64,000 bases of DNA from Billgrantia desiderata. GTDB lineage: Bacteria; Pseudomonadota; Gammaproteobacteria; Pseudomonadales; Halomonadaceae. Both the position numbers and the translations under genes were made by a program. The notes under the pieces were generated by a model that was given only the letters and a program-made list of their open reading frames with translations, searched no databases and was not told the DNA's origin. The stretch is taken from assembly GCA_011742915.1 (NCBI GenBank), contig JAAQTN010000014.1, positions 48,261-112,260 of the forward strand, in the 5' to 3' direction. This document shows, piece by piece, positions 1-64,000 of the stretch. Numbering within the stretch: the stretch's first letter is position 1; the number at the start of each line of letters is the position of its first letter.

Positions 1-94
1 CCATGGACGACACCGTCCTGCCACCCGTGATCACGCTCATCGCATTGACGATATCCGCTACCTTGGCCATCGTTGTTCTCCTCGCATCAGCCAT

Positions 95-150
95 AAAAAA
101 AGACCGCCAGCACAGCGAGAGGCGTAATGCCTCAAACTGCGCTGACGGTC
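95..150 (-). terminator. Rho-independent terminator
   Basis: On the minus strand two arms of about 21 nt, starting GACCGTCAGC and ending GCTGGCGGTC, form an imperfect hairpin closed by GAGGC...GCCTC. A run of seven T follows. It lies about 85 bp past the stop of the leftward DUF2294 gene and probably ends that transcript. Confidence 0.85.
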
Positions 151-234
151 TCGAGCACTCGCCTTCTCAGGGCGAGTTCACATCACCAGTCAGTCTTGCC
201 TGCGGAGTTGCGGACCATGCCCGACGCCTGAGCG

Positions 235-648
235 TCAGAGGTAGTCGCGCACATCCTTCTTCAGTACCACCACCGTGGCAGAAAGCTCGGCCTCGGCGTC
301 GTAGTCCTTGAAGATGGACAGGACCTCGAAGCCGTACTTCGCTACCAGCAGCTGCTTGAACTCGTGCTTGAATCCCTTGATGAGATAGTGGTCGGCCAGC
401 TCGCTCACGTTGCTGTTGAGCACGTTGAGGTAGCCAAGCGCCGGCACCCGCTTGTGCAGGGCGATGACGAGTATCCTGTCGCCCGCGATGTCCACCTTCT
501 GACGCACCACGCCGATACCGAAGATGCGATGGTTGACCTCGTTGTAGTCCTTGATCAGTTCCTGCTTGAGCTGGCCCAGGGAGCCGATACCCAGGGTGTC
601 GGCATGCGCGGAGCCTGTGCTCGAGAAGTCGCTGCTCAAAGCGCTCAT
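235..648 (-). CDS. DUF2294/MpsC-like small protein
   Basis: This 137-residue soluble protein has no signal peptide or membrane segment. The core (GIGVVRQKVDIAGDRILVIA, then a C-terminal half ending in a strand-rich ATVVVLKKDV segment) resembles the Na+-translocating-system MpsC/DUF2294 family, so the name is by family resemblance and the biochemical role is unproven. The start at 648 is preferred over an upstream ATG at 714 because GAGG sits 9 nt before it and the family match begins after it. The gene is monocistronic with its own terminator. A GGTATACC palindrome lies 46 bp upstream of the start and may be an operator. Confidence 0.6.
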   Translation of the reverse strand: MSALSSDFSSTGSAHADTLGIGSLGQLKQELIKDYNEVNHRIFGIGVVRQKVDIAGDRILVIALHKRVPALGYLNVLNSNVSELADHYLIKGFKHEFKQLLVAKYGFEVLSIFKDYDAEAELSATVVVLKKDVRDYL

Positions 649-693
649 AGGGGTCGACCTCAATCTCGATCCGGCTGGTTCCCAGAGGACATC

Positions 694-704
694 TGGTATA
701 CCAA
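694..704. promoter_or_regulatory. GGTATACC palindrome, possible GntR-type operator
   Basis: TGGTATACCAA lies 46 bp upstream of the DUF2294 start. The ten bases GGTATACCAA recur at 884-893. Short symmetric TGGTATACCA-like sites are typical of GntR-family regulators; no regulator of that family is encoded in this window, so its use as an operator is inference. Confidence 0.35.
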
Positions 705-882
705 TCTCATGCAAGGTCCAGCCTAGTCAAGCGGGAAAAATCTGTCAACAGGGAATAATCGATTATCTCAACCCACCGACATCCCCTTGCTACTCAGCTT
801 GCTACTCATCCGTATCGACGCCGACACCGCAGCGAAAGTGAGCCTGCCGAGAGGGCTCGATTTTCCGCTCAAGGCACACTTT

Positions 883-893
883 AGGTATACCAA
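883..893. promoter_or_regulatory. Second GGTATACC palindrome
   Basis: AGGTATACCAA lies 10 bp beyond the stop codon of the aconitase-like gene, 189 bp from the copy at 694-704. Between the two sites (715-882) there is no gene. The minus strand also has a weak GAGCC...GGCTC hairpin near 844-862 that could help end the aconitase transcript. Confidence 0.3.
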
Positions 894-902
894 GACACAG
901 GC

Positions 903-2888
903 TCATGATATGCCGGCCGCCCCCGCCGAGGCGCCTTTACCGCGACGGATGTGGTTGATGACCCCGCCACAGGCCAGCAGCTCACGCTGACGCGGAGTCA
1001 GGCCATGGTGCAGACGAAACGTGCCCTTGCCCACCACCTCGGCGGTGAGTTCGGCCCCGGCGGCAAGCTGGGCATGCAGATCGTGAATCACCAGGCTGTC
1101 GCCCTGCTCGAGGCGGTCGTAATCCTGCGCATCGATGAAGCTCAGCGGCAGCGCGCCGAAGCAGATCAGGTTCTGCCAGTGAATACGTGCGAAGCTCTTG
1201 GCCAGTACCGCCTGCAGGCCGAGGTACCGGGGTACCAGGGCAGCGTTCTCGCGACTCGAGCCCTGGCCGTAGTTGTGCCCCCCGACGATGGCGTGGCCGC
1301 CCAGTGTGCGCGTGTTCTCGGCGCGGCGCGCGTAGTCGGCATCCACCGCCTCGAAGGTGAACGGGGCCGAGGCGTAGACGCTGCTCCAGTAGGGCATGAC
1401 CCGCTGCCCGGCCGGCATGATGTCGTCGGTGGAAACGTTGTCGCCGGTGACCAGCAGCACCGGCACCTCGAGGGTATCGGGCAGCGCGGCGAGCTCCGGC
1501 AGGGCCGGGGTATTGTCGGTCTTCTGCAGCGGCTTGAGGCGCGCCTCGGCCAGCGGCAGCGGCGCCACGAACACATCGCGGTTGACCACCATCTGCGCGG
1601 GCTCGGCGATGCGCGGATAGGCCATGTCGAGGCTGCGCGGGTCGGCGATGGAGCCGGCCAGCGCCGAGGCGGCGGCGGTTTCCGGGCTGCACAGGAAAAC
1701 GCTGTCCTCGCGGGTGCCGGAGCGCCCCGGGAAGTTGCGCGGCACGGTGCGCAGGCTGTTGCGTCCTACCGCCGGCGCCTGGCCCATGCCGATACAGCCG
1801 TTGCAGCCGGTCTGGTGCAGCCGCGCCCCGCTGGCGACCAGATCGGCGAGATAGCCGTCTCGGATCAGCGTTGCCAGCACCTGGCGCGAGGAGGGATTGA
1901 TGTCCAGCGAAACCCCATCGGCCACGGTACGCCCTCGCACCATCTCGGCCACCACCGCAAAGTCGCGGTAGCCGGGATTGCCCGAAGAGCCGATGTAGGC
2001 CTGGTGCAGCGGCTCGCCGACCACCTCGCGCACCGGCACTACCTTGTCGGGGCTTGAGGGTAGCGCGATCAGCGGCTCGAGAGAGGACAGGTCGAGTACC
2101 TCCTCGCGGTCGTAGCTACAGCCGGGCTCGGCCGCCAGCGGCTTCCAGTCCGCCTCGCGGCCACGCGCCGCGAGGAAGCGCCGGGTCTCCTCGTCGCTGG
2201 GAAATACCGTAGCAGTAGCACCCATCTCGGTGCCCATGTTGGCCAGCACGTGGCGGTCCATGGCGGAGAGGTTCGCCAGACCCGGGCCGTGGTACTCGAT
2301 GATGGTGTTCTTGGCGCCGGCCACGCCGTGGCGTCGCAGCAGCTCGAGCACCGCGTCCTTGGCCGAGACCCAGTCGGGCAAGCTGCCCTCCAGACGAATG
2401 CCCCAGATCTCGGGCATGCTCAGGTAGAGCGGTTCGCCGGCCATGGCCATGGCGACCTCGATGCCGCCGGCACCGATGGCCAGCATGCCCAGCGAGCCGG
2501 CGGCGGTGGTGTGGCTGTCGCAGCCGACGATGGACTGGCCGGGAATGCCGAAGTGCTCCATGTGCACCGGATGGCTGATGCCGTTGCCCGGCCCGGAGTA
2601 CCACACGCCGAAGCGCTCGCAGGCGCTCTTGAGGAACAGGTAGGTCTCGGCGTTGAGGTTGTCGGCCTGGACCAGGCCATGGTCGATGTACTGCACGCTG
2701 GGCTGGGTCTTCACCCGGTCGAGCCCCATCGCCTCGAGCTCGAGCATCACCAGGGTGCCGAGCACGTCTTGCAGCAGGGCCTGGTCGATGCGCAGGGCGA
2801 TCTCGCTACCGGGCGTCAACTCGCCGTCGACGAGATGGTCGCGAATCAGCTGCTGGGCGAGGTTGAGCGGCATGGATGGCGTCGTCAT
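903..2888 (-). CDS. Aconitase/LeuCD-type hydro-lyase
   Basis: A 661-residue single-chain member of the aconitase superfamily. The N-terminal three-domain catalytic part shows VGCDSHTTAAGSLG and the paired-cysteine iron-sulfur motif GCNGCIGMGQAP. The C-terminal swivel domain shows GGHNYGQGSSRENAAL and SFARIHWQNL. The length equals LeuC plus LeuD fused and is far shorter than AcnA or AcnB (about 860-900), so it need not be a citrate-cycle aconitase. It is the last gene of a leftward operon with an HMG-CoA-lyase-type lyase and a CoA-transferase, which suggests hydration of an unsaturated dicarboxylate such as citraconate. Substrate assignment is inference; the family is certain. Start: ATG 2888 with GAGG about 10 nt upstream. 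Confidence 0.85.
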   Translation of the reverse strand: MTTPSMPLNLAQQLIRDHLVDGELTPGSEIALRIDQALLQDVLGTLVMLELEAMGLDRVKTQPSVQYIDHGLVQADNLNAETYLFLKSACERFGVWYSGPGNGISHPVHMEHFGIPGQSIVGCDSHTTAAGSLGMLAIGAGGIEVAMAMAGEPLYLSMPEIWGIRLEGSLPDWVSAKDAVLELLRRHGVAGAKNTIIEYHGPGLANLSAMDRHVLANMGTEMGATATVFPSDEETRRFLAARGREADWKPLAAEPGCSYDREEVLDLSSLEPLIALPSSPDKVVPVREVVGEPLHQAYIGSSGNPGYRDFAVVAEMVRGRTVADGVSLDINPSSRQVLATLIRDGYLADLVASGARLHQTGCNGCIGMGQAPAVGRNSLRTVPRNFPGRSGTREDSVFLCSPETAAASALAGSIADPRSLDMAYPRIAEPAQMVVNRDVFVAPLPLAEARLKPLQKTDNTPALPELAALPDTLEVPVLLVTGDNVSTDDIMPAGQRVMPYWSSVYASAPFTFEAVDADYARRAENTRTLGGHAIVGGHNYGQGSSRENAALVPRYLGLQAVLAKSFARIHWQNLICFGALPLSFIDAQDYDRLEQGDSLVIHDLHAQLAAGAELTAEVVGKGTFRLHHGLTPRQRELLACGGVINHIRRGKGASAGAAGIS

Positions 2889-2926
2889 TGTTATTGGCCT
2901 CTTGTCACGGTGAACGGTGGGCGGCG

Positions 2927-2990
2927 TCAGCGGGCCACATGGCGCCGGCGTCAGCGGGCCGGCATTGCGCCGGTGTCAGCGGGCCGGCAT
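2927..2990. repeat. Triplicated 3' end of the lyase gene
   Basis: The motif TCAGCGGGCC(GGCAT) occurs at 2927, 2951 and 2976, a spacing of 24-25 bp. The copy at 2976 encodes the last codons (MPAR) and stop of the lyase gene. The other two lie downstream in the 3' flank, so the gene's tail has been tandemly copied. Confidence 0.8.
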
Positions 2991-3902
2991 TGAGTAGCGC
3001 CGATCCGCCTTGCCGGCCTTCACCACCTGCCCGGGGGTATCGTGGCCGACCAGCGCCGGCAGCATGGCGGAGGCCGCCAGCAGGGCGTCCAGATCGACGC
3101 CGGTCGAGACGCCCATCTGCTCGAACATGTGCACCAGGTCCTCGGTACAGACGTTGCCGGTGGCACCGGGGGCGTAGGGGCAGCCCCCCAGCCCGCCCAG
3201 CGAGGCATCGAAGCGCACGATGCCCGCCTGCCAGGCGGCCAGGGCATTGGCCAGCCCCATGCCGCGGGTATTGTGGAAATGCAGGGTGAAGGGAATCCCG
3301 GGGAAGCGCGCCTGCGCCGCCTCGCAGAGTCGCGCCACCTGGGCCGGGTTGGCCATCCCGGTGGTGTCGCACAGCGTCACCCCCTGCACGCCCAGCGCCA
3401 GCTGACGCTCCACCAGCTCGAGCACGCGCGCCTCGGGCACCTCGCCCTCGAACGGGCAGCCGAAGCTGGTCGAGAGCGAGGCGTTGACGAAGACGTTGCG
3501 GCCGCGAGGGTCGCCACGCAGCGCCTCGACGATGGCGGCGAACTGTTCGAGGGACTGCTCCGGGGTCATGCGCAGGTTGGCCAGGCCGTGGGAATCGCTG
3601 GCCGACATCACCAGATTGACCTCGTCCACCCGGCACTCCAGCGCCCGCTCCAGTCCTTTGACGTTGGGCACCAGCACGGTGATGCCCACGTCGTCACGGC
3701 GCTGTATGCCGCTCACGACCTCGGCCGCATCGCGCAGGTTGGGGATGGCCTTGGGCGAGACGAAGGAGGTGGCCTCGATGCGCGCCAGCCCGGTGGCGGA
3801 GAGCGCATCGATCAGGCGGATCTTGTCCGCGGTGGGCACGAAGGTCGCCTCGATCTGAAAGCCGTCGCGGGGCGCCACTTCGTTGATCTGCAGTTGGGTC
3901 AT
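2976..3902 (-). CDS. HMG-CoA lyase family lyase
   Basis: A 308-residue TIM-barrel lyase that cleaves a 3-hydroxy-3-methyl-acyl-CoA. Visible motifs are EVAPRDGFQ near the N-terminus, LCDTTGMANP, LHFHNTRGMGLANALAA (metal-binding His pair) and the family signature with catalytic Cys, SLGGLGGCPYAPGATGN. The family includes hydroxymethylglutaryl-CoA lyase and R-citramalyl-CoA lyase (acetyl-CoA plus pyruvate). There are no leucine-degradation genes nearby, and the next gene upstream is a CoA-transferase, so a citramalyl-CoA-like substrate is at least as likely as HMG-CoA. GGAG lies 7 nt before the ATG at 3902. The 3' end is tandemly repeated downstream. Confidence 0.88.
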   Translation of the reverse strand: MTQLQINEVAPRDGFQIEATFVPTADKIRLIDALSATGLARIEATSFVSPKAIPNLRDAAEVVSGIQRRDDVGITVLVPNVKGLERALECRVDEVNLVMSASDSHGLANLRMTPEQSLEQFAAIVEALRGDPRGRNVFVNASLSTSFGCPFEGEVPEARVLELVERQLALGVQGVTLCDTTGMANPAQVARLCEAAQARFPGIPFTLHFHNTRGMGLANALAAWQAGIVRFDASLGGLGGCPYAPGATGNVCTEDLVHMFEQMGVSTGVDLDALLAASAMLPALVGHDTPGQVVKAGKADRRYSMPAR

Positions 3903-3927
3903 GCTGGCTCCGGTGTCGGTCGAGGGG

Positions 3928-5133
3928 TCAGATGATGCCTGCGGCGCGCAGCTTGGCGCGGGTCTCGCTGTCGATGCCCAGCTCGTCGAGCACCTCGTCG
4001 GTATGCTGCCCCAGCGCCGGACCGCCGTTGCCCAGACGCCCAGGGGTAGCGCTGAGCCGCGGCAGTACGCCGGGCACCTTGAGCGGCTTGCCGTTGGGCC
4101 GGGTGATGGTCTGGATCATCTCCCGCGCCAGATAGTGCGGGTCGCTGGCGATATCGGCAGCGGTATAGGGATAGCCGCAGGGCACCCGGGCGTCATCCAG
4201 GGCGGCCAGGATGGCGTCGCGGTCGCGCTGGCAGGTCCAGGCCTCGATGGCGGCGTCGATCTCCTCGGCGCGCCGCGCCCGACCGTCGTTGTGGGCCAGC
4301 CCAGGATCCTCGGCCAGGTCGCGGCGGCCGATCACGCCCATCAGGCGCTTGAAGATGCTGTCGCCGTTGCCGGCAATCAAGACGAAGTCGCCGTGGCGGG
4401 TACGGTAGGCGTTGGACGGCGTGATGCCCGGCAGGGCACTGCCGCTGGGCTCGCGCACCTCGCCGGTGGCGTCATACTCCGGCAGCAGGCTCTCCATCAT
4501 GGCGAACACGGACTCGTACAGCGCCACGTCGATCTCCTGGCCCAGGCCGCTGCGGGCGCGCTCCTGCAGCGCCAGCAAAGTGCCGATGACCGCATAGAGC
4601 GCCGACAGCGAGTCGCCGATGCTCACGCCGACCCGAACCGAGGGCTCGCCGGGCTGGCCGGTGAGGTAGCGCAGCCCGCCCATGGCCTCGCCGATCACCC
4701 CGAAGCCGGGCTTGTCGCGGTAAGGGCCGCTCTGGCCGAAGCCAGAGACGTGCACCATGATCAGCCCGGGGTTGTGCTTGGCCAGCGCCTCGTAGCCGAG
4801 CCCCCAGCCCTCGAGCGTACCGGGGCGAAAGTTCTCCACCAGCACGTCGGCCTCCGCTGCCAACCGACGCACCATGTCCTGGCCTTCCTCGCTGCGCAGG
4901 TCCAGCGTGATGGAGCGTTTGGTGCGGCTCTGCACATGCCACCACAGCGAGGTGCCATCCTCGATGATTCGCCACTTGCGAAGGGGGTCACCCGTGCCCG
5001 GCGGCTCGACCTTGATCACGTCGGCGCCGAACTCACCCAGCAGTTTGGTGGCGAAGGGGCCGGCGATCAGCTGGCCGAGCTCGAGAACCTTGAGACCGGC
5101 CAGTGGGAGCTGGCGAGACGCGGGGCTGGGCAT
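3928..5133 (-). CDS. CaiB/BaiF family class III CoA-transferase
   Basis: A 401-residue cytosolic CoA-transferase that moves CoA from a donor such as succinyl-CoA to a carboxylic acid. The N-terminal LKVLELGQLIAGPFATKLLG, the FGADVIKVEPP strand and the SIGDSLSALYAVIG segment with the expected catalytic Asp all fit the family. The start at 5133 (MPSPASRQ) is chosen over one 54 bp upstream because AGGAG lies 8 nt before it. It is the first gene of the operon with the lyase (25 bp downstream) and the hydro-lyase, and diverges from a LysR gene. The succinyl-CoA:citramalate transferase of the 3-hydroxypropionate cycle belongs to this class, which supports a citramalate-type reading; the acceptor is not shown by sequence. 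Confidence 0.87.
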   Translation of the reverse strand: MPSPASRQLPLAGLKVLELGQLIAGPFATKLLGEFGADVIKVEPPGTGDPLRKWRIIEDGTSLWWHVQSRTKRSITLDLRSEEGQDMVRRLAAEADVLVENFRPGTLEGWGLGYEALAKHNPGLIMVHVSGFGQSGPYRDKPGFGVIGEAMGGLRYLTGQPGEPSVRVGVSIGDSLSALYAVIGTLLALQERARSGLGQEIDVALYESVFAMMESLLPEYDATGEVREPSGSALPGITPSNAYRTRHGDFVLIAGNGDSIFKRLMGVIGRRDLAEDPGLAHNDGRARRAEEIDAAIEAWTCQRDRDAILAALDDARVPCGYPYTAADIASDPHYLAREMIQTITRPNGKPLKVPGVLPRLSATPGRLGNGGPALGQHTDEVLDELGIDSETRAKLRAAGII

Positions 5134-5216
5134 GAAGTGCACTCCTGGCAAAACCCTGTGAATTCCAGTGAGGATGTGCCAGCGCAACCGCTCCTACAAT
5201 TAGAGAATGGGTAACT

Positions 5217-5241
5217 CTGGTTTCGCTTGACACGAAACCAG
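5217..5241. promoter_or_regulatory. Perfect palindrome between CoA-transferase and LysR
   Basis: CTGGTTTCG and CGAAACCAG are perfect 9-bp arms around a 7-bp spacer (CTTGACA). The site is 39 bp upstream of the LysR start and 84 bp upstream of the divergent CoA-transferase start, as expected for a LysR-type operator that controls both directions. Confidence 0.65.
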
Positions 5242-5279
5242 GGGTAGGATGACCCCATACTGCACCTGGAGCCTTACCC

Positions 5280-6203
5280 ATGCGCCGCTTCGATTTCGTC
5301 ACCCTTCGCCTGTTCGTCGCCATTGCCGATGAAGGGCAGCTGACGGCCGCCGCGCAGCGCGAGCACATGGCCCTGGCCGCCGTGAGCAAGCGGGTCAGCG
5401 ATCTCGAAGCCATGGTCGGCAGCGAGCTGCTCTATCGCCGTTCCCGTGGCGTCGAGCTCACCCCCGCCGGACAGGCCTTCCTGCACCATGCGCGCCGTAT
5501 CCTCGAAGACGTTTCGCGTCTCGAAGCGGAGCTCAGCGAGTACGGCGAGGGGGTACGGGGCCATGTGCGCATCCACTCCAACACCTCGGCGATCATCGCC
5601 TTCCTGCCCCAGGACCTCAGCGCCTTCTCGCGGGAATTCCCGCAGATCAAGCTCGATCTGCAGGAACGCAACAGCGCAGAGGCGATCAGCGCCGTGCAGG
5701 ATGGCATTGCCGACGTGGGTATCTTCGCCGGACACGTGGCGGCCGACGGCCTCGAGGTGCGCCCCTACCGGCACGACCAGTTGGTGCTGGTGACCCCCGA
5801 GGATCATCCGCTCTCTCAGCGCGAACGACTGTTCCTGCACGAGGCCACCGAGTACGACTTCGTCGGGCTGCAGCAGGACACCTCGCTGCAGTCGCTGCTG
5901 CACGAACAAGCCAATCAGACCGGCCGCACCCTGCGCATGCGTATCCAGGTACGCAGCTTCGATGCCATCTGCCGCATGATCCATCACGGCATGGGCATCG
6001 GCGTGCTACCCCAGCGCACGCTCTATCAGGACCTGCGCGACCTGCGCCTGCGTCTGATCCCGCTGGCCGACGACTGGGCGCGCCGGGAGATCGTCATCGG
6101 CATGCGCCACTACGAGACGCTGCCGGTGGTGGCACGTCACCTCGTCGACCACCTGCTGCAGCCGCGCCAGGCGCAGGGCGCGTCTTTCTTCGACAAAAGT
6201 TGA
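5280..6203 (+). CDS. LysR-family transcriptional regulator
   Basis: A 307-residue regulator. The N-terminal winged helix (about residues 4-63) contains LTAAAQREHMALAAVSKRVS and LLYRRSRGVELTPAGQAFL, and is followed by a periplasmic-binding-like effector domain (about 90-295). It is divergent from the CoA-transferase/lyase/hydro-lyase operon with a 25-bp palindrome between them, so it is the likely regulator of that operon and possibly of the downstream TAXI transporter. The effector is probably a substrate or intermediate of the pathway; that is inference from position. Confidence 0.92.
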   Translation: MRRFDFVTLRLFVAIADEGQLTAAAQREHMALAAVSKRVSDLEAMVGSELLYRRSRGVELTPAGQAFLHHARRILEDVSRLEAELSEYGEGVRGHVRIHSNTSAIIAFLPQDLSAFSREFPQIKLDLQERNSAEAISAVQDGIADVGIFAGHVAADGLEVRPYRHDQLVLVTPEDHPLSQRERLFLHEATEYDFVGLQQDTSLQSLLHEQANQTGRTLRMRIQVRSFDAICRMIHHGMGIGVLPQRTLYQDLRDLRLRLIPLADDWARREIVIGMRHYETLPVVARHLVDHLLQPRQAQGASFFDKS

Positions 6204-6330
6204 ACACAACCTGACCAAGCCTGAGCACATTCGTCGCCAACCCCGGCGGCTTTCAAGCAAGGGTGCCTCTCCTCTCCTCCCTGACTCGCGTATGAGCGAG
6301 TGGAATCAAGCAAATAGCTCATCAGAGCGA

Positions 6331-6355
6331 TATTGGCGCCCGCTACGGGCCAATA
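6331..6355. promoter_or_regulatory. 25-bp inverted repeat upstream of the TAXI operon
   Basis: TATTGGC and GCCAATA flank an 11-base core, with GCCCG/CGGGC adding inner pairing. It lies in the 364-bp gap 6204-6567, which holds no gene, about 210 bp before the start of the TAXI binding protein. It may be an operator or a leader hairpin; nothing else in the gap is recognisable. Confidence 0.45.
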
Positions 6356-6567
6356 CCCGTCAGCACATTCAGAGCGCCTGGCTTCGTCTGCTGCGAAGGC
6401 TGGTTAATGATTCATCAATATACACCCCGCCGGTCAGCCGTTATGAATGCTTTAGCCAGTGACTCTCCTGGCCTGCGCCATGACGTTCGCTTGACCTTCG
6501 CGTAGTGGCGCAGAACAGAACGACAAACAGCACGACAAGACACGCCAAACACCGAGAGGACATAACA

Positions 6568-7551
6568 ATGACATCGTTTACCCGCAAGGCACGCCTGCTG
6601 ATTCCCGCTTCACTGCTGGCCATCGGTAGCCTCGGCGCCACGAGCGCCCAGGCCAATACCTCCCTCAACATCGGTGCCGTGCCCACCGGCACCGGCTGGT
6701 TCTTCGGTATCTCCGAGGGCGCTCGCGTCATCAGTGCCAACACCCCCTATGAAATCACCGTGCGCGAGACCGGCGGCACCCGCGAGAACGCCATCCGCCT
6801 GACCCGGGGCGAGCTCGACCTGGCTTTCACCGAGGCCCTGGTGGGCTACGAGATGTACAACGGCACCGGCCGATTCGAAGACACCCCCAATCCTGATGCC
6901 CGCCTGGTCTACTGGATCGCCCCTTCCACCATGCACTGGGCGGTACGCGAGGACTCCGGCATCGAGGACTTCGAAGGGCTCAACGGCCAGCGCTTCAACC
7001 CCAGCAGCATCGGCGGCGGCGGCGAATACATCACCGAGCTGGTGTTCGACATTCTCGGGGTGGCGCCCGACTTCCAGCGCATGCGCATCGACGATGCTGC
7101 CGAGGGGGTAGTCGACGGCCGCCTGGTGGGCTTCAGCTACAACGGCGTACCGCCGATTCCGGCCTTCACCGAGGTCCACTCCTCACGCACGCTGCGCCTG
7201 CTGTCGCTGACCGACGAGCAGGTCGAACAGGTGACGGAAGAGCTGCCCTTCCTCGCCGGCACCGTGATTCCCGAAGGCACCTACCGCGACATGCCGGAAG
7301 CGACCTCGCTGGGCATCTACATGGGGGTGGCGGCCAACGCCGACCTCAGCGACGACACCGTCTATGAGATCACCAAGGCGTACTGGGAGAACCACGAGCA
7401 GGTGGCCAACTCCTTCAAGCCGGCCGAAGGCGTGACACCGCAGACCGTGATCGACAACGCCACCTTCCCGCTGCATGCCGGCGCCCTGCGCTACTACCAG
7501 GAACTGGGCCTCGACATTCCCGAGGAGGTCATTCCCCCCGAAGCGCAGTGA
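6568..7551 (+). CDS. TAXI-family TRAP substrate-binding protein, copy 1
   Basis: A 327-residue periplasmic binding protein. The signal peptide (KARLLIPASLLAIGSLGA, cleavage after SAQA) is followed by the TAXI fold: GAVPTGTGWFFGISEGAR, then ETGGTRENAIRLTRGELDL. It delivers an organic acid to the fused permease encoded 98 bp downstream. The start at 6568 is preferred over an ATG at 6505 because GAGAGGA sits 8 nt before it and it leads straight into the signal peptide. A second binding protein of the same length and very similar sequence follows at 11100. The ligand is unknown; the neighbouring catabolic genes suggest a C4-C6 hydroxy- or dicarboxylic acid. Confidence 0.9.
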   Translation: MTSFTRKARLLIPASLLAIGSLGATSAQANTSLNIGAVPTGTGWFFGISEGARVISANTPYEITVRETGGTRENAIRLTRGELDLAFTEALVGYEMYNGTGRFEDTPNPDARLVYWIAPSTMHWAVREDSGIEDFEGLNGQRFNPSSIGGGGEYITELVFDILGVAPDFQRMRIDDAAEGVVDGRLVGFSYNGVPPIPAFTEVHSSRTLRLLSLTDEQVEQVTEELPFLAGTVIPEGTYRDMPEATSLGIYMGVAANADLSDDTVYEITKAYWENHEQVANSFKPAEGVTPQTVIDNATFPLHAGALRYYQELGLDIPEEVIPPEAQ

Positions 7552-7562
7552 TCCACGCGCCT

Positions 7563-7583
7563 CCGCGGGCCTGGTGCCCGCGG
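7563..7583 (+). promoter_or_regulatory. Intercistronic hairpin between binding protein and permease
   Basis: CCGCGGGC and GCCCGCGG are perfect arms around the 5-base loop CTGGT. The hairpin begins 11 bp after the binding-protein stop. It is not followed by a T run, so it more likely stabilises the upstream mRNA, giving more binding protein than permease, than terminates transcription. Confidence 0.6.
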
Positions 7584-7649
7584 GGGTTCTCGTCGTCCTT
7601 TTCCTGACGCACCGCCCTGGCTCGATGCCGCGGTGCGGGAGTCATCCGA

Positions 7650-9611
7650 ATGATGGACACCCCAGCCAATTCCAAAGTCGTTGAGAAATACTCGGAGGAC
7701 TCGGGCAAGCGTCAGCTCGCCGGCTTCTGGTTCATGGTGACGCGCCTCGCTGCCGTATCCATGGCGCTGTTTCACCTCTACACGGCCGTTACCGGTCCGG
7801 TGAACACCCAGAATGCCGTGCATCTGCTGTTCGCCCTGCCGCTGATCTTCCTGGCTTACAGCTGCCGCCAGCGCGACGCCAAGCGCGTGCCCTGGTACGA
7901 CATCGTGCCGATCGCTCTGGGCGTGGCGGTCAGCGCTTACTACGTTCACCATTTCGACCGTATCATCTACCAGCTGGGCTATCTGATGCCCACCACGCTG
8001 GACCTCTTCTTCGGCGTGGCGGCCATCCTGCTGCTGCTGGAGGCGTGCCGCCGCGCCATCGGCCTGGCCTTTCCCATTCTGGTGCTGATCGCCCTGGGCT
8101 ACGCCGCCTTCGGCAACCATCTGCCCGGCGTGTGGGGGCACGGCGGCTATCGCTGGGACGATCTGGTAGCCACCTTCTACATGAGCCCGACCGGGGTCTA
8201 CGGCAGCCTGATGCGCACCTCCTCCACGGTGATCGTCATCTTCATCATGTTCGGCGCCCTGCTGGTCACCACCGGCGGCGGCGACAGCTTCATGCGCCTC
8301 TCCAATGCCGCCACCGGGCGCATGTCGGGAGGCCCGGCCAAGGCCGCGACCCTGTGCAGCGCCATGTTCGGCAGCATCAGCGGCAGCACCGCGGCCAACG
8401 TCGCCACCACCGGGGTGTTCACCATTCCGCTGATGAAGAAGAACGGCTACAGCCCGCGCTTCGCCGCCGCCACCGAGGCCTCGGCCTCCACCGGCGGGCA
8501 GATTCTGCCGCCGATCATGGGCGCGGCCGCCTTCGTCATGGCCGACGTCATCTCGACCAGCTACCTCAACATCATCAGCGCCGCGCTGATCCCGGCATTG
8601 CTGTTCTATCTCGCCATCTGGATGAGCGTGCACTTCGAGGCCAAGCGCCTGGGCCTCAACCCGATTCCCAAGTCCGAGCGGCCCACCCTGCGTCAGGGCC
8701 TCTACAACATCGAGACCCTGGTGATCCCGCTGATCGTGCTGATCACGCTGCTGGTGATGCGCTACACCCCGACCACCGCCGCCGTGGCGGCCTACTTCAC
8801 CGCCATGGCGCTCTACCTGTTCTCCTGGCGCAGTCCGGGTACCTTCGTCGAGCGCGTCAAGTCGCTGCCCGCCGCCCTGGAGGCCGGCGCCATGACCGCC
8901 GCCATGATCGCGGTGATCATCGGCAGCGTGGCGATCATCGCCGCGGTGATCAGCCTCACCGGCCTCGGCCTCAAGGTCTCCTCGGTGATCCTCATCGTCA
9001 GCGGTGGTGACGTGCTGATCACCTTGCTGCTGGCCATGGTGGTGGCGATCATCCTCGGCATGGGCCTGCCCACCGTGGCCGCCTACATGCTGGCCGCCTC
9101 GGTGGTGGCGGCGGCCTTCATCGAGGCCGGCCTGCCGAGCCTCTCGGCGCACCTGTTCATCCTTTACTTCGCCATTCTCTCCGGGGTCACCCCGCCGGTG
9201 GCGCTGGCGGCCTACATCGGCGGCGCCATTGCCGGCTCGCACTGGTTCCGCACCGCCCTCACCGCCACCAAGATCTCGCTGGGCGGCTTCCTGATTCCCT
9301 TCATGTTCATCTACCACCCGCCGCTGCTGGGCGACGGCACCGGGCTGCAGATCGCCCTGGCCGTAGGCAGCGGCGTGCTCGGCATCACGGCGCTGGCGGC
9401 CTCCACCATCGGCTACTTCCTGCGTCCCTGTTCGTGGCTGGAGCGCGGCCTGCTGCTGGCGGCGGCGCTGATGCTGATCAGCGGCCAGCTGATAACCGAT
9501 GCGCTGGGCATCGCCCTGATCGGCGCTGTATGGGCCTGGCAATATCGCCTCAACCGCAGCACATTAGGAGCCTCTTCTTCATCCCTGGCCAGCAAGGAGC
9601 CTGCCCCATGA
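7650..9611 (+). CDS. TRAP transporter fused permease (TAXI type)
   Basis: A 653-residue inner-membrane protein that fuses the small (DctQ-like) and large (DctM-like) TRAP membrane subunits, as is usual for TAXI systems. About 16-18 hydrophobic helices are visible. The DctM part includes the conserved SGSTAANVATTGVFTIPLMK and GGQILPPIMGAAAFVMAD segments and GMGLPTVAAYMLAAS. Transport would be driven by a Na+ or H+ gradient. GGAG lies 9 nt before the ATG. Its last codons overlap the start of the dehydrogenase gene (ATGA at 9608-9611), so the two are translated together. Confidence 0.93.
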   Translation: MMDTPANSKVVEKYSEDSGKRQLAGFWFMVTRLAAVSMALFHLYTAVTGPVNTQNAVHLLFALPLIFLAYSCRQRDAKRVPWYDIVPIALGVAVSAYYVHHFDRIIYQLGYLMPTTLDLFFGVAAILLLLEACRRAIGLAFPILVLIALGYAAFGNHLPGVWGHGGYRWDDLVATFYMSPTGVYGSLMRTSSTVIVIFIMFGALLVTTGGGDSFMRLSNAATGRMSGGPAKAATLCSAMFGSISGSTAANVATTGVFTIPLMKKNGYSPRFAAATEASASTGGQILPPIMGAAAFVMADVISTSYLNIISAALIPALLFYLAIWMSVHFEAKRLGLNPIPKSERPTLRQGLYNIETLVIPLIVLITLLVMRYTPTTAAVAAYFTAMALYLFSWRSPGTFVERVKSLPAALEAGAMTAAMIAVIIGSVAIIAAVISLTGLGLKVSSVILIVSGGDVLITLLLAMVVAIILGMGLPTVAAYMLAASVVAAAFIEAGLPSLSAHLFILYFAILSGVTPPVALAAYIGGAIAGSHWFRTALTATKISLGGFLIPFMFIYHPPLLGDGTGLQIALAVGSGVLGITALAASTIGYFLRPCSWLERGLLLAAALMLISGQLITDALGIALIGAVWAWQYRLNRSTLGASSSSLASKEPAP

Positions 9612-10555
9612 AGATCGTGATTCCCGACGACTACCAGGACTGCGTGCGCCACCTGGACGCCTTCGCCAAGCTCGAGGGGCATGAGGTCACCATCTACGAC
9701 GACACCGTGACCGACGAGGACGCCCTGGTGGAGCGCTTCCGGGACGCCGATGCCCTGGTGCTGATTCGCGAGCGCACGCCGATCACCGAGTCGCTGCTGG
9801 CCCGGCTGCCCAATCTCAAGGCGATCAGCCAGACCGGCGGCGGCGCGGCCCACGTCGACATGGCCGCCTGCAAGCGCCACGGCGTGACCGTGATGGCCGG
9901 CACCGGTTCGCCCTACGCTGCCGCCGAGCTCACCTGGGGCCTGGTGCTGGCCGCCATGCGCCACATTCCCGAGGAGTTCGAGAACCTCAAGGCCGGCCGC
10001 TGGCAGCGCACCCTGGGCACCGGGCTCAAGGGCCGTACCCTGGGTATCTTCGGCTACGGCAAGATCGGCAAGCTGATCGCCCGCTACGGCCAGGCGTTCG
10101 AGATGAACGTGCTGGTGTGGGGCCGCGAGGGCAGCCGCAGCCGCGCCGCCGAGGCCGGTCTCGAGGTGGCGGGTAGCCAGGCCGAGCTGTTCGAGCGCAG
10201 CGACGTGCTCAGCCTGCACCTGCGCCTGAATGCCGACACCCGCGGCATCGTCAGCGCCGAGGATCTCGCCCGCATGAAGCCCACCGCACTGCTGGTCAAC
10301 ACCAGCCGTGCACCGCTGATCGCCACAGGCGCACTGGAAGCCGCGCTGCGCGAAGGCCGCCCGGGCCGCGCCGCGGTGGACGTGTTCGACGAGGAGCCGG
10401 TGGCCAGCCATCCGCTGCTCGCGCTACCAAATTTCCTCGCCACGCCCCACCTGGGCTACGTGGAGAAGGACAGCTACGAGCTCTACTTCGGCGATGCCTT
10501 CGACAACCTGCTGGCCTTCGACGCGGGCCGGCCGGTGAAGAACCTGGCCGAGTGA
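9608..10555 (+). CDS. D-2-hydroxyacid dehydrogenase family protein
   Basis: A 315-residue NAD(P)-dependent oxidoreductase that interconverts a D-2-hydroxyacid and a 2-oxoacid. The nucleotide-binding loop is GIFGYGKIGKLIARYG (about residues 144-159). LVNTSRAPLI carries the conserved substrate Arg, DVFDEEP the catalytic Glu region and ATPHLGYVEKD the catalytic His. The usual SRGP is SRAP here. The start ATG overlaps the permease stop and has GGAG upstream, so transport and oxidation are co-expressed. The D-specificity fits a hydroxyacid substrate for the transporter; the exact acid is unknown. Confidence 0.9.
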   Translation: MKIVIPDDYQDCVRHLDAFAKLEGHEVTIYDDTVTDEDALVERFRDADALVLIRERTPITESLLARLPNLKAISQTGGGAAHVDMAACKRHGVTVMAGTGSPYAAAELTWGLVLAAMRHIPEEFENLKAGRWQRTLGTGLKGRTLGIFGYGKIGKLIARYGQAFEMNVLVWGREGSRSRAAEAGLEVAGSQAELFERSDVLSLHLRLNADTRGIVSAEDLARMKPTALLVNTSRAPLIATGALEAALREGRPGRAAVDVFDEEPVASHPLLALPNFLATPHLGYVEKDSYELYFGDAFDNLLAFDAGRPVKNLAE

Positions 10556-10582
10556 ACGGGCAACGCAAAGGAGAGACACCCC

Positions 10583-11035
10583 ATGACCTCACGCCAAGAC
10601 AGGCCCTCACGCCAAGACAAGCCCTCACGTCAAGCCAATACCTCACGTCAAGAGAGTCTCGATCAGGCAGGGCTCGCCACTCGCCGCGAAGTGCTGGGCG
10701 ATGACTACGTGGATGCCGCGCTCTCCCAGGTGGACGACTTCAGCTGGCCGATGCAGGAGCTGGTCACGCGCAACTGCTGGAACGACATCTGGAACCGACC
10801 GGGGCTCGCCCGCCCCACCCGCAGCCTGATCAACATCGGCATGCTGGTAGCGCTCAACCGCCCTCATGAACTCAAGGTGCACCTGCGCGGCGCGCTCAAC
10901 AACGGCTGCAGCGAGGAGGAGATCCGCGAGGTGCTGCTGCAGTGCGTGCCCTATTGCGGCTTTCCCGCCGCCATCGACGGCCTGCGCGTGGCCCGCGAGG
11001 TGATCGCCGCCTATCGCGAAGAGCAGGGCCGATAA
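10583..11035 (+). CDS. Carboxymuconolactone decarboxylase family protein
   Basis: A 150-residue protein of the PcaC/AhpD-like helical family. The core LINIGMLVALNRPHELKVHL and the C-terminal EIREVLLQCVPYCGFPAAID match the family, including the Cys and His positions of the PcaC type. Other protocatechuate genes are absent, so a decarboxylase or other role in the operon's hydroxyacid pathway is possible. The first 25 residues are a hydrophilic repeat (SRQDRP, SRQDKP and so on) made by an 18-bp tandem repeat and are not part of the family core. GGAGAG precedes the ATG. It lies 27 bp after the dehydrogenase gene. Confidence 0.85.
   Translation: MTSRQDRPSRQDKPSRQANTSRQESLDQAGLATRREVLGDDYVDAALSQVDDFSWPMQELVTRNCWNDIWNRPGLARPTRSLINIGMLVALNRPHELKVHLRGALNNGCSEEEIREVLLQCVPYCGFPAAIDGLRVAREVIAAYREEQGR
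10587..10658 (+). repeat. 18-bp tandem repeat, four copies, in the CMD gene
   Basis: Four in-frame copies beginning CCTCACG(C/T)CAAG occur at 10587, 10605, 10623 and 10641. The first two differ at one base; the last two are more diverged. They encode an SRQ-rich N-terminal extension. Confidence 0.9.
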
Positions 11036-11099
11036 CCACCACGACAAGCGATAACCACAATCACAACACAACACAACGACAAGCAAGGAGGTACACGCC

Positions 11100-12083
11100 A
11101 TGAAAATGCCCCGTTCACTCCAGCCTGCCCTCAAGCCGCTTGCCGCGGCGGCGCTCGCCGTCGGCCTGGCCGCGCCGGCGGTAGCCCAGGAAGCTGTCAG
11201 CATCGGCGTGGCGCCGGCCGCCTCCGGCTGGTACTTCGGTTTCTCGGAACTCTCGCGGCTGGTCAGCGCCGACTCGCCCCTCGAGGTCTCGGTGCGCGAG
11301 ACCGGCGGTTCGCGGGAGAACGCCATTCGCCTCGGTCGCGGCGAGATCGACCTGGGCCTGATCGACGCTCCCGGGGCCTATGAGGCCTATACCGGTACCG
11401 GGCGCTACGAGAACGATGCCATCGACCAGATGCGCATGGTGCTGTGGGTGGCACCTTCGACCATGCACTGGGCGGTGCGCCAGGACAGCGGCATCGAAAC
11501 CTTCGAGGATCTGGACGGGGCGCGCTTCAACCCCAGCAGCATCGGCGGCGGCGGCGAGTACATCACCGAGCTGGTGTTCGACGCCCTGGGCATCGCGCCG
11601 GACTTCCAGCGCATGAGCATGTCGGACGCCGCCGATGCCGTGGTCGACGGGCGCATCGTCGGCTTCAGCTACAACGGCATTCCGCCGATTCCGGCCTTCA
11701 CCGAGGTGCACTCCTCGCGTCCGCTGCGGGTGCTCTCGCTGACCGACGAGCAGGTAGCCACCGCCACCGAGGCGCTGCCGTTCCTCTCGGCCACCGAGAT
11801 TCCCGAAGGCACCTACCGCGACATGCCGGGCGCCACTACCCTCGGCACCTACATCGGCATCGCCGCCACCAGCGATCTCTCCGAAGATGCCGCCTACGAG
11901 TTCACCCGCGCCTATTGGGAGAGCATTGAGCGCCTGGGCCAGACCTTCGCCCCGGCCCAGGGCATGACGCCGGAAATCTCGGTGGAGAACACCGCCACGC
12001 CGCTGCATGCCGGCGCGCTGCGCTACTACCGCGAAGTCGGCATCGAAGTACCGGATGAGCTGGTGCCGCCGGAAGCCGAGTAA
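11100..12083 (+). CDS. TAXI-family TRAP substrate-binding protein, copy 2
   Basis: A 327-residue periplasmic binding protein, the same length as copy 1 at 6568. It shares long identical blocks with it, such as FNPSSIGGGGEYITELVFD and PPIPAFTEVHSSR. The signal peptide (PLAAAALAVGLAAPAVA, then QEAVSIGVAP) is clear and AAGGAGG precedes the ATG. There is no second permease nearby, so both binding proteins probably feed the permease at 7650. The pair looks like a tandem duplication that later enclosed the permease and enzyme genes. Ligand differences cannot be read from sequence. Confidence 0.92.
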   Translation: MKMPRSLQPALKPLAAAALAVGLAAPAVAQEAVSIGVAPAASGWYFGFSELSRLVSADSPLEVSVRETGGSRENAIRLGRGEIDLGLIDAPGAYEAYTGTGRYENDAIDQMRMVLWVAPSTMHWAVRQDSGIETFEDLDGARFNPSSIGGGGEYITELVFDALGIAPDFQRMSMSDAADAVVDGRIVGFSYNGIPPIPAFTEVHSSRPLRVLSLTDEQVATATEALPFLSATEIPEGTYRDMPGATTLGTYIGIAATSDLSEDAAYEFTRAYWESIERLGQTFAPAQGMTPEISVENTATPLHAGALRYYREVGIEVPDELVPPEAE

Positions 12084-12177
12084 TCGGCAACGGCCGGCCT
12101 TGTTCCGTCAAGCGACACGGCCGGCCACCCCATCCAGCCAGCCGCCACGAACGAGAGCGCCGGCAGCGTCCTGGTCA

Positions 12178-14361
12178 CTACGCCTCCTCTGCGACCTGGC
12201 GGACACCTGCCGGCAGCAGGGCAGCGGGGCTCCATGGCGGGGCCTCACTGGAAGCAGTGGCCAAGGTGAAGGTCCCCACCGCCTCGGCCAGGCGCAGCGA
12301 CTGCTCCTCGAGCCGTTCGGCGGCGGCGCTCGACTGTTCGACCAGGGCAGCGTTTTCCTGGGTCATACGGTCCAGCTCGGCAACCGCCACATTGACCTGG
12401 CCGACGCCATCGCTCTGCTCGCTGGTGGCTGCCGTGATCTGTTGGAGCACGGTACTCACCCGGGAGACGCTGGCCACGATTTCGCTCATGGTGGCACCCG
12501 CCTGGCCGACCAGTTCGTTACCGTCGCGCACCTTGGACCCCGAAGCCTCGATCAGTGCCTTTATCTCGCTCGCGGCCGCCGCCGAACGGCTGGCGAGTTG
12601 GCGTACTTCGCCGGCTACCACCGCGAAGCCGCGCCCCTGCTCGCCGGCACGGGCCGCTTCCACCGAGGCATTCAAAGCCAGCAGATTGGTCTGGAAGGCG
12701 ATACCGTCGATCACCGAAACGATCTCGGCGATCTTGCGTGAAGACTCGGAGATCTCATCCATGGTCGCCACTACCCGGGATACCACCTCACCGCCACGCA
12801 CAGCCACGTCGGAGGCCGTCTGCGACAGGCCATTGGCCTCGCGTGCGGATTCGGCGGTGTGCTCCACGGTGCTGGTGATCTCCTCCATCGAGGCCGAGGT
12901 TTGCTGCAAACTGGCGGCGGCAGTATCGGTACGCCGCGACAGGTCCTGGCCACCGCTGGCGATCTCGGTGGCAGCGACACGCACTGCTTCGCTGCTTACA
13001 CGCACCTCGAGCAGCACGTCATGGATCTTGTCGGCGAAGGCGTTGAACTGGATGGCCAGTTCGGCACTCTCGTCGCGCCCTTCGACCGGCAGGCGCTGGG
13101 TCAGGTCGCCATCGCCGGTGGCAATCTCACGCATGCGCCCGGCCAACTCTCGCAGTGGCCTGGCGATGCCGCCGCCCACCAGCCAGATCGCGATCAGGCC
13201 GAGACCGGCGACCAGCAGCCCCACCAGGCCCATGCCCAGCAAGTGCTCGCGGCGCTGGTCGCCCAAGGTACGCTGCAGAGCCCCCAACTCGGCCAGCACC
13301 ACCTCCCGCGGCAGACGGGTGAGCAGTACCCAAGGTGCCTGGTCGTCGCTGATGCTGAAGGGCAGGTAGAGCTCGAGCATGCCGTCGGCATCTTCTATCC
13401 GCTGCATCTCGCCGCTGCGCTGGGCTTCGAGAATGCGTTGTTGCACCGCATCGCCCAGCACCTGACCGGCCGCATCGCCCAAGGAGTCGTCATCGGCGGT
13501 ATAAGCTGCCACGCTGCCCAGCGAAGCGATCAGCGCCATCTCGCCGGCGCCGTCATAAAGCTCCTGGTTGGCCTGATTCAGGAACTCCTGAGTGAAATCC
13601 ACCGACATGTCGACACCGGCAATCCCGCGGAACTCCCCCGCCACGAGGATGGGCACGTTGAAGGAGGTGACCATACGCATGACTCCTGCATAGTCGTAGG
13701 CTGCCGGGTCGATGATGCAAGGCGCCAAAGTATCGCGCGGGCAGAGATAGTATTCGCCCCGGCGCATGCCGTTGCCCAGTGGCGCCTCGCTCTCCATGTT
13801 CTCCTCGGTGAGAACGCCCAGGCGCATGCTGCCATCGGCCTCGCGGACCCACCAGGGGCGGAAGCGCCCGCTGCCCTCGGCAAACCCGGTATCGACATAC
13901 CTGGCATCGACACCAAAGGCGTTGGGCTCCCAGCCGATATAGGCGTCCAGCAACTCGGGATTCTCGACCACCGTGTGACGCACCAGTTGGGAGAGCTCCC
14001 TACGGCCCAGACGCAGTTGGGGACGTCCATCTTCACCAGGCATCCCCATGAGGGCATTGGTATGGGCCAGCTGACTGGCAAGCGTCAGGGCACGGTCCAG
14101 TTCGTTGCGGATACGCTGGGCCTGGACATGGGCCAGCGAGGAGAGCCGCTCATCGATGCCGCTTTCGAGCAGTGATTGGGTATGTTCGGCCACCACGTCC
14201 TGGGTGCGCGAAGCTGACACCAGGGAATAGCCTACCAGGGCAGCCGTTACGGCCAAGAGGCACGCACCGGCCAGGGCGACGACGAGCAGTCGCAGGGAGC
14301 GGAATCGTAAGCGCATGAAGTTGACCATTGTAGTTAGAAAGACTGACCAAGGTCTCAACAT
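12178..14361 (-). CDS. Methyl-accepting chemotaxis protein
   Basis: A 727-residue membrane chemoreceptor. TM1 (about residues 25-48) is followed by a periplasmic Cache-like sensor of about 320 residues containing [16 protein letters not shown] and [10 protein letters not shown]2 ([20 protein letters not shown]) is followed by a HAMP domain and a cytoplasmic coiled coil with the invariant hairpin tip [20 protein letters not shown]. There is no C-terminal CheR-tether pentapeptide. GGAAG lies shortly before the ATG at 14361; ATGs at 14328 and 14316 are alternatives. The ligand is unknown, but the dCache-type domain and the adjacent carboxylate uptake operon (convergent) make an organic or amino acid plausible. 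Confidence 0.93.
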
Positions 14362-14562
14362 ACTGCTTCCAAGAGCGCGGCCTCACGATTAAAGCGACTT
14401 GCATGCTTGACGTTTGCGACACGAGCGGCGCTCGCAAGGTTGCGGCTTCACCCCCGCTCCTTACTGGTCGCGCCGTATTCACTATGAATACAAGAGCGAG
14501 ACACCGGCCTCAGTGCGCGCTAGCCTCAGAAAACCCTACGCAACGGACCTGAGGACACGCCC

Positions 14563-15162
14563 ATGCCGCAAACCATCACCTACTATCTGAGCCTGGTATC
14601 GCCGTGGACTTACCTGGGCCACGAACGACTCGGCGAGATCGCCAATCGTCACGGCGCCACCATCGACTACGTGCCGGTCACGATAAGCGCGGTTTTCCCC
14701 AGAACAGGTGGTCTTCCACTGCCCAAGCGCGCGCCCGAGCGTCAGGCCTACCGACTGGTGGAGCTGAAACGCTGGAAGCAGGTCCATGGCGTTCCACTCA
14801 ACGTCGAGCCGAAGCACTTCCCCACCGACGACCGCCCGGCAGCGCGTCTGGCGCTGACTGCCAAGGCCCGGGGGCACGACATCGCCCAGCTCTCGCTTGC
14901 CATACTGCGAGCCTGCTGGGTCGAGGAGCGTGACATCGCCGACCTCACCACCCTGCGTGAGATCGCCGATGCCTGCGGCCTGGATGGCCAGGCGCTATTG
15001 GATGAGTCGGAGAGTCAAGGGCAGCAGCGACTCGACGCGGCCTGCGAGCAGGCCATCGCCGCCGGCTGCTTCGGCGTTCCATGGTATGACGTGGAAGGCG
15101 AGCCGTTCTGGGGTCAGGACCGCCTGGAATTGGTGGAGAAGAAGCTCACCGGAGCGCTCTGA
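14563..15162 (+). CDS. 2-hydroxychromene-2-carboxylate isomerase family (DsbA fold)
   Basis: A 199-residue thioredoxin-fold protein of the HCCA isomerase/kappa-class GST type. The N-terminal YYLSLVSPWTYLG has the conserved Ser in place of the DsbA CxxC, and FGVPWYDVEGEPFWGQDRLE is the typical C-terminal signature. In naphthalene pathways the enzyme uses glutathione to isomerise HCCA; no aromatic-degradation genes are near, so the natural substrate is open. GAGGA precedes the ATG. The gene stands alone, 201 bp from the divergent chemoreceptor. Confidence 0.88.
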   Translation: MPQTITYYLSLVSPWTYLGHERLGEIANRHGATIDYVPVTISAVFPRTGGLPLPKRAPERQAYRLVELKRWKQVHGVPLNVEPKHFPTDDRPAARLALTAKARGHDIAQLSLAILRACWVEERDIADLTTLREIADACGLDGQALLDESESQGQQRLDAACEQAIAAGCFGVPWYDVEGEPFWGQDRLELVEKKLTGAL

Positions 15163-15337
15163 ACCCGACGGCGAAGCATCAGCATCAGGCCAAACGATGC
15201 TGACCTCCTGACACAGCAGAAACGTGCCAAACGCAGCCAGTCCGGGCAATCCTGGGCGGTCACATGGCGCCATGATCAAGGCGACGAGATCGGCTCGTCG
15301 GTTCGATCATCCGCTTCGAACGTGACAGGAGGTCGTC

Positions 15338-15628
15338 ATGAAACTGTCCATTATCGCACTTTGCCTTGCCTTGGCGGCGGTGTCGGGCGCCGCGCTGGCG
15401 GAGCGTCCCTCTCCGGAGGACAACCTCTTCCAGACCGCGCAAATCGGCACGAGCTCGCGTCCTAACGTGGTGAGCAGCTTCGATGAAATCGATACCGACC
15501 ATAACGGGTATATTTCCGCTACCGAAGCCTCTCGAGCCTCCATGGCCGCCAGCTTCGGCTCCCTGGATCGCAACCTGGATGGCCTGCTCTCCCGAGAAGA
15601 GTACGAAGATCACCACAAGGATCACTGA
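15338..15628 (+). CDS. Secreted EF-hand calcium-binding protein
   Basis: A 96-residue protein with a signal peptide (KLSIIALCLALAAVSGAALA, cleavage near residue 21) and two EF-hand loops: D52-D54-N56-Y58-S60-E63, and D77-N79-D81-L83-S85-E88. Both loops have acidic residues at positions 1, 3 and 12, so Ca2+ binding in the periplasm is likely. The partner is unknown. AGGAGGT precedes the start. The upstream gap (15163-15337) has a GACGAG/CTCGTC inverted repeat that may be part of the promoter region. A terminator follows directly. Confidence 0.85.
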   Translation: MKLSIIALCLALAAVSGAALAERPSPEDNLFQTAQIGTSSRPNVVSSFDEIDTDHNGYISATEASRASMAASFGSLDRNLDGLLSREEYEDHHKDH

Positions 15629-15634
15629 GGTGCT

Positions 15635-15680
15635 CCTATCGACGCGAATGCTCAGGCATCCGTGTCGATAGGAAATTTTT
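15635..15680 (+). terminator. Rho-independent terminator after the EF-hand gene
   Basis: CCTATCGAC-GCG pairs with CGTGTCGATAGG and is followed by AAATTTTT. It begins 7 bp after the EF-hand stop. Confidence 0.85.
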
Positions 15681-15821
15681 CACTTCGCTCACGCGGCAGT
15701 TTGAGGTCGGGCGTTCGTCGGCTCTGACCTATACTTTATTGGACTTCGACCCAGACCAAGCCACCGAGCGACCTCTCCAGCCGTCGCCACCGGGACTTCC
15801 GAATCGTTCGGGAGCAATGTG

Positions 15822-16349
15822 ATGATTCCGCTTACGAGCAGGCACGCCCCACCTACCGCCCTGGTAGAGCTGCGGGATCAATTGTTAAAGCTGTTGGATG
15901 CCGCCGAAGCCGCCCTGCCCATGAATCAGGAAGCGGCACGCGCCAGCCTGGTGCAGGCCATGAACCTGCTCGCCCAGCCCTCACCGGAAGCCGGCCCGAA
16001 GCCGTGTTTGCACGGTGGCTTGGTCAGTTGGCAGGTCAAACGCGTGATGGCCTTCGTCGAACAGCATCTGGGCTCGACGATCCGTGTCACCGACATGGCC
16101 TGCCAGACCCGTCTCAGCCTCAGCCATTTTTCACACGCCTTCACGCACACCTTCGGCGAGCCGCCGCTGGCCTACGTGACGCGACGACGCCTGATGAAGG
16201 CCTGCGAACTGATGCGCAACAGCGACGAGCCCCTTTCAAGCATCGCTCGCGACTGCGGCTTCTACGACCAATCGCACTTCACCCGCCACTTTCACCGACG
16301 GCTGGGCATGACCCCGCAGAGCTGGCGCCGACTGCACGCAGACGACTGA
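15822..16349 (+). CDS. AraC-family regulator, HTH domain with short N-terminus
   Basis: A 175-residue regulator. A short helical N-terminal part (about 60 residues) is followed by the two-HTH AraC domain (about 70-172): FVEQHLGSTIRVTDMACQTR and IARDCGFYDQSHFTRHFHRR are clear. There is no cupin sensor domain, so ligand response is not expected in the classic way. The ATG at 15822 has GGAG 7 nt upstream; a GTG three bases earlier would be too close to it. The target is unknown. Confidence 0.85.
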   Translation: MIPLTSRHAPPTALVELRDQLLKLLDAAEAALPMNQEAARASLVQAMNLLAQPSPEAGPKPCLHGGLVSWQVKRVMAFVEQHLGSTIRVTDMACQTRLSLSHFSHAFTHTFGEPPLAYVTRRRLMKACELMRNSDEPLSSIARDCGFYDQSHFTRHFHRRLGMTPQSWRRLHADD

Positions 16350-16390
16350 GGCGGGCATGGGCGAGTTCCTGTCGCCGTGGAACCGGCATC

Positions 16391-17005
16391 TCACGTCGGC
16401 CGCTCCAGCCCGAACAGGTCGGTCGTACGGGCATAGTCGCTGCCCGCCATCCTCCCGATGGGCTTGAGTGCCTCGACGCTCACGTGACGGCCGTTCCAGA
16501 TGGCATCGTCGATGTGAATCGACACCACCTCCGCCAGCACCAGACAGCCCGCCATGGGTTGATCGCCGAAGCGCACGATCTCGCGCAGTCGGCAGCCGAA
16601 CGCCACTGGCGCCGCCGCTACTCGAGGCACCGTGAGCCCCGGCATGGTCACCTTCTCCAGCCCCGCCAGGGCGAACTCATCCTCCCCCGCCGGCAAGCTG
16701 GCGCTGGTGGCGTTCATCTCGTTGACCAGTGCCTCACCGCTGATGTGCACCACGCACTCCGGCACCTGCTCCAGGTTGCGAATGGTGTCCTTTGGCTGCC
16801 CCTCGCCGTTGAGCAGCGGCGAAAAGCCCAGCACCGGCGGCGCCACGCTCACCACGTTGAAGAAGGAGAACGGCGCCAGGTTGGTGTTACCGTCGCGATC
16901 ATGCGTCGAGACCCAGGCGATGGGGCGCGGACAGATGGTGCCGCAGAACAATCGATAGATGGCGCCGCTGCTCAGCGGTGACTCTTCCAACAGATAGTCG
17001 CTCAT
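16391..17005 (-). CDS. Flavin reductase-like FMN-binding protein
   Basis: A 204-residue split-barrel flavoprotein of the DIM6/NTAB flavin reductase family. PRPIAWVSTHDRDGNTNLAP and SFFNVVSVAPP are typical FMN-site segments. It may supply reduced flavin or act as a flavin-dependent oxidoreductase. Its ATG overlaps the TGA of the upstream nucleotidase by ATGA (17002-17005), so the two form an operon and may share a role in nucleotide or flavin turnover. The substrate is not defined by sequence. Confidence 0.85.
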   Translation of the reverse strand: MSDYLLEESPLSSGAIYRLFCGTICPRPIAWVSTHDRDGNTNLAPFSFFNVVSVAPPVLGFSPLLNGEGQPKDTIRNLEQVPECVVHISGEALVNEMNATSASLPAGEDEFALAGLEKVTMPGLTVPRVAAAPVAFGCRLREIVRFGDQPMAGCLVLAEVVSIHIDDAIWNGRHVSVEALKPIGRMAGSDYARTTDLFGLERPT

Positions 17006-17994
17006 GAATGATCCTCTTCCAGCGATGAATGGCCAGACCGAACGGCGCTTTCCTCACTCACGCCCAAGCCCTGATTGAGCTGACCGAACGGCACATGCAC
17101 CGACGGCAGAATATCGCTGGTGGCGGAGAGGTGAGATGCCTGGTCGTCGAAAAAGATGTGCGGCTTGATGATGCCGAGGACATGCTCCTTGGCTATGCCG
17201 CCGAGGAAATAGGCCTCGTTGACGGTCACGCCCCAGCTACGCATGGTGTGGATGACCCGTTCATGGGCCGGCGCGTTGCGGGCGGTGACGATGGAGACCC
17301 TGACCTTGGGGCGATAGGCTCCCTGCGTTTCCTCTTCGCGCTGCTTTTCCAGCATCTGGATATGCGCCAGCTTGCGCAGGAAAACAGCCAGCAAGCCCGC
17401 CTCGGGCGGCACCTGGGCATTGGCCCGCTCATACGCGTGAAAGGCATCGATCCCCTGCTGCTGGTAGATGGTTTCGGACTCGTCGGTGACCAGCACGCCA
17501 TCGAAGTCGAAGGCTATGCGCAGCTCCTCCTCGTCGGTCAGGTCGAGATCGCCCGACGACAGCACCTGCCCCGCCGGATGCCCGGCCAGGATCGCCTGGT
17601 CGACGTCCTGTCGATTGGCGGACAGAAAGAGGCTGATGTTCAACGCCGGAATGAAGCGATGGGGGTAACGCCCCTGCAGGAAGATGGCCCGTGTGATGCC
17701 CAGCTCATGGTGCTCGATCGACTTCATGACCCGCAGCCCGGTTTCCGGATCGTTGCGTGAAAGCAGCACCACCTCGATGGGCGGGTTGTCCGGGCTCAGC
17801 TCGTTCAACGACAGCAGACGCTTGATGAACGGGAAGGCAACGCCGGTGCTTAACGGTTTGTTCTCGTTGTCACGCTGATAGATGCGATAGGACGCCTCGC
17901 CCTGCTCGCGAAAGACCCGATCGGATTCCTCCAGATCGAACAAGGCGCTGGATGCCAGCCCGATTACCAAGCGTTCGCTGAGATCGTAGGCCAT
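17002..17994 (-). CDS. Cytosolic 5'-nucleotidase family protein
   Basis: A 330-residue hydrolase of the 5'-nucleotidase family related to eukaryotic cN-I. The HAD-type motif FDFDGVLVTDESE (near residue 185), the SIVTARNAPAHER segment and the late HIFFDDQASHL are visible. It should dephosphorylate nucleoside monophosphates in the cytosol. The start at 17994 (MAYDLSER) is preferred because AGGGA lies 6 nt upstream; an ATG 30 bp earlier lacks this. It overlaps the flavin reductase gene by 4 bp and is divergent from recC. Confidence 0.85.
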   Translation of the reverse strand: MAYDLSERLVIGLASSALFDLEESDRVFREQGEASYRIYQRDNENKPLSTGVAFPFIKRLLSLNELSPDNPPIEVVLLSRNDPETGLRVMKSIEHHELGITRAIFLQGRYPHRFIPALNISLFLSANRQDVDQAILAGHPAGQVLSSGDLDLTDEEELRIAFDFDGVLVTDESETIYQQQGIDAFHAYERANAQVPPEAGLLAVFLRKLAHIQMLEKQREEETQGAYRPKVRVSIVTARNAPAHERVIHTMRSWGVTVNEAYFLGGIAKEHVLGIIKPHIFFDDQASHLSATSDILPSVHVPFGQLNQGLGVSEESAVRSGHSSLEEDHS

Positions 17995-18063
17995 GGCCGT
18001 CCCTGATGAAGAAGTGCAATGCACGATCTCCAGACCATGCCTCAGCGTTCCCTGCCAGACAAG

Positions 18064-18081
18064 CGCCTATCCGTATAGGCG
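18064..18081. promoter_or_regulatory. Palindrome in the nucleotidase-recC intergenic region
   Basis: CGCCTAT and ATAGGCG are perfect 7-bp arms around CCGT, 70 bp upstream of the nucleotidase and about 83 bp upstream of recC. The following 50 bp is relatively AT-rich with direct repeats of GTAAAACTG/GCAAAACTG, which suits a promoter for recC. Confidence 0.4.
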
Positions 18082-18164
18082 TCTCGGCTTGGAAGCGCAT
18101 GACGGTAAAAGCGTAAACCTGTAAAACTGCAAAACTGTATTCAAGTTTGCAGCAAGGACCCGCC

Positions 18165-21100
18165 ATGCCGTTCGCCGCTTCCCAGGAGAATACGCTCACC
18201 CCCGGCTTCATGGTCGTTCACGGCAATCGCCTGGAGGATCTGCGCGGCGTAGCGGTGGAGTGGATGAAGCGCCACCCGCTGGCACCGCTGGAGAACGAGA
18301 CGATCCTGGTGCAGAGCAACGGCATCGGTCAGTGGATGAAGCTGGCGCTGGCCGCCGACGAGGCCGACGGCGGCAGCGGCATCGCCGCCGCGCTGGACGT
18401 CACCCTGCCGGCGCGCTTCCTGTGGCAGGCCTACCGTGCGGTGCTCAACCATGTAGAGGGCGACCCCAACGCGGTGCCGGCCACCTCGCCCTTCGACAAG
18501 TCGCGCCTGCTGTGGCGGCTGCTGCGCCTGCTGCCGGAGTTGATGCCGCGCGACGAGTTCGCTCCGCTGCGCCGCTTCCTCGAAGGCGACAGCGACCTGC
18601 GCAAGCATCACCAGCTCGCCGAGCGCCTGGCTGACCTGCTCGATCAGTACCAGGTGTACCGCGCCGACTGGCTCGAGGCCTGGTCCCGCGGCGAAGACGT
18701 GCTGATCTCCGCCCGCGGCGAAGCCCGCCCTATCGACGACACCCAGCGCTGGCAGCCCGCCCTGTGGCGTGCCGTGGTGAACAGCGTCGCCGAGGACGTG
18801 GGCGACGACGGCGTGGCCTCCAGCCGCGCCATGGTGCACCGGCGCTTTCTCGCCGCCGCCCGCGAGCTTCACGGTGGCAAGTGCCCCCCAGGCCTGCCGC
18901 GCCGGGTGATGGTGTTTGGCATCTCCTCGCTGCCGCAGCAGGCGCTGGAAGCCCTGGCCGCCATCGCCCGCTGCTGCCAGGTGGTGCTGTGCGTGCACAA
19001 CCCCTGCCAGCACTACTGGGCCGACATCATCGAACACAAGGACCTGCTCCGAGCCCAGCGCTACCGCCAACGGCGCAAGACCGGCATGCCTGAACGGCTC
19101 GACGTGCTCGGCGTTGGCGACGCCAGTGGTGACGGAGCCGAGAGCCTGCACCTGCACGCTCAGCCGCTGCTCGCCGCCTGGGGCAAGCAGGGCCGCGACT
19201 ACCTGCGCCTGCTCGACGAGCACGACGACGCCCAGCAGTACGAGGCCTTGTTCCGGGCCGACTCGCTGCGCATCGACCTGTTCGAGCCCTTCGTGCGCGA
19301 GGGCGACGGCCGGTTGCTGCAGCAGTTGCAGGACGACATCCGCGAGCTGCGCCCGCTGCACGAGACCCGCGAGACCTGGCCGGCGGTGGACCCGAGCCGC
19401 GACGACTCCATCGTCTTCCACGCCGCCCATAGCCCCCAGCGCGAAGTGGAGATCCTGCACGACCAGCTGCTCGCCGCCTTCAGCGCCGACCCGAAGCTCA
19501 AGCCCCGCGACGTGATCGTGATGGTGCCGGACATCGACCACTACGCGCCGCATGTTCAGGCGGTATTCGGACAGCTGGAACGCGACGACCCGCGCCACAT
19601 CCCCTTCACGCTCTCCGACCAGGGCAGCCGCCACCGCCTGCCGCTGCTGATCGCGCTGGAGAAACTGCTGCGCCTGCCGGAACTGCGCCTCTCGGTGAGT
19701 GACCTGCTCGACCTGCTCGACGTGCCCGCCCTGCGCGCTCGCTTCGGCATCGACGAGCAGGACGTGCCCACCCTGCGCCGCTGGATCGAGGGCGCCGGCA
19801 TCCGCTGGGGGCTCGACGCCGGTCAGCGCGGCAGCCTCGGCCTGCCCGCCGGCATGGAGCAGAACACCTGGGCCTTCGGCCTGCGCCGGCTGCTGCTGGG
19901 CTACGCCGTGGGCGAGGCCGCCAGCGGCCCGTGGCAGGGCATCGAACCCTTCGACGACATCGGCGGGCTGGAAGCGGCGCTGGCCGGCCCGCTGGCCGCG
20001 CTGCTGGAAACCCTGGAGGCGCAGTGGCACCGCCTGCGCGAGCCCACCAACGTGGCCGGCTGGGTAGCGCGCCTGCGCACCCTGCTGGAGGCGAGCTTTC
20101 TGGCGGAAGCGCCGGAAGACAGCCTGATGCTGGCCCAGCTCGAACAGGCGCTGCAGAGCTGGCAGGAGAGCACCGAAGAGGCCGGCCTGACCCGCGACCT
20201 GCCGCTCTCGGTGGTGCGCGAGCACTGGCTGGCCCAGATCGACGAGCCCAGCCTGTCGCAACGCTTCCTGGCCGGCGCGGTCAACTTCGCCACCCTGATG
20301 CCGATGCGCGCCATCCCCTTCAAGCGGGTGTGCCTGCTGGGCATGAACGACGGCGACTACCCGCGCAGCCACCCGCCGATGGACTTCGACCTGATGAACG
20401 GCGACTACCGCCCCGGCGACCGCTCCCGCCGCGAGGACGACCGCTACCTGTTCCTGGAAGCGCTGCTTTCCGCCCGGGAGCAGCTCTACGTGAGCTGGGT
20501 GGGCCGCAGCATCGTCGACAATAGCGAGAAGCCGCCCTCGGTGCTGGTCGGCCAGCTGCGCGATCACCTCCAGGCCGGTTGGCAAACGGCCGATGGCAGC
20601 GACCTGCTCGCCGCCCTCACCATCGAGCACCCGCTGCAGCCGTTCAGCCGCACCTACTTCCCTACCGAGTCGCAGCAAGACGAACGCAGCGTCGCCGCCC
20701 GGCGGTTGTTCACCTTCGCCCACGAGTGGCGCGAGGTGCACGGCGAAGCGGCACCGGAAACAGCGCCCCTCGAGCTGACGCCATACTCGCAGGACGCCCC
20801 GCTGACTATCACGCAGCTAGGGAGCTTTTTGAGAGACCCGGCCCGCGCCTTCTTCACCACGCGCCTCAAGGTCTTCCTGGAGCGCGAGGACATCGTCAGC
20901 CTCGATCATGAGCCCTTCGACCTGGACGGCCTCGCCAACTGGCAGCTACAGGACATGCTGATCCGCGAGCAGCGCCGTGCCGTGAACGAAGGCCGCGAGC
21001 GCCTGCCCGTGCTGCTCGACACCCTCGACCGTTTGCAGGGCCAAGGCGTACTGGCCATGGGCGCCTTCGGCGAGCGCATGCGTGAACAGCTCAGCGAACC

Positions 21101-21812
21101 GATGGACGCGCTGTTCGAAGCCTACGAGGAAGCGCTGGAAGCCTGGCCCCGCGCCATCGAGGAGCCCGAGCCGGTGCAGCTCGACGTGCCCGGCGCCCCA
21201 CCCCTTGAAGACTGGCTCGACGAACTACGCGAGAGCGCCACCGGCGAGCGCTGCCGCCTGGTGCTCGCCAGCAGCAGCCTGGTCAAGAAAGGCAAGTACC
21301 GCTGGTCGCACATCCTGCGCCACTGGGTCGCGCACCTGGCAGGCCATCTGAACGACCGGCCCATGACCAGCCTGCTGCTCTCCAAGGCCGGCCACGTCAC
21401 CCTGCCGCCCCTCGATCCGGAAGCGGCACGCCAGCAGCTGCGCGAGATCGTCCGCACCTGGCAGGCCGGCATGCAGGTGCCGCTGCCGCTGGCCTGCGAC
21501 ACCGCCTTCGTGTGGCTGAGCAAATTGGGAACGCCTGATACCGAGCGCGACAGCGACGCCTGGCGCGCCGCAGCCAGCGCCTACAACGGCGACGACTTCA
21601 ACGCCGGCGAGGCGGGCCGTAACGCCTACCTCGCCCACCGCTGGCCCAGCTTCACCGCGCTCTATGAAGCCCGCCAGGACAGACTCGGCTTCGCTGAACT
21701 CACCGAACGGCTGCTCGCCCCGGTGCACCTGGCCGTAAAAGGTGACAAGAAAGAGGGCGACAAGAAAGAGCGCGGGAAGAAGGCAACGACGAAAGCGGGG
21801 AGCCAGGCATGA
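18165..21812 (+). CDS. recC: Exodeoxyribonuclease V subunit gamma (RecC)
   Basis: The 1215-residue RecC scaffold of the RecBCD helicase-nuclease, which processes double-strand ends and recognises Chi. The N-terminal FMVVHGNRLEDL and ILVQSNGIGQWMKLALA, the central FGISSLPQQALEALA and MPMRAIPFKRVCLLGMNDGD are highly characteristic. The C-terminus carries a short Lys-rich tail (DKKEGDKKERGKK) that is extra to the family. The start at 18165 has AAGGA 7 nt upstream. The gene overlaps recB by ATGA, so RecC, RecB and RecD are translationally coupled; unlike E. coli, no ptrA separates recC and recB. Confidence 0.97.
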   Translation: MPFAASQENTLTPGFMVVHGNRLEDLRGVAVEWMKRHPLAPLENETILVQSNGIGQWMKLALAADEADGGSGIAAALDVTLPARFLWQAYRAVLNHVEGDPNAVPATSPFDKSRLLWRLLRLLPELMPRDEFAPLRRFLEGDSDLRKHHQLAERLADLLDQYQVYRADWLEAWSRGEDVLISARGEARPIDDTQRWQPALWRAVVNSVAEDVGDDGVASSRAMVHRRFLAAARELHGGKCPPGLPRRVMVFGISSLPQQALEALAAIARCCQVVLCVHNPCQHYWADIIEHKDLLRAQRYRQRRKTGMPERLDVLGVGDASGDGAESLHLHAQPLLAAWGKQGRDYLRLLDEHDDAQQYEALFRADSLRIDLFEPFVREGDGRLLQQLQDDIRELRPLHETRETWPAVDPSRDDSIVFHAAHSPQREVEILHDQLLAAFSADPKLKPRDVIVMVPDIDHYAPHVQAVFGQLERDDPRHIPFTLSDQGSRHRLPLLIALEKLLRLPELRLSVSDLLDLLDVPALRARFGIDEQDVPTLRRWIEGAGIRWGLDAGQRGSLGLPAGMEQNTWAFGLRRLLLGYAVGEAASGPWQGIEPFDDIGGLEAALAGPLAALLETLEAQWHRLREPTNVAGWVARLRTLLEASFLAEAPEDSLMLAQLEQALQSWQESTEEAGLTRDLPLSVVREHWLAQIDEPSLSQRFLAGAVNFATLMPMRAIPFKRVCLLGMNDGDYPRSHPPMDFDLMNGDYRPGDRSRREDDRYLFLEALLSAREQLYVSWVGRSIVDNSEKPPSVLVGQLRDHLQAGWQTADGSDLLAALTIEHPLQPFSRTYFPTESQQDERSVAARRLFTFAHEWREVHGEAAPETAPLELTPYSQDAPLTITQLGSFLRDPARAFFTTRLKVFLEREDIVSLDHEPFDLDGLANWQLQDMLIREQRRAVNEGRERLPVLLDTLDRLQGQGVLAMGAFGERMREQLSEPMDALFEAYEEALEAWPRAIEEPEPVQLDVPGAPPLEDWLDELRESATGERCRLVLASSSLVKKGKYRWSHILRHWVAHLAGHLNDRPMTSLLLSKAGHVTLPPLDPEAARQQLREIVRTWQAGMQVPLPLACDTAFVWLSKLGTPDTERDSDAWRAAASAYNGDDFNAGEAGRNAYLAHRWPSFTALYEARQDRLGFAELTERLLAPVHLAVKGDKKEGDKKERGKKATTKAGSQA

Positions 21813-24800
21813 GCAACGTCACACAGTTGAATCCGCTCGACTTCCCCTTACATGGGAGCAGGTTGATCGAGGCGAGCGCCGGCACGGGCAAGACCTTCAC
21901 CATCGCCCTGCTCTACGTGCGCCTGGTGCTCGGCGCCCGCTCGGCCGACGACGATGCCGCCTTCGAGCGCCCGCTCACGCCGCCCGAGATCCTCGTCGTC
22001 ACCTTCACCAACGCCGCCACCCAGGAGCTGCGCGAGCGGATTCGCGCGCGGCTGGTCGAGGCAGCGAGTGTTTTTTTGCAACCGATGGAAGGTGCCGAGG
22101 GCGACGCCCTACTTCTTCAATTACGCGACCAATACGACCCCGCCACCTGGCCCGCTTGCGCCCGGCGCCTGCAGCTTGCCGCCGAATGGATGGACGAAGC
22201 CGCCGTCTCCACCATCCACAGCTGGTGCTACCGCATGCTGCGCGAGCACGCCTTCGACAGCGGCAGTCTGTTCTCGCTCAACCTGGAAAACGACCAGACC
22301 GAGCTGGAACTCGAGGTGGTACGCGATTACTGGCGCAGCTTCTACTACCCGCTGAGCGTCGACGAGTTGGCCACCGTGGTGCGCCACTGGAGCACGCCCG
22401 AGCAGCTCCACGCCGCCGTGCGTGGCTTGATGCCCGAAGCTGCAGCGCTCAACAAGAACGCTCCACCTCCGACCGAGACCATCGCCAACGCCAGCCGCGA
22501 GACCGCCGAGCGCCTGGCCCAGCTCAAGGCCCCCTGGCCCAAGTGGGTGGACGAGTGCGAAGCGCTGTTCGAAGAGGCCGCCCAGCAGAAGGCCTTCAAG
22601 GGCCAGAGCTTCAACGCCAGGAGCCGCGCCAACTGGCTCGGCGCCCTGCGTGAATGGTGCCAAGGGGAAGCCACCTGGCCCGGCCTGACCGACGCCGCCT
22701 GGAAGCGCCTCACGCCCCAGGGCATGGCCGATATCTGGCTCAAGGGCGAGCCGCCGGATCACCCGGCGCTGGCTGCGCTGGAAAAACTCCAAGACGAACT
22801 CAACGCCCTGCCCGATCCCTACGCCGACCTGCTCACCCACGCCGTGCACTGGTGCCGGGCGCGACTCGACCGCGAGCAGGAGCGCCGCGCCGAGATGGGC
22901 CCCAACGAGCTGCTCACGCATCTCGATAGGGCGCTCACCGGCCCCAACAGCGAGGCGCTGGGCGCACAGATCCGCCGCCAATTCCCGGTCGCCCTGGTCG
23001 ACGAGTTCCAGGACACCGACCCGGTGCAGTACCGCATCTTCGACTGCGTGTACCGCATTCGCGAAAACCGCCCGGAGTGCGGTGTGTTTCTGATCGGCGA
23101 TCCCAAGCAGGCGATCTACGCCTTCCGCGGCGCCGACATCTACACCTACCTGCGCGCCCGCCGCGACACCCAAGGCCGCCACGTCACCCTGGGCACCAAC
23201 TTCCGCTCCAGCCGCGAGATGGTCGAGGCGGTGAACCGCTGCTTCGAATTCGCCGAAGCCCACCCGCCCGGCGCCTTTCTGTTCAATTCCCCCGAGGGGA
23301 ATCCCGTTCCCTTCCTGCCCGTGGGAGCCAAAGGACGCAAGGACTCACTCACCCGCCAGGGCCAGCCGCTGCCGGCCATGACCCTGTGGCAGCTCGAGTG
23401 CGACGAACCGCTCTCCAAGACCGCCTACCAGCAGGAGATGGCCGAGCGCTGCGCCTCCACCATGGTGGAGCTGCTCAATGAGGGGCTTGGCGGTCGCACT
23501 GGGTTTCAGAACGAACAGGGTGAACTGCAGCCGCTCAAGCCTTCCGATATGGCGGTGCTGGTCAACGGCCTGGGCGAGGCGCGCTCGATCCGCCAGGCGC
23601 TGGCCCGGCGCGGGGTGAAGAGCGTCTACCTCTCGGACAAGGACAAGGTCTTCGCCTCGCCGGTCGCCCCTCAGCTCGACGCCTGGCTGCGCGCCTGTGC
23701 GGCGCCCGACGACGATCGTCTGCTGCGTACCGCTCTGGCCACCTCGGTGCTGGGGCTCGATATCGCCACGCTGGATCGACTCAACGAAGACGAGTTGGCC
23801 TGGGAAGGCCGCGTGCTGCAGTTCCGCGACTACCACCGGCTGTGGCAACGCCAGGGTGTGCTGCCGCTGGTGCGCAAGATCATCCACGACTTCGACGTGG
23901 CGCAGCGGCTGCTTGCCAGCGGTCCCGCCAGCGAGGGTGAGCGCTTCCTAACGGACTTGTTACACCTGGGTGAGCTACTCCAGCACGCCAGCCAGGAGCT
24001 CGACGGCGAACACGCGCTGATCCGCTTTCTCGCCGAGGCCATCGCCAACCCCGAAGGTCACGGCGACACTCACAAGCTGCGTCTGGAGAGCGACGCCGAC
24101 TTGGTGCAGGTCATCACCATCCACAAGTCCAAGGGGCTGGAGTACCCACTGGTGTTCCTGCCCTTCATCTGCAATCACCGCGCCACCAAGAAGGACGATT
24201 CGCCACTGCGCTGGCACGACGCCGAGGGCCGCCTGCGCATCAGCCTGGAAGCCAACGACGAGACCCTGGCCACCGTCGACCGCGAACGCCTGGGCGAAGA
24301 CCTGCGCAAGCTCTACGTGGCGCTGACCCGCGCCCGCCACGCCACCTGGCTCGGCATGGCCCCGCTCAAGGGCGGCGAAGGCAGCGCCATCGGTCAGTTG
24401 CTGGCCAACGGCGACCTGCTCGGCCCCACTGAATTCAGCGAAGCGCTCGCACGCCTCAAGGGCGACTGCGCCGCCATCGAGATCGCCCCGGCGCCGCCGG
24501 CTCACGCCCAGATCGTTCGCCAAACCGAGCGCGACGACGCCCTCGGCGAAGCACGGACCCCCACACGCCCCGCCCGCGAGCACTGGTGGATTGCCAGCTA
24601 CTCGGCGCTGCGACTCTCCGGCGAAATCGTCAGCGTCGAATCGGCCAGCGCCCCAGTAAGGACTGACTCACCTGGTAAGCCCCATGACAGCGAAGCGCAG
24701 CGAAGCGGCAGCCTGCCGGAACCCGCCACCGCCATGGAAGCCACCGCGCTGGAGGTGCTGGAGGAACCGCATGACCGGTCGCCCAACGCTGAGGAACGCC

Positions 24801-25702
24801 ATCGAGCGACGGCCAGACAAGGCACTCTCGAGCGAGAGAGCGGAGTTTACGTGTCTGTAAATGAGCAACTCGAACGAGAGAGTAACGCCGTATGGCCGAG
24901 CGCAGATCGTTCCTTACACCGGTTTCCCAGGGGGCCCGGGCCTGGGACATTCTTGCACGGGATTTTAGAATGGGCGGGCGAGCACGGCTTCGCCCGCGTG
25001 GCCCGCGACCCCGCCCTGCGCGAGGAAACCCTGGCCCGGCGCTGCCAGGTGCGCGGCTGGCAACCGTGGCTGAACACCCTGCTCGCCTGGTTCGGCACCC
25101 TGCTCGCCGCCCCGCTGCCGCTGCCCAACGGCGCGGGCAGCCTCAGGCTCGAAGCGCTGACGAGCTACCAGGTCGAGATGGAGTTCTGGTTCGCCTCGCG
25201 CCAGGTCGACACCCGTCGGCTGGACGCCCTCGTAAGTGCTTACACACTGGCAAGCCCGGATAACGGCTCGGGTGCCGGCCTGCCCCGCCCCGCGCTGGAT
25301 GCCGACACCCTCAACGGCATGCTCAAGGGCTTCATCGATCTGGTGTTCGAATTTGATGGGCGCTACTACGTGGCCGACTGGAAATCGAACCACCTGGGGC
25401 CGGACGACAGCGCCTACAGCCAGGAGGCCATGCGCCAGGCGGTGGCCGCCAAGCGCTACGACCTGCAGTACGCGCTCTACCTGCTGGCCCTGCACCGGCT
25501 GCTCAAGGCGCGCCTGCCGGGCTACGATTACGACCGCCATATCGGCGGCTCGCTCACCGTCTTTCTCCGGGGCGCCAATGCGGAGAGCCGCGGCGTACAC
25601 GCCGAGCGCCCCCCGCGGGAGCTGATCGAAGCGCTGGATGCACTGTTCCAGGGCGACGCCCGGGCGGCAGGCACCCGCACCACCACGGAGGCGCCGGCAT
25701 GA
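21809..25702 (+). CDS. recB: Exodeoxyribonuclease V subunit beta (RecB)
   Basis: A 1297-residue 3'-5' SF1 helicase plus nuclease. Walker A is ASAGTGKTFTIA (residues 22-33), Walker B VDEFQDTDPVQYRIF, then FLIGDPKQAIYAFRGADIYT and LYVALTRARHATWL. The C-terminal RecB-type nuclease has ADWKSNHLG with D1190 and K1192, and YDLQYALYLLALHRLL. All expected catalytic motifs are present. The linker between helicase and nuclease (about residues 945-1045) is hydrophilic, repetitive and less GC-biased than the rest. It overlaps recC and recD by 4 bp each. Confidence 0.98.
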   Translation: MSNVTQLNPLDFPLHGSRLIEASAGTGKTFTIALLYVRLVLGARSADDDAAFERPLTPPEILVVTFTNAATQELRERIRARLVEAASVFLQPMEGAEGDALLLQLRDQYDPATWPACARRLQLAAEWMDEAAVSTIHSWCYRMLREHAFDSGSLFSLNLENDQTELELEVVRDYWRSFYYPLSVDELATVVRHWSTPEQLHAAVRGLMPEAAALNKNAPPPTETIANASRETAERLAQLKAPWPKWVDECEALFEEAAQQKAFKGQSFNARSRANWLGALREWCQGEATWPGLTDAAWKRLTPQGMADIWLKGEPPDHPALAALEKLQDELNALPDPYADLLTHAVHWCRARLDREQERRAEMGPNELLTHLDRALTGPNSEALGAQIRRQFPVALVDEFQDTDPVQYRIFDCVYRIRENRPECGVFLIGDPKQAIYAFRGADIYTYLRARRDTQGRHVTLGTNFRSSREMVEAVNRCFEFAEAHPPGAFLFNSPEGNPVPFLPVGAKGRKDSLTRQGQPLPAMTLWQLECDEPLSKTAYQQEMAERCASTMVELLNEGLGGRTGFQNEQGELQPLKPSDMAVLVNGLGEARSIRQALARRGVKSVYLSDKDKVFASPVAPQLDAWLRACAAPDDDRLLRTALATSVLGLDIATLDRLNEDELAWEGRVLQFRDYHRLWQRQGVLPLVRKIIHDFDVAQRLLASGPASEGERFLTDLLHLGELLQHASQELDGEHALIRFLAEAIANPEGHGDTHKLRLESDADLVQVITIHKSKGLEYPLVFLPFICNHRATKKDDSPLRWHDAEGRLRISLEANDETLATVDRERLGEDLRKLYVALTRARHATWLGMAPLKGGEGSAIGQLLANGDLLGPTEFSEALARLKGDCAAIEIAPAPPAHAQIVRQTERDDALGEARTPTRPAREHWWIASYSALRLSGEIVSVESASAPVRTDSPGKPHDSEAQRSGSLPEPATAMEATALEVLEEPHDRSPNAEERHRATARQGTLERESGVYVSVNEQLERESNAVWPSADRSLHRFPRGPGPGTFLHGILEWAGEHGFARVARDPALREETLARRCQVRGWQPWLNTLLAWFGTLLAAPLPLPNGAGSLRLEALTSYQVEMEFWFASRQVDTRRLDALVSAYTLASPDNGSGAGLPRPALDADTLNGMLKGFIDLVFEFDGRYYVADWKSNHLGPDDSAYSQEAMRQAVAAKRYDLQYALYLLALHRLLKARLPGYDYDRHIGGSLTVFLRGANAESRGVHAERPPRELIEALDALFQGDARAAGTRTTTEAPA

Positions 25703-28104
25703 GCAAGCGCAGCAAGCACCACGACGACGCCACCCTGGATCTGTTCGCCGACCAGAACGAAAGCACCAGCAACGGCGAAAGAGAAGAGTCCCGCGTGAAC
25801 GAAGACCCCGATGTCAGCCCCAAGCCGGAACCGCTACTGGCCGCTTTGCACGACACCCAGGCACTATTCGCCCTGCTCGACCGCTGGGTGGAGCGTGGCT
25901 GGCTGCGCGCGCTCGACCGGGCGCTGGCGAGCTTCTTCCAGCGCGAGGTGAACGACGCCCCGCCCCTGCTGCTGCTCGCCGCGGCGCTGGCCAGCCATCA
26001 GCTCGGCCGCGGTCACGTGTGTCTCGACCTCGCCCAGACCCTGGCCGCCCCCGACCTGGCGCTCTCGCTGCCGCCGGAAGGCGACGACCTGAGCGACCCG
26101 CCGCCGCTACCCAGCGACCTGCTGGCCGAGCTGGAACTCGCCACCTGGCAAGCCGCCCTGCACCACCCCGCCCTGGTGGCGGACGGCAACGAACCACCGG
26201 GCAACACGCCATTGGTGCGCAGCGAGCGCAACGGCAACGTGCGGCTCTACCTGCGCCGCTACTGGCAGTACGAGCAGGACATTCGCGGCCTGATCGGCGC
26301 CCGGCTCACTGCCACAACTCAAGACGCCGCCCAAGGCGCAAACCAGGCCGACACCGCTACCCTGGCCCGGGCGCTGGCCGCACTCTTTACCCCGGAGCAT
26401 GAACTCGACTGGCAGCAGGCTGCCTGTGCGCTGGCCAGCCGCTCGCCCTTCGCCGTGATTACCGGCGGCCCCGGCACCGGCAAGACCACCACCGTGGTCA
26501 AGCTGCTCGCTTTGCTTCAGGCGCTGGCCCTGGGCGAAACCGCACCAGCCGGCGCCGCCGCCCCGCGCCCGCTGCGCATTCGCCTGGCCGCCCCCACCGG
26601 CAAGGCCGCCGCACGGCTCAACGAATCCATCGCCAAGCAGGTGCAGAGCCTCTCGCTGGTAGAACTGGCCGCCGCCGTGGGCCAACAGGGTGTGGATATC
26701 TCAACTCTGCGCGACAGCATTCCCACCGAAGTGACCACGCTGCATAGATTGCTGGGCTCACGGCCGGATACCCGCCACTTCCGCCACCACGCCGGCAACC
26801 CGCTGGCGCTGGACGCCCTGGTGATCGACGAAGCCTCGATGGTGGATATCGAGATGATGGCCGCCGTGCTCACCGCCCTGCCGCCCAGGGCGCGGCTGAT
26901 CCTGCTCGGCGACAAGGACCAGCTCGCCTCGGTGGAGGCCGGCGCCGTGCTCGGCGATCTGTGCCAGCGCGCCGAAGGCGGCCACTACACCCCGACCACC
27001 TGCGACTGGCTGCAACGGGTGACCGGCACGCCAATTCCAGAACGCTACCAGAACGAAGCCGGCCAGCCGCTGGACCAGGCCATCGCCATGCTGCGAGTGA
27101 GCCACCGCTTCGATGCCAAGAGCGGCATCGGCCAGCTCGCCGAAGCGGTCAACCGCCCGCTCGCACCCGATCAGAACGAGAAAGAGGCGCAGAAAGAGAA
27201 GAAACGCGCGGTACGCGAGATCTTCGGCACTGATGGCACTGATGGAAAGTCACGCTACGCCGACATCGCCCGCCTCGCCCTGGCGGACGTCGACGACCCG
27301 GCGCTGGATCGGCTGGTGGTGAACGGCAACCCGGCCGCTTTCACCAACAGCGGCGAAGGCCGCCACGACCGCCGCGGCGAGCCCATCGCCCCGCCCCGCG
27401 GCTACGCCCACTACCTGGACGTGATGCAGGCAGCGCGCCCCACCCAGCCGTTCTTTGGCGAAGGCGAAGGCGAAGCGCGCCAGCCCTACAACGACTGGGC
27501 CCGCCAGGTGCTCGCCGCTCACGGCCACTTCCAGCTGCTGTGTGCATTGAGGAAAGGCCCCTGGGGCATCGAAGGGCTGAACCCACGCATCGGCCGCGCC
27601 CTGCGCCGCGCCGGCTGGCTCAAAGCCAGCGACCTGGAGCTGGAGCAGGGCTGGTTCGAAGGCCGCCCGGTGCTCGTCACCCGCAACGACTACGGCCTGG
27701 GGCTGATGAACGGCGATATCGGCATTACCCTCGCCGTGCCCGAGGCCCGCAGTGCCAGTGAAACGCCCGGCCGCACCCTGCTGCGCGTCGCCTTCCCCGC
27801 CAGCGACGGCAGCGGCGACATCAAATGGGTACTGCCCAGCCGCCTGCAAGCGGTGGAAACCGTATTCGCCATGACCGTACACAAATCCCAGGGCTCGGAA
27901 TTCACCCACACCGCCTTGCTGCTGCCCGACGCCCCCAACCCCATCCTCACCCGGGAGCTGGTCTACACCGGCATCACCCGCGCAAGGGACTGGCTTACGC
28001 TGGTGGAGACGGGTCGCGGCATGCTGGATGAGGCGGTGACGAGGGAAGTGGTAAGGGTAAGTGGATTGGGAAAGTATGTTGCAGTAGCATTAGAAAATAT
28101 TTGA
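25699..28104 (+). CDS. recD: Exodeoxyribonuclease V subunit alpha (RecD)
   Basis: An 801-residue 5'-3' helicase, long for RecD (608 in E. coli). Walker A is GGPGTGKTTT (near residue 256), Walker B VIDEASMVD, and the C-terminal motifs MTVHKSQGSEFTH and VYTGITRARDWLTLV are intact. Extra length lies in a charged N-terminus and an insertion near residues 490-580 (EKEAQKEKKR onward). The last 20 or so codons become AT-rich and untypical, just where the next islet begins, so the C-terminal tail may have been altered by insertion. ATGA overlap with recB. Confidence 0.96.
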   Translation: MSKRSKHHDDATLDLFADQNESTSNGEREESRVNEDPDVSPKPEPLLAALHDTQALFALLDRWVERGWLRALDRALASFFQREVNDAPPLLLLAAALASHQLGRGHVCLDLAQTLAAPDLALSLPPEGDDLSDPPPLPSDLLAELELATWQAALHHPALVADGNEPPGNTPLVRSERNGNVRLYLRRYWQYEQDIRGLIGARLTATTQDAAQGANQADTATLARALAALFTPEHELDWQQAACALASRSPFAVITGGPGTGKTTTVVKLLALLQALALGETAPAGAAAPRPLRIRLAAPTGKAAARLNESIAKQVQSLSLVELAAAVGQQGVDISTLRDSIPTEVTTLHRLLGSRPDTRHFRHHAGNPLALDALVIDEASMVDIEMMAAVLTALPPRARLILLGDKDQLASVEAGAVLGDLCQRAEGGHYTPTTCDWLQRVTGTPIPERYQNEAGQPLDQAIAMLRVSHRFDAKSGIGQLAEAVNRPLAPDQNEKEAQKEKKRAVREIFGTDGTDGKSRYADIARLALADVDDPALDRLVVNGNPAAFTNSGEGRHDRRGEPIAPPRGYAHYLDVMQAARPTQPFFGEGEGEARQPYNDWARQVLAAHGHFQLLCALRKGPWGIEGLNPRIGRALRRAGWLKASDLELEQGWFEGRPVLVTRNDYGLGLMNGDIGITLAVPEARSASETPGRTLLRVAFPASDGSGDIKWVLPSRLQAVETVFAMTVHKSQGSEFTHTALLLPDAPNPILTRELVYTGITRARDWLTLVETGRGMLDEAVTREVVRVSGLGKYVAVALENI

Positions 28105-28156
28105 TATATTTTCGGCCAGAAAAACTCACTAGACAATCGACCAGCAGGAACTACGC

Positions 28157-29593
28157 ATGGACACGAATAGCAAATGGGAGAAACTCCTTAATCAAGGAAG
28201 AAGAAAGTATGATTCCAGAGGAGATGGGCATAGAGAGAATGACACAATACCAACTAGAACTGAGATTGAGCGAGACTACGACAGAATACTTTTCTCAACC
28301 CCTGTTAGACGGCTTGGAGATAAAACTCAAGTTTTCCCATTAGACAACAATGACAGCGTGCGCAATCGACTTACGCACTCACATGAGGTTTCGAATTTAG
28401 CTCGTAGCATTGGCGTGGCTTTGGTCCACAAATATAGCATAGCTAAAGACGTGCCTGACGCATGTAGAAACATACCAGCTCTTTTAGCGGCTATAGGCCT
28501 AGTGCATGACTTGGGTAACCCACCATTTGGTCACCAGGGCGAGGCTGCCATACGAAGTTGGTTTACGGATAACAGAGAGAAATTAACCAAGGACCAAAGC
28601 AATAACGAAGTAATTAGAAAAGAACTTTACGAAGACTTTCTTAATTTTGAAGGAAACGCACAAGGATTCCGACTGGTAACAAGGCTTCAACTGCTTAACG
28701 ACAACTTCGGCCTAGACCTTACTTATGCCACCTTGTCGGCAATGATGAAATATCCAATCCCAGTTTCAAAAATAGACAAAAAGAAAGGAGTTTCCCATAA
28801 AAAATTTGGATACTTTTTCTCCGAAGAGAAAATTGCACAGCAAGTTTTTCAAAAAACTGGCTTACTAGAAGGGAAGCGTCACCCTTTGGCATATTTAATG
28901 GAAGCCTGCGACGACATTGCGTATGCTGTTTTAGATATTGAAGACGCTGTTAAAAAAGGGCTTGCCTCATTTTCAGACTTAATCGCCTACCTTGATCACC
29001 ATGCAAATGGAGACCTCTTAATAAATGAACTAATAAAGGAAAGCGAAGAAAAGCACCAGGAATACAGAACGGCCGAATTATCACCTGACGAGCTTAACGA
29101 TGTCTCAATGCAAAGATTTCGTGTCTTTGCCATTGGGAAAATGGTACAAGCAGTCACCCTCACCTTTACTGATAACTTAGATACGTATATTTCAGGCACT
29201 GCAAACCAACCCATACTTAAATCATCCGAAGCAGAAAAATTGAGGCAACTACTAGGAGATTTTTCTAAAATTCATGCTTTTCAGCATAGATCTGTTTTAG
29301 AGATTGAGCTAAGGGGGCATAACACGATACGATCTTTAATGGATTGCTTTTGGGAGGCGATACGAGAGACCGATCCAGACCATCCAACTAAAATACTTAG
29401 CGCCCCACCTTTTCCTCGCTACGTTTACACAAGGATCTCGGAAAACTATCGTCGTGTTTACACAGACCCTGCCCTTGAAATAAAACAACTTCCGTTGCGA
29501 TATAGACAGCTCATGCTTCTAACTGATATGATATCAGGAATGACAGACTCCTATGCCATGAGCTTATTAGAAGAGTTCAACTCCTTCAGATGA
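28157..29593 (+). CDS. dGTPase-like HD-domain dNTP triphosphohydrolase
   Basis: A 478-residue HD-superfamily enzyme resembling deoxyguanosinetriphosphate triphosphohydrolase (dNTP to deoxynucleoside plus triphosphate). Motifs: RDYDRILFSTPVRRL, RLTHSHEV (metal His74), LVHDLGNPPFGHQGE (His117-Asp118) and CDDIAYAVLD. It is much more AT-rich than the flanking recD gene, with many AAA/ATA/TTA codons, which indicates horizontal transfer. AGGAA precedes the ATG. It overlaps the downstream nucleotidyltransferase by ATGA, so the two act together. Some bacterial dGTPases deplete dNTPs to stop phage; that role here is inferred from islet context only. Confidence 0.85.
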   Translation: MDTNSKWEKLLNQGRRKYDSRGDGHRENDTIPTRTEIERDYDRILFSTPVRRLGDKTQVFPLDNNDSVRNRLTHSHEVSNLARSIGVALVHKYSIAKDVPDACRNIPALLAAIGLVHDLGNPPFGHQGEAAIRSWFTDNREKLTKDQSNNEVIRKELYEDFLNFEGNAQGFRLVTRLQLLNDNFGLDLTYATLSAMMKYPIPVSKIDKKKGVSHKKFGYFFSEEKIAQQVFQKTGLLEGKRHPLAYLMEACDDIAYAVLDIEDAVKKGLASFSDLIAYLDHHANGDLLINELIKESEEKHQEYRTAELSPDELNDVSMQRFRVFAIGKMVQAVTLTFTDNLDTYISGTANQPILKSSEAEKLRQLLGDFSKIHAFQHRSVLEIELRGHNTIRSLMDCFWEAIRETDPDHPTKILSAPPFPRYVYTRISENYRRVYTDPALEIKQLPLRYRQLMLLTDMISGMTDSYAMSLLEEFNSFR

Positions 29594-30297
29594 CACCTGA
29601 TATACTGAAAAAGAGAATCATACAGTATCTCAAAAATGATGCTTGGCACCGTCCTAAACAGCTTGGTGTTTTAGAGCATTTTTGGGAGCACTTACCTGAC
29701 AGCGTGATATTTGGCGGAATGATAAGAGATTTCGCGTTAGATTTTGCGCGAGAATTTCACTCCGACATAGATATAGTGACTCTAGAGCCATCTTCAAGAT
29801 TAGAGGACGTTTTACAACCCTACTCGCCTGTTAAGAACAAATACGGCGGGTATAGATTTCATAACCATGGCTATATCTACGATGCTTGGTCGCTTAATGA
29901 CACTTGGGCCGTAAAAAACAAATTGATAGCGGCAGAGAACTTTGAAGACTTATGCCATACTACCTTTTTTAACCTCGATGCGATTGCATTGGACTTCAAG
30001 AGAAAGAGAATATATACAGCCCCTTGCTTCCATGAAGGGCTATATGAAAAAAATCTTGAAATCAACCTTTCACAACATCCTTTCCCATCGAAAATAGCAA
30101 AAAAGGGAATTTACTTAGCAGCTAAAAAACAATTATCGATAGGGCCGAATTTAGCAAATTACATACTAAATAACTTTTCACCTGACAAACAAGATACATT
30201 TTATGTTGAGCTTGTAAAAAACATGGAGCAACATATTAAGCGCAGCCCTGGTAAACCATTCTCGCCTCATGAGCAACTATTGCTTAATATCTACTAA
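29590..30297 (+). CDS. CCA/poly(A)-polymerase-type nucleotidyltransferase domain protein
   Basis: A 235-residue protein whose N-terminal third has the class II nucleotidyltransferase signature FGGMIRDFALDF (G42-G43, R46-D47) followed by DIDIV (D59, D61). The rest is a Lys-rich helical region with no recognised RNA-binding domain. It is shorter than CCA-adding enzymes (about 400) and is coupled by 4 bp to the dGTPase-like gene. It may nucleotidylate an RNA or protein, or work with the dGTPase on nucleotides. AT-rich codon use matches its neighbours. It ends 9 bp before the convergent gene at 30307. Confidence 0.7.
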   Translation: MTPDILKKRIIQYLKNDAWHRPKQLGVLEHFWEHLPDSVIFGGMIRDFALDFAREFHSDIDIVTLEPSSRLEDVLQPYSPVKNKYGGYRFHNHGYIYDAWSLNDTWAVKNKLIAAENFEDLCHTTFFNLDAIALDFKRKRIYTAPCFHEGLYEKNLEINLSQHPFPSKIAKKGIYLAAKKQLSIGPNLANYILNNFSPDKQDTFYVELVKNMEQHIKRSPGKPFSPHEQLLLNIY

Positions 30298-30306
30298 GCT
30301 CTGGAA

Positions 30307-31008
30307 CTAAGTTCTCCTAGGCAAAAAAAGACGTGACAATTTTTCATCATCAAAGCCGCTGTAATTACTCTTACAAAAGCAGCCAAAACCACATCTTCGG
30401 CTTTTTATCAAGACCTCAGCTTTTAGATTGTCAGCTACGGCGCTAGAAATAGATCTTTCAGCAGCATCAAATAGCACCGTCCCATTCCTTAAACTTATCA
30501 TCGGGTTATCTATCACAATCTCAGTCAAAAACTCAAACAATATTGGATTTTGAGGCTTTCTGATCGTCACCATCTTTTTTTGCAATTCATAGTTATCCCA
30601 TGTTTCTCTAAGCTCTTGGACAGACTGAAAATATTTTTCTTCAGAAGGTGCTTTATCATTCCAGTAAATAGGGTTATCTTTCGTAACCCACACATCAACC
30701 TCATCTTCAAGAAGTAAACTCAAATTAAATTTGAATAGCACGGGGCCATAAATATTCTGCCTAGGAAAAAACCCATGCAAGTCCACCACATCTAAGAAAA
30801 CATCGTCCCAAACATCAAATACCATATCAACGCCATCAGAGGATTGCGGCGTCTGATAGAGACCTCTAACAACCACACCACCTCTTGAGATTAGCCCTCC
30901 ATTTTCTATAAAAGTTACAGAGGTCGCGACTGTGTTGGCGTGATAAAGTGCGTCGACTCCCTTCTCTTTTGAAAGCAAGTCGTACAATTCTCTGTTATCC
31001 AGCTTCAT
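30307..31008 (-). CDS. Unknown protein, possible ART-like fold
   Basis: A 233-residue soluble protein that I do not recognise with certainty. The N-terminal ALYHANTVATSVTFIENGGL followed by ISRGGVV resembles the Y-H...G-G-L-S-R pattern at the start of DarT-like and other ADP-ribosyltransferase folds. NIYGPVLFKFNLSLL could be a later core strand. A CGFGCFCKS cluster near the C-terminus may bind metal. The start at 31008 has GGAGG just upstream. The gene is AT-rich and convergent with the nucleotidyltransferase gene, so it belongs to the same transferred islet. It could be a toxin-like effector; this is a weak inference. Confidence 0.55.
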   Translation of the reverse strand: MKLDNRELYDLLSKEKGVDALYHANTVATSVTFIENGGLISRGGVVVRGLYQTPQSSDGVDMVFDVWDDVFLDVVDLHGFFPRQNIYGPVLFKFNLSLLLEDEVDVWVTKDNPIYWNDKAPSEEKYFQSVQELRETWDNYELQKKMVTIRKPQNPILFEFLTEIVIDNPMISLRNGTVLFDAAERSISSAVADNLKAEVLIKSRRCGFGCFCKSNYSGFDDEKLSRLFLPRRT

Positions 31009-31179
31009 ACTCCCTCCATGAAAAAAATTACTGCTTAACATCTTTTATAGACTTAGCTTATATGGAAAAATTATTAGCTGCATGCTACATGCTAGCACCA
31101 AAATACTCTATGCATCATGACGAGAATCAACGCAACCTAACGGAAAGGTAGGTACTACGAGGCAAAAACGTCTCACCGC

Positions 31180-31425
31180 CCTCACCCGGAAGAGCGGAAA
31201 GTACGCCTCGGTGCCAAAGTGATTACCCGCCTCGACTTTGGTGGGCAGAGTGAAGCCTTCGAAGTGTTGGAAGACGCCCAGGTAGCTGCCAAACGAGGCG
31301 CGCAGGTGATTGTCGTCGCCCCCGGCCCTGGCGACCGGAAGCGTGCCGCTGAGCCAAAAGCGCGTCCAGGAGCAGCCGTTCGCCAAGCCGTCCGAACCGT
31401 AGAGGGATCGGTGGAAGCGTTGGCA
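31180..31425 (-). pseudogene. Decayed DUF6544-family gene remnant
   Basis: The minus strand encodes GSDGLANGCSWTRFWLSG, then PVARAGGDDNHLRASFG, then EGFTLPTKVEAGNHFGTEAY. These match two separated parts of the intact protein at 42138-43025. About 85 residues between LRASFG and the EGFTLP block are missing, and the N-terminal half is gone. It is GC-rich and abuts the AT-rich islet, so it marks the islet's right border. The rest of 31009-31539 holds an AT-rich promoter-like stretch before the gene at 31008 and nothing else recognisable. Confidence 0.85.
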
Positions 31426-31539
31426 TAGCGCCAACCCGTGCGCCTGAGCAGTATGTTAATAATGCTGCGTTTCCCATTCGCGTTGGCGGTGGGCCTGAGA
31501 GTCTTGTACTGAGCAGTTGGCGATGGGATAGGGGGATGC

Positions 31540-32357
31540 ATGCAGCAATCGGATAGTCTGAAGGCCAGCCCCTATGAGGCTTGGCGCCGTCGCTTGTATC
31601 AGATGCTCGAGCCCACCGCTCGTGAGTCCCCTGGGCTGTCGATCACCAACCGCGTTATCGCCGTTCTGATAGTTCTCGCCACGGCACTGACCATTCTGGA
31701 GACGGAGCCGGTTGTCCGAGCGCTTGCTCCACACTTCTTCGTTACCGCCGAGGTAGTGCTGGCCTTGGCTTTTCTGGTCGAGTACGTCGCGCGCGTGATT
31801 GCGGCTGGCGAAGATCCCGCTATCGAGGGCTGGCTGGACGTTTACGCTTCATGGTCAGCCCATGGGCGATCATCGACCTGCTGGCGATTCTGCCATTCTT
31901 CCTGACCATGGGGGCTGTCAATGCCTTCGCCTTGCGTCTGCTCAAGCTGATCCGGCTGCTCAGGCTCGCGCGGCTGGGGCGCTTCTCCAACGCCATCGGC
32001 GATCTCTATTCGGCAGTGCGCGGGCGGCGCTATGAACTCACGGTGAGCCTGATGGTGGCGGTGGCGCTGCTGATCGTCACCAGCAGCGTGATCTATGCCC
32101 TGGAAGCCAGCCATCAGCCCGAGGCCTTCGGGAGCATTCCCAGGGCGCTCTGGTGGAGCGTGGCTACACTCACTACGGTGGGCTATGGGGACGTGACACC
32201 GGTGACCGCGGCTGGGCAGCTGTTTGCGGGCCTGACCGCCATCGTCGGCATCGGCATGATTGCCATGCCGACCGGCATCCTGGCCGCCGCCTTCAGCGAT
32301 GCCATGCAGAAACGCCGGGAGCAGGCTGCAGAGGACACTGACGTGATGGCCGAGTAA
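31540..32357 (+). pseudogene. Frameshifted voltage-gated potassium channel
   Basis: Two overlapping frames together make one Kv-type channel of about 272 residues. The first (31540-31905) encodes S1-S2 (ITNRVIAVLIVLATALTIL and VEYVARVI). The second (in frame by 31839, to 32357) encodes S3-S4 (IIDLLAILPFF, RLLKLIRLLRLARLGRFS) and the pore with selectivity filter TTVGYGDV. A one- or two-base indel near 31830-31842, between EGWLD and RLRFMVSP, breaks the frame. It may be inactive or, less likely, a sequencing error. GGGG precedes the ATG. Confidence 0.85.
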
Positions 32358-32403
32358 CCTCCACGCCGCAAAGGTTTGCGGGGGATTACGCCCAGGGAGA
32401 GCC

Positions 32404-33201
32404 CTAGCTGTCCGAAAACTGCCGCCGCCAGCGATTTTCGATGGTGTCGAGTTCGGCCGGGCCGTAACGAGCGATACCGCTGCCGCTGTAGTGGGCCCAG
32501 AGCTGATCGCCGAAATCGTAGTGCCACCATTCGCTGGGCAAGTTGGTAAAACCCGCTTCATGCATCACGCGGTAGAGCAGACGACGGTTGTCACGCGCCT
32601 GGCGCTGTGCCGCGCTCGGAGCCTTCAGCGTCTCGAGGTGATCGGTATGCGAGGCCGGAATGGCTTCGTCGAACTGCGTGCCCATGTCGAGGGGCATGCC
32701 GTCGGCATCGCAGAGGGTCACATCCACGGCGCCGCCTGTCAGATGCGGGCTAGGCGCCAGCGGGTCGCGGCTCGGCAGCGACACGAATTCCCGCGTACGC
32801 ACCAAGAGCTCACTTTCATCGAGGGACGGATGATGGTGGTGGGTCGCTTCATGCAGCGTATCGAACAGATACTGCTGCACGCGCCACGGCCTCCAGCCAT
32901 CGAGCACCACCATGCCGATCCCCTCGGGTAACCGCCGGGCGGCCTGAAGCAGCGCCCGATAGACCCCTTCACGCACGAAGCACTCGGGCACGGCACCGGG
33001 AATGCCCAGGCGCGCATAGGCGGGGAATACCTTGATGGGTTCAGGGGCGAGGCTCATCGGAATGAGACGCTCGCCGCATTCGGTGATCGGCAGCGCCGAC
33101 ACACGCTCCCACTCGGGAGCGTCCAGGCTGGGGACCCTGGCTAATGGGGTGCCGTCGGCAGTCGAGGAGTTGGAGGTCGGCATGGTCTTATCCAAGGACA
33201 T
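32404..33201 (-). CDS. D-alanyl-D-alanine dipeptidase (VanX/DdpX family)
   Basis: A 265-residue zinc dipeptidase. LDGWRPWRVQ holds the transition-state Arg, SPHLTGGAVDVTL is the SxHxxGxAxD zinc motif, and EWWHYDFGDQLWA supplies the catalytic Glu and third zinc ligand. All catalytic residues are present. No vancomycin-resistance ligase or dehydrogenase is near. Instead it is the last gene of a TRAP operon and overlaps DctM by 14 bp (or starts 4 bp after it if the ATG at 33183 is used; neither has a strong ribosome site). It probably releases D-alanine from imported or recycled dipeptides. Confidence 0.88.
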   Translation of the reverse strand: MSLDKTMPTSNSSTADGTPLARVPSLDAPEWERVSALPITECGERLIPMSLAPEPIKVFPAYARLGIPGAVPECFVREGVYRALLQAARRLPEGIGMVVLDGWRPWRVQQYLFDTLHEATHHHHPSLDESELLVRTREFVSLPSRDPLAPSPHLTGGAVDVTLCDADGMPLDMGTQFDEAIPASHTDHLETLKAPSAAQRQARDNRRLLYRVMHEAGFTNLPSEWWHYDFGDQLWAHYSGSGIARYGPAELDTIENRWRRQFSDS

Positions 33202-34465
33202 GGGGCAGCCACAGGGTGAGCGGCGGGAACAGGATCAGCAGCAGCTGTACCGCGATGGCCGTCAGCACGAATGGCCAGATGGTCCGAAACAGTGAGACGA
33301 TTTCCAGCCGGCTGACTGCTGCTGCCACGAACACGCAGGCCCCCATGGGCGGCGTGATCAGGGCGATGGTGATATTGAGCGTGATGACGATACCCAGATG
33401 CACGGGGTCGATCCCGGCCATCATGGCCACCGGCGCAAAGATTGGCGTGAGCAGCATCAGCGCCGAGACCTCTTCCATGAACATCCCGGTAATGAAAGTG
33501 ATGGCGCTGAGCATCAGCAGGATCAAGACGGCATTATCGATATACGGTGCCAGCAACGAGACGAACTGCGCCGGCACCTGGGCGTAAGAGAGCAGCCAGC
33601 TGATGGTGGCCGAGGCTGCCATGATCAGGAAGATGGCCGAGGTGAGACGCGAAGTATCGACAATCGCCTGCCAGAACTGAGGCAGCCTAAGCCCACCCAG
33701 CACGACGCCGCACAGCGCGACATACAGGGCGGTCAAGGCGCCCGACTCGGTCGGGGTGACAAAGCCCATGACGATGCCCGCCACGATGATGAATGGTGCC
33801 ACCAGCGCCGGCAGGGCGGCGACCGCTGCCAGCCCCAGCTCCTTGGCCTTCGGCAGCTGACCGCGCTTCGGCAGGCCATTGCGCCACGCATACCAGGCGT
33901 TCATTGCCATGAACGCCACCCCCAACAGCAGGCCTGGGATCACCCCGGCCAGGAACAGGTCCCCCACCGAGGTGTTGGTCAGCGACGCGTAGAGAATCAT
34001 GAAGATACTGGGAGGAATGATGGGTCCGATCAGCGAGCTACCTGCCGTGAGACCAGCCGCGAAGGCGCGCGAGTAGCCTTCACGCTCCATCGCCGGCACC
34101 AGCAGCGAGCCCAGCGCCGAGGTGTCGGCCACCGCGGACCCGTTGACGCCGGCAAAGAACACGCTGGAGACGACGTTGACGTGGCCCATGCCACCGCGCA
34201 GGTGCCCCACCAGCAGGCGGGCCAACCCCATCAGGCGTTCGGTCAGCCCGCTGACGTTCATCAAGTTACCCGCCAGGATGAACAGTGGAATCGCCATCAA
34301 TGAGAAGACATTGATGCCCCCGAAGTACTGCTGAGGCATCATGCGCGGGATCATGCTGGGGTCGACGAAGAGAAAGCCGACCAGCGCTGTCGTGAGCAGC
34401 GCGATGAACAAGGGCAGGCCAAGCAGCACATGGGCCAGAAAGACGGCCAGCATGGTCAGGATCAT
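33188..34465 (-). CDS. TRAP transporter large permease (DctM)
   Basis: A 425-residue inner-membrane protein with about 12 hydrophobic helices and the DctM segments NVVSSVFFAGVNGSAVADTS, GPIIPPSIFMILYASLT and LITPPMGACVFVAAAVS. It is the ion-coupled translocation subunit for the DctP protein encoded upstream. Its ATG overlaps the DctQ stop (ATGA 34462-34465). Confidence 0.95.
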   Translation of the reverse strand: MILTMLAVFLAHVLLGLPLFIALLTTALVGFLFVDPSMIPRMMPQQYFGGINVFSLMAIPLFILAGNLMNVSGLTERLMGLARLLVGHLRGGMGHVNVVSSVFFAGVNGSAVADTSALGSLLVPAMEREGYSRAFAAGLTAGSSLIGPIIPPSIFMILYASLTNTSVGDLFLAGVIPGLLLGVAFMAMNAWYAWRNGLPKRGQLPKAKELGLAAVAALPALVAPFIIVAGIVMGFVTPTESGALTALYVALCGVVLGGLRLPQFWQAIVDTSRLTSAIFLIMAASATISWLLSYAQVPAQFVSLLAPYIDNAVLILLMLSAITFITGMFMEEVSALMLLTPIFAPVAMMAGIDPVHLGIVITLNITIALITPPMGACVFVAAAVSRLEIVSLFRTIWPFVLTAIAVQLLLILFPPLTLWLPHVLG

Positions 34466-34956
34466 GATGCGGCGTCCTCCGTGGCAACCCGCAGGGGGGC
34501 GGGGCCGTACCAGAGCACATGCCAGGCCAGCAGGGCAAAACCGATGGGCAGTGACATGAGCGGTACCGTGCGGCTAATGCCCAACCCCGAGGTGGTGAAC
34601 ATGCTGACCGAGAGGGCGTAGCGGTAGCTGACCCAGGCGCCACCCAGGGCAATGCCAAGCGTCAGCAGCCACTGATAGAAATTCAGCAGGCGGGTCAGTG
34701 GGGGCGGCAGCAGTCGCTCGATCAGCGCCACACGCATGTGGCCGCCCTCTACCCAGACGGCACCGGCGGCGAGCATGACGGTGCCGATGATGAGAAACCG
34801 GGCGAGTTCATCGGTCCAGATCGGTGCGCCACCGGCGAAGTAGCGCATGAAGACGCCAAAGAGGATGACGCCCAGGTTGATCAGCAGCAGGCTGGCGGCG
34901 ACTGTCAGCGACAAAGGTCGGCTGATCGCCAGCACGCGATGGCGCAGTGACGACAT
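34462..34956 (-). CDS. TRAP transporter small permease (DctQ)
   Basis: A 164-residue membrane protein with four helices, including LLLINLGVILFGVFMRYFAG and WTDELARFLIIGTVMLAAG, the typical DctQ pattern. It partners DctM and lies 60 bp after the DctP gene. Confidence 0.9.
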   Translation of the reverse strand: MSSLRHRVLAISRPLSLTVAASLLLINLGVILFGVFMRYFAGGAPIWTDELARFLIIGTVMLAAGAVWVEGGHMRVALIERLLPPPLTRLLNFYQWLLTLGIALGGAWVSYRYALSVSMFTTSGLGISRTVPLMSLPIGFALLAWHVLWYGPAPLRVATEDAAS

Positions 34957-35016
34957 AGAAACGTCCTGTAATGAAAAGGGGCCGAGCGTCCCGGCCCCGA
35001 AGGAAACCCGCTGGGA

Positions 35017-36054
35017 TCAGTCGAGCAGGTCGCTCATACCGGCATCTTCGAGTGCCATGTCAATCCAGCGCTGCTCGATGCCGCGATCGGACAGCCACTC
35101 CAGGTAGGCCGGCTGGCCAATGTCACGGAAGGCTGCCAGGTCGTCCTCGGAGGGGCGGATCACTTCCATGCCCTGCTCTTCGAGGAAGGCGATACGCTCC
35201 TCCACCTGCGACTCGTTGTGAATGCGGGCGTTATGGTTCGCCTCGGCTACGGCTTCCATGAAGGCGTCGCGCAAGTCGTCATCCCAGCCTTCGATCATCT
35301 GACTGTTGCCGACGAGGAACTGGTTGGAGTACTGGATGTTGGCCAGTGTCAGGTAGTCCTGCACTTCATAGAGGCTGCCCAGGATGATGTACATCGGCGG
35401 GTTCATCTGGCCATCGGCAACGCCGGTACGCAGCGCCATGTACACTTCGGTCCAGGGAATCGGTGTGCCGGATGCCCCGAAGGATTCGTACAGGGCGACC
35501 TGGCTGGGATCCATGGCGCGGAAGCGCAGCCCCTCGAAATCATCGGGATGGGTAATCGGCTTCTTGTTATTGGTAAAGGCCAGGAAGCCCCCCTCCTCTA
35601 CCACCGCCAGCATATCGACACCGGCACGCTCTTTGAGCGTCGCTCCGATCTCACGCCAGTAGTCACCCTCGTCGAAGAAGGCGCGCGCGTCGTCGAAGTC
35701 ATCGAACAGGAATGGAATCGCACTAACGAAGATTTCATCGACCAGCGGTGAGACGCCTGCGAACGACGCCACGTTCAACTTGGGCGTGTTCATGGTCTGC
35801 TCCATGCGGTCCTCTTCTTCCCCCAGCATGCTGTTGGGATAGAGTTCCAGCAGGATTTCGCCATCGGTCTTGTCTTCCACCAGTTCCTTGAGGTTGGTGG
35901 CAAAGACATGCACGGCATTCCTGTCGGGATCGGGTGCACCGTTGTAGCTCAAGTTGATGGTAGTCGCGGCCATGGCCTGGCCGGTGAGCAACACGCTACC
36001 CAGCAGGCAGGCAGACGCCAGGGCAGTCAGCGGAAAGCGCTTGGACGATGTCAT
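35017..36054 (-). CDS. TRAP substrate-binding protein (DctP)
   Basis: A 345-residue periplasmic binding protein. The signal peptide (LTALASACLLGSVLLTGQAMA) is followed by the DctP fold. LRFRAMDPSQ holds the conserved carboxylate-binding Arg, and WTEVYMALRTGVADGQ is the other family signature. It captures an organic acid or small zwitterion. It is the first structural gene of dctP-dctQ-dctM plus the dipeptidase gene and has AAGGAG before its ATG. The link to a D-Ala-D-Ala dipeptidase hints at a D-amino-acid or peptide-derived ligand, which is inference. Confidence 0.94.
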   Translation of the reverse strand: MTSSKRFPLTALASACLLGSVLLTGQAMAATTINLSYNGAPDPDRNAVHVFATNLKELVEDKTDGEILLELYPNSMLGEEEDRMEQTMNTPKLNVASFAGVSPLVDEIFVSAIPFLFDDFDDARAFFDEGDYWREIGATLKERAGVDMLAVVEEGGFLAFTNNKKPITHPDDFEGLRFRAMDPSQVALYESFGASGTPIPWTEVYMALRTGVADGQMNPPMYIILGSLYEVQDYLTLANIQYSNQFLVGNSQMIEGWDDDLRDAFMEAVAEANHNARIHNESQVEERIAFLEEQGMEVIRPSEDDLAAFRDIGQPAYLEWLSDRGIEQRWIDMALEDAGMSDLLD

Positions 36055-36148
36055 TAGTTGTCTCCTTGTTATTGGCGAAACACATTAGCAGGGTATGGAT
36101 TGACCTGTTGACTATGCAATACCCAAAGCGTTGTCAAAAAAGCAACAG
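36055..36148 (-). promoter_or_regulatory. Promoter region of the DctPQM operon
   Basis: On the minus strand a perfect -35-like TTGACA (36132-36137) is followed by a GGGTATTG...ATACCC inverted repeat (36091-36124). The repeat overlaps where a -10 would lie (TAGTCA at 17 bp is a poor match). It is a likely target of the adjacent LysR regulator. Confidence 0.45.
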
Positions 36149-37084
36149 TCAGTCCTGCTCGGCCAACAGCCTGGGGGCATCGTCGCGGAAGAACCGCATG
36201 CCCTGGCTAAGGTGGGTCAAGCAGGTCTGGGCGGCCACGCTCAGTTTGCGTCCGTCCAGGCTCACGATCTGGGCGCGCGCCTCGCTCATGATCGGGTACG
36301 ACAACGGCAGGTGCCGGATCTCATCGCGCTGAATTTCATCCAGCACCGTCAGTTCCGGCATGAAGGTCACGCCGATGCCGGAGCGCACGAAGTTCTTCAG
36401 CACCGCCACCGAATTGGTATGCAGCCTGGCCTTGAGGTGCACACGCTCCTGATGGGCCACCATGTTGACCATCTGGCGCATGCCAAAAGGATTGTCCATG
36501 AGCGCCAGGGGCCAATTCGCCAGATCCCGCAGCGTTAGCGGGCGCCTCAGTTCCAGGAGGGGGTGGTCGGGAGGCACGATGAGGTCCAGGGGCTGGCGCG
36601 TCTCGACGTGGCAGTGAAGCGCCGGATCGACGGGCGGGGCATACAGCAGGGCAAGGTCCACCTCACTGTCCTTCAGCAGCGACATGGCCTCATTGACCCC
36701 GGCCATGCGGATTTCCACCTCAATGCCGGGAAAAGCGTTCATAAAGGCATTCATCGGGGCGTCGATGAGGTCGGCAATGAAGCCTTCACCGACGGCAATA
36801 CGCACCTCCCCACGCGCCACGCCCTGCAAGGCAACCAGCTGCGATAACACTGCCTCCTCCGCAGAGCGCTGCGCATGGTAATGCTGCACCAGCAGCTTGC
36901 CAGCTTCCGTGGTGCGCATGCCGCCGCCATAGCGCTCGCATACTTGCACGCCGAGGTCTTCCTCGAGTTGCTTGAGCTGGCGGCTGATGGCCGATGGATC
37001 GACGTGCAGGTAAGCGGCGGCACGTCGCAACGAACCGCGACGAATCACTTCGTTCAGGTAGGCAAGCGCACGGGGATTCAGCAT
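36149..37084 (-). CDS. LysR-family regulator of the TRAP operon
   Basis: A 311-residue regulator with an N-terminal winged helix (SLRRAAAYLHVDPSAISRQL, then ERYGGGMRTTEAGKLL) and an effector domain with IAVGEGFIADLIDAPM. It lies directly upstream of dctP in the same orientation, 94 bp away, so it is the probable local regulator. The effector is unknown. Confidence 0.9.
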   Translation of the reverse strand: MLNPRALAYLNEVIRRGSLRRAAAYLHVDPSAISRQLKQLEEDLGVQVCERYGGGMRTTEAGKLLVQHYHAQRSAEEAVLSQLVALQGVARGEVRIAVGEGFIADLIDAPMNAFMNAFPGIEVEIRMAGVNEAMSLLKDSEVDLALLYAPPVDPALHCHVETRQPLDLIVPPDHPLLELRRPLTLRDLANWPLALMDNPFGMRQMVNMVAHQERVHLKARLHTNSVAVLKNFVRSGIGVTFMPELTVLDEIQRDEIRHLPLSYPIMSEARAQIVSLDGRKLSVAAQTCLTHLSQGMRFFRDDAPRLLAEQD

Positions 37085-37180
37085 TCAAGGAGCTTCCTGG
37101 CAACGGTATGGGTTGAGCGCGCCGTTGCGCTCGACTGCCGCTTACCCTATCCCAAGTTACTCGCACTGTGGGGGAATCGA

Positions 37181-37223
37181 TCTTGCCTAGTGCCATTGAG
37201 CGCTACGGCACCGGAAACCGCAC
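37181..37223 (-). pseudogene. 3'-end remnant of a DUF6544-type gene
   Basis: These 43 bp match 42116-42158, the last codons and 3' flank of the intact DUF6544 gene, with only three mismatches. The match stops exactly where the IS3 terminal repeat begins (37224). This is a third trace of the same gene family in the window. The stretch 37085-37180 shows nothing recognisable. Confidence 0.75.
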
Positions 37224-37253
37224 TGATCTTACCCAGCATTGGTGGGCACCGAT

Positions 37254-38090
37254 CTAAGCGATCATTCGAGCCTCAAAAGCCTCTGGGCTGATCATCCCGA
37301 TGGAACTGTGCCGGCGTTGTCGGTTGTAGTCCAATTCAATGTACTCGAACACCTGCTGCCGCTGTTCGCCACCCGGGTCGCGAATCGCTCGCCGTGAATG
37401 GCTTCGACCTTGAGGCTGTGAAAGAAGCTCTCGGCGCAGGCATTGTCGTAGCAGTTGCCTTTGGCGCTCATGCTGCACCGGAGGCTGTGCCGGGTCAGCA
37501 ACGACTGGTACAGCGTCGAACAGTATTGGTTCCCGCGGAGTGAGCGATTACGCCCTTTGGCCTCTTCCGGCTCCACAGGGCCATTTGCAGCGCATTACCG
37601 ACCAGATCAGCCGTCATGCGCTCGCCCATCGCCCAGCCGATCACCTTGCGCGAGTACAGATCAATCAACACCGCCAGGTAGAGCCAGCCTTCACCGGTCG
37701 CCAGGTAGGTGATATCGCCGACCCATTTCTGGTTCGGTGCCGTAGCGCTGAAGCCCTGCTCCAGCAGGTTCGGTGCGACTGGCAAGCCATGCCGTGAATT
37801 CGTCGTGGCCTTGAACTTGCGAGCGGCTTTCGCCCGCAAACTCTGCCGACGGAGGCTGGCAGCAACGGTATTGCGGCAGATGGCTACGCCAGCATCGTTC
37901 AGGTCATGGGTCAGCCTGGGAGCGCCTGAGCGCCCCTTGCCCTGTTCGAAGGCCTGAACCACACGCTGATCGGTGATCGCTTGTCGGCGGCGGCGGGGAG
38001 ACGGCTCACCACCACGCTGTCGCCAGGCGTAGTAGCCGGCCGCTGCGGGCAACACCGAGAAACGCGCACATCCGTTGAATGCTGAAGGCC
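37254..38090 (-). pseudogene. IS3-family transposase orfB, frameshifted
   Basis: A DDE transposase of the IS3 group read across at least three frames. SGYYAWRQ/AWRQRGGEPSPRRRR begins the part homologous to HTH-21, WVGDITYLATGEGWLYLAVL and IDLYSRKVIGWAMGE carry the two Asp, and [17 protein letters not shown] carries the Glu. [20 protein letters not shown] ends it. Frame breaks are near 37500-37530 and 37360-37400. It cannot make a full protein. Confidence 0.88.
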
Positions 38091-38272
38091 TGACGATGCG
38101 CTTTGCTGCCGCTGGGCCTTGGCCCGCCATTGATAAAGCTGACTGGGCTGAAGACCCAGCTAACGAGCGGCGGCACTGGCCCCAATACGGTCGGCGAGTG
38201 CCAGCGCCTCATCCTTGCAAGCCTGGGAGTAACGGGTCGGGTTTTCTTCATTGACGTTGCTTGCCTTGCCAT
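38060..38272 (-). pseudogene. IS3-family transposase orfA, broken
   Basis: The minus strand encodes NEENPTRYSQACKDEALALA, then DRIGASAAAR, a stop (TAG), then LGLQPSQLYQWRAKAQRQ, the typical helix-turn-helix OrfA. The ATG at 38272 is out of frame with this by one base. Thus both a start-proximal frameshift and a nonsense codon inactivate it. Confidence 0.8.
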
Positions 38273-38297
38273 GGGGCACCTCGTTCAGTGCACTGCC

Positions 38298-39206
38298 TTA
38301 ACGGGGTGTCCACTGTTGCTGGGAAAGCTCAGAAACCTGTTGGATGCTTTCCATAGCTTCAGCCGAAATCCATTCTGATAAACGCAGGCACTTTTCATCT
38401 TTATCGAAAGGTCTTGGTGACAGTAGGCAATAGGATGAGCCGTCCTTTAAAAAGCCAAACGGTGCCGAAAGCTGATTACTTGCAAGCTCATCCTGAACCA
38501 TGAAGAAAGACGAAATGGCCATACCTAGCCCCGACACGGCGGCTTGAATACATAGATAAAAATGCTCGTAATCAACCCGGACACATTCTCTCTCTGGAAT
38601 ACCACTCAGACGAAGCCAGGTATCCCAAGCTTTCGGCCGAGTCCCTGAGTGAAGCAAGCGCATACCCTTCAAAATATCAGCATCCGGGCACGTTCCGGCA
38701 ACGCATACCGGCCCAACCCATTCATCACAGATTTTTATGGCGTGAACCGTATCGTCCCAATGGAAATCGTCACGGCGCAACGCAATATCCACCCCCGTTT
38801 TGGTAAAATCAATGGCTCCGCCAGCCGCCACCAAATGCAAATTGATATCTGGGTGTGCTTTATGAAGAGAGGGTAAGCGTGGAATCAACCACTTCATTGC
38901 GATGGTTGGTTCACAAGACAACACCAACACGCCTTCCCTAGACTCTTGCTGTAGACGGTACACTACACCTTCGAGCTGTTCGAAGAGAGGAGTAGTGACC
39001 GCTTTAAGTGCGCGCCCCGCAGGATTCAGAAATATCGCCCGGTTACGGCGGTCGAATAGTTCAACACCTAGCTCGCTCTCGAGAAGTCGAACCTGGCGGC
39101 TCACAGCCCCATGCGTGACATGAAGCAGCTCGGCGGCTTTCACGAAACTCTGAGTCTGAGCTGCAACGTCGAAGAACCGAAATGCACCTAATGGTGGAAG
39201 CTTCAT
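38298..39206 (-). CDS. LysR-family regulator (GcvA-like), C-terminus formed by IS end
   Basis: A 302-residue regulator. The winged helix (SFVKAAELLHVTHGAVSRQV, then ELFDRRNRAIFLNPAGRAL) and the effector domain (WLIPRLPSLHKAHPDINLHL) resemble GcvA-type LysR proteins. The last 11 residues (ELSQQQWTPR and stop) are encoded by the terminal repeat of the IS3 element, so the native C-terminus has been replaced; the body of the domain is intact and the protein may still function. It is divergent from the dioxygenase-exporter-phosphatase genes, with a short inverted repeat between, and is their likely regulator. Confidence 0.88.
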   Translation of the reverse strand: MKLPPLGAFRFFDVAAQTQSFVKAAELLHVTHGAVSRQVRLLESELGVELFDRRNRAIFLNPAGRALKAVTTPLFEQLEGVVYRLQQESREGVLVLSCEPTIAMKWLIPRLPSLHKAHPDINLHLVAAGGAIDFTKTGVDIALRRDDFHWDDTVHAIKICDEWVGPVCVAGTCPDADILKGMRLLHSGTRPKAWDTWLRLSGIPERECVRVDYEHFYLCIQAAVSGLGMAISSFFMVQDELASNQLSAPFGFLKDGSSYCLLSPRPFDKDEKCLRLSEWISAEAMESIQQVSELSQQQWTPR

Positions 39207-39217
39207 TATTTCCTCGA

Positions 39218-39237
39218 CAAAAACTATCGAATTTTTG
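39218..39237. promoter_or_regulatory. Inverted repeat in the LysR-dioxygenase promoter region
   Basis: CAAAAA and TTTTTG flank CTATCGAA, 12 bp upstream of the LysR start and about 95 bp upstream of the dioxygenase start. A TTGACA hexamer overlaps its right arm. This suits an autoregulatory LysR site. Confidence 0.45.
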
Positions 39238-39331
39238 ACAATATAAATCGCTTTTCTTCTTCCTGCAAGCCCCCCAATAATCCTCTTGTCGCTACATCCA
39301 GCGACCGTCGCTCACTGTATGGAGGGATCCC

Positions 39332-40111
39332 ATGAAAAGCTTCGTTGAAAATTCACCCATTGCGGCCGAAGTGAGGAGCTTTGCACCGGCGCAGCCGCCG
39401 ATCGATAATCTGTGCAAATTACTAGCACAGAAAGACTACTGTTTTCTTACAGCGAAAAAGATGCAAGATCTTTTGTACTCGGTCGATGAGACATCATTAG
39501 AAGATTGGAAAGCATTCCAAGATAGCTGGAATCGGCTTCAACAAGACTCGTATATGAGAGACGGCGGCACCTACCGGTACCGGAGGCACGCAACCTATAG
39601 TGCCGTTCCTTCTGGCAACACTGCACGACTGGAAGCACACCAGCCTCATTATCAAAGTACTGACTACAACACTTTAAACGGTGGCATCGCAAGAGACTTC
39701 GCTCACATTGAAGACGCAATAATCTCTAATAAAGTAATGATTGCCGCTCTGGAATTCTGCTGCGCATGTTTCACTCGCCTTGCTCCTTACTACGCGTGGC
39801 ATATCGAGGTTCACCAATTTCGCATTGATGCGTCCCATACCCGGGCGTCCCCGACACCAGAAGGAATCCATCGAGACGGTGTGAATTTTGTCTTCATGAT
39901 GCTAGTGAACCGTATCAACGTGGTTAATGGAGAAACTTCAATCTACAATCTAGATAAAAAACGTCTATCTAGCTATACGTTAGCTACCCCATTCGAAGCT
40001 GCCATTGTAAATGACGAACGCGTCATGCATGGAGTAACCCCCATCATCAATCTTGATAAAAACAACCCTGGATACCGTGATGTGCTGGTCATTACTTTTA
40101 GCAAGTGCTGA
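39332..40111 (+). CDS. 2OG-Fe(II) dioxygenase, amino-acid hydroxylase family
   Basis: A 259-residue non-haem iron oxygenase of the 2OG-Fe_Oxy_2 family, whose studied member is the Bacillus L-isoleucine 4-hydroxylase (IDO). EGIHRDGVNFVFMMLVNR gives His180 and Asp182, RVMHGVTPI gives His233, and YRDVLVITF gives the 2-oxoglutarate-binding Arg249, so the iron site is complete. It probably hydroxylates a free L-amino acid in the cytosol. GGAGGG precedes the ATG. It is followed by a LysE-type exporter and a ThrH-like phosphatase and is divergent from a LysR regulator. Codon use is more AT-rich than the chromosome average, indicating transfer. The actual substrate is unknown. Confidence 0.87.
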   Translation: MKSFVENSPIAAEVRSFAPAQPPIDNLCKLLAQKDYCFLTAKKMQDLLYSVDETSLEDWKAFQDSWNRLQQDSYMRDGGTYRYRRHATYSAVPSGNTARLEAHQPHYQSTDYNTLNGGIARDFAHIEDAIISNKVMIAALEFCCACFTRLAPYYAWHIEVHQFRIDASHTRASPTPEGIHRDGVNFVFMMLVNRINVVNGETSIYNLDKKRLSSYTLATPFEAAIVNDERVMHGVTPIINLDKNNPGYRDVLVITFSKC

Positions 40112-40127
40112 AAAACTGAACCCAATA

Positions 40128-40152
40128 GGCACGGAAACATTCGTGCCTTTTT
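40128..40152 (+). terminator. Terminator between dioxygenase and exporter genes
   Basis: GGCACG and CGTGCC pair around an 8-base loop and are followed by TTTTTC. It begins 16 bp after the dioxygenase stop and ends 15 bp before the exporter ATG. It may be a partial terminator that lowers exporter expression. Confidence 0.8.
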
Positions 40153-40167
40153 CATAGGGAAAATTAG

Positions 40168-40785
40168 ATGAATGAACTCATAGCTGTAGCAGCTATCACC
40201 ATTCTCGCTGTCATAAGCCCCGGACCTGATTTTGCAATGGTTACGCGTAATAGCTATGCATTTGGCCGGCGCGCGGGACTAATAACTGCCATGGGTATCG
40301 CATGTGGCGTTCAAGTCCACGTACTGTATACAGTACTTGGCATATCTGTAGTCATCACAAGCACACCATTATTATTTTTCTCCATGAAAATCTTAGGCGC
40401 AGGCTATTTGATTTTTCTCGGGATAAAATCATTAACAAATAAATCAAAACTTAAACTAGAAACTGGATCAAAAAATTCACCTACAATTTTCGGTGCTTTT
40501 CGCATGGGATTTCTCACCAATGCCCTAAATCCAAAAACTATGCTTTTTGTGGTCGCCACGTACACCCAGGTGGTGAATGTAGAAAGCTCATTAACCAGCA
40601 GCTTCGCATACGGCCTTTTTATTTCAATATCGCACTGGATGTGGTTCAGTATCGTCGCATATTTTTTCTCAGCAAAAGCACTACGTCGCATCATGTTAGA
40701 TAAACAGAATTTCGTTGACAAAAGTATTGGAACCGCACTGATAGGGTTAGGACTCTCTCTAGTTTTCGCTAATATCGCCCCTTAA
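40168..40785 (+). CDS. LysE/RhtB-family amino-acid exporter
   Basis: A 205-residue inner-membrane protein with about six helices. The N-terminal LAVISPGPDFAMVTRNSYAF with the PGPDF motif and GAGYLIFLGIKSL are typical of the LysE/RhtB family, which exports amino acids and their derivatives by proton exchange. AGGGA lies before the ATG. Its place after the dioxygenase gene suggests export of the hydroxylated amino acid, or relief from an amino-acid overload. The AT-rich codon use matches the neighbours. Confidence 0.92.
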   Translation: MNELIAVAAITILAVISPGPDFAMVTRNSYAFGRRAGLITAMGIACGVQVHVLYTVLGISVVITSTPLLFFSMKILGAGYLIFLGIKSLTNKSKLKLETGSKNSPTIFGAFRMGFLTNALNPKTMLFVVATYTQVVNVESSLTSSFAYGLFISISHWMWFSIVAYFFSAKALRRIMLDKQNFVDKSIGTALIGLGLSLVFANIAP

Positions 40786-40798
40786 AAGAGGATTTATC

Positions 40799-41395
40799 AT
40801 GAAAATTGCCTGCATAGACCTAGAAGGTGTGCTGATTCCTGAGCTATGGCCACACATTGCCCAAGAAACGGGCATAGCATCGTTATCGCTTACAACTCGG
40901 GAATTTCCAAACTACCCTGAATTAATGCGGACTCGCATCGAGACACTCAGACGGAATAGTCTGACATTGGCTACCTTGCAGTCGATTACCGCGAACATCA
41001 CTCCATTTCCTGATGCACAAGAGTTCCTTCATCGGCTTCAGAAAGAGTATGACGTGTCTATAATTTCCGATTGCTTTCACGAGCTTATAGGACCTATTCT
41101 CAACACACTGGGCAGCCCCAAAATAAAGTGTCACCGATTCAACATCGATCCAGCAGGCTATGTCGATCACTGCGTCTATTTCAACAGGCAAGGTAAGGAA
41201 ACTCATGTGGCACAAGCGCTGACGGAAGGTGCTAAAGTCCTTGCTGTCGGAGATGCATATAACGACTTGAATATGCTCCGGCTCGCTCACCACGGCTTCT
41301 TGATACGCCCTAGTAATTCGACACGCGCTGCCGCCCCCGAACTTCCGGTAGTAAACTCTCTAAGCGAGGTGTTTGAAAGGGTCGCTTTCGAATAG
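40799..41395 (+). CDS. thrH: ThrH-like HAD phosphatase/phosphotransferase
   Basis: A 198-residue HAD-superfamily protein aligned along its whole length with Pseudomonas ThrH (phosphoserine phosphatase/homoserine phosphotransferase). IACIDLEGVLIPE holds the nucleophile Asp7, SIISDCFHEL the motif-II Ser, and AVGDAYNDLNML the metal Asp residues. AGAGGA precedes the ATG, 13 bp after the exporter gene. It may form or use phospho-homoserine or phosphoserine, linking the cluster to threonine/serine-type amino acids. As part of this cluster its substrate could instead be a hydroxylated amino acid phosphate; that is speculative. Confidence 0.82.
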   Translation: MKIACIDLEGVLIPELWPHIAQETGIASLSLTTREFPNYPELMRTRIETLRRNSLTLATLQSITANITPFPDAQEFLHRLQKEYDVSIISDCFHELIGPILNTLGSPKIKCHRFNIDPAGYVDHCVYFNRQGKETHVAQALTEGAKVLAVGDAYNDLNMLRLAHHGFLIRPSNSTRAAAPELPVVNSLSEVFERVAFE

Positions 41396-41460
41396 CCCCT
41401 AGAGCTAACGTTCTTCCAGCGATAGCCGCCATCCCGGGCTCACGCTTTCGGTCGCTTCAC

Positions 41461-41783
41461 CTAAAATCCGCGCTTGAGCAGCCCCCTCGAAGGGCTGTCG
41501 GGTATCGCCTCACGCTCCACATAGGGTCTTAGCTAGGGCGCAGCGCCTTATCAGTCACAAGACCCATAGGATGGCCTAGCAGATCCTCCAGGTAGAACTG
41601 CACCCCGAAATAACGCGCCGAGGTAGCCGGGCCGTCGAAGCCCACAAGAATATCGATGTCGCTGTCGTAGCGAGCCTCATCGCGCGACATGGAACCCAAA
41701 AGAGCCAACGAGGTGGCGCCATACTCGCTGGATAGCGACGGCAGGTGTTCTCGCAACAGCTGTAACGTCTCGGTTCTGTCCAT
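41461..41783 (-). pseudogene. Frameshifted MNT-type nucleotidyltransferase antitoxin
   Basis: The intact part (41529-41783, 84 residues) has the minimal nucleotidyltransferase motif LLGSMSRDEARYDSDIDILV and the tail LLGHPMGLVTDKALRP. It stops just after ALRPS. One base further in another frame the canonical tail continues as LRPYVEREAIPDS to a stop at 41461. So a one-base deletion near 41528-41533 truncates it. These proteins pair with a HEPN toxin, and none follows, so the module is an orphan relic. Confidence 0.82.
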
Positions 41784-41979
41784 TTTGCGCTACTTCAGCA
41801 ACGTTGAGCCTTCGGCAACCCGATAACTATGGCAGCCCATGGCTTAGCCTAGCATGGGTGGCGACCTAGGACTGCTTTAGGGATAGGTTGCCGCATGGAT
41901 CACAGGATGACCTCACGCCAGCCCAGCGCAAGACCTTGAGACAGCGGCTGGATGCGGAAATCAACGCGAGGACATAATC

Positions 41980-42063
41980 ATGGGCCGTAACATTTTCGAG
42001 GAACTCGTCTAGAGCTTCGACGCATTGGCAGATGAGCGCCAAGCCCAAATGCCCAGGCCATGA
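41980..42063 (+). pseudogene. HigA/XRE-type antitoxin remnant
   Basis: After a good ribosome site (GAGGA 7 nt upstream) the frame reads MGRNIFEELV, a TAG stop, then SFDALADERQA and a TGA. This resembles the N-terminus of HigA-type antitoxins. The 34 codons just upstream (to 41976) read in frame as LPHGSQDDLTPAQRKTLRQR and end LDAEINART, the tail of a lost first gene that I cannot name. Both genes are degraded. The rest of the 41784-42137 gap shows nothing else. Confidence 0.55.
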
Positions 42064-42137
42064 CAATCATTCGACTGGTCCAGTAGTATTTTGAAACCCT
42101 TGAGCATCTCGCTAATCTTGCCTAGTGCCATCGAGCA

Positions 42138-43025
42138 CTACGACACCGGAAACCGCACCTTTTCCACCCCCACCCGAAAGAAAGGAAAGTACGCCTCGGT
42201 GCCGAAGTGATTGCCCGCCTCGACCTGGGTGGGCAGGGTGAAGCCTTCGAAGTTGCGGAAGTCGTTCAGGTAGCCGCCGAAGGGCTGGTGCCGCCACTCC
42301 TTCTCGGGGTTGGCATTGCTCCAGCGTTGGAACTGTACCCAGCGCGGTTGGCCGTTCTCGGCCACGGCGATCTCTATGGCTTGTTCCAGGGAGCCGTGGG
42401 TGATGATCGCGCGTGCCAGGTTGGGCTCGCCGGTCTCTTCCCAGCGCACTCCGGTCTCTTCCCAGCGCACTCCGTGCTGGGGCAGCAGCGCTGCCGGGGC
42501 CCAGAAGGCGGCTTCCGCCACGGCTCGGCCGAACGAGGCGCGCAGGTGGTTGTCGTCGCCCCCGGCCCTGGCGACGGGCAGCGTGCCGTTGAGCCAGAAG
42601 CGCGTCCAGGAGCGGCCGTTCGCCATGCCGTCCGAGCCACTCATTTGCATCAGGCCGGCGCCGGCTCGTTCGAGTCGCCAGATGAAGCCGTGCGGCGGAG
42701 CGAGTATCTGGCGTGCCTGCATGGGGCGATAGCCGGGTGCCTCCTTGCTACCGAGGCCGATCTCGCCGCTCATATGGATTTCGCTGACCACGTGAAGCGG
42801 CGTACCTGGGGCGATGGTGTAAAGGAAGTAGCGCCGGGCGGCGTCGGGAAGGCCTTCCACCATGGCGGGATCGAACGTTTCGACGGTGGCAGGCGCCTGG
42901 GCTTGCAGCCAGGCCCAGGCCTGCTCCATCGCACGGCTATCGGCCAGGCGCCAGGCTTGCATGGCGAGCACGCCGGTGAGTAGCAGCGCCAGCAGCAGGG
43001 TTACGGCCGCTGCCAGGTATGCCAT
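42138..43025 (-). CDS. DUF6544 (DUF6920) family protein
   Basis: A 295-residue protein with one N-terminal membrane segment (MAYLAAAVTLLLALLLTGVL) and a probable periplasmic domain of unknown function. SWTRFWLNGTLPVARAGGDD and EGFTLPTQVEAGNHFGTEAY are the conserved parts and also occur in the decayed copies at 31180 and 37181. Residues GVRWEETGVRWEETG come from a perfect 21-bp duplication, which may be a recent change. No function is known for the family; membership is by pattern. No operon partners. Confidence 0.7.
   Translation of the reverse strand: MAYLAAAVTLLLALLLTGVLAMQAWRLADSRAMEQAWAWLQAQAPATVETFDPAMVEGLPDAARRYFLYTIAPGTPLHVVSEIHMSGEIGLGSKEAPGYRPMQARQILAPPHGFIWRLERAGAGLMQMSGSDGMANGRSWTRFWLNGTLPVARAGGDDNHLRASFGRAVAEAAFWAPAALLPQHGVRWEETGVRWEETGEPNLARAIITHGSLEQAIEIAVAENGQPRWVQFQRWSNANPEKEWRHQPFGGYLNDFRNFEGFTLPTQVEAGNHFGTEAYFPFFRVGVEKVRFPVS
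42431..42472 (-). repeat. Perfect 21-bp tandem duplication in the DUF6544 gene
   Basis: The 21-bp unit CGGTCTCTTCCCAGCGCACT plus C occurs twice without mismatch at 42431-42451 and 42452-42472. It adds seven residues in frame (VRWEETG twice in the protein). Confidence 0.95.
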
Positions 43026-43096
43026 TCGCCTGCTCCTTCGCTCCGCTGGCGTTCCCGTTTCAGCCTTCAGAGGCAGTCACCTTCTCGTGGAATGCG

Positions 43097-44110
43097 TTAA
43101 TCAGACGCTTCTCGATGATACTCCCGCTTGGCTGCGAGTAGCTGCTGGTCAGCGCGGGCGGCGAGGCTTTCCAGGCTGTCATCGCTGCGCAGGGTGGCAA
43201 TCCCCACGCTGATCGAGATGGCGGTCAGCTCGTGTGTCTGTTGCTGCAGGCGCTCGGCGGTGGCACGGGCGTCGTCGTTGCTGCTCTCGGGTAGCAGGAT
43301 CAAGAATTCATCGCCGCCGAAGCGGCCCAGCAGGTCGTTTGCACGCAAGGCGCTCTGCAGGCTCGCGGCAACGCGTTTGAGCGCGGTATCCCCTGCCTCG
43401 TGGCCTTGGGTATCGTTGACCTGTTTGAAGGCGTCCAGGTCGATCATCAACACGCTGAGCGAAGTGTCATAGCGCCTTGCCCGCTCGATTTCGCGCTGGC
43501 CCAGGGTCTCGATATGTCGGCGGTTGTAGCAGCCGGTAAGAAAGTCGCGAGTGGCCATCTCCTTGAGCTGGCCGTTGAGCAGCCTGAGCTCGCGGTTGGC
43601 GTGCTGCAACTCAGCGGTACGTTGCTCCACGCGCGCTTCCAGCACCTGGTTGTGCCGCTCCATCGCATCCCGGGCCTGATGCAGTTCGGTCACGTCCTGA
43701 GAGATGCCGAAAAGATGGGTGACGCGCTGCGGGTCGTCGTCAGCATTGTGTAGCGGCACGATCAGCGTCAGCCAGTAGCCGTACTGCTCGTTGCCATGCT
43801 CATCGAAGAAGGCGGCATGCTCTTGATAGCGCATCGGCTTGTTCCGCGCCACGCATTCACGGTAGCGCGCATAGATCGCCTCGGCCGTAGCAGCAGGCAT
43901 GAAGGCCGGCAGCGGCTTGCCCAGGCACTCACGGCCGATGGTATCGATCTGCGCCGGGTTGGCTGCCTCGACCGTGAAGTGGCCGTCCTCTTCCACACGT
44001 ACCAGGAACATGTTCTCGGGGAAGTGATTCCACAGCTCGCGAATCAGCGGATGCCCCATCAGGCCATCGTGGAAGGACTGCTGCGTCTGCTGAGGCGGTT
44101 CAACTGTCAT
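43097..44110 (-). CDS. PAS-GGDEF diguanylate cyclase
   Basis: A 337-residue cytosolic enzyme that makes cyclic di-GMP. A PAS domain (about residues 25-145) is followed by a short coiled coil (VLEARVEQRTAELQHANREL) and a GGDEF domain (185-335). The active site FGGDEF is at 264-269 and an RxxD inhibitory site (RAND, 256-259) lies before it, so product inhibition is likely. There is no EAL domain. The start at 44110 is preferred to an ATG 90 bp upstream because the PAS region follows directly and GGGTGA lies nearby. The signal sensed by the PAS domain is unknown. Confidence 0.93.
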   Translation of the reverse strand: MTVEPPQQTQQSFHDGLMGHPLIRELWNHFPENMFLVRVEEDGHFTVEAANPAQIDTIGRECLGKPLPAFMPAATAEAIYARYRECVARNKPMRYQEHAAFFDEHGNEQYGYWLTLIVPLHNADDDPQRVTHLFGISQDVTELHQARDAMERHNQVLEARVEQRTAELQHANRELRLLNGQLKEMATRDFLTGCYNRRHIETLGQREIERARRYDTSLSVLMIDLDAFKQVNDTQGHEAGDTALKRVAASLQSALRANDLLGRFGGDEFLILLPESSNDDARATAERLQQQTHELTAISISVGIATLRSDDSLESLAARADQQLLAAKREYHREASD

Positions 44111-44280
44111 GCGATCACCCGCGGCGAGGTTTACACTACCTTTACAGCAACCACCTGACCTGGCAAGTGTCGCCAGCCTGTCTGGAGCAGGCTGCCGCAT
44201 TCGGCACAGAACACCGGGCGCCCAACCGCCCGAAGCACTGCGCCAGGCGATTCTCGAGACGGCATGAGTTGAGGGCCTGC

Positions 44281-45519
44281 CTATCTCGGGTCTCTGCCTT
44301 CCACGCTCACTCTGCCAATGTGGTTGGTGCCGCTCTGGTGGATCAGCAGGGCTTCGCCGTCGAGGGTGGTGCGCATGTGGCGCAAGATACCGGCATGTAC
44401 CGGGCCTGAGGGGATCGGCCAGCTCTGGAAGGATTCCGCTTCAGGATCGAAGCGCACCAGCATGTCCGGCCGCACGCCGCTTTCGTTGTACCAGACCGCC
44501 CCGTCGAACACGGCGATGGCGTAAGGGTGGGAGTCCGGGCCGCTGGGCGAGTCCCATTCCTGGATATCGCCGCTGTCGGGGTCGTAACGCCCCAGCCGGC
44601 CCAACCCGGAATTGACCCACCAGATGATGCCGTCTTCGTCGATATCGAGTCGGCGCACCGTGGTGCCGGCCTCGGGCAAGGCGATCTCGCTCACTTCCAT
44701 CGATTCGGGTTCGACGCGCAGCAGGCAGTTCGCCCCGTTGCAGGAGGCCCACACGGTGCCATCCGCAGCGATCTTCAGCCCATAGGGTCGCGAGCCTTCA
44801 CGCGGGCTGGTGGCCAGCTGCACCTCGCCGGTTTCCGGGTCCAACCGGCCAATCATGTTGCTCTGCTGCAGGGTGAACCAGAGGATACCGTTCTCGGCGA
44901 ACTCGGCGGTGTGCGGATCGCGCGCGGCCTCGTCGGGCATGGGGTATTCGGTGATCTCGCCGGTTTGCGGGTCGAATCGCCCCATGGTGGCGTTGCGGTT
45001 GCCGGTGTACCAGGCTGCTCCGTCGGGGCCGATGTTGACCGAGTGGGGCCTTGCGCCCGAGGGCAGCGCGAACTCCTCCATCTCGCCCGTCTCGGGGTCG
45101 AGCCGGCCGAGAATGTCCAGCCACTGCCCTACCCACCAGATGCCGCCATCCGGCGCTTCGACCGGATCGCGCGAGCGCTGCCCCAGCGTGGGGACCTTCC
45201 ACTCTTCGAACTGGACACTCAGCGGGCCATCGGCCGGCGTTGCGGCCCGATTATCGCTGGGCGGGAAGTGCTCGGCGAGATAGCCGAGGATCTCGTCCTG
45301 CCGCTCGGGAGCGTCCGACAGGTCGATCATGGTGGAGATGAGAAAGTCCCACTCCTCATGGGTGTACCCTGAGCTGCGTTCGATCAGGTTGACGCCGTGG
45401 CAGGCAGCGCATACGGCTTCTACCGTTTCCCGGCCTTCCCCGTCCGGCAGCGCGTAGGCTGCGAAGGGGTGGCAAAGCGCAGCTGCCAGGGACACGGAAC
45501 CAAGCGTTCTGCGAGCCAT
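44281..45519 (-). CDS. Secreted cytochrome c / Vgb-like beta-propeller protein
   Basis: A 412-residue exported protein. A signal peptide (about 1-23) is followed by a short c-type haem motif CAACH at residues 37-41 and then a virginiamycin-B-lyase-like propeller. At least six repeats of the pattern GRLDPETGE(x) with (I/V)WW or WYT stretches are visible, such as DPVEAPDGGIWWVGQWLDIL. The usual Vgb streptogramin-lyase proteins lack the haem motif, so a redox or haem-linked role in the periplasm is more likely than antibiotic cleavage. The family match is clear; the function is not. It lies 89 bp after the GFA gene on the same strand. Confidence 0.8.
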   Translation of the reverse strand: MARRTLGSVSLAAALCHPFAAYALPDGEGRETVEAVCAACHGVNLIERSSGYTHEEWDFLISTMIDLSDAPERQDEILGYLAEHFPPSDNRAATPADGPLSVQFEEWKVPTLGQRSRDPVEAPDGGIWWVGQWLDILGRLDPETGEMEEFALPSGARPHSVNIGPDGAAWYTGNRNATMGRFDPQTGEITEYPMPDEAARDPHTAEFAENGILWFTLQQSNMIGRLDPETGEVQLATSPREGSRPYGLKIAADGTVWASCNGANCLLRVEPESMEVSEIALPEAGTTVRRLDIDEDGIIWWVNSGLGRLGRYDPDSGDIQEWDSPSGPDSHPYAIAVFDGAVWYNESGVRPDMLVRFDPEAESFQSWPIPSGPVHAGILRHMRTTLDGEALLIHQSGTNHIGRVSVEGRDPR

Positions 45520-45608
45520 GTCGTTGTTCTCGGTGGCGGCGAAGTCCTCTGAGCGTAGCCAATAACCCCGGGCAGCCCAACAAGCGACGCCAGGATATCG
45601 GTTGAGGA

Positions 45609-46013
45609 TCAGCGCTTCGGCGCGGCTTGCGGGAACCTGGGCAGCTCGTCGGCAAGCTCGTACCACTCGGCCTTGGACGAGACCCAGGCGTGGTAGCGTT
45701 TGCTGGGCGATACCGGGGTATCCAGGGTGCCGAGGCGAAGCCGCTTGGCTTCGGGCAGGTCGTCGCGGGCGCTGTAGAGCGGGCTGCCGCACTCGGCGCA
45801 GAACACCCGTACCTTGCCCGGCGTGGCGCGATACTCCTTGAGGTACTCCGCGCCCTGGGTGATGCGAAACTCGGCCGAGCGGATCGGTGCCACGGCAACG
45901 AAGGCCGAGCCCTGGGCCTTCTGGCACTGCTTGCAGTGGCACATGGAGACTTCATCGATCTCGCCGCGGTACTCGTACTCCACTTTGCCGCATAGGCAGC
46001 TTCCCTTGTGCAT
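45609..46013 (-). CDS. GFA (glutathione-dependent formaldehyde-activating) family protein
   Basis: A 134-residue small zinc protein. The Cys motifs CLCG (C6, C8), CHCKQCQKAQG (C25-C30) and FCAECGSPLYS are intact. The family binds zinc and, in some members, glutathione-formaldehyde adducts; most members have no assigned reaction. It is divergent from the ABC-F gene and co-directional with the cytochrome/Vgb-like gene. A second GFA gene at 59999 is broken by a stop. Confidence 0.85.
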   Translation of the reverse strand: MHKGSCLCGKVEYEYRGEIDEVSMCHCKQCQKAQGSAFVAVAPIRSAEFRITQGAEYLKEYRATPGKVRVFCAECGSPLYSARDDLPEAKRLRLGTLDTPVSPSKRYHAWVSSKAEWYELADELPRFPQAAPKR

Positions 46014-46122
46014 CGGCGCTTCTTCCGGTCGGTTTTTCTTCTACCTGGTTTTCGGGCAGAGGGCGGATGCAGTATAGTCGGCGGTCCACCCCTTCAATAT
46101 GAGGTGTTCGTCCAATGCGTCA

Positions 46123-46165
46123 TTGATGCCGCCGTTGTTATGACGGCCAGTCTCCACCGGCCCCT
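46123..46165 (+). promoter_or_regulatory. Possible leader hairpins before the ABC-F gene
   Basis: GCCGT...ACGGC (46131-46147) and CCCC...GGGG (just before 46180) can form small stems in the mRNA leader. ABC-F antibiotic-resistance genes often have such attenuators; here it is only a structural hint. Confidence 0.25.
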
Positions 46166-46202
46166 ATCGCAGGGGGAGTGCTTGGCATCGCAGGACTAGC
46201 GC

Positions 46203-47828
46203 ATGACGAATATCCATCTCGTACTTCAAGATGTTTCTTACGCTTTGCCCGACGGCAGAGTGCTTTTCTCCGGCCTCCACGAGCAATTCGACATGCGCTC
46301 AACGGGGCTGGTTGGCCGTAATGGCGTGGGCAAGACCTTGCTGGCACGCATCCTGGCCGGATTGTTACCACCCACCTCCGGGCACTGTCGGCGTTCCGGC
46401 AGCGTGCATTATCTCGCCCAGCAAGTGGTCCATCCTGATGCTGCCACAGTGGCGACGCTGGCGGGGGTACAGCATACCCTGGATGCGCTGGCGCGCATCG
46501 AATCGGGCAGTACGGCAGCGGAGGATTTCGAAGCCGTTGGCGATGACTGGGACTTGCCGTCGCGCCTACGCCTAGAGCTGGAACACAATGGCCTGGACCA
46601 CCTTGGCGCCGATACACCGGCCAGCGTACTCAGCGGCGGCGAGGCGATGCGGGTTTCCCTGATAGGCGCCATGCTGTCGAACGCCGACTTCCTGATCCTC
46701 GATGAGCCAAGCAACCATCTCGACCGGCCGAATCGGCGGGCGCTGATCGAACAGCTGCAACGCTGGCCACGCGGGCTGATCGTGGTCAGTCACGATAGGC
46801 AGCTACTGGACGCCATGGAGCGCATCGTGGAGCTCTCTTCTCTGGGGCTGCAAAGCTACGGAGGCAATTACGCCTTCTATGCCGAGGCCAAGGCTCATGA
46901 GCGACACAACGCCCTGGAAACGTTGGCCGAGCGTAAGCGCGAGCGCCAGCGTGAGGCACGGGCGATGCGCAAGCAGCTGGAACGTCAGGAGCGACGCCAG
47001 GCACGCGGCTATCGACAAGGCAAGGAGGCCAATCAAGCCAAATCGCTGCTGGATGGGCAGAAAGAGCGCAGCGAAGCATCCTCGGGCGCACTGCGCCGGC
47101 ATCAGGCGGCCCGCTTGGCACAGCTCAACCAGGGCGTGAAAGATGCCGCGCAGCAGGTCGAAGAGGAGGCGCCAATCGCCCTGCATGATCTCCCCGTTGA
47201 GCAGCCAGCAAAACGCCGCGTGGCCGAGCTGGATGGCGTGGAACTGCCTTACGTCGCACAAGCCACCCGCCCGATCAGCCTGATCGTGAGCGGCCAGCAG
47301 CGCATGGGTGTCATCGGCCCCAACGGCTGTGGAAAATCCACCTTGCTGCGCGTGATGGCAGGCAGGGTTATGCCCTTGGCCGGTGTTTGTAAGGTGACGC
47401 CCGAGAGCGCCTATCTGGACCAGCAACTGGAGAACCTGGACCCGGAAAAGACGGTGCTCGAGCAGTTACGCTCGGCCAATCGCACGGCGACCGAGGCGGA
47501 CCTGCGCATGCGCTTGGCGCAACTGGGGATCGATGCGCAGAAGATAGCGACACCCAGTGGGTCACTGAGCGGGGGTGAACGGTTGAAGGCAGCTCTCGCT
47601 TGCCTGCTCTACGCCGACACGCCACCGCAGCTGCTGTTACTCGATGAGCCGAACAACCATCTGGATTTGCCCTCGGCACAGGCCCTGGAGGCAATGCTGC
47701 GCAGCTACCATGGCGCATTGATCGTGGTGTCGCATGATGACGTCTTTCTGGATAACCTCGGCCTGACCGATCGCTTGCTCGCTACTGAGCAGGGCTGGGA
47801 GATGGAGCCGCTGCAGTCATCCGATTGA
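46203..47828 (+). CDS. ABC-F family ribosome-associated ATPase
   Basis: A 541-residue soluble protein with two ABC domains and no membrane segment. Walker A sites are GRNGVGKT and GPNGCGKST, signature motifs LSGGEAMR and LSGGERLK, and Walker B LILDEPSNHLD and LLLDEPNNHLD. The linker (about 215-330) is long, helical and Lys/Arg-rich (ERKRERQREARAMRKQLERQ), as in ABC-F proteins that act on the ribosome's E site. AGGA lies 8 nt upstream. The exact subtype (Uup, EttA or a resistance factor) is not clear. Confidence 0.92.
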   Translation: MTNIHLVLQDVSYALPDGRVLFSGLHEQFDMRSTGLVGRNGVGKTLLARILAGLLPPTSGHCRRSGSVHYLAQQVVHPDAATVATLAGVQHTLDALARIESGSTAAEDFEAVGDDWDLPSRLRLELEHNGLDHLGADTPASVLSGGEAMRVSLIGAMLSNADFLILDEPSNHLDRPNRRALIEQLQRWPRGLIVVSHDRQLLDAMERIVELSSLGLQSYGGNYAFYAEAKAHERHNALETLAERKRERQREARAMRKQLERQERRQARGYRQGKEANQAKSLLDGQKERSEASSGALRRHQAARLAQLNQGVKDAAQQVEEEAPIALHDLPVEQPAKRRVAELDGVELPYVAQATRPISLIVSGQQRMGVIGPNGCGKSTLLRVMAGRVMPLAGVCKVTPESAYLDQQLENLDPEKTVLEQLRSANRTATEADLRMRLAQLGIDAQKIATPSGSLSGGERLKAALACLLYADTPPQLLLLDEPNNHLDLPSAQALEAMLRSYHGALIVVSHDDVFLDNLGLTDRLLATEQGWEMEPLQSSD

Positions 47829-47927
47829 CACCCATGGTATGGAAAGCAGCTCATCCCTTGCCCCCTATCGGCGTCGGTGTCATCGTCGTTCGGTGACCAT
47901 CAGCCGCCGACCACAAGGAGCAATATC

Positions 47928-48257
47928 GTGTTCATCGCCATGAACCGTTTTCGGGTCAACCCCGAGCGAGTGAAGGAGTTCGAGCAGATCTGGCTGGAGC
48001 GGGAGACCCATCTGCAGGGCCTGCCCGGCTTCGTCGAGTTCCATATGCTGCGCGGCCCCGAGAAGGAGGACCACGTGCTCTACGCCTCGCACACTATCTG
48101 GCGCTCGCGGGAGGACTTCGAGGCCTGGACCCACTCCGAGGCGTTCCGCAAGGCCCACGCCAACGCCGGCCAGAGCAAGCGCGAGGGGCTCTACCTGGGC
48201 CCGCCCAACTTCGAAGGGTTCGAGGTCATCCAGACGGTCGGCAACGCCGATGCCTGA
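47928..48257 (+). CDS. Antibiotic-biosynthesis-monooxygenase / IsdG-like protein
   Basis: A 109-residue dimeric alpha+beta barrel protein. FIAMNRFRVNPERVKEFEQI and FEAWTHSEAFRKAHANAG match HmoA/IsdG-like haem-degrading monooxygenases, with the Asn, Trp and His of that group in place. So it may release iron from haem, though other ABM enzymes look similar. The start is GTG at 47928, where AAGGAG lies 7 nt upstream; an ATG further upstream lacks a site. Confidence 0.78.
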   Translation: MFIAMNRFRVNPERVKEFEQIWLERETHLQGLPGFVEFHMLRGPEKEDHVLYASHTIWRSREDFEAWTHSEAFRKAHANAGQSKREGLYLGPPNFEGFEVIQTVGNADA

Positions 48258-48284
48258 GGCCATGGAGCGTATGAGGATCGACGC

Positions 48285-48374
48285 ATGAGCGCGGCGCACG
48301 TCGCCGCCCTCTATCATGAGAGCCACTGGGCTTTGCTCGGGCTAGGCGCTGTCCGAAAACGGGTCAGCCGATAA
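48285..48374 (+). other. Possible 29-codon open frame after the ABM gene
   Basis: ATG at 48285 has AGGA upstream and reads MSAAHVAALYHESHWALLGL then a short Arg/Lys tail to a stop overlapping the end of azlD. It may be the 5' remnant of a gene lost downstream of the monooxygenase gene. It could also be chance. Confidence 0.25.
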
Positions 48375-48681
48375 TGCCGATCCACACGAAATAGAGTGTA
48401 ATCCCAAGCACGGCGGTGCCAATCAGCCCCAAGAGGTTGAGTAGGGCAACGGCACCGACCACCGCCAGGGATATCAATGCTGGAACCGGCTCACGCACCA
48501 TTTCACTGTAGGCAATGTAGACGGCGAAGTTGATGAATACTGCCGCCGGTAGCAAGCGTTCGAGATAGCGCTGTGCGCCTGGGTCGATGCGCAACGAGAT
48601 GAATGTCGGCGCGATGCGAACCAGGCAACTGGTGGTGAATAGCGCGGCAATCGCCACCAGTACGGATTCGCTCACGACCAT
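48364..48681 (-). CDS. azlD: AzlD-family branched-chain amino-acid export subunit
   Basis: A 105-residue membrane protein with four helices (SVLVAIAALFTTSCLVRIAP, YLERLLPAAVFINFAVYIAY and two more at the C-terminus), the small subunit of the AzlCD exporter. Its start overlaps the stop of azlC by 10 bp. Export of branched-chain amino acids is the family role. Confidence 0.85.
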   Translation of the reverse strand: MVVSESVLVAIAALFTTSCLVRIAPTFISLRIDPGAQRYLERLLPAAVFINFAVYIAYSEMVREPVPALISLAVVGAVALLNLLGLIGTAVLGITLYFVWIGIIG

Positions 48682-49403
48682 GCTCTCCCCAAAATGAAAG
48701 TCGCGAGCAGCACGCTCGGAATCCAGAAGTACACCGGCCCGAGCCACAGAATGAATAGCAGTGCCAGGCCTGCGCTTACTCCCGCTGCTGCCAGTAGTGG
48801 TCCCTTTTGTTGCCCTTGTTGCCACAGCCGGGCTCGCAGCTGCGAAGCCGACAGGTACATCAGCACCACACTGGCGGGATACCCCAAGTTCACGTCCGCC
48901 CCCAGCCAGGCAGCCGGAATGACCTGGCCCAGCAGCGCGCCAACCAGCCCAGCCAATACCCAAGCGGTGAAAATGCTGAGCCGGATCCATCTTACGCTGA
49001 CAGCGTTATCTCGCTCATGCTCCGTGGCGTACGCTTCGTCTCCCAGCATGTGGGCCAGGCAGGCTCGCCTGCTGGCCGCCGATGGCAACCGCTTGGCAGA
49101 GGTATAGGCAATTGGCAGGTAACGACTGTTGATCGAGGCGGTGACCAGCAGCATGGTGAAGAAGCCGGCGCCGGCATCAGCCAGTGGCAGCAAGGCAAAC
49201 TGGCCACTGCCGGAGAATCCCAAGAGGCTAATGGCCACGACTTCGAGCAGTGACCAGTCGGAGCGAACGGCCAGCATGCCGAATAGCATGCTGACCGGCA
49301 CAACTGCTATTGCCGCTGGTGCCACTCGTCGCAGCACGGCGACTCTGCTGTTGCCATCGGACGGTGCCGCCCTCTCATCCATGGCTGGTTGCGCATCGTT
49401 CAT
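48672..49403 (-). CDS. azlC: AzlC-family branched-chain amino-acid exporter
   Basis: A 243-residue membrane protein. PAAIAVVPVSMLFGMLAVRS, LGFSGSGQFALLPL and the following INSRYLPIAYT are AzlC hallmarks. It pairs with AzlD downstream. The divergence of helices fits five to six membrane spans. An AraC regulator gene lies upstream on the same strand and may control it. Confidence 0.9.
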   Translation of the reverse strand: MNDAQPAMDERAAPSDGNSRVAVLRRVAPAAIAVVPVSMLFGMLAVRSDWSLLEVVAISLLGFSGSGQFALLPLADAGAGFFTMLLVTASINSRYLPIAYTSAKRLPSAASRRACLAHMLGDEAYATEHERDNAVSVRWIRLSIFTAWVLAGLVGALLGQVIPAAWLGADVNLGYPASVVLMYLSASQLRARLWQQGQQKGPLLAAAGVSAGLALLFILWLGPVYFWIPSVLLATFILGRAWS

Positions 49404-49521
49404 CGGTCACTCGCCATTGCGTCACGTGAGGGCGAGTCTAGAGAGAGGACTTAACATGCGTCTTGTAAGATCGTGCAGGTTTGCCGTGGTCGCGTTACGG
49501 GAACGACCTGGCAAGAGCGGA

Positions 49522-50325
49522 TCAATGGCAGCGCAGCATTCGCAGCCAGCGCGCTGGCGGGATGCCGTATGCACGGCTGAAATGATGGGTCATGTGGCTC
49601 TGATCGGAGAAGCCGGCAATCAAGGCAGCATCCGTTATCGTCTGACCTGCGACCATTAATGAGCGCACTTTATCCAGACGGCGCATGGTCAGATAACGGT
49701 AGGGGCTGGTGCCATAGAGCGCCCGAAAGTCACGCGATAGGCTCCAGCGGTCGCGTCCGCTGGCTTGTTCGAGTTCTTCGAGGGTGATGGTACTGGCCAT
49801 CGCGCTATGAATGTATTCACGAGCGCGCTCTGCGGCCTGGTAATCCAGAGCCTTTCGCCCACGCCGTACTCCTGCCACCAAGGCCAATGCCTGAGCCAGG
49901 TCATAGATGGCGTCGTCTTCCTCGAGCGGATCGATTGGGCACTCCATGCCTTGCATGAGGGTTTGGGTGGCCGCGTACAGCCGCGGATCGCGGGAGATGC
50001 CTTCGGGTATGAACGGCAGAGGTTTTCCGCCAAGAGCTAGCTGCAGCAAGGCTGGCTCGATATATAGGATTCGGTAGTGGAAGCCGGCATCGGTGCCCGC
50101 TTCCCCATCATGCATCTCATCCGGGTGCAGCACGATGGTTCCACCCAGTAAGCTCTGGCGCATGCCGTTGCGATAACGAAATCGGTGCACGCCCGCTAAT
50201 GTCCGGCCGATGGCATAGGTGTCGTGGCGATGTGGCTCAAAGCCATATCCAGCGAAGAATGCTTCCATGCGCTCCAACTTTGCGGATGGTGGGGCACGTA
50301 ACGCCCAGTCCTGGTTGTCGTTCAT
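49522..50325 (-). CDS. AraC-family regulator with cupin sensor domain
   Basis: A 267-residue regulator. The N-terminal cupin domain (GYGFEPHRHDTYAIGRTLAG, then PDEMHDGEAG) would bind an effector, and the C-terminal AraC domain (about 165-265) has ITLEELEQASGRDRWSLSRD and LIAGFSDQSHMTHHFSRAYG. It lies directly upstream of azlC-azlD, so it probably senses an amino acid and controls their expression. Confidence 0.9.
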   Translation of the reverse strand: MNDNQDWALRAPPSAKLERMEAFFAGYGFEPHRHDTYAIGRTLAGVHRFRYRNGMRQSLLGGTIVLHPDEMHDGEAGTDAGFHYRILYIEPALLQLALGGKPLPFIPEGISRDPRLYAATQTLMQGMECPIDPLEEDDAIYDLAQALALVAGVRRGRKALDYQAAERAREYIHSAMASTITLEELEQASGRDRWSLSRDFRALYGTSPYRYLTMRRLDKVRSLMVAGQTITDAALIAGFSDQSHMTHHFSRAYGIPPARWLRMLRCH

Positions 50326-50487
50326 TTATCTTCCCTGCATCGCTACCGCACTGATTGTGCTTGGGACATAGTAATGCCATGCCGAAATGCGCGGCACCCA
50401 CTCTGACGGATTTTACCAGCGGATGTGGACAATACACCTTGGCGCTACACTGGAATGCCGTTACCTATGGCAAGGCAAACCGCCTCG

Positions 50488-51168
50488 ATGAACGATTTCT
50501 CACCTTCTGACTCCCGTGCCGTTGATTGCGGCACACCGCCGCTCACCCACCTGGGCGGTCACGACGTGCTCTTCGTCATGGCCGCCGAGGCCGAGTACGG
50601 CCCGCATCTCAGGCAGCGCTTCGCGCCGTTCATGACCGGCGTTGGCCCGGTGGAAGCTGCGGTTGAGCTCACCGCGGCACTGGCCGCGCACGCCCAGCAG
50701 GGGCGCCTGCCGGACCTGGTGGTGTCGCTGGGCTCGGCGGGCAGCCGGGTGCTGGAGCAGACCGAGATCTATCAGGCGACCTCCATTGCCTACCGCGATA
50801 TGGACGCCTCACCGCTGGGCTTCGAGAAGGGGATTACGCCCTTCCTCGACCTGCCGGCGATCCTGCCCCTACCGCTGCGCATTCCCGGCATTGCCGAGGT
50901 CACGCTCTCCACCGGCGCCAATATCGTCTCGGGCGAAGCCTATGCCGCCATCGCGGCGGATATGGTGGACATGGAGAGCTACGCCTGCCTGCGCGCCTGC
51001 ATGCGCTTCAACGTGCCGCTGATCGTGCTGCGCGGCATCTCGGACGGCAAGGCGGAGCTGCACCACGTCGACGACTGGACGGAGTACCTCCACATCATCG
51101 ACGAGAAGCTGGCCGCCGCCATGGATCGGCTCGGCGTGGCGCTGGCCGAGGGGCTGTTGGATCGCTGA
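50488..51168 (+). CDS. MTA/SAH nucleosidase family protein
   Basis: A 226-residue nucleoside phosphorylase-fold protein. HDVLFVMAAEAEYG has the catalytic-side Glu, MTGVGPVEAAVELTAALA is the phosphate-loop region, VDMESYACLRAC is the ribose-binding ME motif and VLRGISDGK holds the catalytic Asp. It should cleave methylthioadenosine and S-adenosylhomocysteine to adenine and a thioribose, recycling methionine and clearing SAM by-products. The start is uncertain (ATG at 50488, or upstream ATGs at 50455 and 50425; none has a strong ribosome site). Confidence 0.85.
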   Translation: MNDFSPSDSRAVDCGTPPLTHLGGHDVLFVMAAEAEYGPHLRQRFAPFMTGVGPVEAAVELTAALAAHAQQGRLPDLVVSLGSAGSRVLEQTEIYQATSIAYRDMDASPLGFEKGITPFLDLPAILPLPLRIPGIAEVTLSTGANIVSGEAYAAIAADMVDMESYACLRACMRFNVPLIVLRGISDGKAELHHVDDWTEYLHIIDEKLAAAMDRLGVALAEGLLDR

Positions 51169-51186
51169 CTCTCATGGGTGGCCGGG

Positions 51187-51528
51187 TCAGGTAGCTTCCG
51201 ACGCGGCTTCGCCCCCTTCCGGGCCATAGAAGAACACCCAGGTGGCGAAGTCGTCGGTGAAGTCTTCGAACCGGTGGACGACGCCCGCCGGCACGAACAG
51301 CACCTCACCGGCCTCGAAGGGCTGTCGGGTGTCACCGTTGACGAAATGGCCCGAGCCGGAGATGACGACATACACCTCGTCTCGGGTATGCGGCATTTGG
51401 CGATCCACTCCTTCCGGCTTGTAAATCTCGATTTGGAGCGAGCCGTGTCGGAATACCTCGGCAAAGGGCACACCGTTGTTGTCCTGCAACGTCTTCAATA
51501 CAGCCGATGGGATTAGGCGCTCCATCAT
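51187..51528 (-). CDS. Cupin-domain protein
   Basis: A 113-residue single-cupin barrel. The first motif is MPHTRDEVYVVISGSGHFVN and the second FVPAGVVHRFEDF. Metal-binding His residues are present. The function cannot be read from sequence. It is convergent with the nucleosidase gene, with only 18 bp between them. Confidence 0.82.
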   Translation of the reverse strand: MMERLIPSAVLKTLQDNNGVPFAEVFRHGSLQIEIYKPEGVDRQMPHTRDEVYVVISGSGHFVNGDTRQPFEAGEVLFVPAGVVHRFEDFTDDFATWVFFYGPEGGEAASEAT

Positions 51529-51564
51529 GGTTTCTCCGCGGTAAGGTTAAAGGCCCATATCCGC

Positions 51565-52719
51565 TCACTGGACAAGGGGCGGGCCGAAGCCCGTCACTCG
51601 GTAGCGCGTGCTTCGCCCGCCCCCCGGAAGTTTCTCCAGGCAGCCCTTGGCCAGCAGGTCGGAAAGATGGCGGGTGGCAGTGGCCTTGCTGACCTTGGCC
51701 ACCTTCTGATATTGGGCAGCACTGATCCCCCCTTCGAAGCCTCGCTCCCCTCCATCCAGCAGACGATTGAGCACCTTGACCTGTTCCGGCAACAGGCCGG
51801 CTTCGGCGAATCGCTGCCAGAAGCGTGTCTTGGCCAAGGTACGCTCGATGCCGGCGAGAGCATCTTCCAAGGTTTGCAGCAGGATATCGAGAAACCAGGC
51901 CAGCCAGTCGCTGAGATCCGTCGTACCACGCTGGCTGGTTTCAAGCACCCGGTAGTAGTCCTGCCGCTCAGCCAATATCGCAGCGGACATGGTATAGAGG
52001 CGGATGCTTTGTCGGTCGGCCTGGGCCAAGGCCCGGTCGGCAATGGCACGAGCCAGGCGGCCGTTACCGTCCTCGAAGGGGTGCAGGGTCACGAACCAGA
52101 AGTGGGCAATACCGGCACGCAGTAGAGGGTCCAGGGCCGGGTCGTGGCGGCTCGTGTCGAACCACGCCAGGAAGGCAGCCATTTCGTCCTCCAGCACCCG
52201 GCGAGGTGGGGCTTCGAAGTGCACCTTGGGCTTGTCGAGACGGCCAGAGACGACCTGCATCGGCTCTTCGCCCCGCCATTCCCCTACCCGCAGCCTGACC
52301 AGCGATGTCTCGGCATCGGGAAAAAGCCAGCGATGCCACTGGAAGAGCCGCGCGCGGGTCAGCGCCGTATCCGGCGAGCCGATGGCATCCATCATTATGT
52401 CGGCCAGGCCTTCCGAACGCGATGACACAGCCGTCGCCACGCCCGCCACACCGAGGCGTCGCGCCAGGGAGGAGCGTACCGAGGCGGCATTAAGGCGCTC
52501 TCCTTCGATGGCCGAGGAGGTAATGATGTTCTGCAGCAGCGTATCCAGCATTACTGCCGGATCGTTGTCGGCCGGCAGGGAACCTACTCTGCCCAGCAGC
52601 ATCCCGAGAGACCGCCAAGCTTCCTGAAGGCGAGGCTGGATCACGGCGGCCCGCCAGTGGAAAGCGGGCCAGTCGGGTTGCTGCCAGATCCAGAGTGGCG
52701 TCGTGTTTGAAGCGTTCAT
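51565..52719 (-). CDS. Fic family AMP-transferase with wHTH domain
   Basis: A 384-residue protein. A DUF4172-type N-terminus (WIWQQPDWPAFHWRAAVI) carries the inhibitory-helix motif S68-xxx-E72-G73 (SSAIEG). The Fic core has the complete active-site loop HPFEDGNGR at 213-221. A C-terminal winged helix (AAQYQKVAKVSKATATRHLS, then DLLAKGCLEKLPGGGRSTRY) ends it. So it should transfer AMP or another phosphate group to a protein and be autoinhibited in cis. AGGGTA lies 7 nt before the ATG. Two 29-bp palindromes lie upstream, so autoregulation by the wHTH is likely. Confidence 0.92.
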   Translation of the reverse strand: MNASNTTPLWIWQQPDWPAFHWRAAVIQPRLQEAWRSLGMLLGRVGSLPADNDPAVMLDTLLQNIITSSAIEGERLNAASVRSSLARRLGVAGVATAVSSRSEGLADIMMDAIGSPDTALTRARLFQWHRWLFPDAETSLVRLRVGEWRGEEPMQVVSGRLDKPKVHFEAPPRRVLEDEMAAFLAWFDTSRHDPALDPLLRAGIAHFWFVTLHPFEDGNGRLARAIADRALAQADRQSIRLYTMSAAILAERQDYYRVLETSQRGTTDLSDWLAWFLDILLQTLEDALAGIERTLAKTRFWQRFAEAGLLPEQVKVLNRLLDGGERGFEGGISAAQYQKVAKVSKATATRHLSDLLAKGCLEKLPGGGRSTRYRVTGFGPPLVQ

Positions 52720-52740
52720 GGCGGTACCCTGAATGACTGG

Positions 52741-52803
52741 TGAGCCGAATAACCCAATTATTCGGCTCACTATATGAGCCGAATTGTCGTCTCATTCGGC
52801 TCA
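52741..52803 (-). promoter_or_regulatory. Two 29-bp palindromes in the Fic gene promoter
   Basis: The half-site TGAGCCGAAT and its complement ATTCGGCTCA occur as two inverted pairs, at 52741-52769 (arms extended to 12 bp) and 52775-52803. Only five bases separate them, and on the minus strand a TATAGT sits in between, a likely -10. Binding at either would block the promoter. They start 22 bp upstream of the Fic ATG. Confidence 0.85.
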
Positions 52804-52834
52804 AGGGTCAACCAAGGCTTATTGCTGGTCTGGC

Positions 52835-53269
52835 TTAGACCAGGTGCGGCTCGAGCCAGCGCTTGAGCTGTGAGCCCTGCAACACCCCGGCCTGGCGGGC
52901 GACCTCACGCCCCTGCTTGAACACGATCAGCGTAGGAATGCTGCGGATGCCGAAACGCCCGGCCAGGCCCGGTTCCGCCTCGGTGTCGAGCTTGGCGAAG
53001 CGGATGCGCGGTTCCAGCTCGGCGGCGGCCTGGGCGAAGACCGGCGCCATCATCTTGCAGGGGCCACACCAGCCGGCCCAGAAGTCCACCACCACCGGCA
53101 GTTCGCTGCGCTCGATCAGCGCCGCGTAGTTGGCGCTGGTGAGCTCCAGCGGCGCCCCGGTGAACATTGGCTGTTTGCACTTGCCGCAGCGCGAGGCGGC
53201 CAGACGCGCCGTGGCCACGCGATTGATGGCCAGGCAGTGGGGGCAGGCCAGATGCAGGGAGTCGGACAT
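52835..53269 (-). CDS. trxC: Thioredoxin 2 (TrxC)
   Basis: A 144-residue cytosolic disulfide reductase. An N-terminal zinc ribbon (CPHC at 9-12 and CGKC) precedes a thioredoxin domain with the active site FWAGWCGPCKMMAP and cis-Pro segment SIPTLIVFKQG. The zinc ribbon distinguishes it from TrxA and is typical of TrxC. GGAG lies 7 nt upstream. It lies downstream of the Acg-type oxidoreductase gene on the same strand. Confidence 0.95.
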   Translation of the reverse strand: MSDSLHLACPHCLAINRVATARLAASRCGKCKQPMFTGAPLELTSANYAALIERSELPVVVDFWAGWCGPCKMMAPVFAQAAAELEPRIRFAKLDTEAEPGLAGRFGIRSIPTLIVFKQGREVARQAGVLQGSQLKRWLEPHLV

Positions 53270-53340
53270 GGCTGGGCTCCGGGATAGACAGGGTTGGTGA
53301 GGATATGGAGGCATCAGGCTGGAAGTAAAGCCAGGCAGGG

Positions 53341-54360
53341 CTATGGGATAAGGACCGCTTCCACCGGCCGCCTCAGCGAGCGCGGCATCGCCTTGCCCCG
53401 GCCGAACCGCACCACCAGGTCGGGACGCCCACCGACGATACCCAGGGCCTCGGCGAACGCCGGGCGCACGCTGGTCTCTTCGACCGGCTGGTTGATGAAG
53501 GCGTTGCAGATACCGAGTGCCGTCGCCTGCAAGGCGAAACGCTGATAGCAGCGCCCGGCTTCCACCCAGTGCGCCTTGTCGTCGGCTTGCGAGATGAACA
53601 CGGCAATGCCGGCGGAGCTGCGCACCTGGCGGGCGACCTTGGCGTTCTCGATACCTTGCCGAAACAGGACACGGAATAGCCATCTGCCCAGCCAGCGCGG
53701 CGTGGCCGGGCTTCCCATCGCACGCGCGAAGAGGCCGTCCCCGGCTTCGAGCGCCTCGTGCTCGCCAAAGCGGATCCAGGCCTCGAGCTCCTGCCTGAAT
53801 GCCCGATTGGCGATTTGCCGGCTGCTGGCCTGGAGCACGAATCCCAGCACTTGCTCTATCGCCGGTCGCTCGGTCAGCAGGCTGATGGAGACCCCATTTC
53901 CGGTTCCGGCGCCCTGGAGCAGGTAGAGTTCCTGGTCGGTAACGGGCAAGCCGTTGTAGTCGGAGCGGGTGCACTGCCGCGCCGGGATCGCCTCGAACAG
54001 CGGTGAGCGCTCCGGTTGGCAGGGCGTCAGCGTGACATGCACCTCCCCCGCCCCTTCGGCATGGAAGGTAACCTCGCCCTGCATGCCGAACGCCCGTGCC
54101 GCCAGGCTCAGGTTCTCGGCGGCGCAGCCCAGCGAGACGTAGAGGTGATGGTCGTCCGGGTCTACCACCGGGGTACGCCGGCTGAGGTCCGGCAGGATGG
54201 CGATGGCCTCGTCGGTGGCGCGAAAGCGCCAGCACTGAGTGTTGTGGCCGGAAGGGGCCAGGGTGGCATAGCGTATGAGTTCGTTCAGCCGAGCGACATG
54301 ATCGGCCGTTTGCCCATTACCATGGCGCCACAGACTCGCCACTACCTGTTTGTAGTTCAT
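53341..54360 (-). CDS. Acg-like nitroreductase family protein
   Basis: A 339-residue FMN-binding nitroreductase-like protein of the Acg/Rv2032 type. LNELIRYATLAPSGHNTQCW is the N-terminal FMN/active-site segment, and LYVSLGCAAENLSLAARAFG and ALQATALGICNAFINQP match later parts. It is longer than NfsB-type enzymes and may have lost classic nitroreductase activity, as Acg proteins do. The start at 54360 is used because the family match begins there; a G-rich stretch (GGGGGC) lies upstream. It is upstream of trxC on the same strand. Confidence 0.83.
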   Translation of the reverse strand: MNYKQVVASLWRHGNGQTADHVARLNELIRYATLAPSGHNTQCWRFRATDEAIAILPDLSRRTPVVDPDDHHLYVSLGCAAENLSLAARAFGMQGEVTFHAEGAGEVHVTLTPCQPERSPLFEAIPARQCTRSDYNGLPVTDQELYLLQGAGTGNGVSISLLTERPAIEQVLGFVLQASSRQIANRAFRQELEAWIRFGEHEALEAGDGLFARAMGSPATPRWLGRWLFRVLFRQGIENAKVARQVRSSAGIAVFISQADDKAHWVEAGRCYQRFALQATALGICNAFINQPVEETSVRPAFAEALGIVGGRPDLVVRFGRGKAMPRSLRRPVEAVLIP

Positions 54361-54652
54361 CGTCTGCCCCCACCCTGCTCCACCCACCCTGACGAAGCCC
54401 CTCTGCTTGCCCCAGTTTAGCGGGTGCGGATCCAGGTGGCGCCTGGTAAGTGCCCAGAAGCCAGAAACGAGGATATACGGAGTGAGTTGAGCCTCGCTCC
54501 GCGCGGGTTTGCCGTCGTCGCCCGGGTGTGCGTGCGGGTGTGCGTGGATAGCGGACATCTTTTCATTGAGCCCGCCGCCTTGCCTCAGGCAGGATGGGGG
54601 GTAGGAAGCTGGTTGGTAGAGACAAGCAACGGCATACCGCTGGAGGAGCCAC

Positions 54653-54988
54653 ATGCAACCGCTGAGCTACTACTACTACAACGTGCTGGAAGGTCTCGAA
54701 AAGCCGTGCGACGTGCCGGCGACCCAGCTACAGGAAGGCTACGATATCCTGTATCGACACGGCGGGCGTATCGAAATGGACCTGATGCGCAAGGCCGAGA
54801 ATAGCAATGCCCAGGGTAAGCCCTACCACTGGTACGAGGCCTTGGACGAAGAGCAGCGGGCGAAACTGCACAAGGCCCTGGATGAGGAAAACCCCGCCAA
54901 GATTCTCAAGGTCATTCAGCGCAACGGCTATGCCGGCGTGCTCTATCACCATGCCTGGCACCACTTCCGGGAGTCGGGCGCCGCTTAG
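54653..54988 (+). CDS. Conserved small hypothetical protein
   Basis: A 111-residue acidic soluble protein. I do not recognise a family. It is Tyr- and His-rich, with SYYYYNVLEGLEKP at the start, KPYHWYEALDEEQRAKLHKA in the middle and YAGVLYHHAWHHFRESG at the end. The His cluster may bind a metal, but no defined motif is visible. GGAGGAG lies right before the ATG, so translation is likely. It is flanked by a terminator. Confidence 0.6.
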   Translation: MQPLSYYYYNVLEGLEKPCDVPATQLQEGYDILYRHGGRIEMDLMRKAENSNAQGKPYHWYEALDEEQRAKLHKALDEENPAKILKVIQRNGYAGVLYHHAWHHFRESGAA

Positions 54989-55057
54989 GGACCGACAAAG
55001 GATTTACCAGCACGTCGACCAAGAGTGCCGACTGCTTGATAAGCAAGTCTTGACGTG

Positions 55058-55088
55058 AAGGGCCGCTTTCCCGAGGAAAGCGGCCCTT
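55058..55088 (+). terminator. Probable terminator after the hypothetical gene
   Basis: AAGGGCCGCTTTCC and GGAAAGCGGCCCTT are perfect 14-bp arms around CGA. The following CTGCTTT is only weakly T-rich. It lies 70 bp after the gene and may also insulate the TetR promoter. Confidence 0.7.
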
Positions 55089-55142
55089 CTGCTTTGCATT
55101 GACACACCACGCTCTGCTGGTCTTAGATAGACTCTATTTTAG

Positions 55143-55156
55143 ATAGATCGGTCTAT
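55143..55156. promoter_or_regulatory. TetR operator candidate
   Basis: ATAGA and TCTAT flank TCGG, 30 bp upstream of the TetR start, within a longer ATAGA/TATA-rich stretch. A TTGACA (55099-55104) lies upstream with a TAGATA about 19 bp later. The TetR protein probably binds here to repress itself and the MFS gene. Confidence 0.6.
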
Positions 55157-55186
55157 ATAGATATCGAGATTCAGGAGCGCCATCGA

Positions 55187-55753
55187 ATGCCCGCTTCCAA
55201 GCGCGACCATCTGCTCGCCACGGCCGAGCGCCTTTTCTATGAGCAGGGCTTTCATGCCACCGGCATCGACCGCATCGTGGCGGCGGCCGGGGTGGTACGC
55301 ATGACACTCTACAACCACTTCGCCTCCAAGGAGGCGCTGGTCGCGGCGGTGCTGCAGGCGCGCCATGAGCGCTTCGTCGCCAGTCTCGATGCGGCCACTG
55401 CCGACGCCCCACCCGGCCAGGCGACACGAGCTCTGGTCGAAGCCCATGGCCGTTGGCTGGAACACAGCAGCCAGCATGGCTGCATCATGGTCAAGGCAAT
55501 GGGTGAGTTTGCCGAGCACAGCGCCGAGGTTCATGCGCTGGCGATCTCCGCCAAGCGTGACCTGCTGGCACGCATCGAAGCCGCTGTGGCACGCGATGGT
55601 CTGGATCATCACGCCGACTTGGCGCGACGCCTCTTCGTGGTACTGGAGGGCAGCAACACAGCGGTGGTGCTACTGGGCATGCAGCCAGCTCTGTCTGACA
55701 CCCGGGCGGTGGTCGATGCCCTGCTCAACGCGGCTCGGAGCGTGAGCTCATGA
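55187..55753 (+). CDS. TetR-family repressor
   Basis: A 188-residue repressor. The HTH (GFHATGIDRIVAAAGVVRMT, then LYNHFASKEALVAAVL) is followed by an all-helical ligand domain with HSSQHGCIMVKAMGEFAEHS. It overlaps the MFS gene by ATGA (55750-55753) and so is co-translated with the transporter it probably represses. The ligand should be a substrate of that transporter. Confidence 0.92.
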   Translation: MPASKRDHLLATAERLFYEQGFHATGIDRIVAAAGVVRMTLYNHFASKEALVAAVLQARHERFVASLDAATADAPPGQATRALVEAHGRWLEHSSQHGCIMVKAMGEFAEHSAEVHALAISAKRDLLARIEAAVARDGLDHHADLARRLFVVLEGSNTAVVLLGMQPALSDTRAVVDALLNAARSVSS

Positions 55754-56934
55754 GGCCCCTTTCCGCTCTTGGCATGGCCGCCCTCGGCAGCGGGGTCATC
55801 GCCATCACCTACGGGCTGGCCCGCTTCGTGTTCGGCCTGTTCCTGCCTGCGATGCGCGACGAACTGTCGATTTCTTCGAGCATGGCCGGCGTGATCGGTG
55901 CTCTACCGTTCCTGAGCTTCGTCTTTGCCATCCTCGCCGCCCCCTGGGTGACACAGCACCTCGGGGTTCGCCGAGCCGGTATCGCGGCGGCCGCCTTGGC
56001 CGGGATCGGGTTGATCATGATCGCCCTGGCGCCTTCCGCATTGCTGCTGGCCGTCGGCGTGCTGATCTGCGGTATCAGTACCGGCCTTTCCTCACCGGCA
56101 ATGGCGGAAGCGGTTTCCCGGGTCGTGCCATCCAGGCTGCGTGGGCGGGTCAACGCAACCATCAACGCGGGCACCAGTGTGGGCATCGCGCTGGCCATGC
56201 CCGCGGTGCTGATCTGGGCGGAAGCCTGGCGCAGCGCCTATGTCGGCTTCGCCGCCTTGGCGGCCCTGGGCGCACTGGCGGCCTTCCTTTTCTTGCCCCG
56301 GGACGATCGCCCTGCCCAGTCATCGCTGCCTTCCCTCGCATCACTGCCGGTGAGCCGTGAGCAGTGGCACGGCATCACTCGGCTGAGCGGCCTGGCCGCC
56401 GGCATGGGGTGCGTTAGTGCAGCTTACTGGGTGTTTGCTCCCGATGCGGCGATCGCCGCGGGGGGCTTGGGATCGAGCCAGACCGCCTGGATGTGGCTGG
56501 CAGTCGGCCTCGGCGGGCTGACAGGTGGCAGCGCCGGCGATCTCATCGCGCGATTCGGGTCGGTGTTCAGCCATGCCGCTGGCTTGGTGGCGCTCTCCGC
56601 CGGTCTGGTTCTGCTGGCCCTCGCCCCAGGCCATTTCCCTCTCGCCCTTGCTTCTGCGGCCCTGTTCGGCGCCGGGTACATGACCCTGACCGGGTTCTAT
56701 CTGGTCAGGGGAATCGAGATCATGGAAGAGGCGCCCGCCTTCGGCCCGGTGCTGCCACTGCTCGCCACCTCGGTCGGCCAGGTCGCCGGCTCCCCGCTGG
56801 CCGGCTGGCTGGTCGGGGCAGATGGCCATGGCACCACCTTCCTGCTCTTCGCCGCCCTGGGCCTTGCCGTCGCCGGGCTGGGTTCGTGGCTGCTGAAAGA
56901 GAGAGTCGCCGCCGATTCGCGCGCGCCGGGGTAG
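55750..56934 (+). CDS. MFS transporter (YbfB/YjiJ-like)
   Basis: A 394-residue major facilitator protein with 12 hydrophobic helices. GLARFVFGLFLPAMRDELSI and VSRVVPSRLRGRVNATINAG are typical of the YbfB/YjiJ group. It is coupled to a TetR repressor gene, so export of a toxic compound is the simple reading. No substrate can be named. Confidence 0.88.
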   Translation: MRPLSALGMAALGSGVIAITYGLARFVFGLFLPAMRDELSISSSMAGVIGALPFLSFVFAILAAPWVTQHLGVRRAGIAAAALAGIGLIMIALAPSALLLAVGVLICGISTGLSSPAMAEAVSRVVPSRLRGRVNATINAGTSVGIALAMPAVLIWAEAWRSAYVGFAALAALGALAAFLFLPRDDRPAQSSLPSLASLPVSREQWHGITRLSGLAAGMGCVSAAYWVFAPDAAIAAGGLGSSQTAWMWLAVGLGGLTGGSAGDLIARFGSVFSHAAGLVALSAGLVLLALAPGHFPLALASAALFGAGYMTLTGFYLVRGIEIMEEAPAFGPVLPLLATSVGQVAGSPLAGWLVGADGHGTTFLLFAALGLAVAGLGSWLLKERVAADSRAPG

Positions 56935-56950
56935 TCAGTCGTCGAGAGCG

Positions 56951-57166
56951 CTAGTGACCGATCTTGGTCAGCGCCGAGTCCTTGTGCATGGCAATGTGAT
57001 CGGTCTTGTCGCTCTTGATCTCGTATTGCGGCTCGTCTTCGCTGGCGTGGCGCTTGTGTCCCTTGTACTCCGTATCCCGAGTGTGAACGCGGATGATCTT
57101 GCCGCTCACCCGGCCCGCCTCGGAGTTCCAGCTCACGTGATCGCCTACCTTGAAACGCTTGGCCAT
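56951..57166 (-). CDS. DUF2945 / HVA1 tudor-like protein
   Basis: A 71-residue basic protein. KRFKVGDHVSWNSEAGRVSG and the later YEIKSDKTDHIAMHKDSALT match the small hypervirulence-associated tudor-domain family, whose function is unknown. The start at 57166 has a very strong AAGGAGG upstream. It is convergent with the MFS gene. Confidence 0.85.
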   Translation of the reverse strand: MAKRFKVGDHVSWNSEAGRVSGKIIRVHTRDTEYKGHKRHASEDEPQYEIKSDKTDHIAMHKDSALTKIGH

Positions 57167-57236
57167 GGTCCACCCCTCCTTCCTTGGGGAATGATCAACG
57201 AGCTGAAGCATAGCCCAGACCGCCGCGGCCTACTGT

Positions 57237-57599
57237 CTACTGGCCTTCTGTCACGACGGCCTTGGCATCATCGAATGCCAGGTATTCCGCAATCGTCTCC
57301 ATGCCTTCCAGCGGCCGCTCGTAGCTCCACGCTACATCGGCATTGGCGCCGAACGAGAAGTAGGCGGCATCGCCCTTGAACGGGCAGTGGGTCACGGTCT
57401 CGGAGCGGGTCAGCCGCTCCATTCGCACGTCTTCGCGGGGAACGTAGAGCCGTGGCGGGTAGCCGCGTTCGCGCAGCTCGAGAGCGCGGGTGGTATCGGC
57501 AAGCAAGGTGCCGCCGATAGATACCTGCACTCGGTGCTGCTGCGGATTCAGAGTGATACGGGGCTCGGTAGAGGTCATCGCTGAGGTTTCGCACTTCAT
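57237..57599 (-). CDS. DUF427 family protein
   Basis: A 120-residue protein. RALELRERGYPPRLYVPRED and HCPFKGDAAYFSFGA with AWSYERPLEGM are the DUF427 signatures. The family has a small beta fold and no agreed role. The start may be 57599 or 57578. It lies 70 bp upstream of the DUF2945 gene on the same strand. Confidence 0.85.
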   Translation of the reverse strand: MKCETSAMTSTEPRITLNPQQHRVQVSIGGTLLADTTRALELRERGYPPRLYVPREDVRMERLTRSETVTHCPFKGDAAYFSFGANADVAWSYERPLEGMETIAEYLAFDDAKAVVTEGQ

Positions 57600-57733
57600 G
57601 TATTTCACGCCCTCAGCATAGCCTACCATGGGGTAGCGAAACCCCCGGCATGCCAGCAGTTACATACAAGGCAGCGCCCTCTGGTGCGCCTAGCATGAAC
57701 ATGACCCCTGCCAAGAACAACGAGGACATGACC

Positions 57734-58228
57734 ATGCGTAGCCTGCAGCAATTTCTCGACGACTACGGCGAGAGCCATCGCCATCCGGTGAACCAGTGGG
57801 TACATATCGTCTGCGTGCCGGCCATTCTGTTTTCCACCCTGGGGCTGCTGTGGCTGGTGCCGCTTGGTCGCTGGCTGGGCCTGGATGGCGGCGCCGCCGA
57901 GTGGGTAAATGGCGCCACCCTGCTGGGCGTGCTGGCCGGCCTGGTCTATCTGCGCCTCTCCTTCGGCGTGTTGCTGATGATGGTGGCCTGGTTCGCCATT
58001 TCAGTGGTTGGCATTCTCGCCATCCTGAGCGCGGGGTGGTCGCTGTTCTGGATCTCGCTGATCGTCTGGGTGGCGGCATGGGCGTTGCAGGTGTGGGGGC
58101 ACAAGGTGGAAGGCAAGAAACCGTCGTTCGTCGAAGATGTGGTCTTTCTGCTGATCGGTCCGATTTTCGTCACCTTCGAAGTGGCGCACAGACTGGGTCT
58201 GCGCGTGCCGCGCCCGGCCGGGCATTGA
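57734..58228 (+). CDS. DUF962 / Mpo1-like membrane protein
   Basis: A 164-residue membrane protein with four helices. ESHRHPVNQWVHIVCVPAIL and WALQVWGHKVEGKKPSF hold the conserved His residues of the Mpo1-like family, whose yeast member is an Fe2+-dependent 2-hydroxy fatty-acid dioxygenase. A lipid alpha-oxidation role is possible. The ATG at 57734 has GAGGA 7 nt upstream; an ATG at 57728 is too close to it. Confidence 0.82.
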   Translation: MRSLQQFLDDYGESHRHPVNQWVHIVCVPAILFSTLGLLWLVPLGRWLGLDGGAAEWVNGATLLGVLAGLVYLRLSFGVLLMMVAWFAISVVGILAILSAGWSLFWISLIVWVAAWALQVWGHKVEGKKPSFVEDVVFLLIGPIFVTFEVAHRLGLRVPRPAGH

Positions 58229-58300
58229 ACCGACCGTATCGGCGTCCGCTTCCTGAATGGCGTATCCTCGGCTTTATTTGCTGATTGCCACGGATCGCCT

Positions 58301-59065
58301 GTGACGGATATCTCGCCGGTACGCGGCACCCTTTACCTCTGGCACGACCGCTGGATGCTGCTCGGCCACCTGCCGGCCAACCGGGTGCACCGGCACGTCA
58401 GCGCATCGCAGTTGCTGGGGCTGGATGGGACATTCGAGCTGGAAGTGAACGGTTCGCGCCACCTAACCCGTGCGGCGTTGGTGGCACCGGACGTACCCCA
58501 GGCGCTGAACCCGGGGCAAACCACCATGCTGGTGGCCCAGCTCGACCCGGACAGCGATGCCTGGCGCCGCCTGGCAGGCAGCCTGGCAGGACGCGCCAGC
58601 ATGGATCTGCCGTTGGCCGAGAAACAGGCCTGGGCACTGGCCCACAGCGCCGATTGCCGCACCCTCTCAGCCAATCTGGCGCAATACCTGGCCGCTACCG
58701 GCGGGCCGCCACTGCCGCTGGATGCGCGCATCGCAGATATCTGCCACCACTTGCGCGCGACCCTGCCGGAGCGGCTGGATGCCGCGGCGCTGGCCGAACG
58801 CGCCGGCATCTCCGCCTCGCGACTCACGCATCTGTTTCGCGAGCAGACCGGCGTGACGCTGCGACGCTTCCTGCTGTACCTGAAGATCACCCGCGCCATG
58901 GCCCGCTGGCAGCCGGGCATGACCCTCTCCACCCTGGCCGCGGAAGCCGGCTTCTACGATCAGCCGCACCTGGTGCGCACGGCCCGCGATATGTTCGATG
59001 CCCTGCCCTCGGCCTATATCGGTACGGGGGAGTTTCGTATCTGCCGCTGCAGCGAAGCTGATTGA
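58301..59065 (+). CDS. AraC-family regulator
   Basis: A 254-residue regulator. The N-terminal part (to about 130) is a cupin-like sensor with HLPANRVHRHVSASQLLGL; the C-terminal AraC domain (about 145-245) contains LDAAALAERAGISASRLTHL and LAAEAGFYDQPHLVRTARDM. The start is GTG at 58301 and has only a weak ribosome site. The target is unknown; it lies downstream of the Mpo1-like gene and convergent with the NfsA gene. Confidence 0.87.
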   Translation: MTDISPVRGTLYLWHDRWMLLGHLPANRVHRHVSASQLLGLDGTFELEVNGSRHLTRAALVAPDVPQALNPGQTTMLVAQLDPDSDAWRRLAGSLAGRASMDLPLAEKQAWALAHSADCRTLSANLAQYLAATGGPPLPLDARIADICHHLRATLPERLDAAALAERAGISASRLTHLFREQTGVTLRRFLLYLKITRAMARWQPGMTLSTLAAEAGFYDQPHLVRTARDMFDALPSAYIGTGEFRICRCSEAD

Positions 59066-59083
59066 GCGGCAGCGGCGATTGGC

Positions 59084-59815
59084 TCACTTCATCTCGAAGC
59101 CACGCTTGGTGAGGAACTCGCGCATGTGGGCGCGCAGCTTGCTGCTGAACAGCGGGGTGAGGTTCTTCGACCAGTTGGAGTCCTTGTTGCCGCCGCGGCG
59201 TTCGCCGTAGTAGCTCTGCATGGCATCGTCGAAGGCGGCCACCAGCTCGCTGTCGTCGGTGTAATAGTCCTCCTTGAGGATCGCCTCCACCGGCAGGCGC
59301 GGCTTGACGTCCGGATCGGCAGCCGGATAGCCGAGGCACAAGCCGAACACCGGGTAGACGTGCTCGGGCAGGTGCAACAGGTCGCTGATGGCCTGGGGGT
59401 TGTTGCGGATGCCACCGATGTAGCAGATGCCGAGCCCCTCGGATTCGGCGGCGATGACCACGTTCTGAGCCATCAGGGCCGCATCTACACTGGCCACTAC
59501 CAGTTGCTCGGTCATGCCGCGTATGACATTGGCACCGCTGCGTTCCGCCGCCTCGGTGGGCCGCTTCATGTCGGCGCAGAACACCAGGAAGTCGGAAGCG
59601 GTAGCCACGTACGACTGCCCGCCGGCCAGCTCGGCGATCTTCTCGCGGTTGGCCGGTTCCTTCACGTGAATCACGGTGTAGGCCTGCACATGGTTGGAGG
59701 TCGCGGCAGCCTGACCGGCGCGAATCAGCTCGACCAGCAGCTCATGGGGAATCTTGCGGTCGGTGAATTGGCGAATCGAGCGATGGGATTTCAGCAGTTC
59801 GATGGTGGGATTCAT
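59084..59815 (-). CDS. nfsA: Oxygen-insensitive NADPH nitroreductase (NfsA)
   Basis: A 243-residue FMN enzyme of the NfsA/FRP type. HRSIRQFTDRKIPHELLVEL is the N-terminal FMN segment, AAATSNHVQAYTVIHV and SEGLGICYIGGIRNNP follow, and VFGLCLGYPAADPDVKPRLP is the NfsA-type signature. It reduces nitro compounds and quinones by two-electron steps. It is monocistronic. Confidence 0.92.
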   Translation of the reverse strand: MNPTIELLKSHRSIRQFTDRKIPHELLVELIRAGQAAATSNHVQAYTVIHVKEPANREKIAELAGGQSYVATASDFLVFCADMKRPTEAAERSGANVIRGMTEQLVVASVDAALMAQNVVIAAESEGLGICYIGGIRNNPQAISDLLHLPEHVYPVFGLCLGYPAADPDVKPRLPVEAILKEDYYTDDSELVAAFDDAMQSYYGERRGGNKDSNWSKNLTPLFSSKLRAHMREFLTKRGFEMK

Positions 59816-59998
59816 GTCGCCTCGCGAGTGCCTGTTATTCGTTAACCTGCTTATTATCTTTCATTCCCGCGCGCTTTGCATTTTTGCAGGCATGGTTTCA
59901 GGCGTGTTCCAGAGAAAGCGCTACCCTTGCGTTATCACTTCTGAAGGGCACTCAGCCCACTTCTGCTGAACGGTCAGTCGATAACAAGGGGGCCTAGC

Positions 59999-60388
59999 AT
60001 GGAGCAATACACCGGCGGTTGCCTTTGCGGCAACGTTCGAGTCGTGGCGTCGGGGCGCCCGTACCGGGTCGGTATCTGTCACTGCCTGGACTGCCGCAAG
60101 CACCATGGCGCGCTCTTCTACGCCTCCGCGGTGTTCCCCCAGGCGGCGGTAGCGATAGAAGGCGAAACGCGCGACTACAACGGGCGCTTCTTCTGCCCCC
60201 GCTGCGGCTCATCCGTTTTCGCCCGTACCGACGACGAAATCGAAGTGCATCTGGGCACCCTGGATACCCCGGATCAACTGATGCCCAGCTATGAGAGCTG
60301 AGTCGTACGCCGCGAGGCCTGGCTGCCGCCGTTCCCGTACATGAAGCGCTATGATTGCGACCGCGATGCCACGGGACGCGAAGCCTAG
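59999..60388 (+). pseudogene. GFA-family gene with premature stop
   Basis: The frame reads a normal GFA protein (GGCLCGNVR, GICHCLDCRKHHG, FFCPRCGSSVF) up to SYES, then a TGA at 60299-60301. It continues in the same frame as VVRREAWLPPFPYMKRYDCD, then RDATGREA and TAG at 60386-60388. The family usually has Trp at this place, so TGG became TGA. The truncated protein keeps all zinc Cys and may still fold, but has lost about 28 residues. Confidence 0.8.
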
Positions 60389-60703
60389 CTATCCATTGCA
60401 GGCACAGCCCGGCGGCTGACGGCAGGTGTAGTTGCGGTTGATACAGAAATTGCCGCAGGCCTTGCCGGTACGGCACACACGACAGCAGCCCTGCGCCAGC
60501 CAGAACGCATCCTGCTCGGCGCGTGACTCGCAGGGTTCGTTCTGGGCGCTTTCGTTCGTGCTCTCCAAGGCGGCCAGAAGCTGGGCCTGAGGATGGAAGG
60601 AATCGGAGTAGCCTGCCTGGGTGGCTTCAGTGGGTAGCAGGCTGGCAAGGGCGGCACTCGAGAAGAGGAGCGCAACCAGCAGGACGAGCAGTCGCTGAGT
60701 CAT
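60389..60703 (-). CDS. Secreted Cys-rich small protein
   Basis: A 104-residue protein with a signal peptide (RLLVLLVALLFSSAALA) and a C-terminal module with eight or more Cys: GCCRVCRTGKACGNFCIN then RNYTCRQPPGCACNG. The spacing suggests a metal-binding or disulfide-bonded domain. Its function is unknown; it starts at an ATG with GGGACC upstream, and no operon partner is near. Confidence 0.75.
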   Translation of the reverse strand: MTQRLLVLLVALLFSSAALASLLPTEATQAGYSDSFHPQAQLLAALESTNESAQNEPCESRAEQDAFWLAQGCCRVCRTGKACGNFCINRNYTCRQPPGCACNG

Positions 60704-60737
60704 GGTATGTGGTCCCTTGCGTATTTTTCGTAGTCAG

Positions 60738-60758
60738 AGCCCGCTTATGTTGCGGGCT
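60738..60758 (-). terminator. Possible terminator after the AbrB-type permease gene
   Basis: AGCCCGC and GCGGGCT pair around 7 bases. It lies between the leftward AbrB-type permease gene and the Cys-rich gene. The T run is weak on both strands. Confidence 0.4.
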
Positions 60759-60874
60759 TCGTCTTTCATTCTAGCTCTGATCAGCCGGTACGCCTCTGCG
60801 GCAAAGGCGCATTTCGACAGGCGATGAAGATGAGGAAGCGTGCTCCGGCGGCGGAGAGGAGTCTTGGTCTTTGC

Positions 60875-61957
60875 TTACCCTTGGTGCCGGCCTTGCCGTG
60901 CGGCTATCGTCTTCGCGACATAGGGCCCAATCGAGAGCACGATCAGCAGGCGCAGGAACTGCGAGGCCAGTATCAGCGGCAGGCAGACATCGGTGTCCCT
61001 GGCAATAATGACGATGGTCTCGATCCCTCCTGGACTCAGTGCCAGATACGCCGTCAGCAAGTCGACCTCGGGCAGCATGCGCGCCAAGGCCAGGGATATC
61101 AGACCGCAGACGAAAATCACCACGGAAAGCGCTGCCAATATGACGGGCAAGACATCGAAGCAGTGCCTGATCGCACCACGGGTAAACGTCAAGCCTATGT
61201 ACCATCCGGTCAGCGCAAAAGCCGGGATGAAGATAAACGGCGGGATTTCGATGGTGACCAGACCAAGTCCTTGCAAGACGGTGCCGACAAAGGCGGGGAA
61301 TAAAAGCGCGAGCGACCCGCTGCCGGTCAATCGGCTCGCGACATATCCACCACAGGCCAACGCCACGCCTGCAAGAACGGGGAGGTAGTCATCAGGCAGG
61401 CACCAAACGAGCCGCAACGGACCTGCTGCCGCCTCTTCGCCTACATAGGCTTGGTCGAACAGGGCTGCCAGAGCAATGGAGGCAAGCGATACCATCAAGA
61501 TGCGTGAGTACTGCATCATCGCGACAATCCGAGGATCGGAGCGGTGAATGTCGGCTAGCAGCACCATTGCCGAAGCGGCGCCAGGAAAGAGTCCCCAGAT
61601 AGCGGTGGTATTGGGTAGCCATCTGCGCCGCCCGATGAACACGCCCAAGGCGACGATGATCGTCATGGCTGCGGCATTGGCCGCTGACAGCAGCAGCCAG
61701 TGATCCCGGTATACGGCCAATAAGTTCGGCGTGATGAACGCCGAGATCAGGCAGCCCATGACGCTCAATGCTCCGAGGGAGAAGTTCCGGTGCACGCGGA
61801 TTCCGGCCCCACTCATGGCCACGATGATCGCAGCCATCATCGGGCCGAGCATGAACGCAGCAGGCACGCCAAGTCGATACATCAACGTGGCAGCTCCCAT
61901 GGAGAGGAGCGCCAGCAAGAGCCATGAAGCAATGAGTCGTGGGCTACGCACTGTCAT
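60875..61957 (-). CDS. AbrB-family membrane protein (putative permease)
   Basis: A 360-residue inner-membrane protein of the YP-AbrB/ammonia-monooxygenase-related family, with about ten helices. LGVPAAFMLGPMMAAIIVAM and YLALSPGGIETIVIIARDTD are the two repeats' signatures. It may be a transporter or an autoregulator; its substrate is unknown. It lies 25 bp after the lipase gene on the same strand, so the two may form an operon. Confidence 0.88.
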   Translation of the reverse strand: MTVRSPRLIASWLLLALLSMGAATLMYRLGVPAAFMLGPMMAAIIVAMSGAGIRVHRNFSLGALSVMGCLISAFITPNLLAVYRDHWLLLSAANAAAMTIIVALGVFIGRRRWLPNTTAIWGLFPGAASAMVLLADIHRSDPRIVAMMQYSRILMVSLASIALAALFDQAYVGEEAAAGPLRLVWCLPDDYLPVLAGVALACGGYVASRLTGSGSLALLFPAFVGTVLQGLGLVTIEIPPFIFIPAFALTGWYIGLTFTRGAIRHCFDVLPVILAALSVVIFVCGLISLALARMLPEVDLLTAYLALSPGGIETIVIIARDTDVCLPLILASQFLRLLIVLSIGPYVAKTIAARQGRHQG

Positions 61958-61982
61958 TGAGCCTTATAGCGCGGGATGGTGC

Positions 61983-63257
61983 TCAATCGTCGTTGAACAA
62001 TGCGTTCGGATTTCTCTCGCCGGGTGGCCCTGGGGGCTGAAGAGCCGCGCAGTTCGAAGCGAAGTCGCCAGCCTCGAGTCGACTGCCTGCAAATGCGAGA
62101 GCATCGTCCAGCGATCCATGCATCACACCGTCATGCCCCATACCCTCATATACCTGCCATTCGACCTGATTCCCCGCGGCACACAGGGCGGCTGCCACGG
62201 CATGCTGTCTGACCGGGGTGATCGTACGGTCGGCCTGACCAGTGGCGATGAACAGCGGAAAGGAGATGCTTGCCTGGGGCATGTCGGTGGTCGGGACGCG
62301 CAGCAATTCGAGCTCTTCGGGCGTAATGGCCAGCAGGTCCTGAAACGACTCGACGTTGAGCTCTCGTGCCTTGAGGGCAATGTCCTTCGTGCAGCCTTGG
62401 CGTGCAACGCTCAATAGTTCGAGCCCTTTGGCAGAGAGTATGTCATCCAGTTGGGGCCCCTCCTCTCGCAAACCACCGGTAGCAAAGGACAAGAACATGG
62501 TGTTGGAGCGACGAGGCGGCAATTCGATGGGACCATCGGGGAAGGTACTGTTGGGAGCCGTGATGACCGCTCCGAGAATGTTGAGTTCCGGTGCGTAGGT
62601 ACTGGCCAGAATCGCCGCACCCAATGCGGCCCCGCCCCCCTGGGACTGCCCCGCCAGGATGACCCGATCCGAGAGCACTCTTGGCTTGAGCGCCTGGACG
62701 GCCCGAATGGAATCGAGAACGGAGGTGCCTTCTGCCTGCCAGTACGAATAGGGGTGCGGCCCCGGGCCGCCCAGGCCTTGGTAGTCGGTTGCCACGACGG
62801 CGTAACCGTCCTCCAGCCAGCGATCGAGGTAGGCGGCATCGCGATCCCGGAACCCTGTCCAGGAGGGTGCGCACAGGTCGGCAATCCCAAGCGTACCGTG
62901 TGCCCAGGCCAAAACTGGCCAGCCCTCCTCTGGAGGAGTGCCGACCGGCAGGAACAGTGTCCCGCTCACGGGAACCAAGCCGGAGTCCCAGCGCTGGTCG
63001 ACCGAGCTGTAAAGAATCCGGAATGCTTCAGAGGCTGCCGGCATTCGCTCTTGCGGCTGCAATATCTCGCTTCGCAGTGCCACACCGGGAGCCGCCGGCA
63101 TCGCTTCCCAGCGGTAAAACGTGGAGAGCTCCATATCTCCCACCAAAGGACCGATTGGCAGCTCGCCGGCAGCCACGACCTGGGGTAGTACGATGAAGGC
63201 CACGAGATAGCATCGCGCTGCCATCTTGGCAGCGCGTGAAATGCGAAAATTCGACAT
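61983..63257 (-). CDS. Secretory lipase-family hydrolase
   Basis: A 424-residue exported alpha/beta-hydrolase. A signal segment (AARCYLVAFIVLPQVVAAG) is followed by the fold with VILAGQSQGGGAALGAAILA (nucleophile Ser in GQSQG), IATGQADRTI (Asp) and YEGMGHDGVMHG (His), so the catalytic triad is complete. The family includes fungal-type secretory lipases and bacterial esterases. It probably cleaves ester substrates outside the cytoplasm. The start at 63257 has GAGGAG 8 nt upstream; a GTG three bases before is an alternative. Confidence 0.88.
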   Translation of the reverse strand: MSNFRISRAAKMAARCYLVAFIVLPQVVAAGELPIGPLVGDMELSTFYRWEAMPAAPGVALRSEILQPQERMPAASEAFRILYSSVDQRWDSGLVPVSGTLFLPVGTPPEEGWPVLAWAHGTLGIADLCAPSWTGFRDRDAAYLDRWLEDGYAVVATDYQGLGGPGPHPYSYWQAEGTSVLDSIRAVQALKPRVLSDRVILAGQSQGGGAALGAAILASTYAPELNILGAVITAPNSTFPDGPIELPPRRSNTMFLSFATGGLREEGPQLDDILSAKGLELLSVARQGCTKDIALKARELNVESFQDLLAITPEELELLRVPTTDMPQASISFPLFIATGQADRTITPVRQHAVAAALCAAGNQVEWQVYEGMGHDGVMHGSLDDALAFAGSRLEAGDFASNCAALQPPGPPGERNPNALFNDD

Positions 63258-63507
63258 CACAACGGCTCCTCATCAAAAGGTCCGGGCTCCCGCCGATTTC
63301 TTCATGCCAGCTGTCGATGCGGCGCCTTCTTCTACTCAGCCGCATAGTGAGTTGGAAAATACACCGTTGATTCCATACAGTAAATCTGTACAAATTCTGT
63401 CAATATTTACGAAGAAATGGCAACAAGTTGGAGTGATATTCAGGTTGGGAATGGCATGATGAAGTACCGGGCCAGCCAGGCCCGGTCAGTGGGTAGGGTA
63501 CGGCGCA

Positions 63508-63925
63508 TTACAGAGGAAGCCTTCCGATATAGTTTGCACGCTGCCGAGAGATGGGCCGCTGACACTGCTCGCTTGCATGGGCGATCCAGCCAATGGTCCG
63601 CGCGATTCCCGCCAGGGCCAGCTCCTGGCCGAGAAGACCGCACTTTCGCCCGACGAAGCTTGCAAGCAGCACAAACTCCGGTGGTTTTCGAACCAGCTCT
63701 TTCACCACCTCGGCCGCTTTCATCAAGCTCTGGAACTCTGGATCAGAGCAAAAAATTTCCGTAAGCGCAGCCAGCAGATTTTCTACCCGGGGGTCTTCTA
63801 CCTTATGCGTGGAATGGTTGAAACCAGGAATCTCACCTGACTGACTGAAGTACTGCAGCACTGGCTGGGCGGGATCTTTCGCCGTGCATAGCTCGGTCAG
63901 CAGACGGTTCGCCGCCTGATGCCTG
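63508..63925 (-). pseudogene. C-terminal fragment of a citrate-synthase-family gene
   Basis: The minus strand encodes AANRLLTELCTAKDPAQP, then GEIPGFNHSTHKVEDPRVEN, LLASFVGRKCGLLGQELALA, GIARTIGWIAHASEQ and RPISRQRANYIG. This matches the C-terminal domain of citrate synthases and citryl-CoA lyase-like proteins, with the DPR and IGRTVGWIAHA-like segments. The frame is opened at 63925 by what looks like an IS end, so the N-terminal two-thirds is missing and no start codon is obvious. The stretch 63258-63507 holds nothing recognisable except the region upstream of the lipase gene. Confidence 0.8.
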
Positions 63926-64000
63926 TGTCAAGCGACATCAGAAAGTGACCCCCTGGCGACAGTGAAATCTGACCCCCTTACCCTCTGACGACCTGCTCGT
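63926..64000. mobile_element. Terminal part of an IS21-like element
   Basis: TGTCAAGCGACATCAG at 63926 begins a stretch with two direct repeats, GAAAGTGACCCCC and GAAATCTGACCCCC, separated by TGGCGACAGT. Such repeated ends with TGACCCC are typical of the IS21 family. No reading frame is visible before the window ends. The family name rests on the repeat pattern only. Confidence 0.6.

What the first reader, a model, noticed from the sequence alone, without database searches (positions are those of the whole stretch)
38298..41395. LysR - 2OG dioxygenase - LysE exporter - ThrH-like cluster
A complete-site amino-acid-type dioxygenase, an amino-acid exporter and a phosphoserine phosphatase/homoserine kinase-like protein lie in one rightward set under a divergent LysR. 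Dioxygenases of this family (such as Bacillus IDO) occur beside exporters, but the ThrH-like third gene is unusual. Together they may make and excrete a hydroxylated or phospho-derived amino acid, perhaps as a signal, antimetabolite or osmolyte. AT-rich composition shows transfer.
Basis: partly seen in the sequence, partly recalled or inferred. Interest (0 to 1): 0.8.

Follow-up and report, generated by a model that had tools for sequence, protein, structure and literature searches.

The report
Probable hydroxythreonine antimetabolite gene cassette
Four genes found together in many distantly related bacteria look like a portable kit that turns an ordinary amino acid, most likely threonine, into a growth-inhibiting look-alike, pumps it out, and protects the maker with a phosphatase; the product and the protection are still inferred.

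Summary
A divergent LysR, a PF10014 dioxygenase with a complete Fe/2OG site, a LysE-type exporter and a catalytically intact ThrH-like HAD protein lie at 38298-41395 in an AT-rich island. The set is conserved: 18 of 80 related loci carry all four in the same arrangement, in eleven named families. The proteins co-diverge (r 0.83-0.93) and 14 of 19 spacers share an operator-like site (0.003 expected). Cluster ThrH lies apart from 13 unlinked ThrH (100/100). Best explanation: the dioxygenase makes 4-hydroxy-L-threonine, the exporter releases it, and the ThrH-like enzyme removes the phosphate added by the cell's homoserine kinase. Support: PF10014 enzymes hydroxylate threonine; Robbsia andropogonis, reported to make hydroxythreonine (titles only), carries the cluster; a homoserine-kinase-like gene was found in 19 of 19 carriers (18 above cut-off). 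Substrate and phosphatase role are inferred. Against: ThrH is missing from some LysE-linked relatives; PF10014 relatives use other amino acids; one review treats phosphorylation as the detoxifying step. A new variant of hydroxylase-exporter operons.

The parts
38298..39206 (-). LysR regulator, GcvA/DsdC-like (below those models' cut-offs), divergent from the other three
   Evidence: LysR hit beside the dioxygenase in 21 of 80 loci
39243..39254 (+). operator-like site ATAAATCGCTTT in the LysR-dioxygenase spacer
   Evidence: exact ATAAATCGnTTT in 14 of 19 cluster spacers, 0.003 expected from shuffles; the only exact TATAAATCGnTTTT in this genome, 2 further sites with one mismatch
39332..40111 (+). 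PF10014 Fe(II)/2-oxoglutarate dioxygenase, predicted free-amino-acid (threonine) hydroxylase
   Evidence: AlphaFold2 pLDDT 89.0; best solved fold 3PL0, TM 0.80
40127..40148 (+). stem-loop followed by a T-run between dioxygenase and exporter; possible attenuator
   Evidence: 6 such sites in the region, 3.5 expected; z -3.4 against shuffles, but only 7 of 19 cluster gaps reach z -2
40168..40785 (+). LysE/RhtB-type amino-acid exporter
40799..41395 (+). ThrH-like HAD phosphatase/phosphotransferase, cluster type
   Evidence: AlphaFold2 pLDDT 92.9; best solved fold 1RKU ThrH, TM 0.92
37180..37223 (+). left copy of a 44-bp direct repeat flanking the island
   Evidence: 93% to 42115-42158
42115..42158 (+). 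right copy of the 44-bp direct repeat, inside DNA shared with relatives
37495..38130 (-). transposase ORF with rve and HTH_21 domains (IS3-like: name recalled); neighbouring ORF 37292-37576 not scanned; 38006-38272 gave no Pfam match
   Evidence: 37222-37280 has many 81-95% copies in relatives
41529..41783 (-). nucleotidyltransferase-domain ORF (84 aa) right of the cluster; not counted as part of it

Best explanation
A self-contained, horizontally spread antimetabolite cassette. The LysR senses a metabolite and acts at the operator-like site. The dioxygenase hydroxylates free L-threonine at C4 to 4-hydroxy-L-threonine (4HT, the same compound as 3-hydroxyhomoserine). The LysE/RhtB-type pump exports it. 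Inside cells, homoserine kinase turns some of it into 4-phosphohydroxythreonine (4HTP), which interferes with threonine synthesis; the ThrH-like HAD enzyme removes that phosphate, returning 4HT for export and protecting the maker. Shown here: the conserved operon, intact catalytic residues, co-divergence, shared operator-like site, a distinct ThrH group, homoserine-kinase-like genes in the carriers. From literature: PF10014 threonine hydroxylation, growth inhibition by 4HT/4HTP, hydroxythreonine production by Robbsia (titles). Inferred: that this dioxygenase prefers threonine, the pump's cargo, and the phosphatase/immunity role.
For: 18 of 80 loci have the four-gene set, and each ThrH lies with LysE and LysR; pairwise identities of the four proteins correlate at r 0.83-0.93, 0 of 2000 permutations as high for each of 6 pairs. 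PF10014 members make 4-hydroxythreonine (PMC3684760); AVI and BPE act on threonine, MFL does not (PMC8948231, passages). Robbsia andropogonis is reported to make L-threo-hydroxythreonine (Mitchell 1986, 1988: titles only, in reference lists); its genome has the full cluster (L015) and one dioxygenase hit (G302), grouped with the window's at SH-aLRT 87, below the 95 mark. [quoted passage not shown] ThrB phosphorylates 4HT and 4HT is called toxic (PMC7954711, passages). [quoted passage not shown] Homoserine kinase: TIGR00938 above cut-off in 16 of 19 carriers, TIGR00191 above cut-off in 2 of the other 3 and 158.4 bits (cut-off 168.25) in the last, so the cluster ThrH is not needed for threonine supply.
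Against: No activity data. PF10014 also holds Leu and Ile hydroxylases, and HrmJ, BelL and TqaL are relatives. L054, from Methylobacillus flagellatus, is 44% identical to the window's enzyme and MFL (that species' enzyme, recalled) is reported inactive on threonine. Three loci keep LysR and LysE without ThrH (L028, L036, L057) and 0 of their 3 genomes has a ThrH hit; six Streptomyces loci have LysE only; three family genomes (L089, L090, L100) have LysR-dioxygenase-LysE with no ThrH in the DNA fetched. ThrH is thus not obligatory. Published work presents phosphorylation of toxic 4HT to 4HTP by a DUF1537 kinase as the repair step (PMC10971088, passage), the opposite direction to mine. PMC6522883 glosses 4HTP in one legend as 4-hydroxy-threonine, so which form is toxic is not cleanly separated there. 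The places of AVI and BPE on the tree are unsettled. Robbsia's hydroxythreonine could come from the rhizobitoxine pathway. Whether TIGR00938-type kinases act on 4HT is unknown to me.
Confidence: 0.45

Rival explanations
1. Same architecture, different amino acid: the dioxygenase hydroxylates leucine, isoleucine, methionine, homoserine or another free amino acid; the exporter releases the product as antimetabolite or signal, and ThrH acts on a phosphorylated form of it.
For: PF10014 enzymes differ in substrate; pocket positions differ from isoleucine dioxygenase: Y143 to I165, S153 to P174, F206 to N227, while R227 is kept as R249 (my mapping); neighbours of the dioxygenase vary among the loci looked at.
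Against: A ThrH relative and an RhtB-type exporter both point to homoserine/threonine chemistry; Robbsia carries the cluster and is reported to make hydroxythreonine (titles).
Confidence: 0.27
2. ThrH runs as a phosphotransferase: it phosphorylates 4HT to 4HTP, an intermediate of vitamin B6 synthesis, so that the cluster is a side entry to pyridoxal phosphate or a repair route like that of the DUF1537 kinases.
For: ThrH transfers phosphate from phosphoserine to homoserine, and a ThrH homologue is proposed to phosphorylate threonine (PMC10714395); DUF2257 plus DUF1537 are described as converting threonine to 4HT to 4HTP (PMC7954711); phosphorylation of toxic 4HT is described as repair (PMC10971088).
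Against: A B6 route would not need an exporter, yet the 18 ThrH-bearing clusters each have one; carriers have homoserine-kinase-like genes already and ThrB of B. subtilis phosphorylates 4HT. PMC7954711 also notes a study placing DUF1537 in acid-sugar catabolism instead.
Confidence: 0.16
3. Amino-acid overflow control: LysR senses excess threonine or homoserine, the exporter relieves it, and the two enzymes rework related metabolites; no antimetabolite is intended.
For: LysR beside a LysE-type exporter is a known overflow arrangement (recalled); the cargo is unknown.
Against: An oxygen- and 2-oxoglutarate-consuming step that would make a toxic analogue is an odd relief valve; patchy presence in distant taxa looks like an accessory trait.
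Confidence: 0.08
4. In this genome the cassette is a recent, silent acquisition without function, though functional elsewhere.
For: AT-rich island beside a transposase ORF and within a 44-bp repeat.
Against: The four frames are intact with conserved catalytic residues and an exact operator-like site.
Confidence: 0.04

Closest known systems
IDO operon of Bacillus thuringiensis (PF10014 isoleucine 4-dioxygenase, AMKP reductase, RhtA exporter; PMC3684760)
   Same: PF10014 amino-acid hydroxylase beside an exporter; product described as an excreted antimicrobial
   Different: RhtA-family exporter and a reductase instead of LysE and ThrH; the match of the window's dioxygenase to IDO is remote (53 bits)
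Hil operon (HilR, HilP, HilA, HilB, HilC; Pantoea, Pseudomonas; PMC3684760)
   Same: LysR plus PF10014 dioxygenase
   Different: second dioxygenase, binding protein and short-chain dehydrogenase; the words LysE and ThrH do not occur in that paper; HilB model 51 of 350 bits
DUF2257-DUF1537 route threonine to 4HT to 4HTP (Smirnov 2012, Thiaville 2016, as cited in PMC7954711)
   Same: PF10014 threonine hydroxylase and a phosphate step on 4HT
   Different: kinase of another family, working towards phosphorylation; no exporter in the passages seen
ThrH of Pseudomonas aeruginosa (1RKU)
   Same: fold (TM 0.92) and catalytic residues
   Different: 35% identity; the cluster type lies on the other side of a 100/100 branch from 13 unlinked ThrH (1RKU itself was not in that tree)
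AMB cluster of P. aeruginosa (ambABCDE; abstract seen)
   Same: LysE-type transporter with Fe/2OG oxygenases making a toxic amino acid
   Different: includes two peptide synthetases; no ThrH-like gene among its five genes

Membership tests
PF10014 free-amino-acid dioxygenases | full-length match to PF10014 | tested here: met
   226.7 bits, 1-192 of 192
PF10014 free-amino-acid dioxygenases | H-x-D...H iron triad and arginine equivalent to IDO R227 | tested here: met
   H180, D182, H233, R249 invariant in 36 sequences; IDO numbering
PF10014 free-amino-acid dioxygenases | hydroxylates a free L-amino acid | not testable with these tools
   needs an assay
IDO / Hil operons | close IDO or HilB orthologue | tested here: not met
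   NF042428 HilB 51 of 350 bits; 6LNH 53 bits
IDO / Hil operons | dehydrogenase/reductase gene (AR, HilC) in the operon | tested here: not met
   the four genes of 38298-41395 are of other families
ThrH (bifunctional PSP/homoserine phosphotransferase) | equivalog models | tested here: inconclusive
   NF010109 met (219 against 133); TIGR02137 not met (145 against 223)
ThrH (bifunctional PSP/homoserine phosphotransferase) | HAD catalytic residues | tested here: met
   D7, E9, D152, N155, D156 invariant in 19; S90 is T in 2 of 19 (motif roles recalled)
ThrH (bifunctional PSP/homoserine phosphotransferase) | groups among unlinked ThrH | tested here: not met
   cluster (19 rows) and unlinked (13 rows) on two sides of a 100/100 branch
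RhtB/LysE exporters | LysE Pfam match | tested here: met
   107 bits
RhtB/LysE exporters | exports homoserine or threonine | not testable with these tools
   TIGR00949 best but below cut-off
DUF2257-DUF1537 threonine-to-4HTP route | DUF1537 kinase in the same operon | tested here: not met
   third gene is HAD/ThrH

The most novel reading that the evidence does not exclude
[quoted passage not shown] The cassette spreads as a unit among plant-, soil- and water-associated bacteria. (No genes assigned to 4HT production in a producer were seen; one search listed 15 of 1,299 papers.)
Probability: 0.37. Interest if true: 0.75.

Novelty: new variant of a known kind. Interest (0 to 1): 0.6.

Why it matters
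It would give genes to an antimetabolite reported from Robbsia andropogonis in 1986 (title seen), explain why a ThrH type sits outside serine and threonine synthesis, and show self-protection by dephosphorylating a wrongly phosphorylated product. It also gives a simple genome-mining rule (PF10014 + LysE + ThrH) and candidate threonine hydroxylases for biocatalysis and vitamin B6 engineering.

Tried and rejected
Housekeeping homoserine-kinase role of the cluster ThrH: rejected, because a separate homoserine-kinase-like gene was found in 19 of 19 carriers, 18 above cut-off, and 15 of 18 other carriers have no second ThrH hit. Copy of a local housekeeping ThrH: rejected; in this genome the only other match is far below the cut-off (59 of 133 bits). 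Osmolyte (hydroxyectoine-like): not pursued, the dioxygenase is PF10014. A stem-loop between dioxygenase and exporter looked general by eye, but only 7 of 19 gaps reach z -2, so it is not claimed as a cluster feature. Empty site: sought; the flanks exist in relatives but in another order, so no clean junction. BPE of Bordetella petrii: sought in the GTDB genus of L013 (15 genomes; only that genome's own hit). Pocket residues do not decide the substrate. Papers: no paper tying ThrH to a PF10014 operon was seen. One search (ThrH, PF10014, hydroxythreonine and related terms, at least two) listed all 13 of its papers, none holding both ThrH and PF10014; some searches showed only 20 of 33, 15 of 223, 20 of 43 and 25 of 81. 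The library lacks most subscription journals; Smirnov 2012, Thiaville 2016, Farrington 1993 and Mitchell 1986/1988 were not read.

Change made on re-checking: (phosphorylation as repair of toxic 4HT) had been left out; it is now in, and I lowered the best explanation from 0.48 to 0.45 and the novel case from 0.40 to 0.37, and raised the phosphotransferase rival from 0.13 to 0.16.
Full report
What is there. The last three are separated by 56 and 13 bases, as in an operon. The dioxygenase carries H180-x-D182...H233 and R249, invariant in 36 aligned homologues. The ThrH-like protein carries D7, E9, D152, N155 and D156, invariant in 19 aligned cluster members; S90 is T in two (motif roles recalled). 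Predicted structures are confident (pLDDT 89.0; 92.9). The nearest solved folds are 3PL0, a BsmA homologue, for the dioxygenase (TM 0.80, 31% identity) and 1RKU, ThrH of Pseudomonas aeruginosa (TM 0.92, 35% identity).

Island. GC in 300-base steps is 0.39-0.54 over the genes, 0.58-0.65 just left and 0.66-0.71 right of 42200. A 44-bp direct repeat (37180-37223, 42115-42158, 93%) brackets the genes and a transposase ORF. In 275 family genomes, 116 give some match to the dioxygenase at E 0.001 or better, most of them weak and partial; the next best after the window's own are G071 and G072 (48% identity), G069 (48% over a part, with a stop in the frame) and seven genomes of one genus (G140-G144, G146, G148) at 40-46%. 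L089, L090 and L100, from G072, G071 and G069, have LysR-dioxygenase-LysE without ThrH in the DNA fetched. Acquisition by transfer is likely. No clean empty site was found: in G097 and G005 the right flank lies upstream of the left flank, and similarity to G031 on the right reaches in to about 41900 (L146).

The neighbourhood is conserved. One scan of genome contigs gave 140 confirmed relatives, of which the best 80 were kept. Of these 80, 18 have LysR (divergent), LysE and ThrH all in place; 3 have LysR and LysE; 6, all Streptomyces, have LysE only; 53 have none of the three detectable by tblastn with the window's proteins (other exporter families would be missed). Six of the 80 have under 1500 bases downstream, one of them a full cluster. 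Each ThrH lies with LysE and LysR. Carriers include Pseudomonas gingeri, P. capeferrum, Stutzerimonas, Bordetella ansorpii, Dickeya oryzae, Robbsia andropogonis, Serratia microhaemolytica, Amantichitinum, Rugamonas, Crenobacter and metagenome bins, one labelled Verrucomicrobia; eleven families are named among them. On the dioxygenase tree (quick method, 98 rows) the label full/LysE/none needs 7 changes against a shuffled mean of 27.9. Pairwise identities of the four proteins correlate at r 0.83-0.93, 0 of 2000 permutations as high for each pair (window plus 17 loci after dropping one near-copy). The genes diverged together. In plasmids, 43 records hold a dioxygenase match, all under 60% identity; I looked at four of them, and none of the four shows the LysE-ThrH arrangement.

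A shared regulatory site. ATAAATCGnTTT occurs exactly in 14 of 19 LysR-dioxygenase spacers, 0.003 expected from dinucleotide shuffles; one has one mismatch, two have two and two have none. With up to one mismatch it occurs anywhere in 14 of 18 cluster loci and in 5 of the 62 other loci, two of those five being LysR+LysE loci (L036, L057). It is often preceded by CTCACA-like letters some 10-15 bases upstream (by eye). In the window's genome TATAAATCGnTTTT is exact only here, with two further one-mismatch sites. This points to a dedicated regulator. A terminator-like stem-loop lies between dioxygenase and exporter; it is significant in the window (z -3.4) but only 7 of 19 gaps reach z -2.

ThrH is a special type. 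Cluster ThrH (19 rows) and 13 ThrH that lie away from any such cluster (two of them identical) fall on two sides of a branch with 100/100 support. In 15 of 18 carriers outside the window the cluster copy is the only ThrH hit; in the window's genome it is the only match above cut-off. A homoserine kinase lies elsewhere: TIGR00938 above cut-off in 16 of 19 carriers, TIGR00191 above cut-off in 2 of the other 3 and at 158.4 bits (cut-off 168.25) in the last. So the cluster enzyme is not needed as homoserine kinase, while a kinase that might act on a homoserine look-alike is at hand.

What it makes. [quoted passage not shown] AVI of Agrobacterium vitis and BPE of Bordetella petrii act on threonine while MFL does not (PMC8948231, passages). 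A review states that DUF2257 (older name of PF10014, recalled) proteins convert threonine to 4HT (PMC7954711, passages), calls 4HT toxic and says ThrB of B. subtilis phosphorylates it. [quoted passage not shown] Against my direction, a third describes phosphorylation of toxic 4HT to 4HTP by a DUF1537 kinase as repair (PMC10971088, passage). Robbsia (Pseudomonas) andropogonis is reported to make rhizobitoxine and L-threo-hydroxythreonine (Mitchell and co-workers 1986 and 1988: titles only, in reference lists). The Robbsia andropogonis ICMP2807 genome has the complete cluster (L015) and one dioxygenase hit, and its dioxygenase groups with the window's (SH-aLRT 87, below the 95 mark). Of three genomes of that genus two carry the dioxygenase, both with LysE, ThrH and LysR. 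ThrH is described as a phosphoserine:homoserine phosphotransferase (PMC10714395, passages), and 4HT is 3-hydroxyhomoserine (chemistry, recalled), so a ThrH relative is a natural enzyme for 4HTP.

Mechanism proposed. Threonine is hydroxylated to 4HT; the pump exports it; 4HT that homoserine kinase turns into 4HTP is brought back by the ThrH-like phosphatase. Each enzyme step is inferred for this cluster. Further points against: ThrH is missing in three LysR+LysE loci (L028, L036, L057), whose 3 genomes have no ThrH hit, and in the Streptomyces loci; ThrH enzymes can also transfer phosphate; L054 from Methylobacillus flagellatus is 44% identical to the window's enzyme and MFL (recalled as that species' enzyme) is inactive on threonine; the tree places of AVI and BPE are unsettled. 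Pocket residues mapped by me from IDO show a changed pocket (Y143 to I165, S153 to P174, F206 to N227; R227 kept as R249) but do not name the substrate.

Relation to known systems. Hydroxylase-exporter operons are known (IDO, Hil: PMC3684760). This cluster differs by its LysE-type exporter and ThrH-type third gene, and falls far below the HilB model (51 of 350 bits). I therefore file it as a new variant of a known kind. I saw no paper linking ThrH with PF10014 (13 of 13 listed; some searches listed in part); most subscription papers are not held.

Noticed in passing
window 28001-31000: A second AT-rich stretch (GC 0.40-0.42 in 2-kb steps) in the same window, not examined.
   Followed up: no
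window 42138-43025 and 31176-31398: A DUF6544/DUF6920 gene right of the island; pieces similar to it lie near 31.2-31.4 kb, and in G097 and G005 the order of the flanks differs, suggesting local duplication or rearrangement.
   Followed up: partly
L036:6505-7419 and L027:5907-6824 (Hylemonella): A TauD-family dioxygenase lies downstream of the PF10014 gene, in L036 in the place where ThrH would be: perhaps a different tailoring step.
   Followed up: no
L019:5879-6622 (Chromobacterium): A dioxygenase that falls among the cluster-type ones on the tree has no LysE or ThrH hit and sits beside a family 3 solute-binding protein.
   Followed up: no
L117 (Agrobacterium vitis plasmid): PF10014 dioxygenase next to a DMT transporter and an argininosuccinate-synthase-related protein: another exporter-type operon with a possible ligase.
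   Followed up: no
L052:2-760 and 3480-4373: One metagenome contig has two PF10014 genes, the second in a full cluster.
   Followed up: no
PDB matches of the dioxygenase model: HrmJ, BelL and TqaL are structural relatives, so enzymes of this fold may do more than hydroxylation (their activities are recalled).
   Followed up: no
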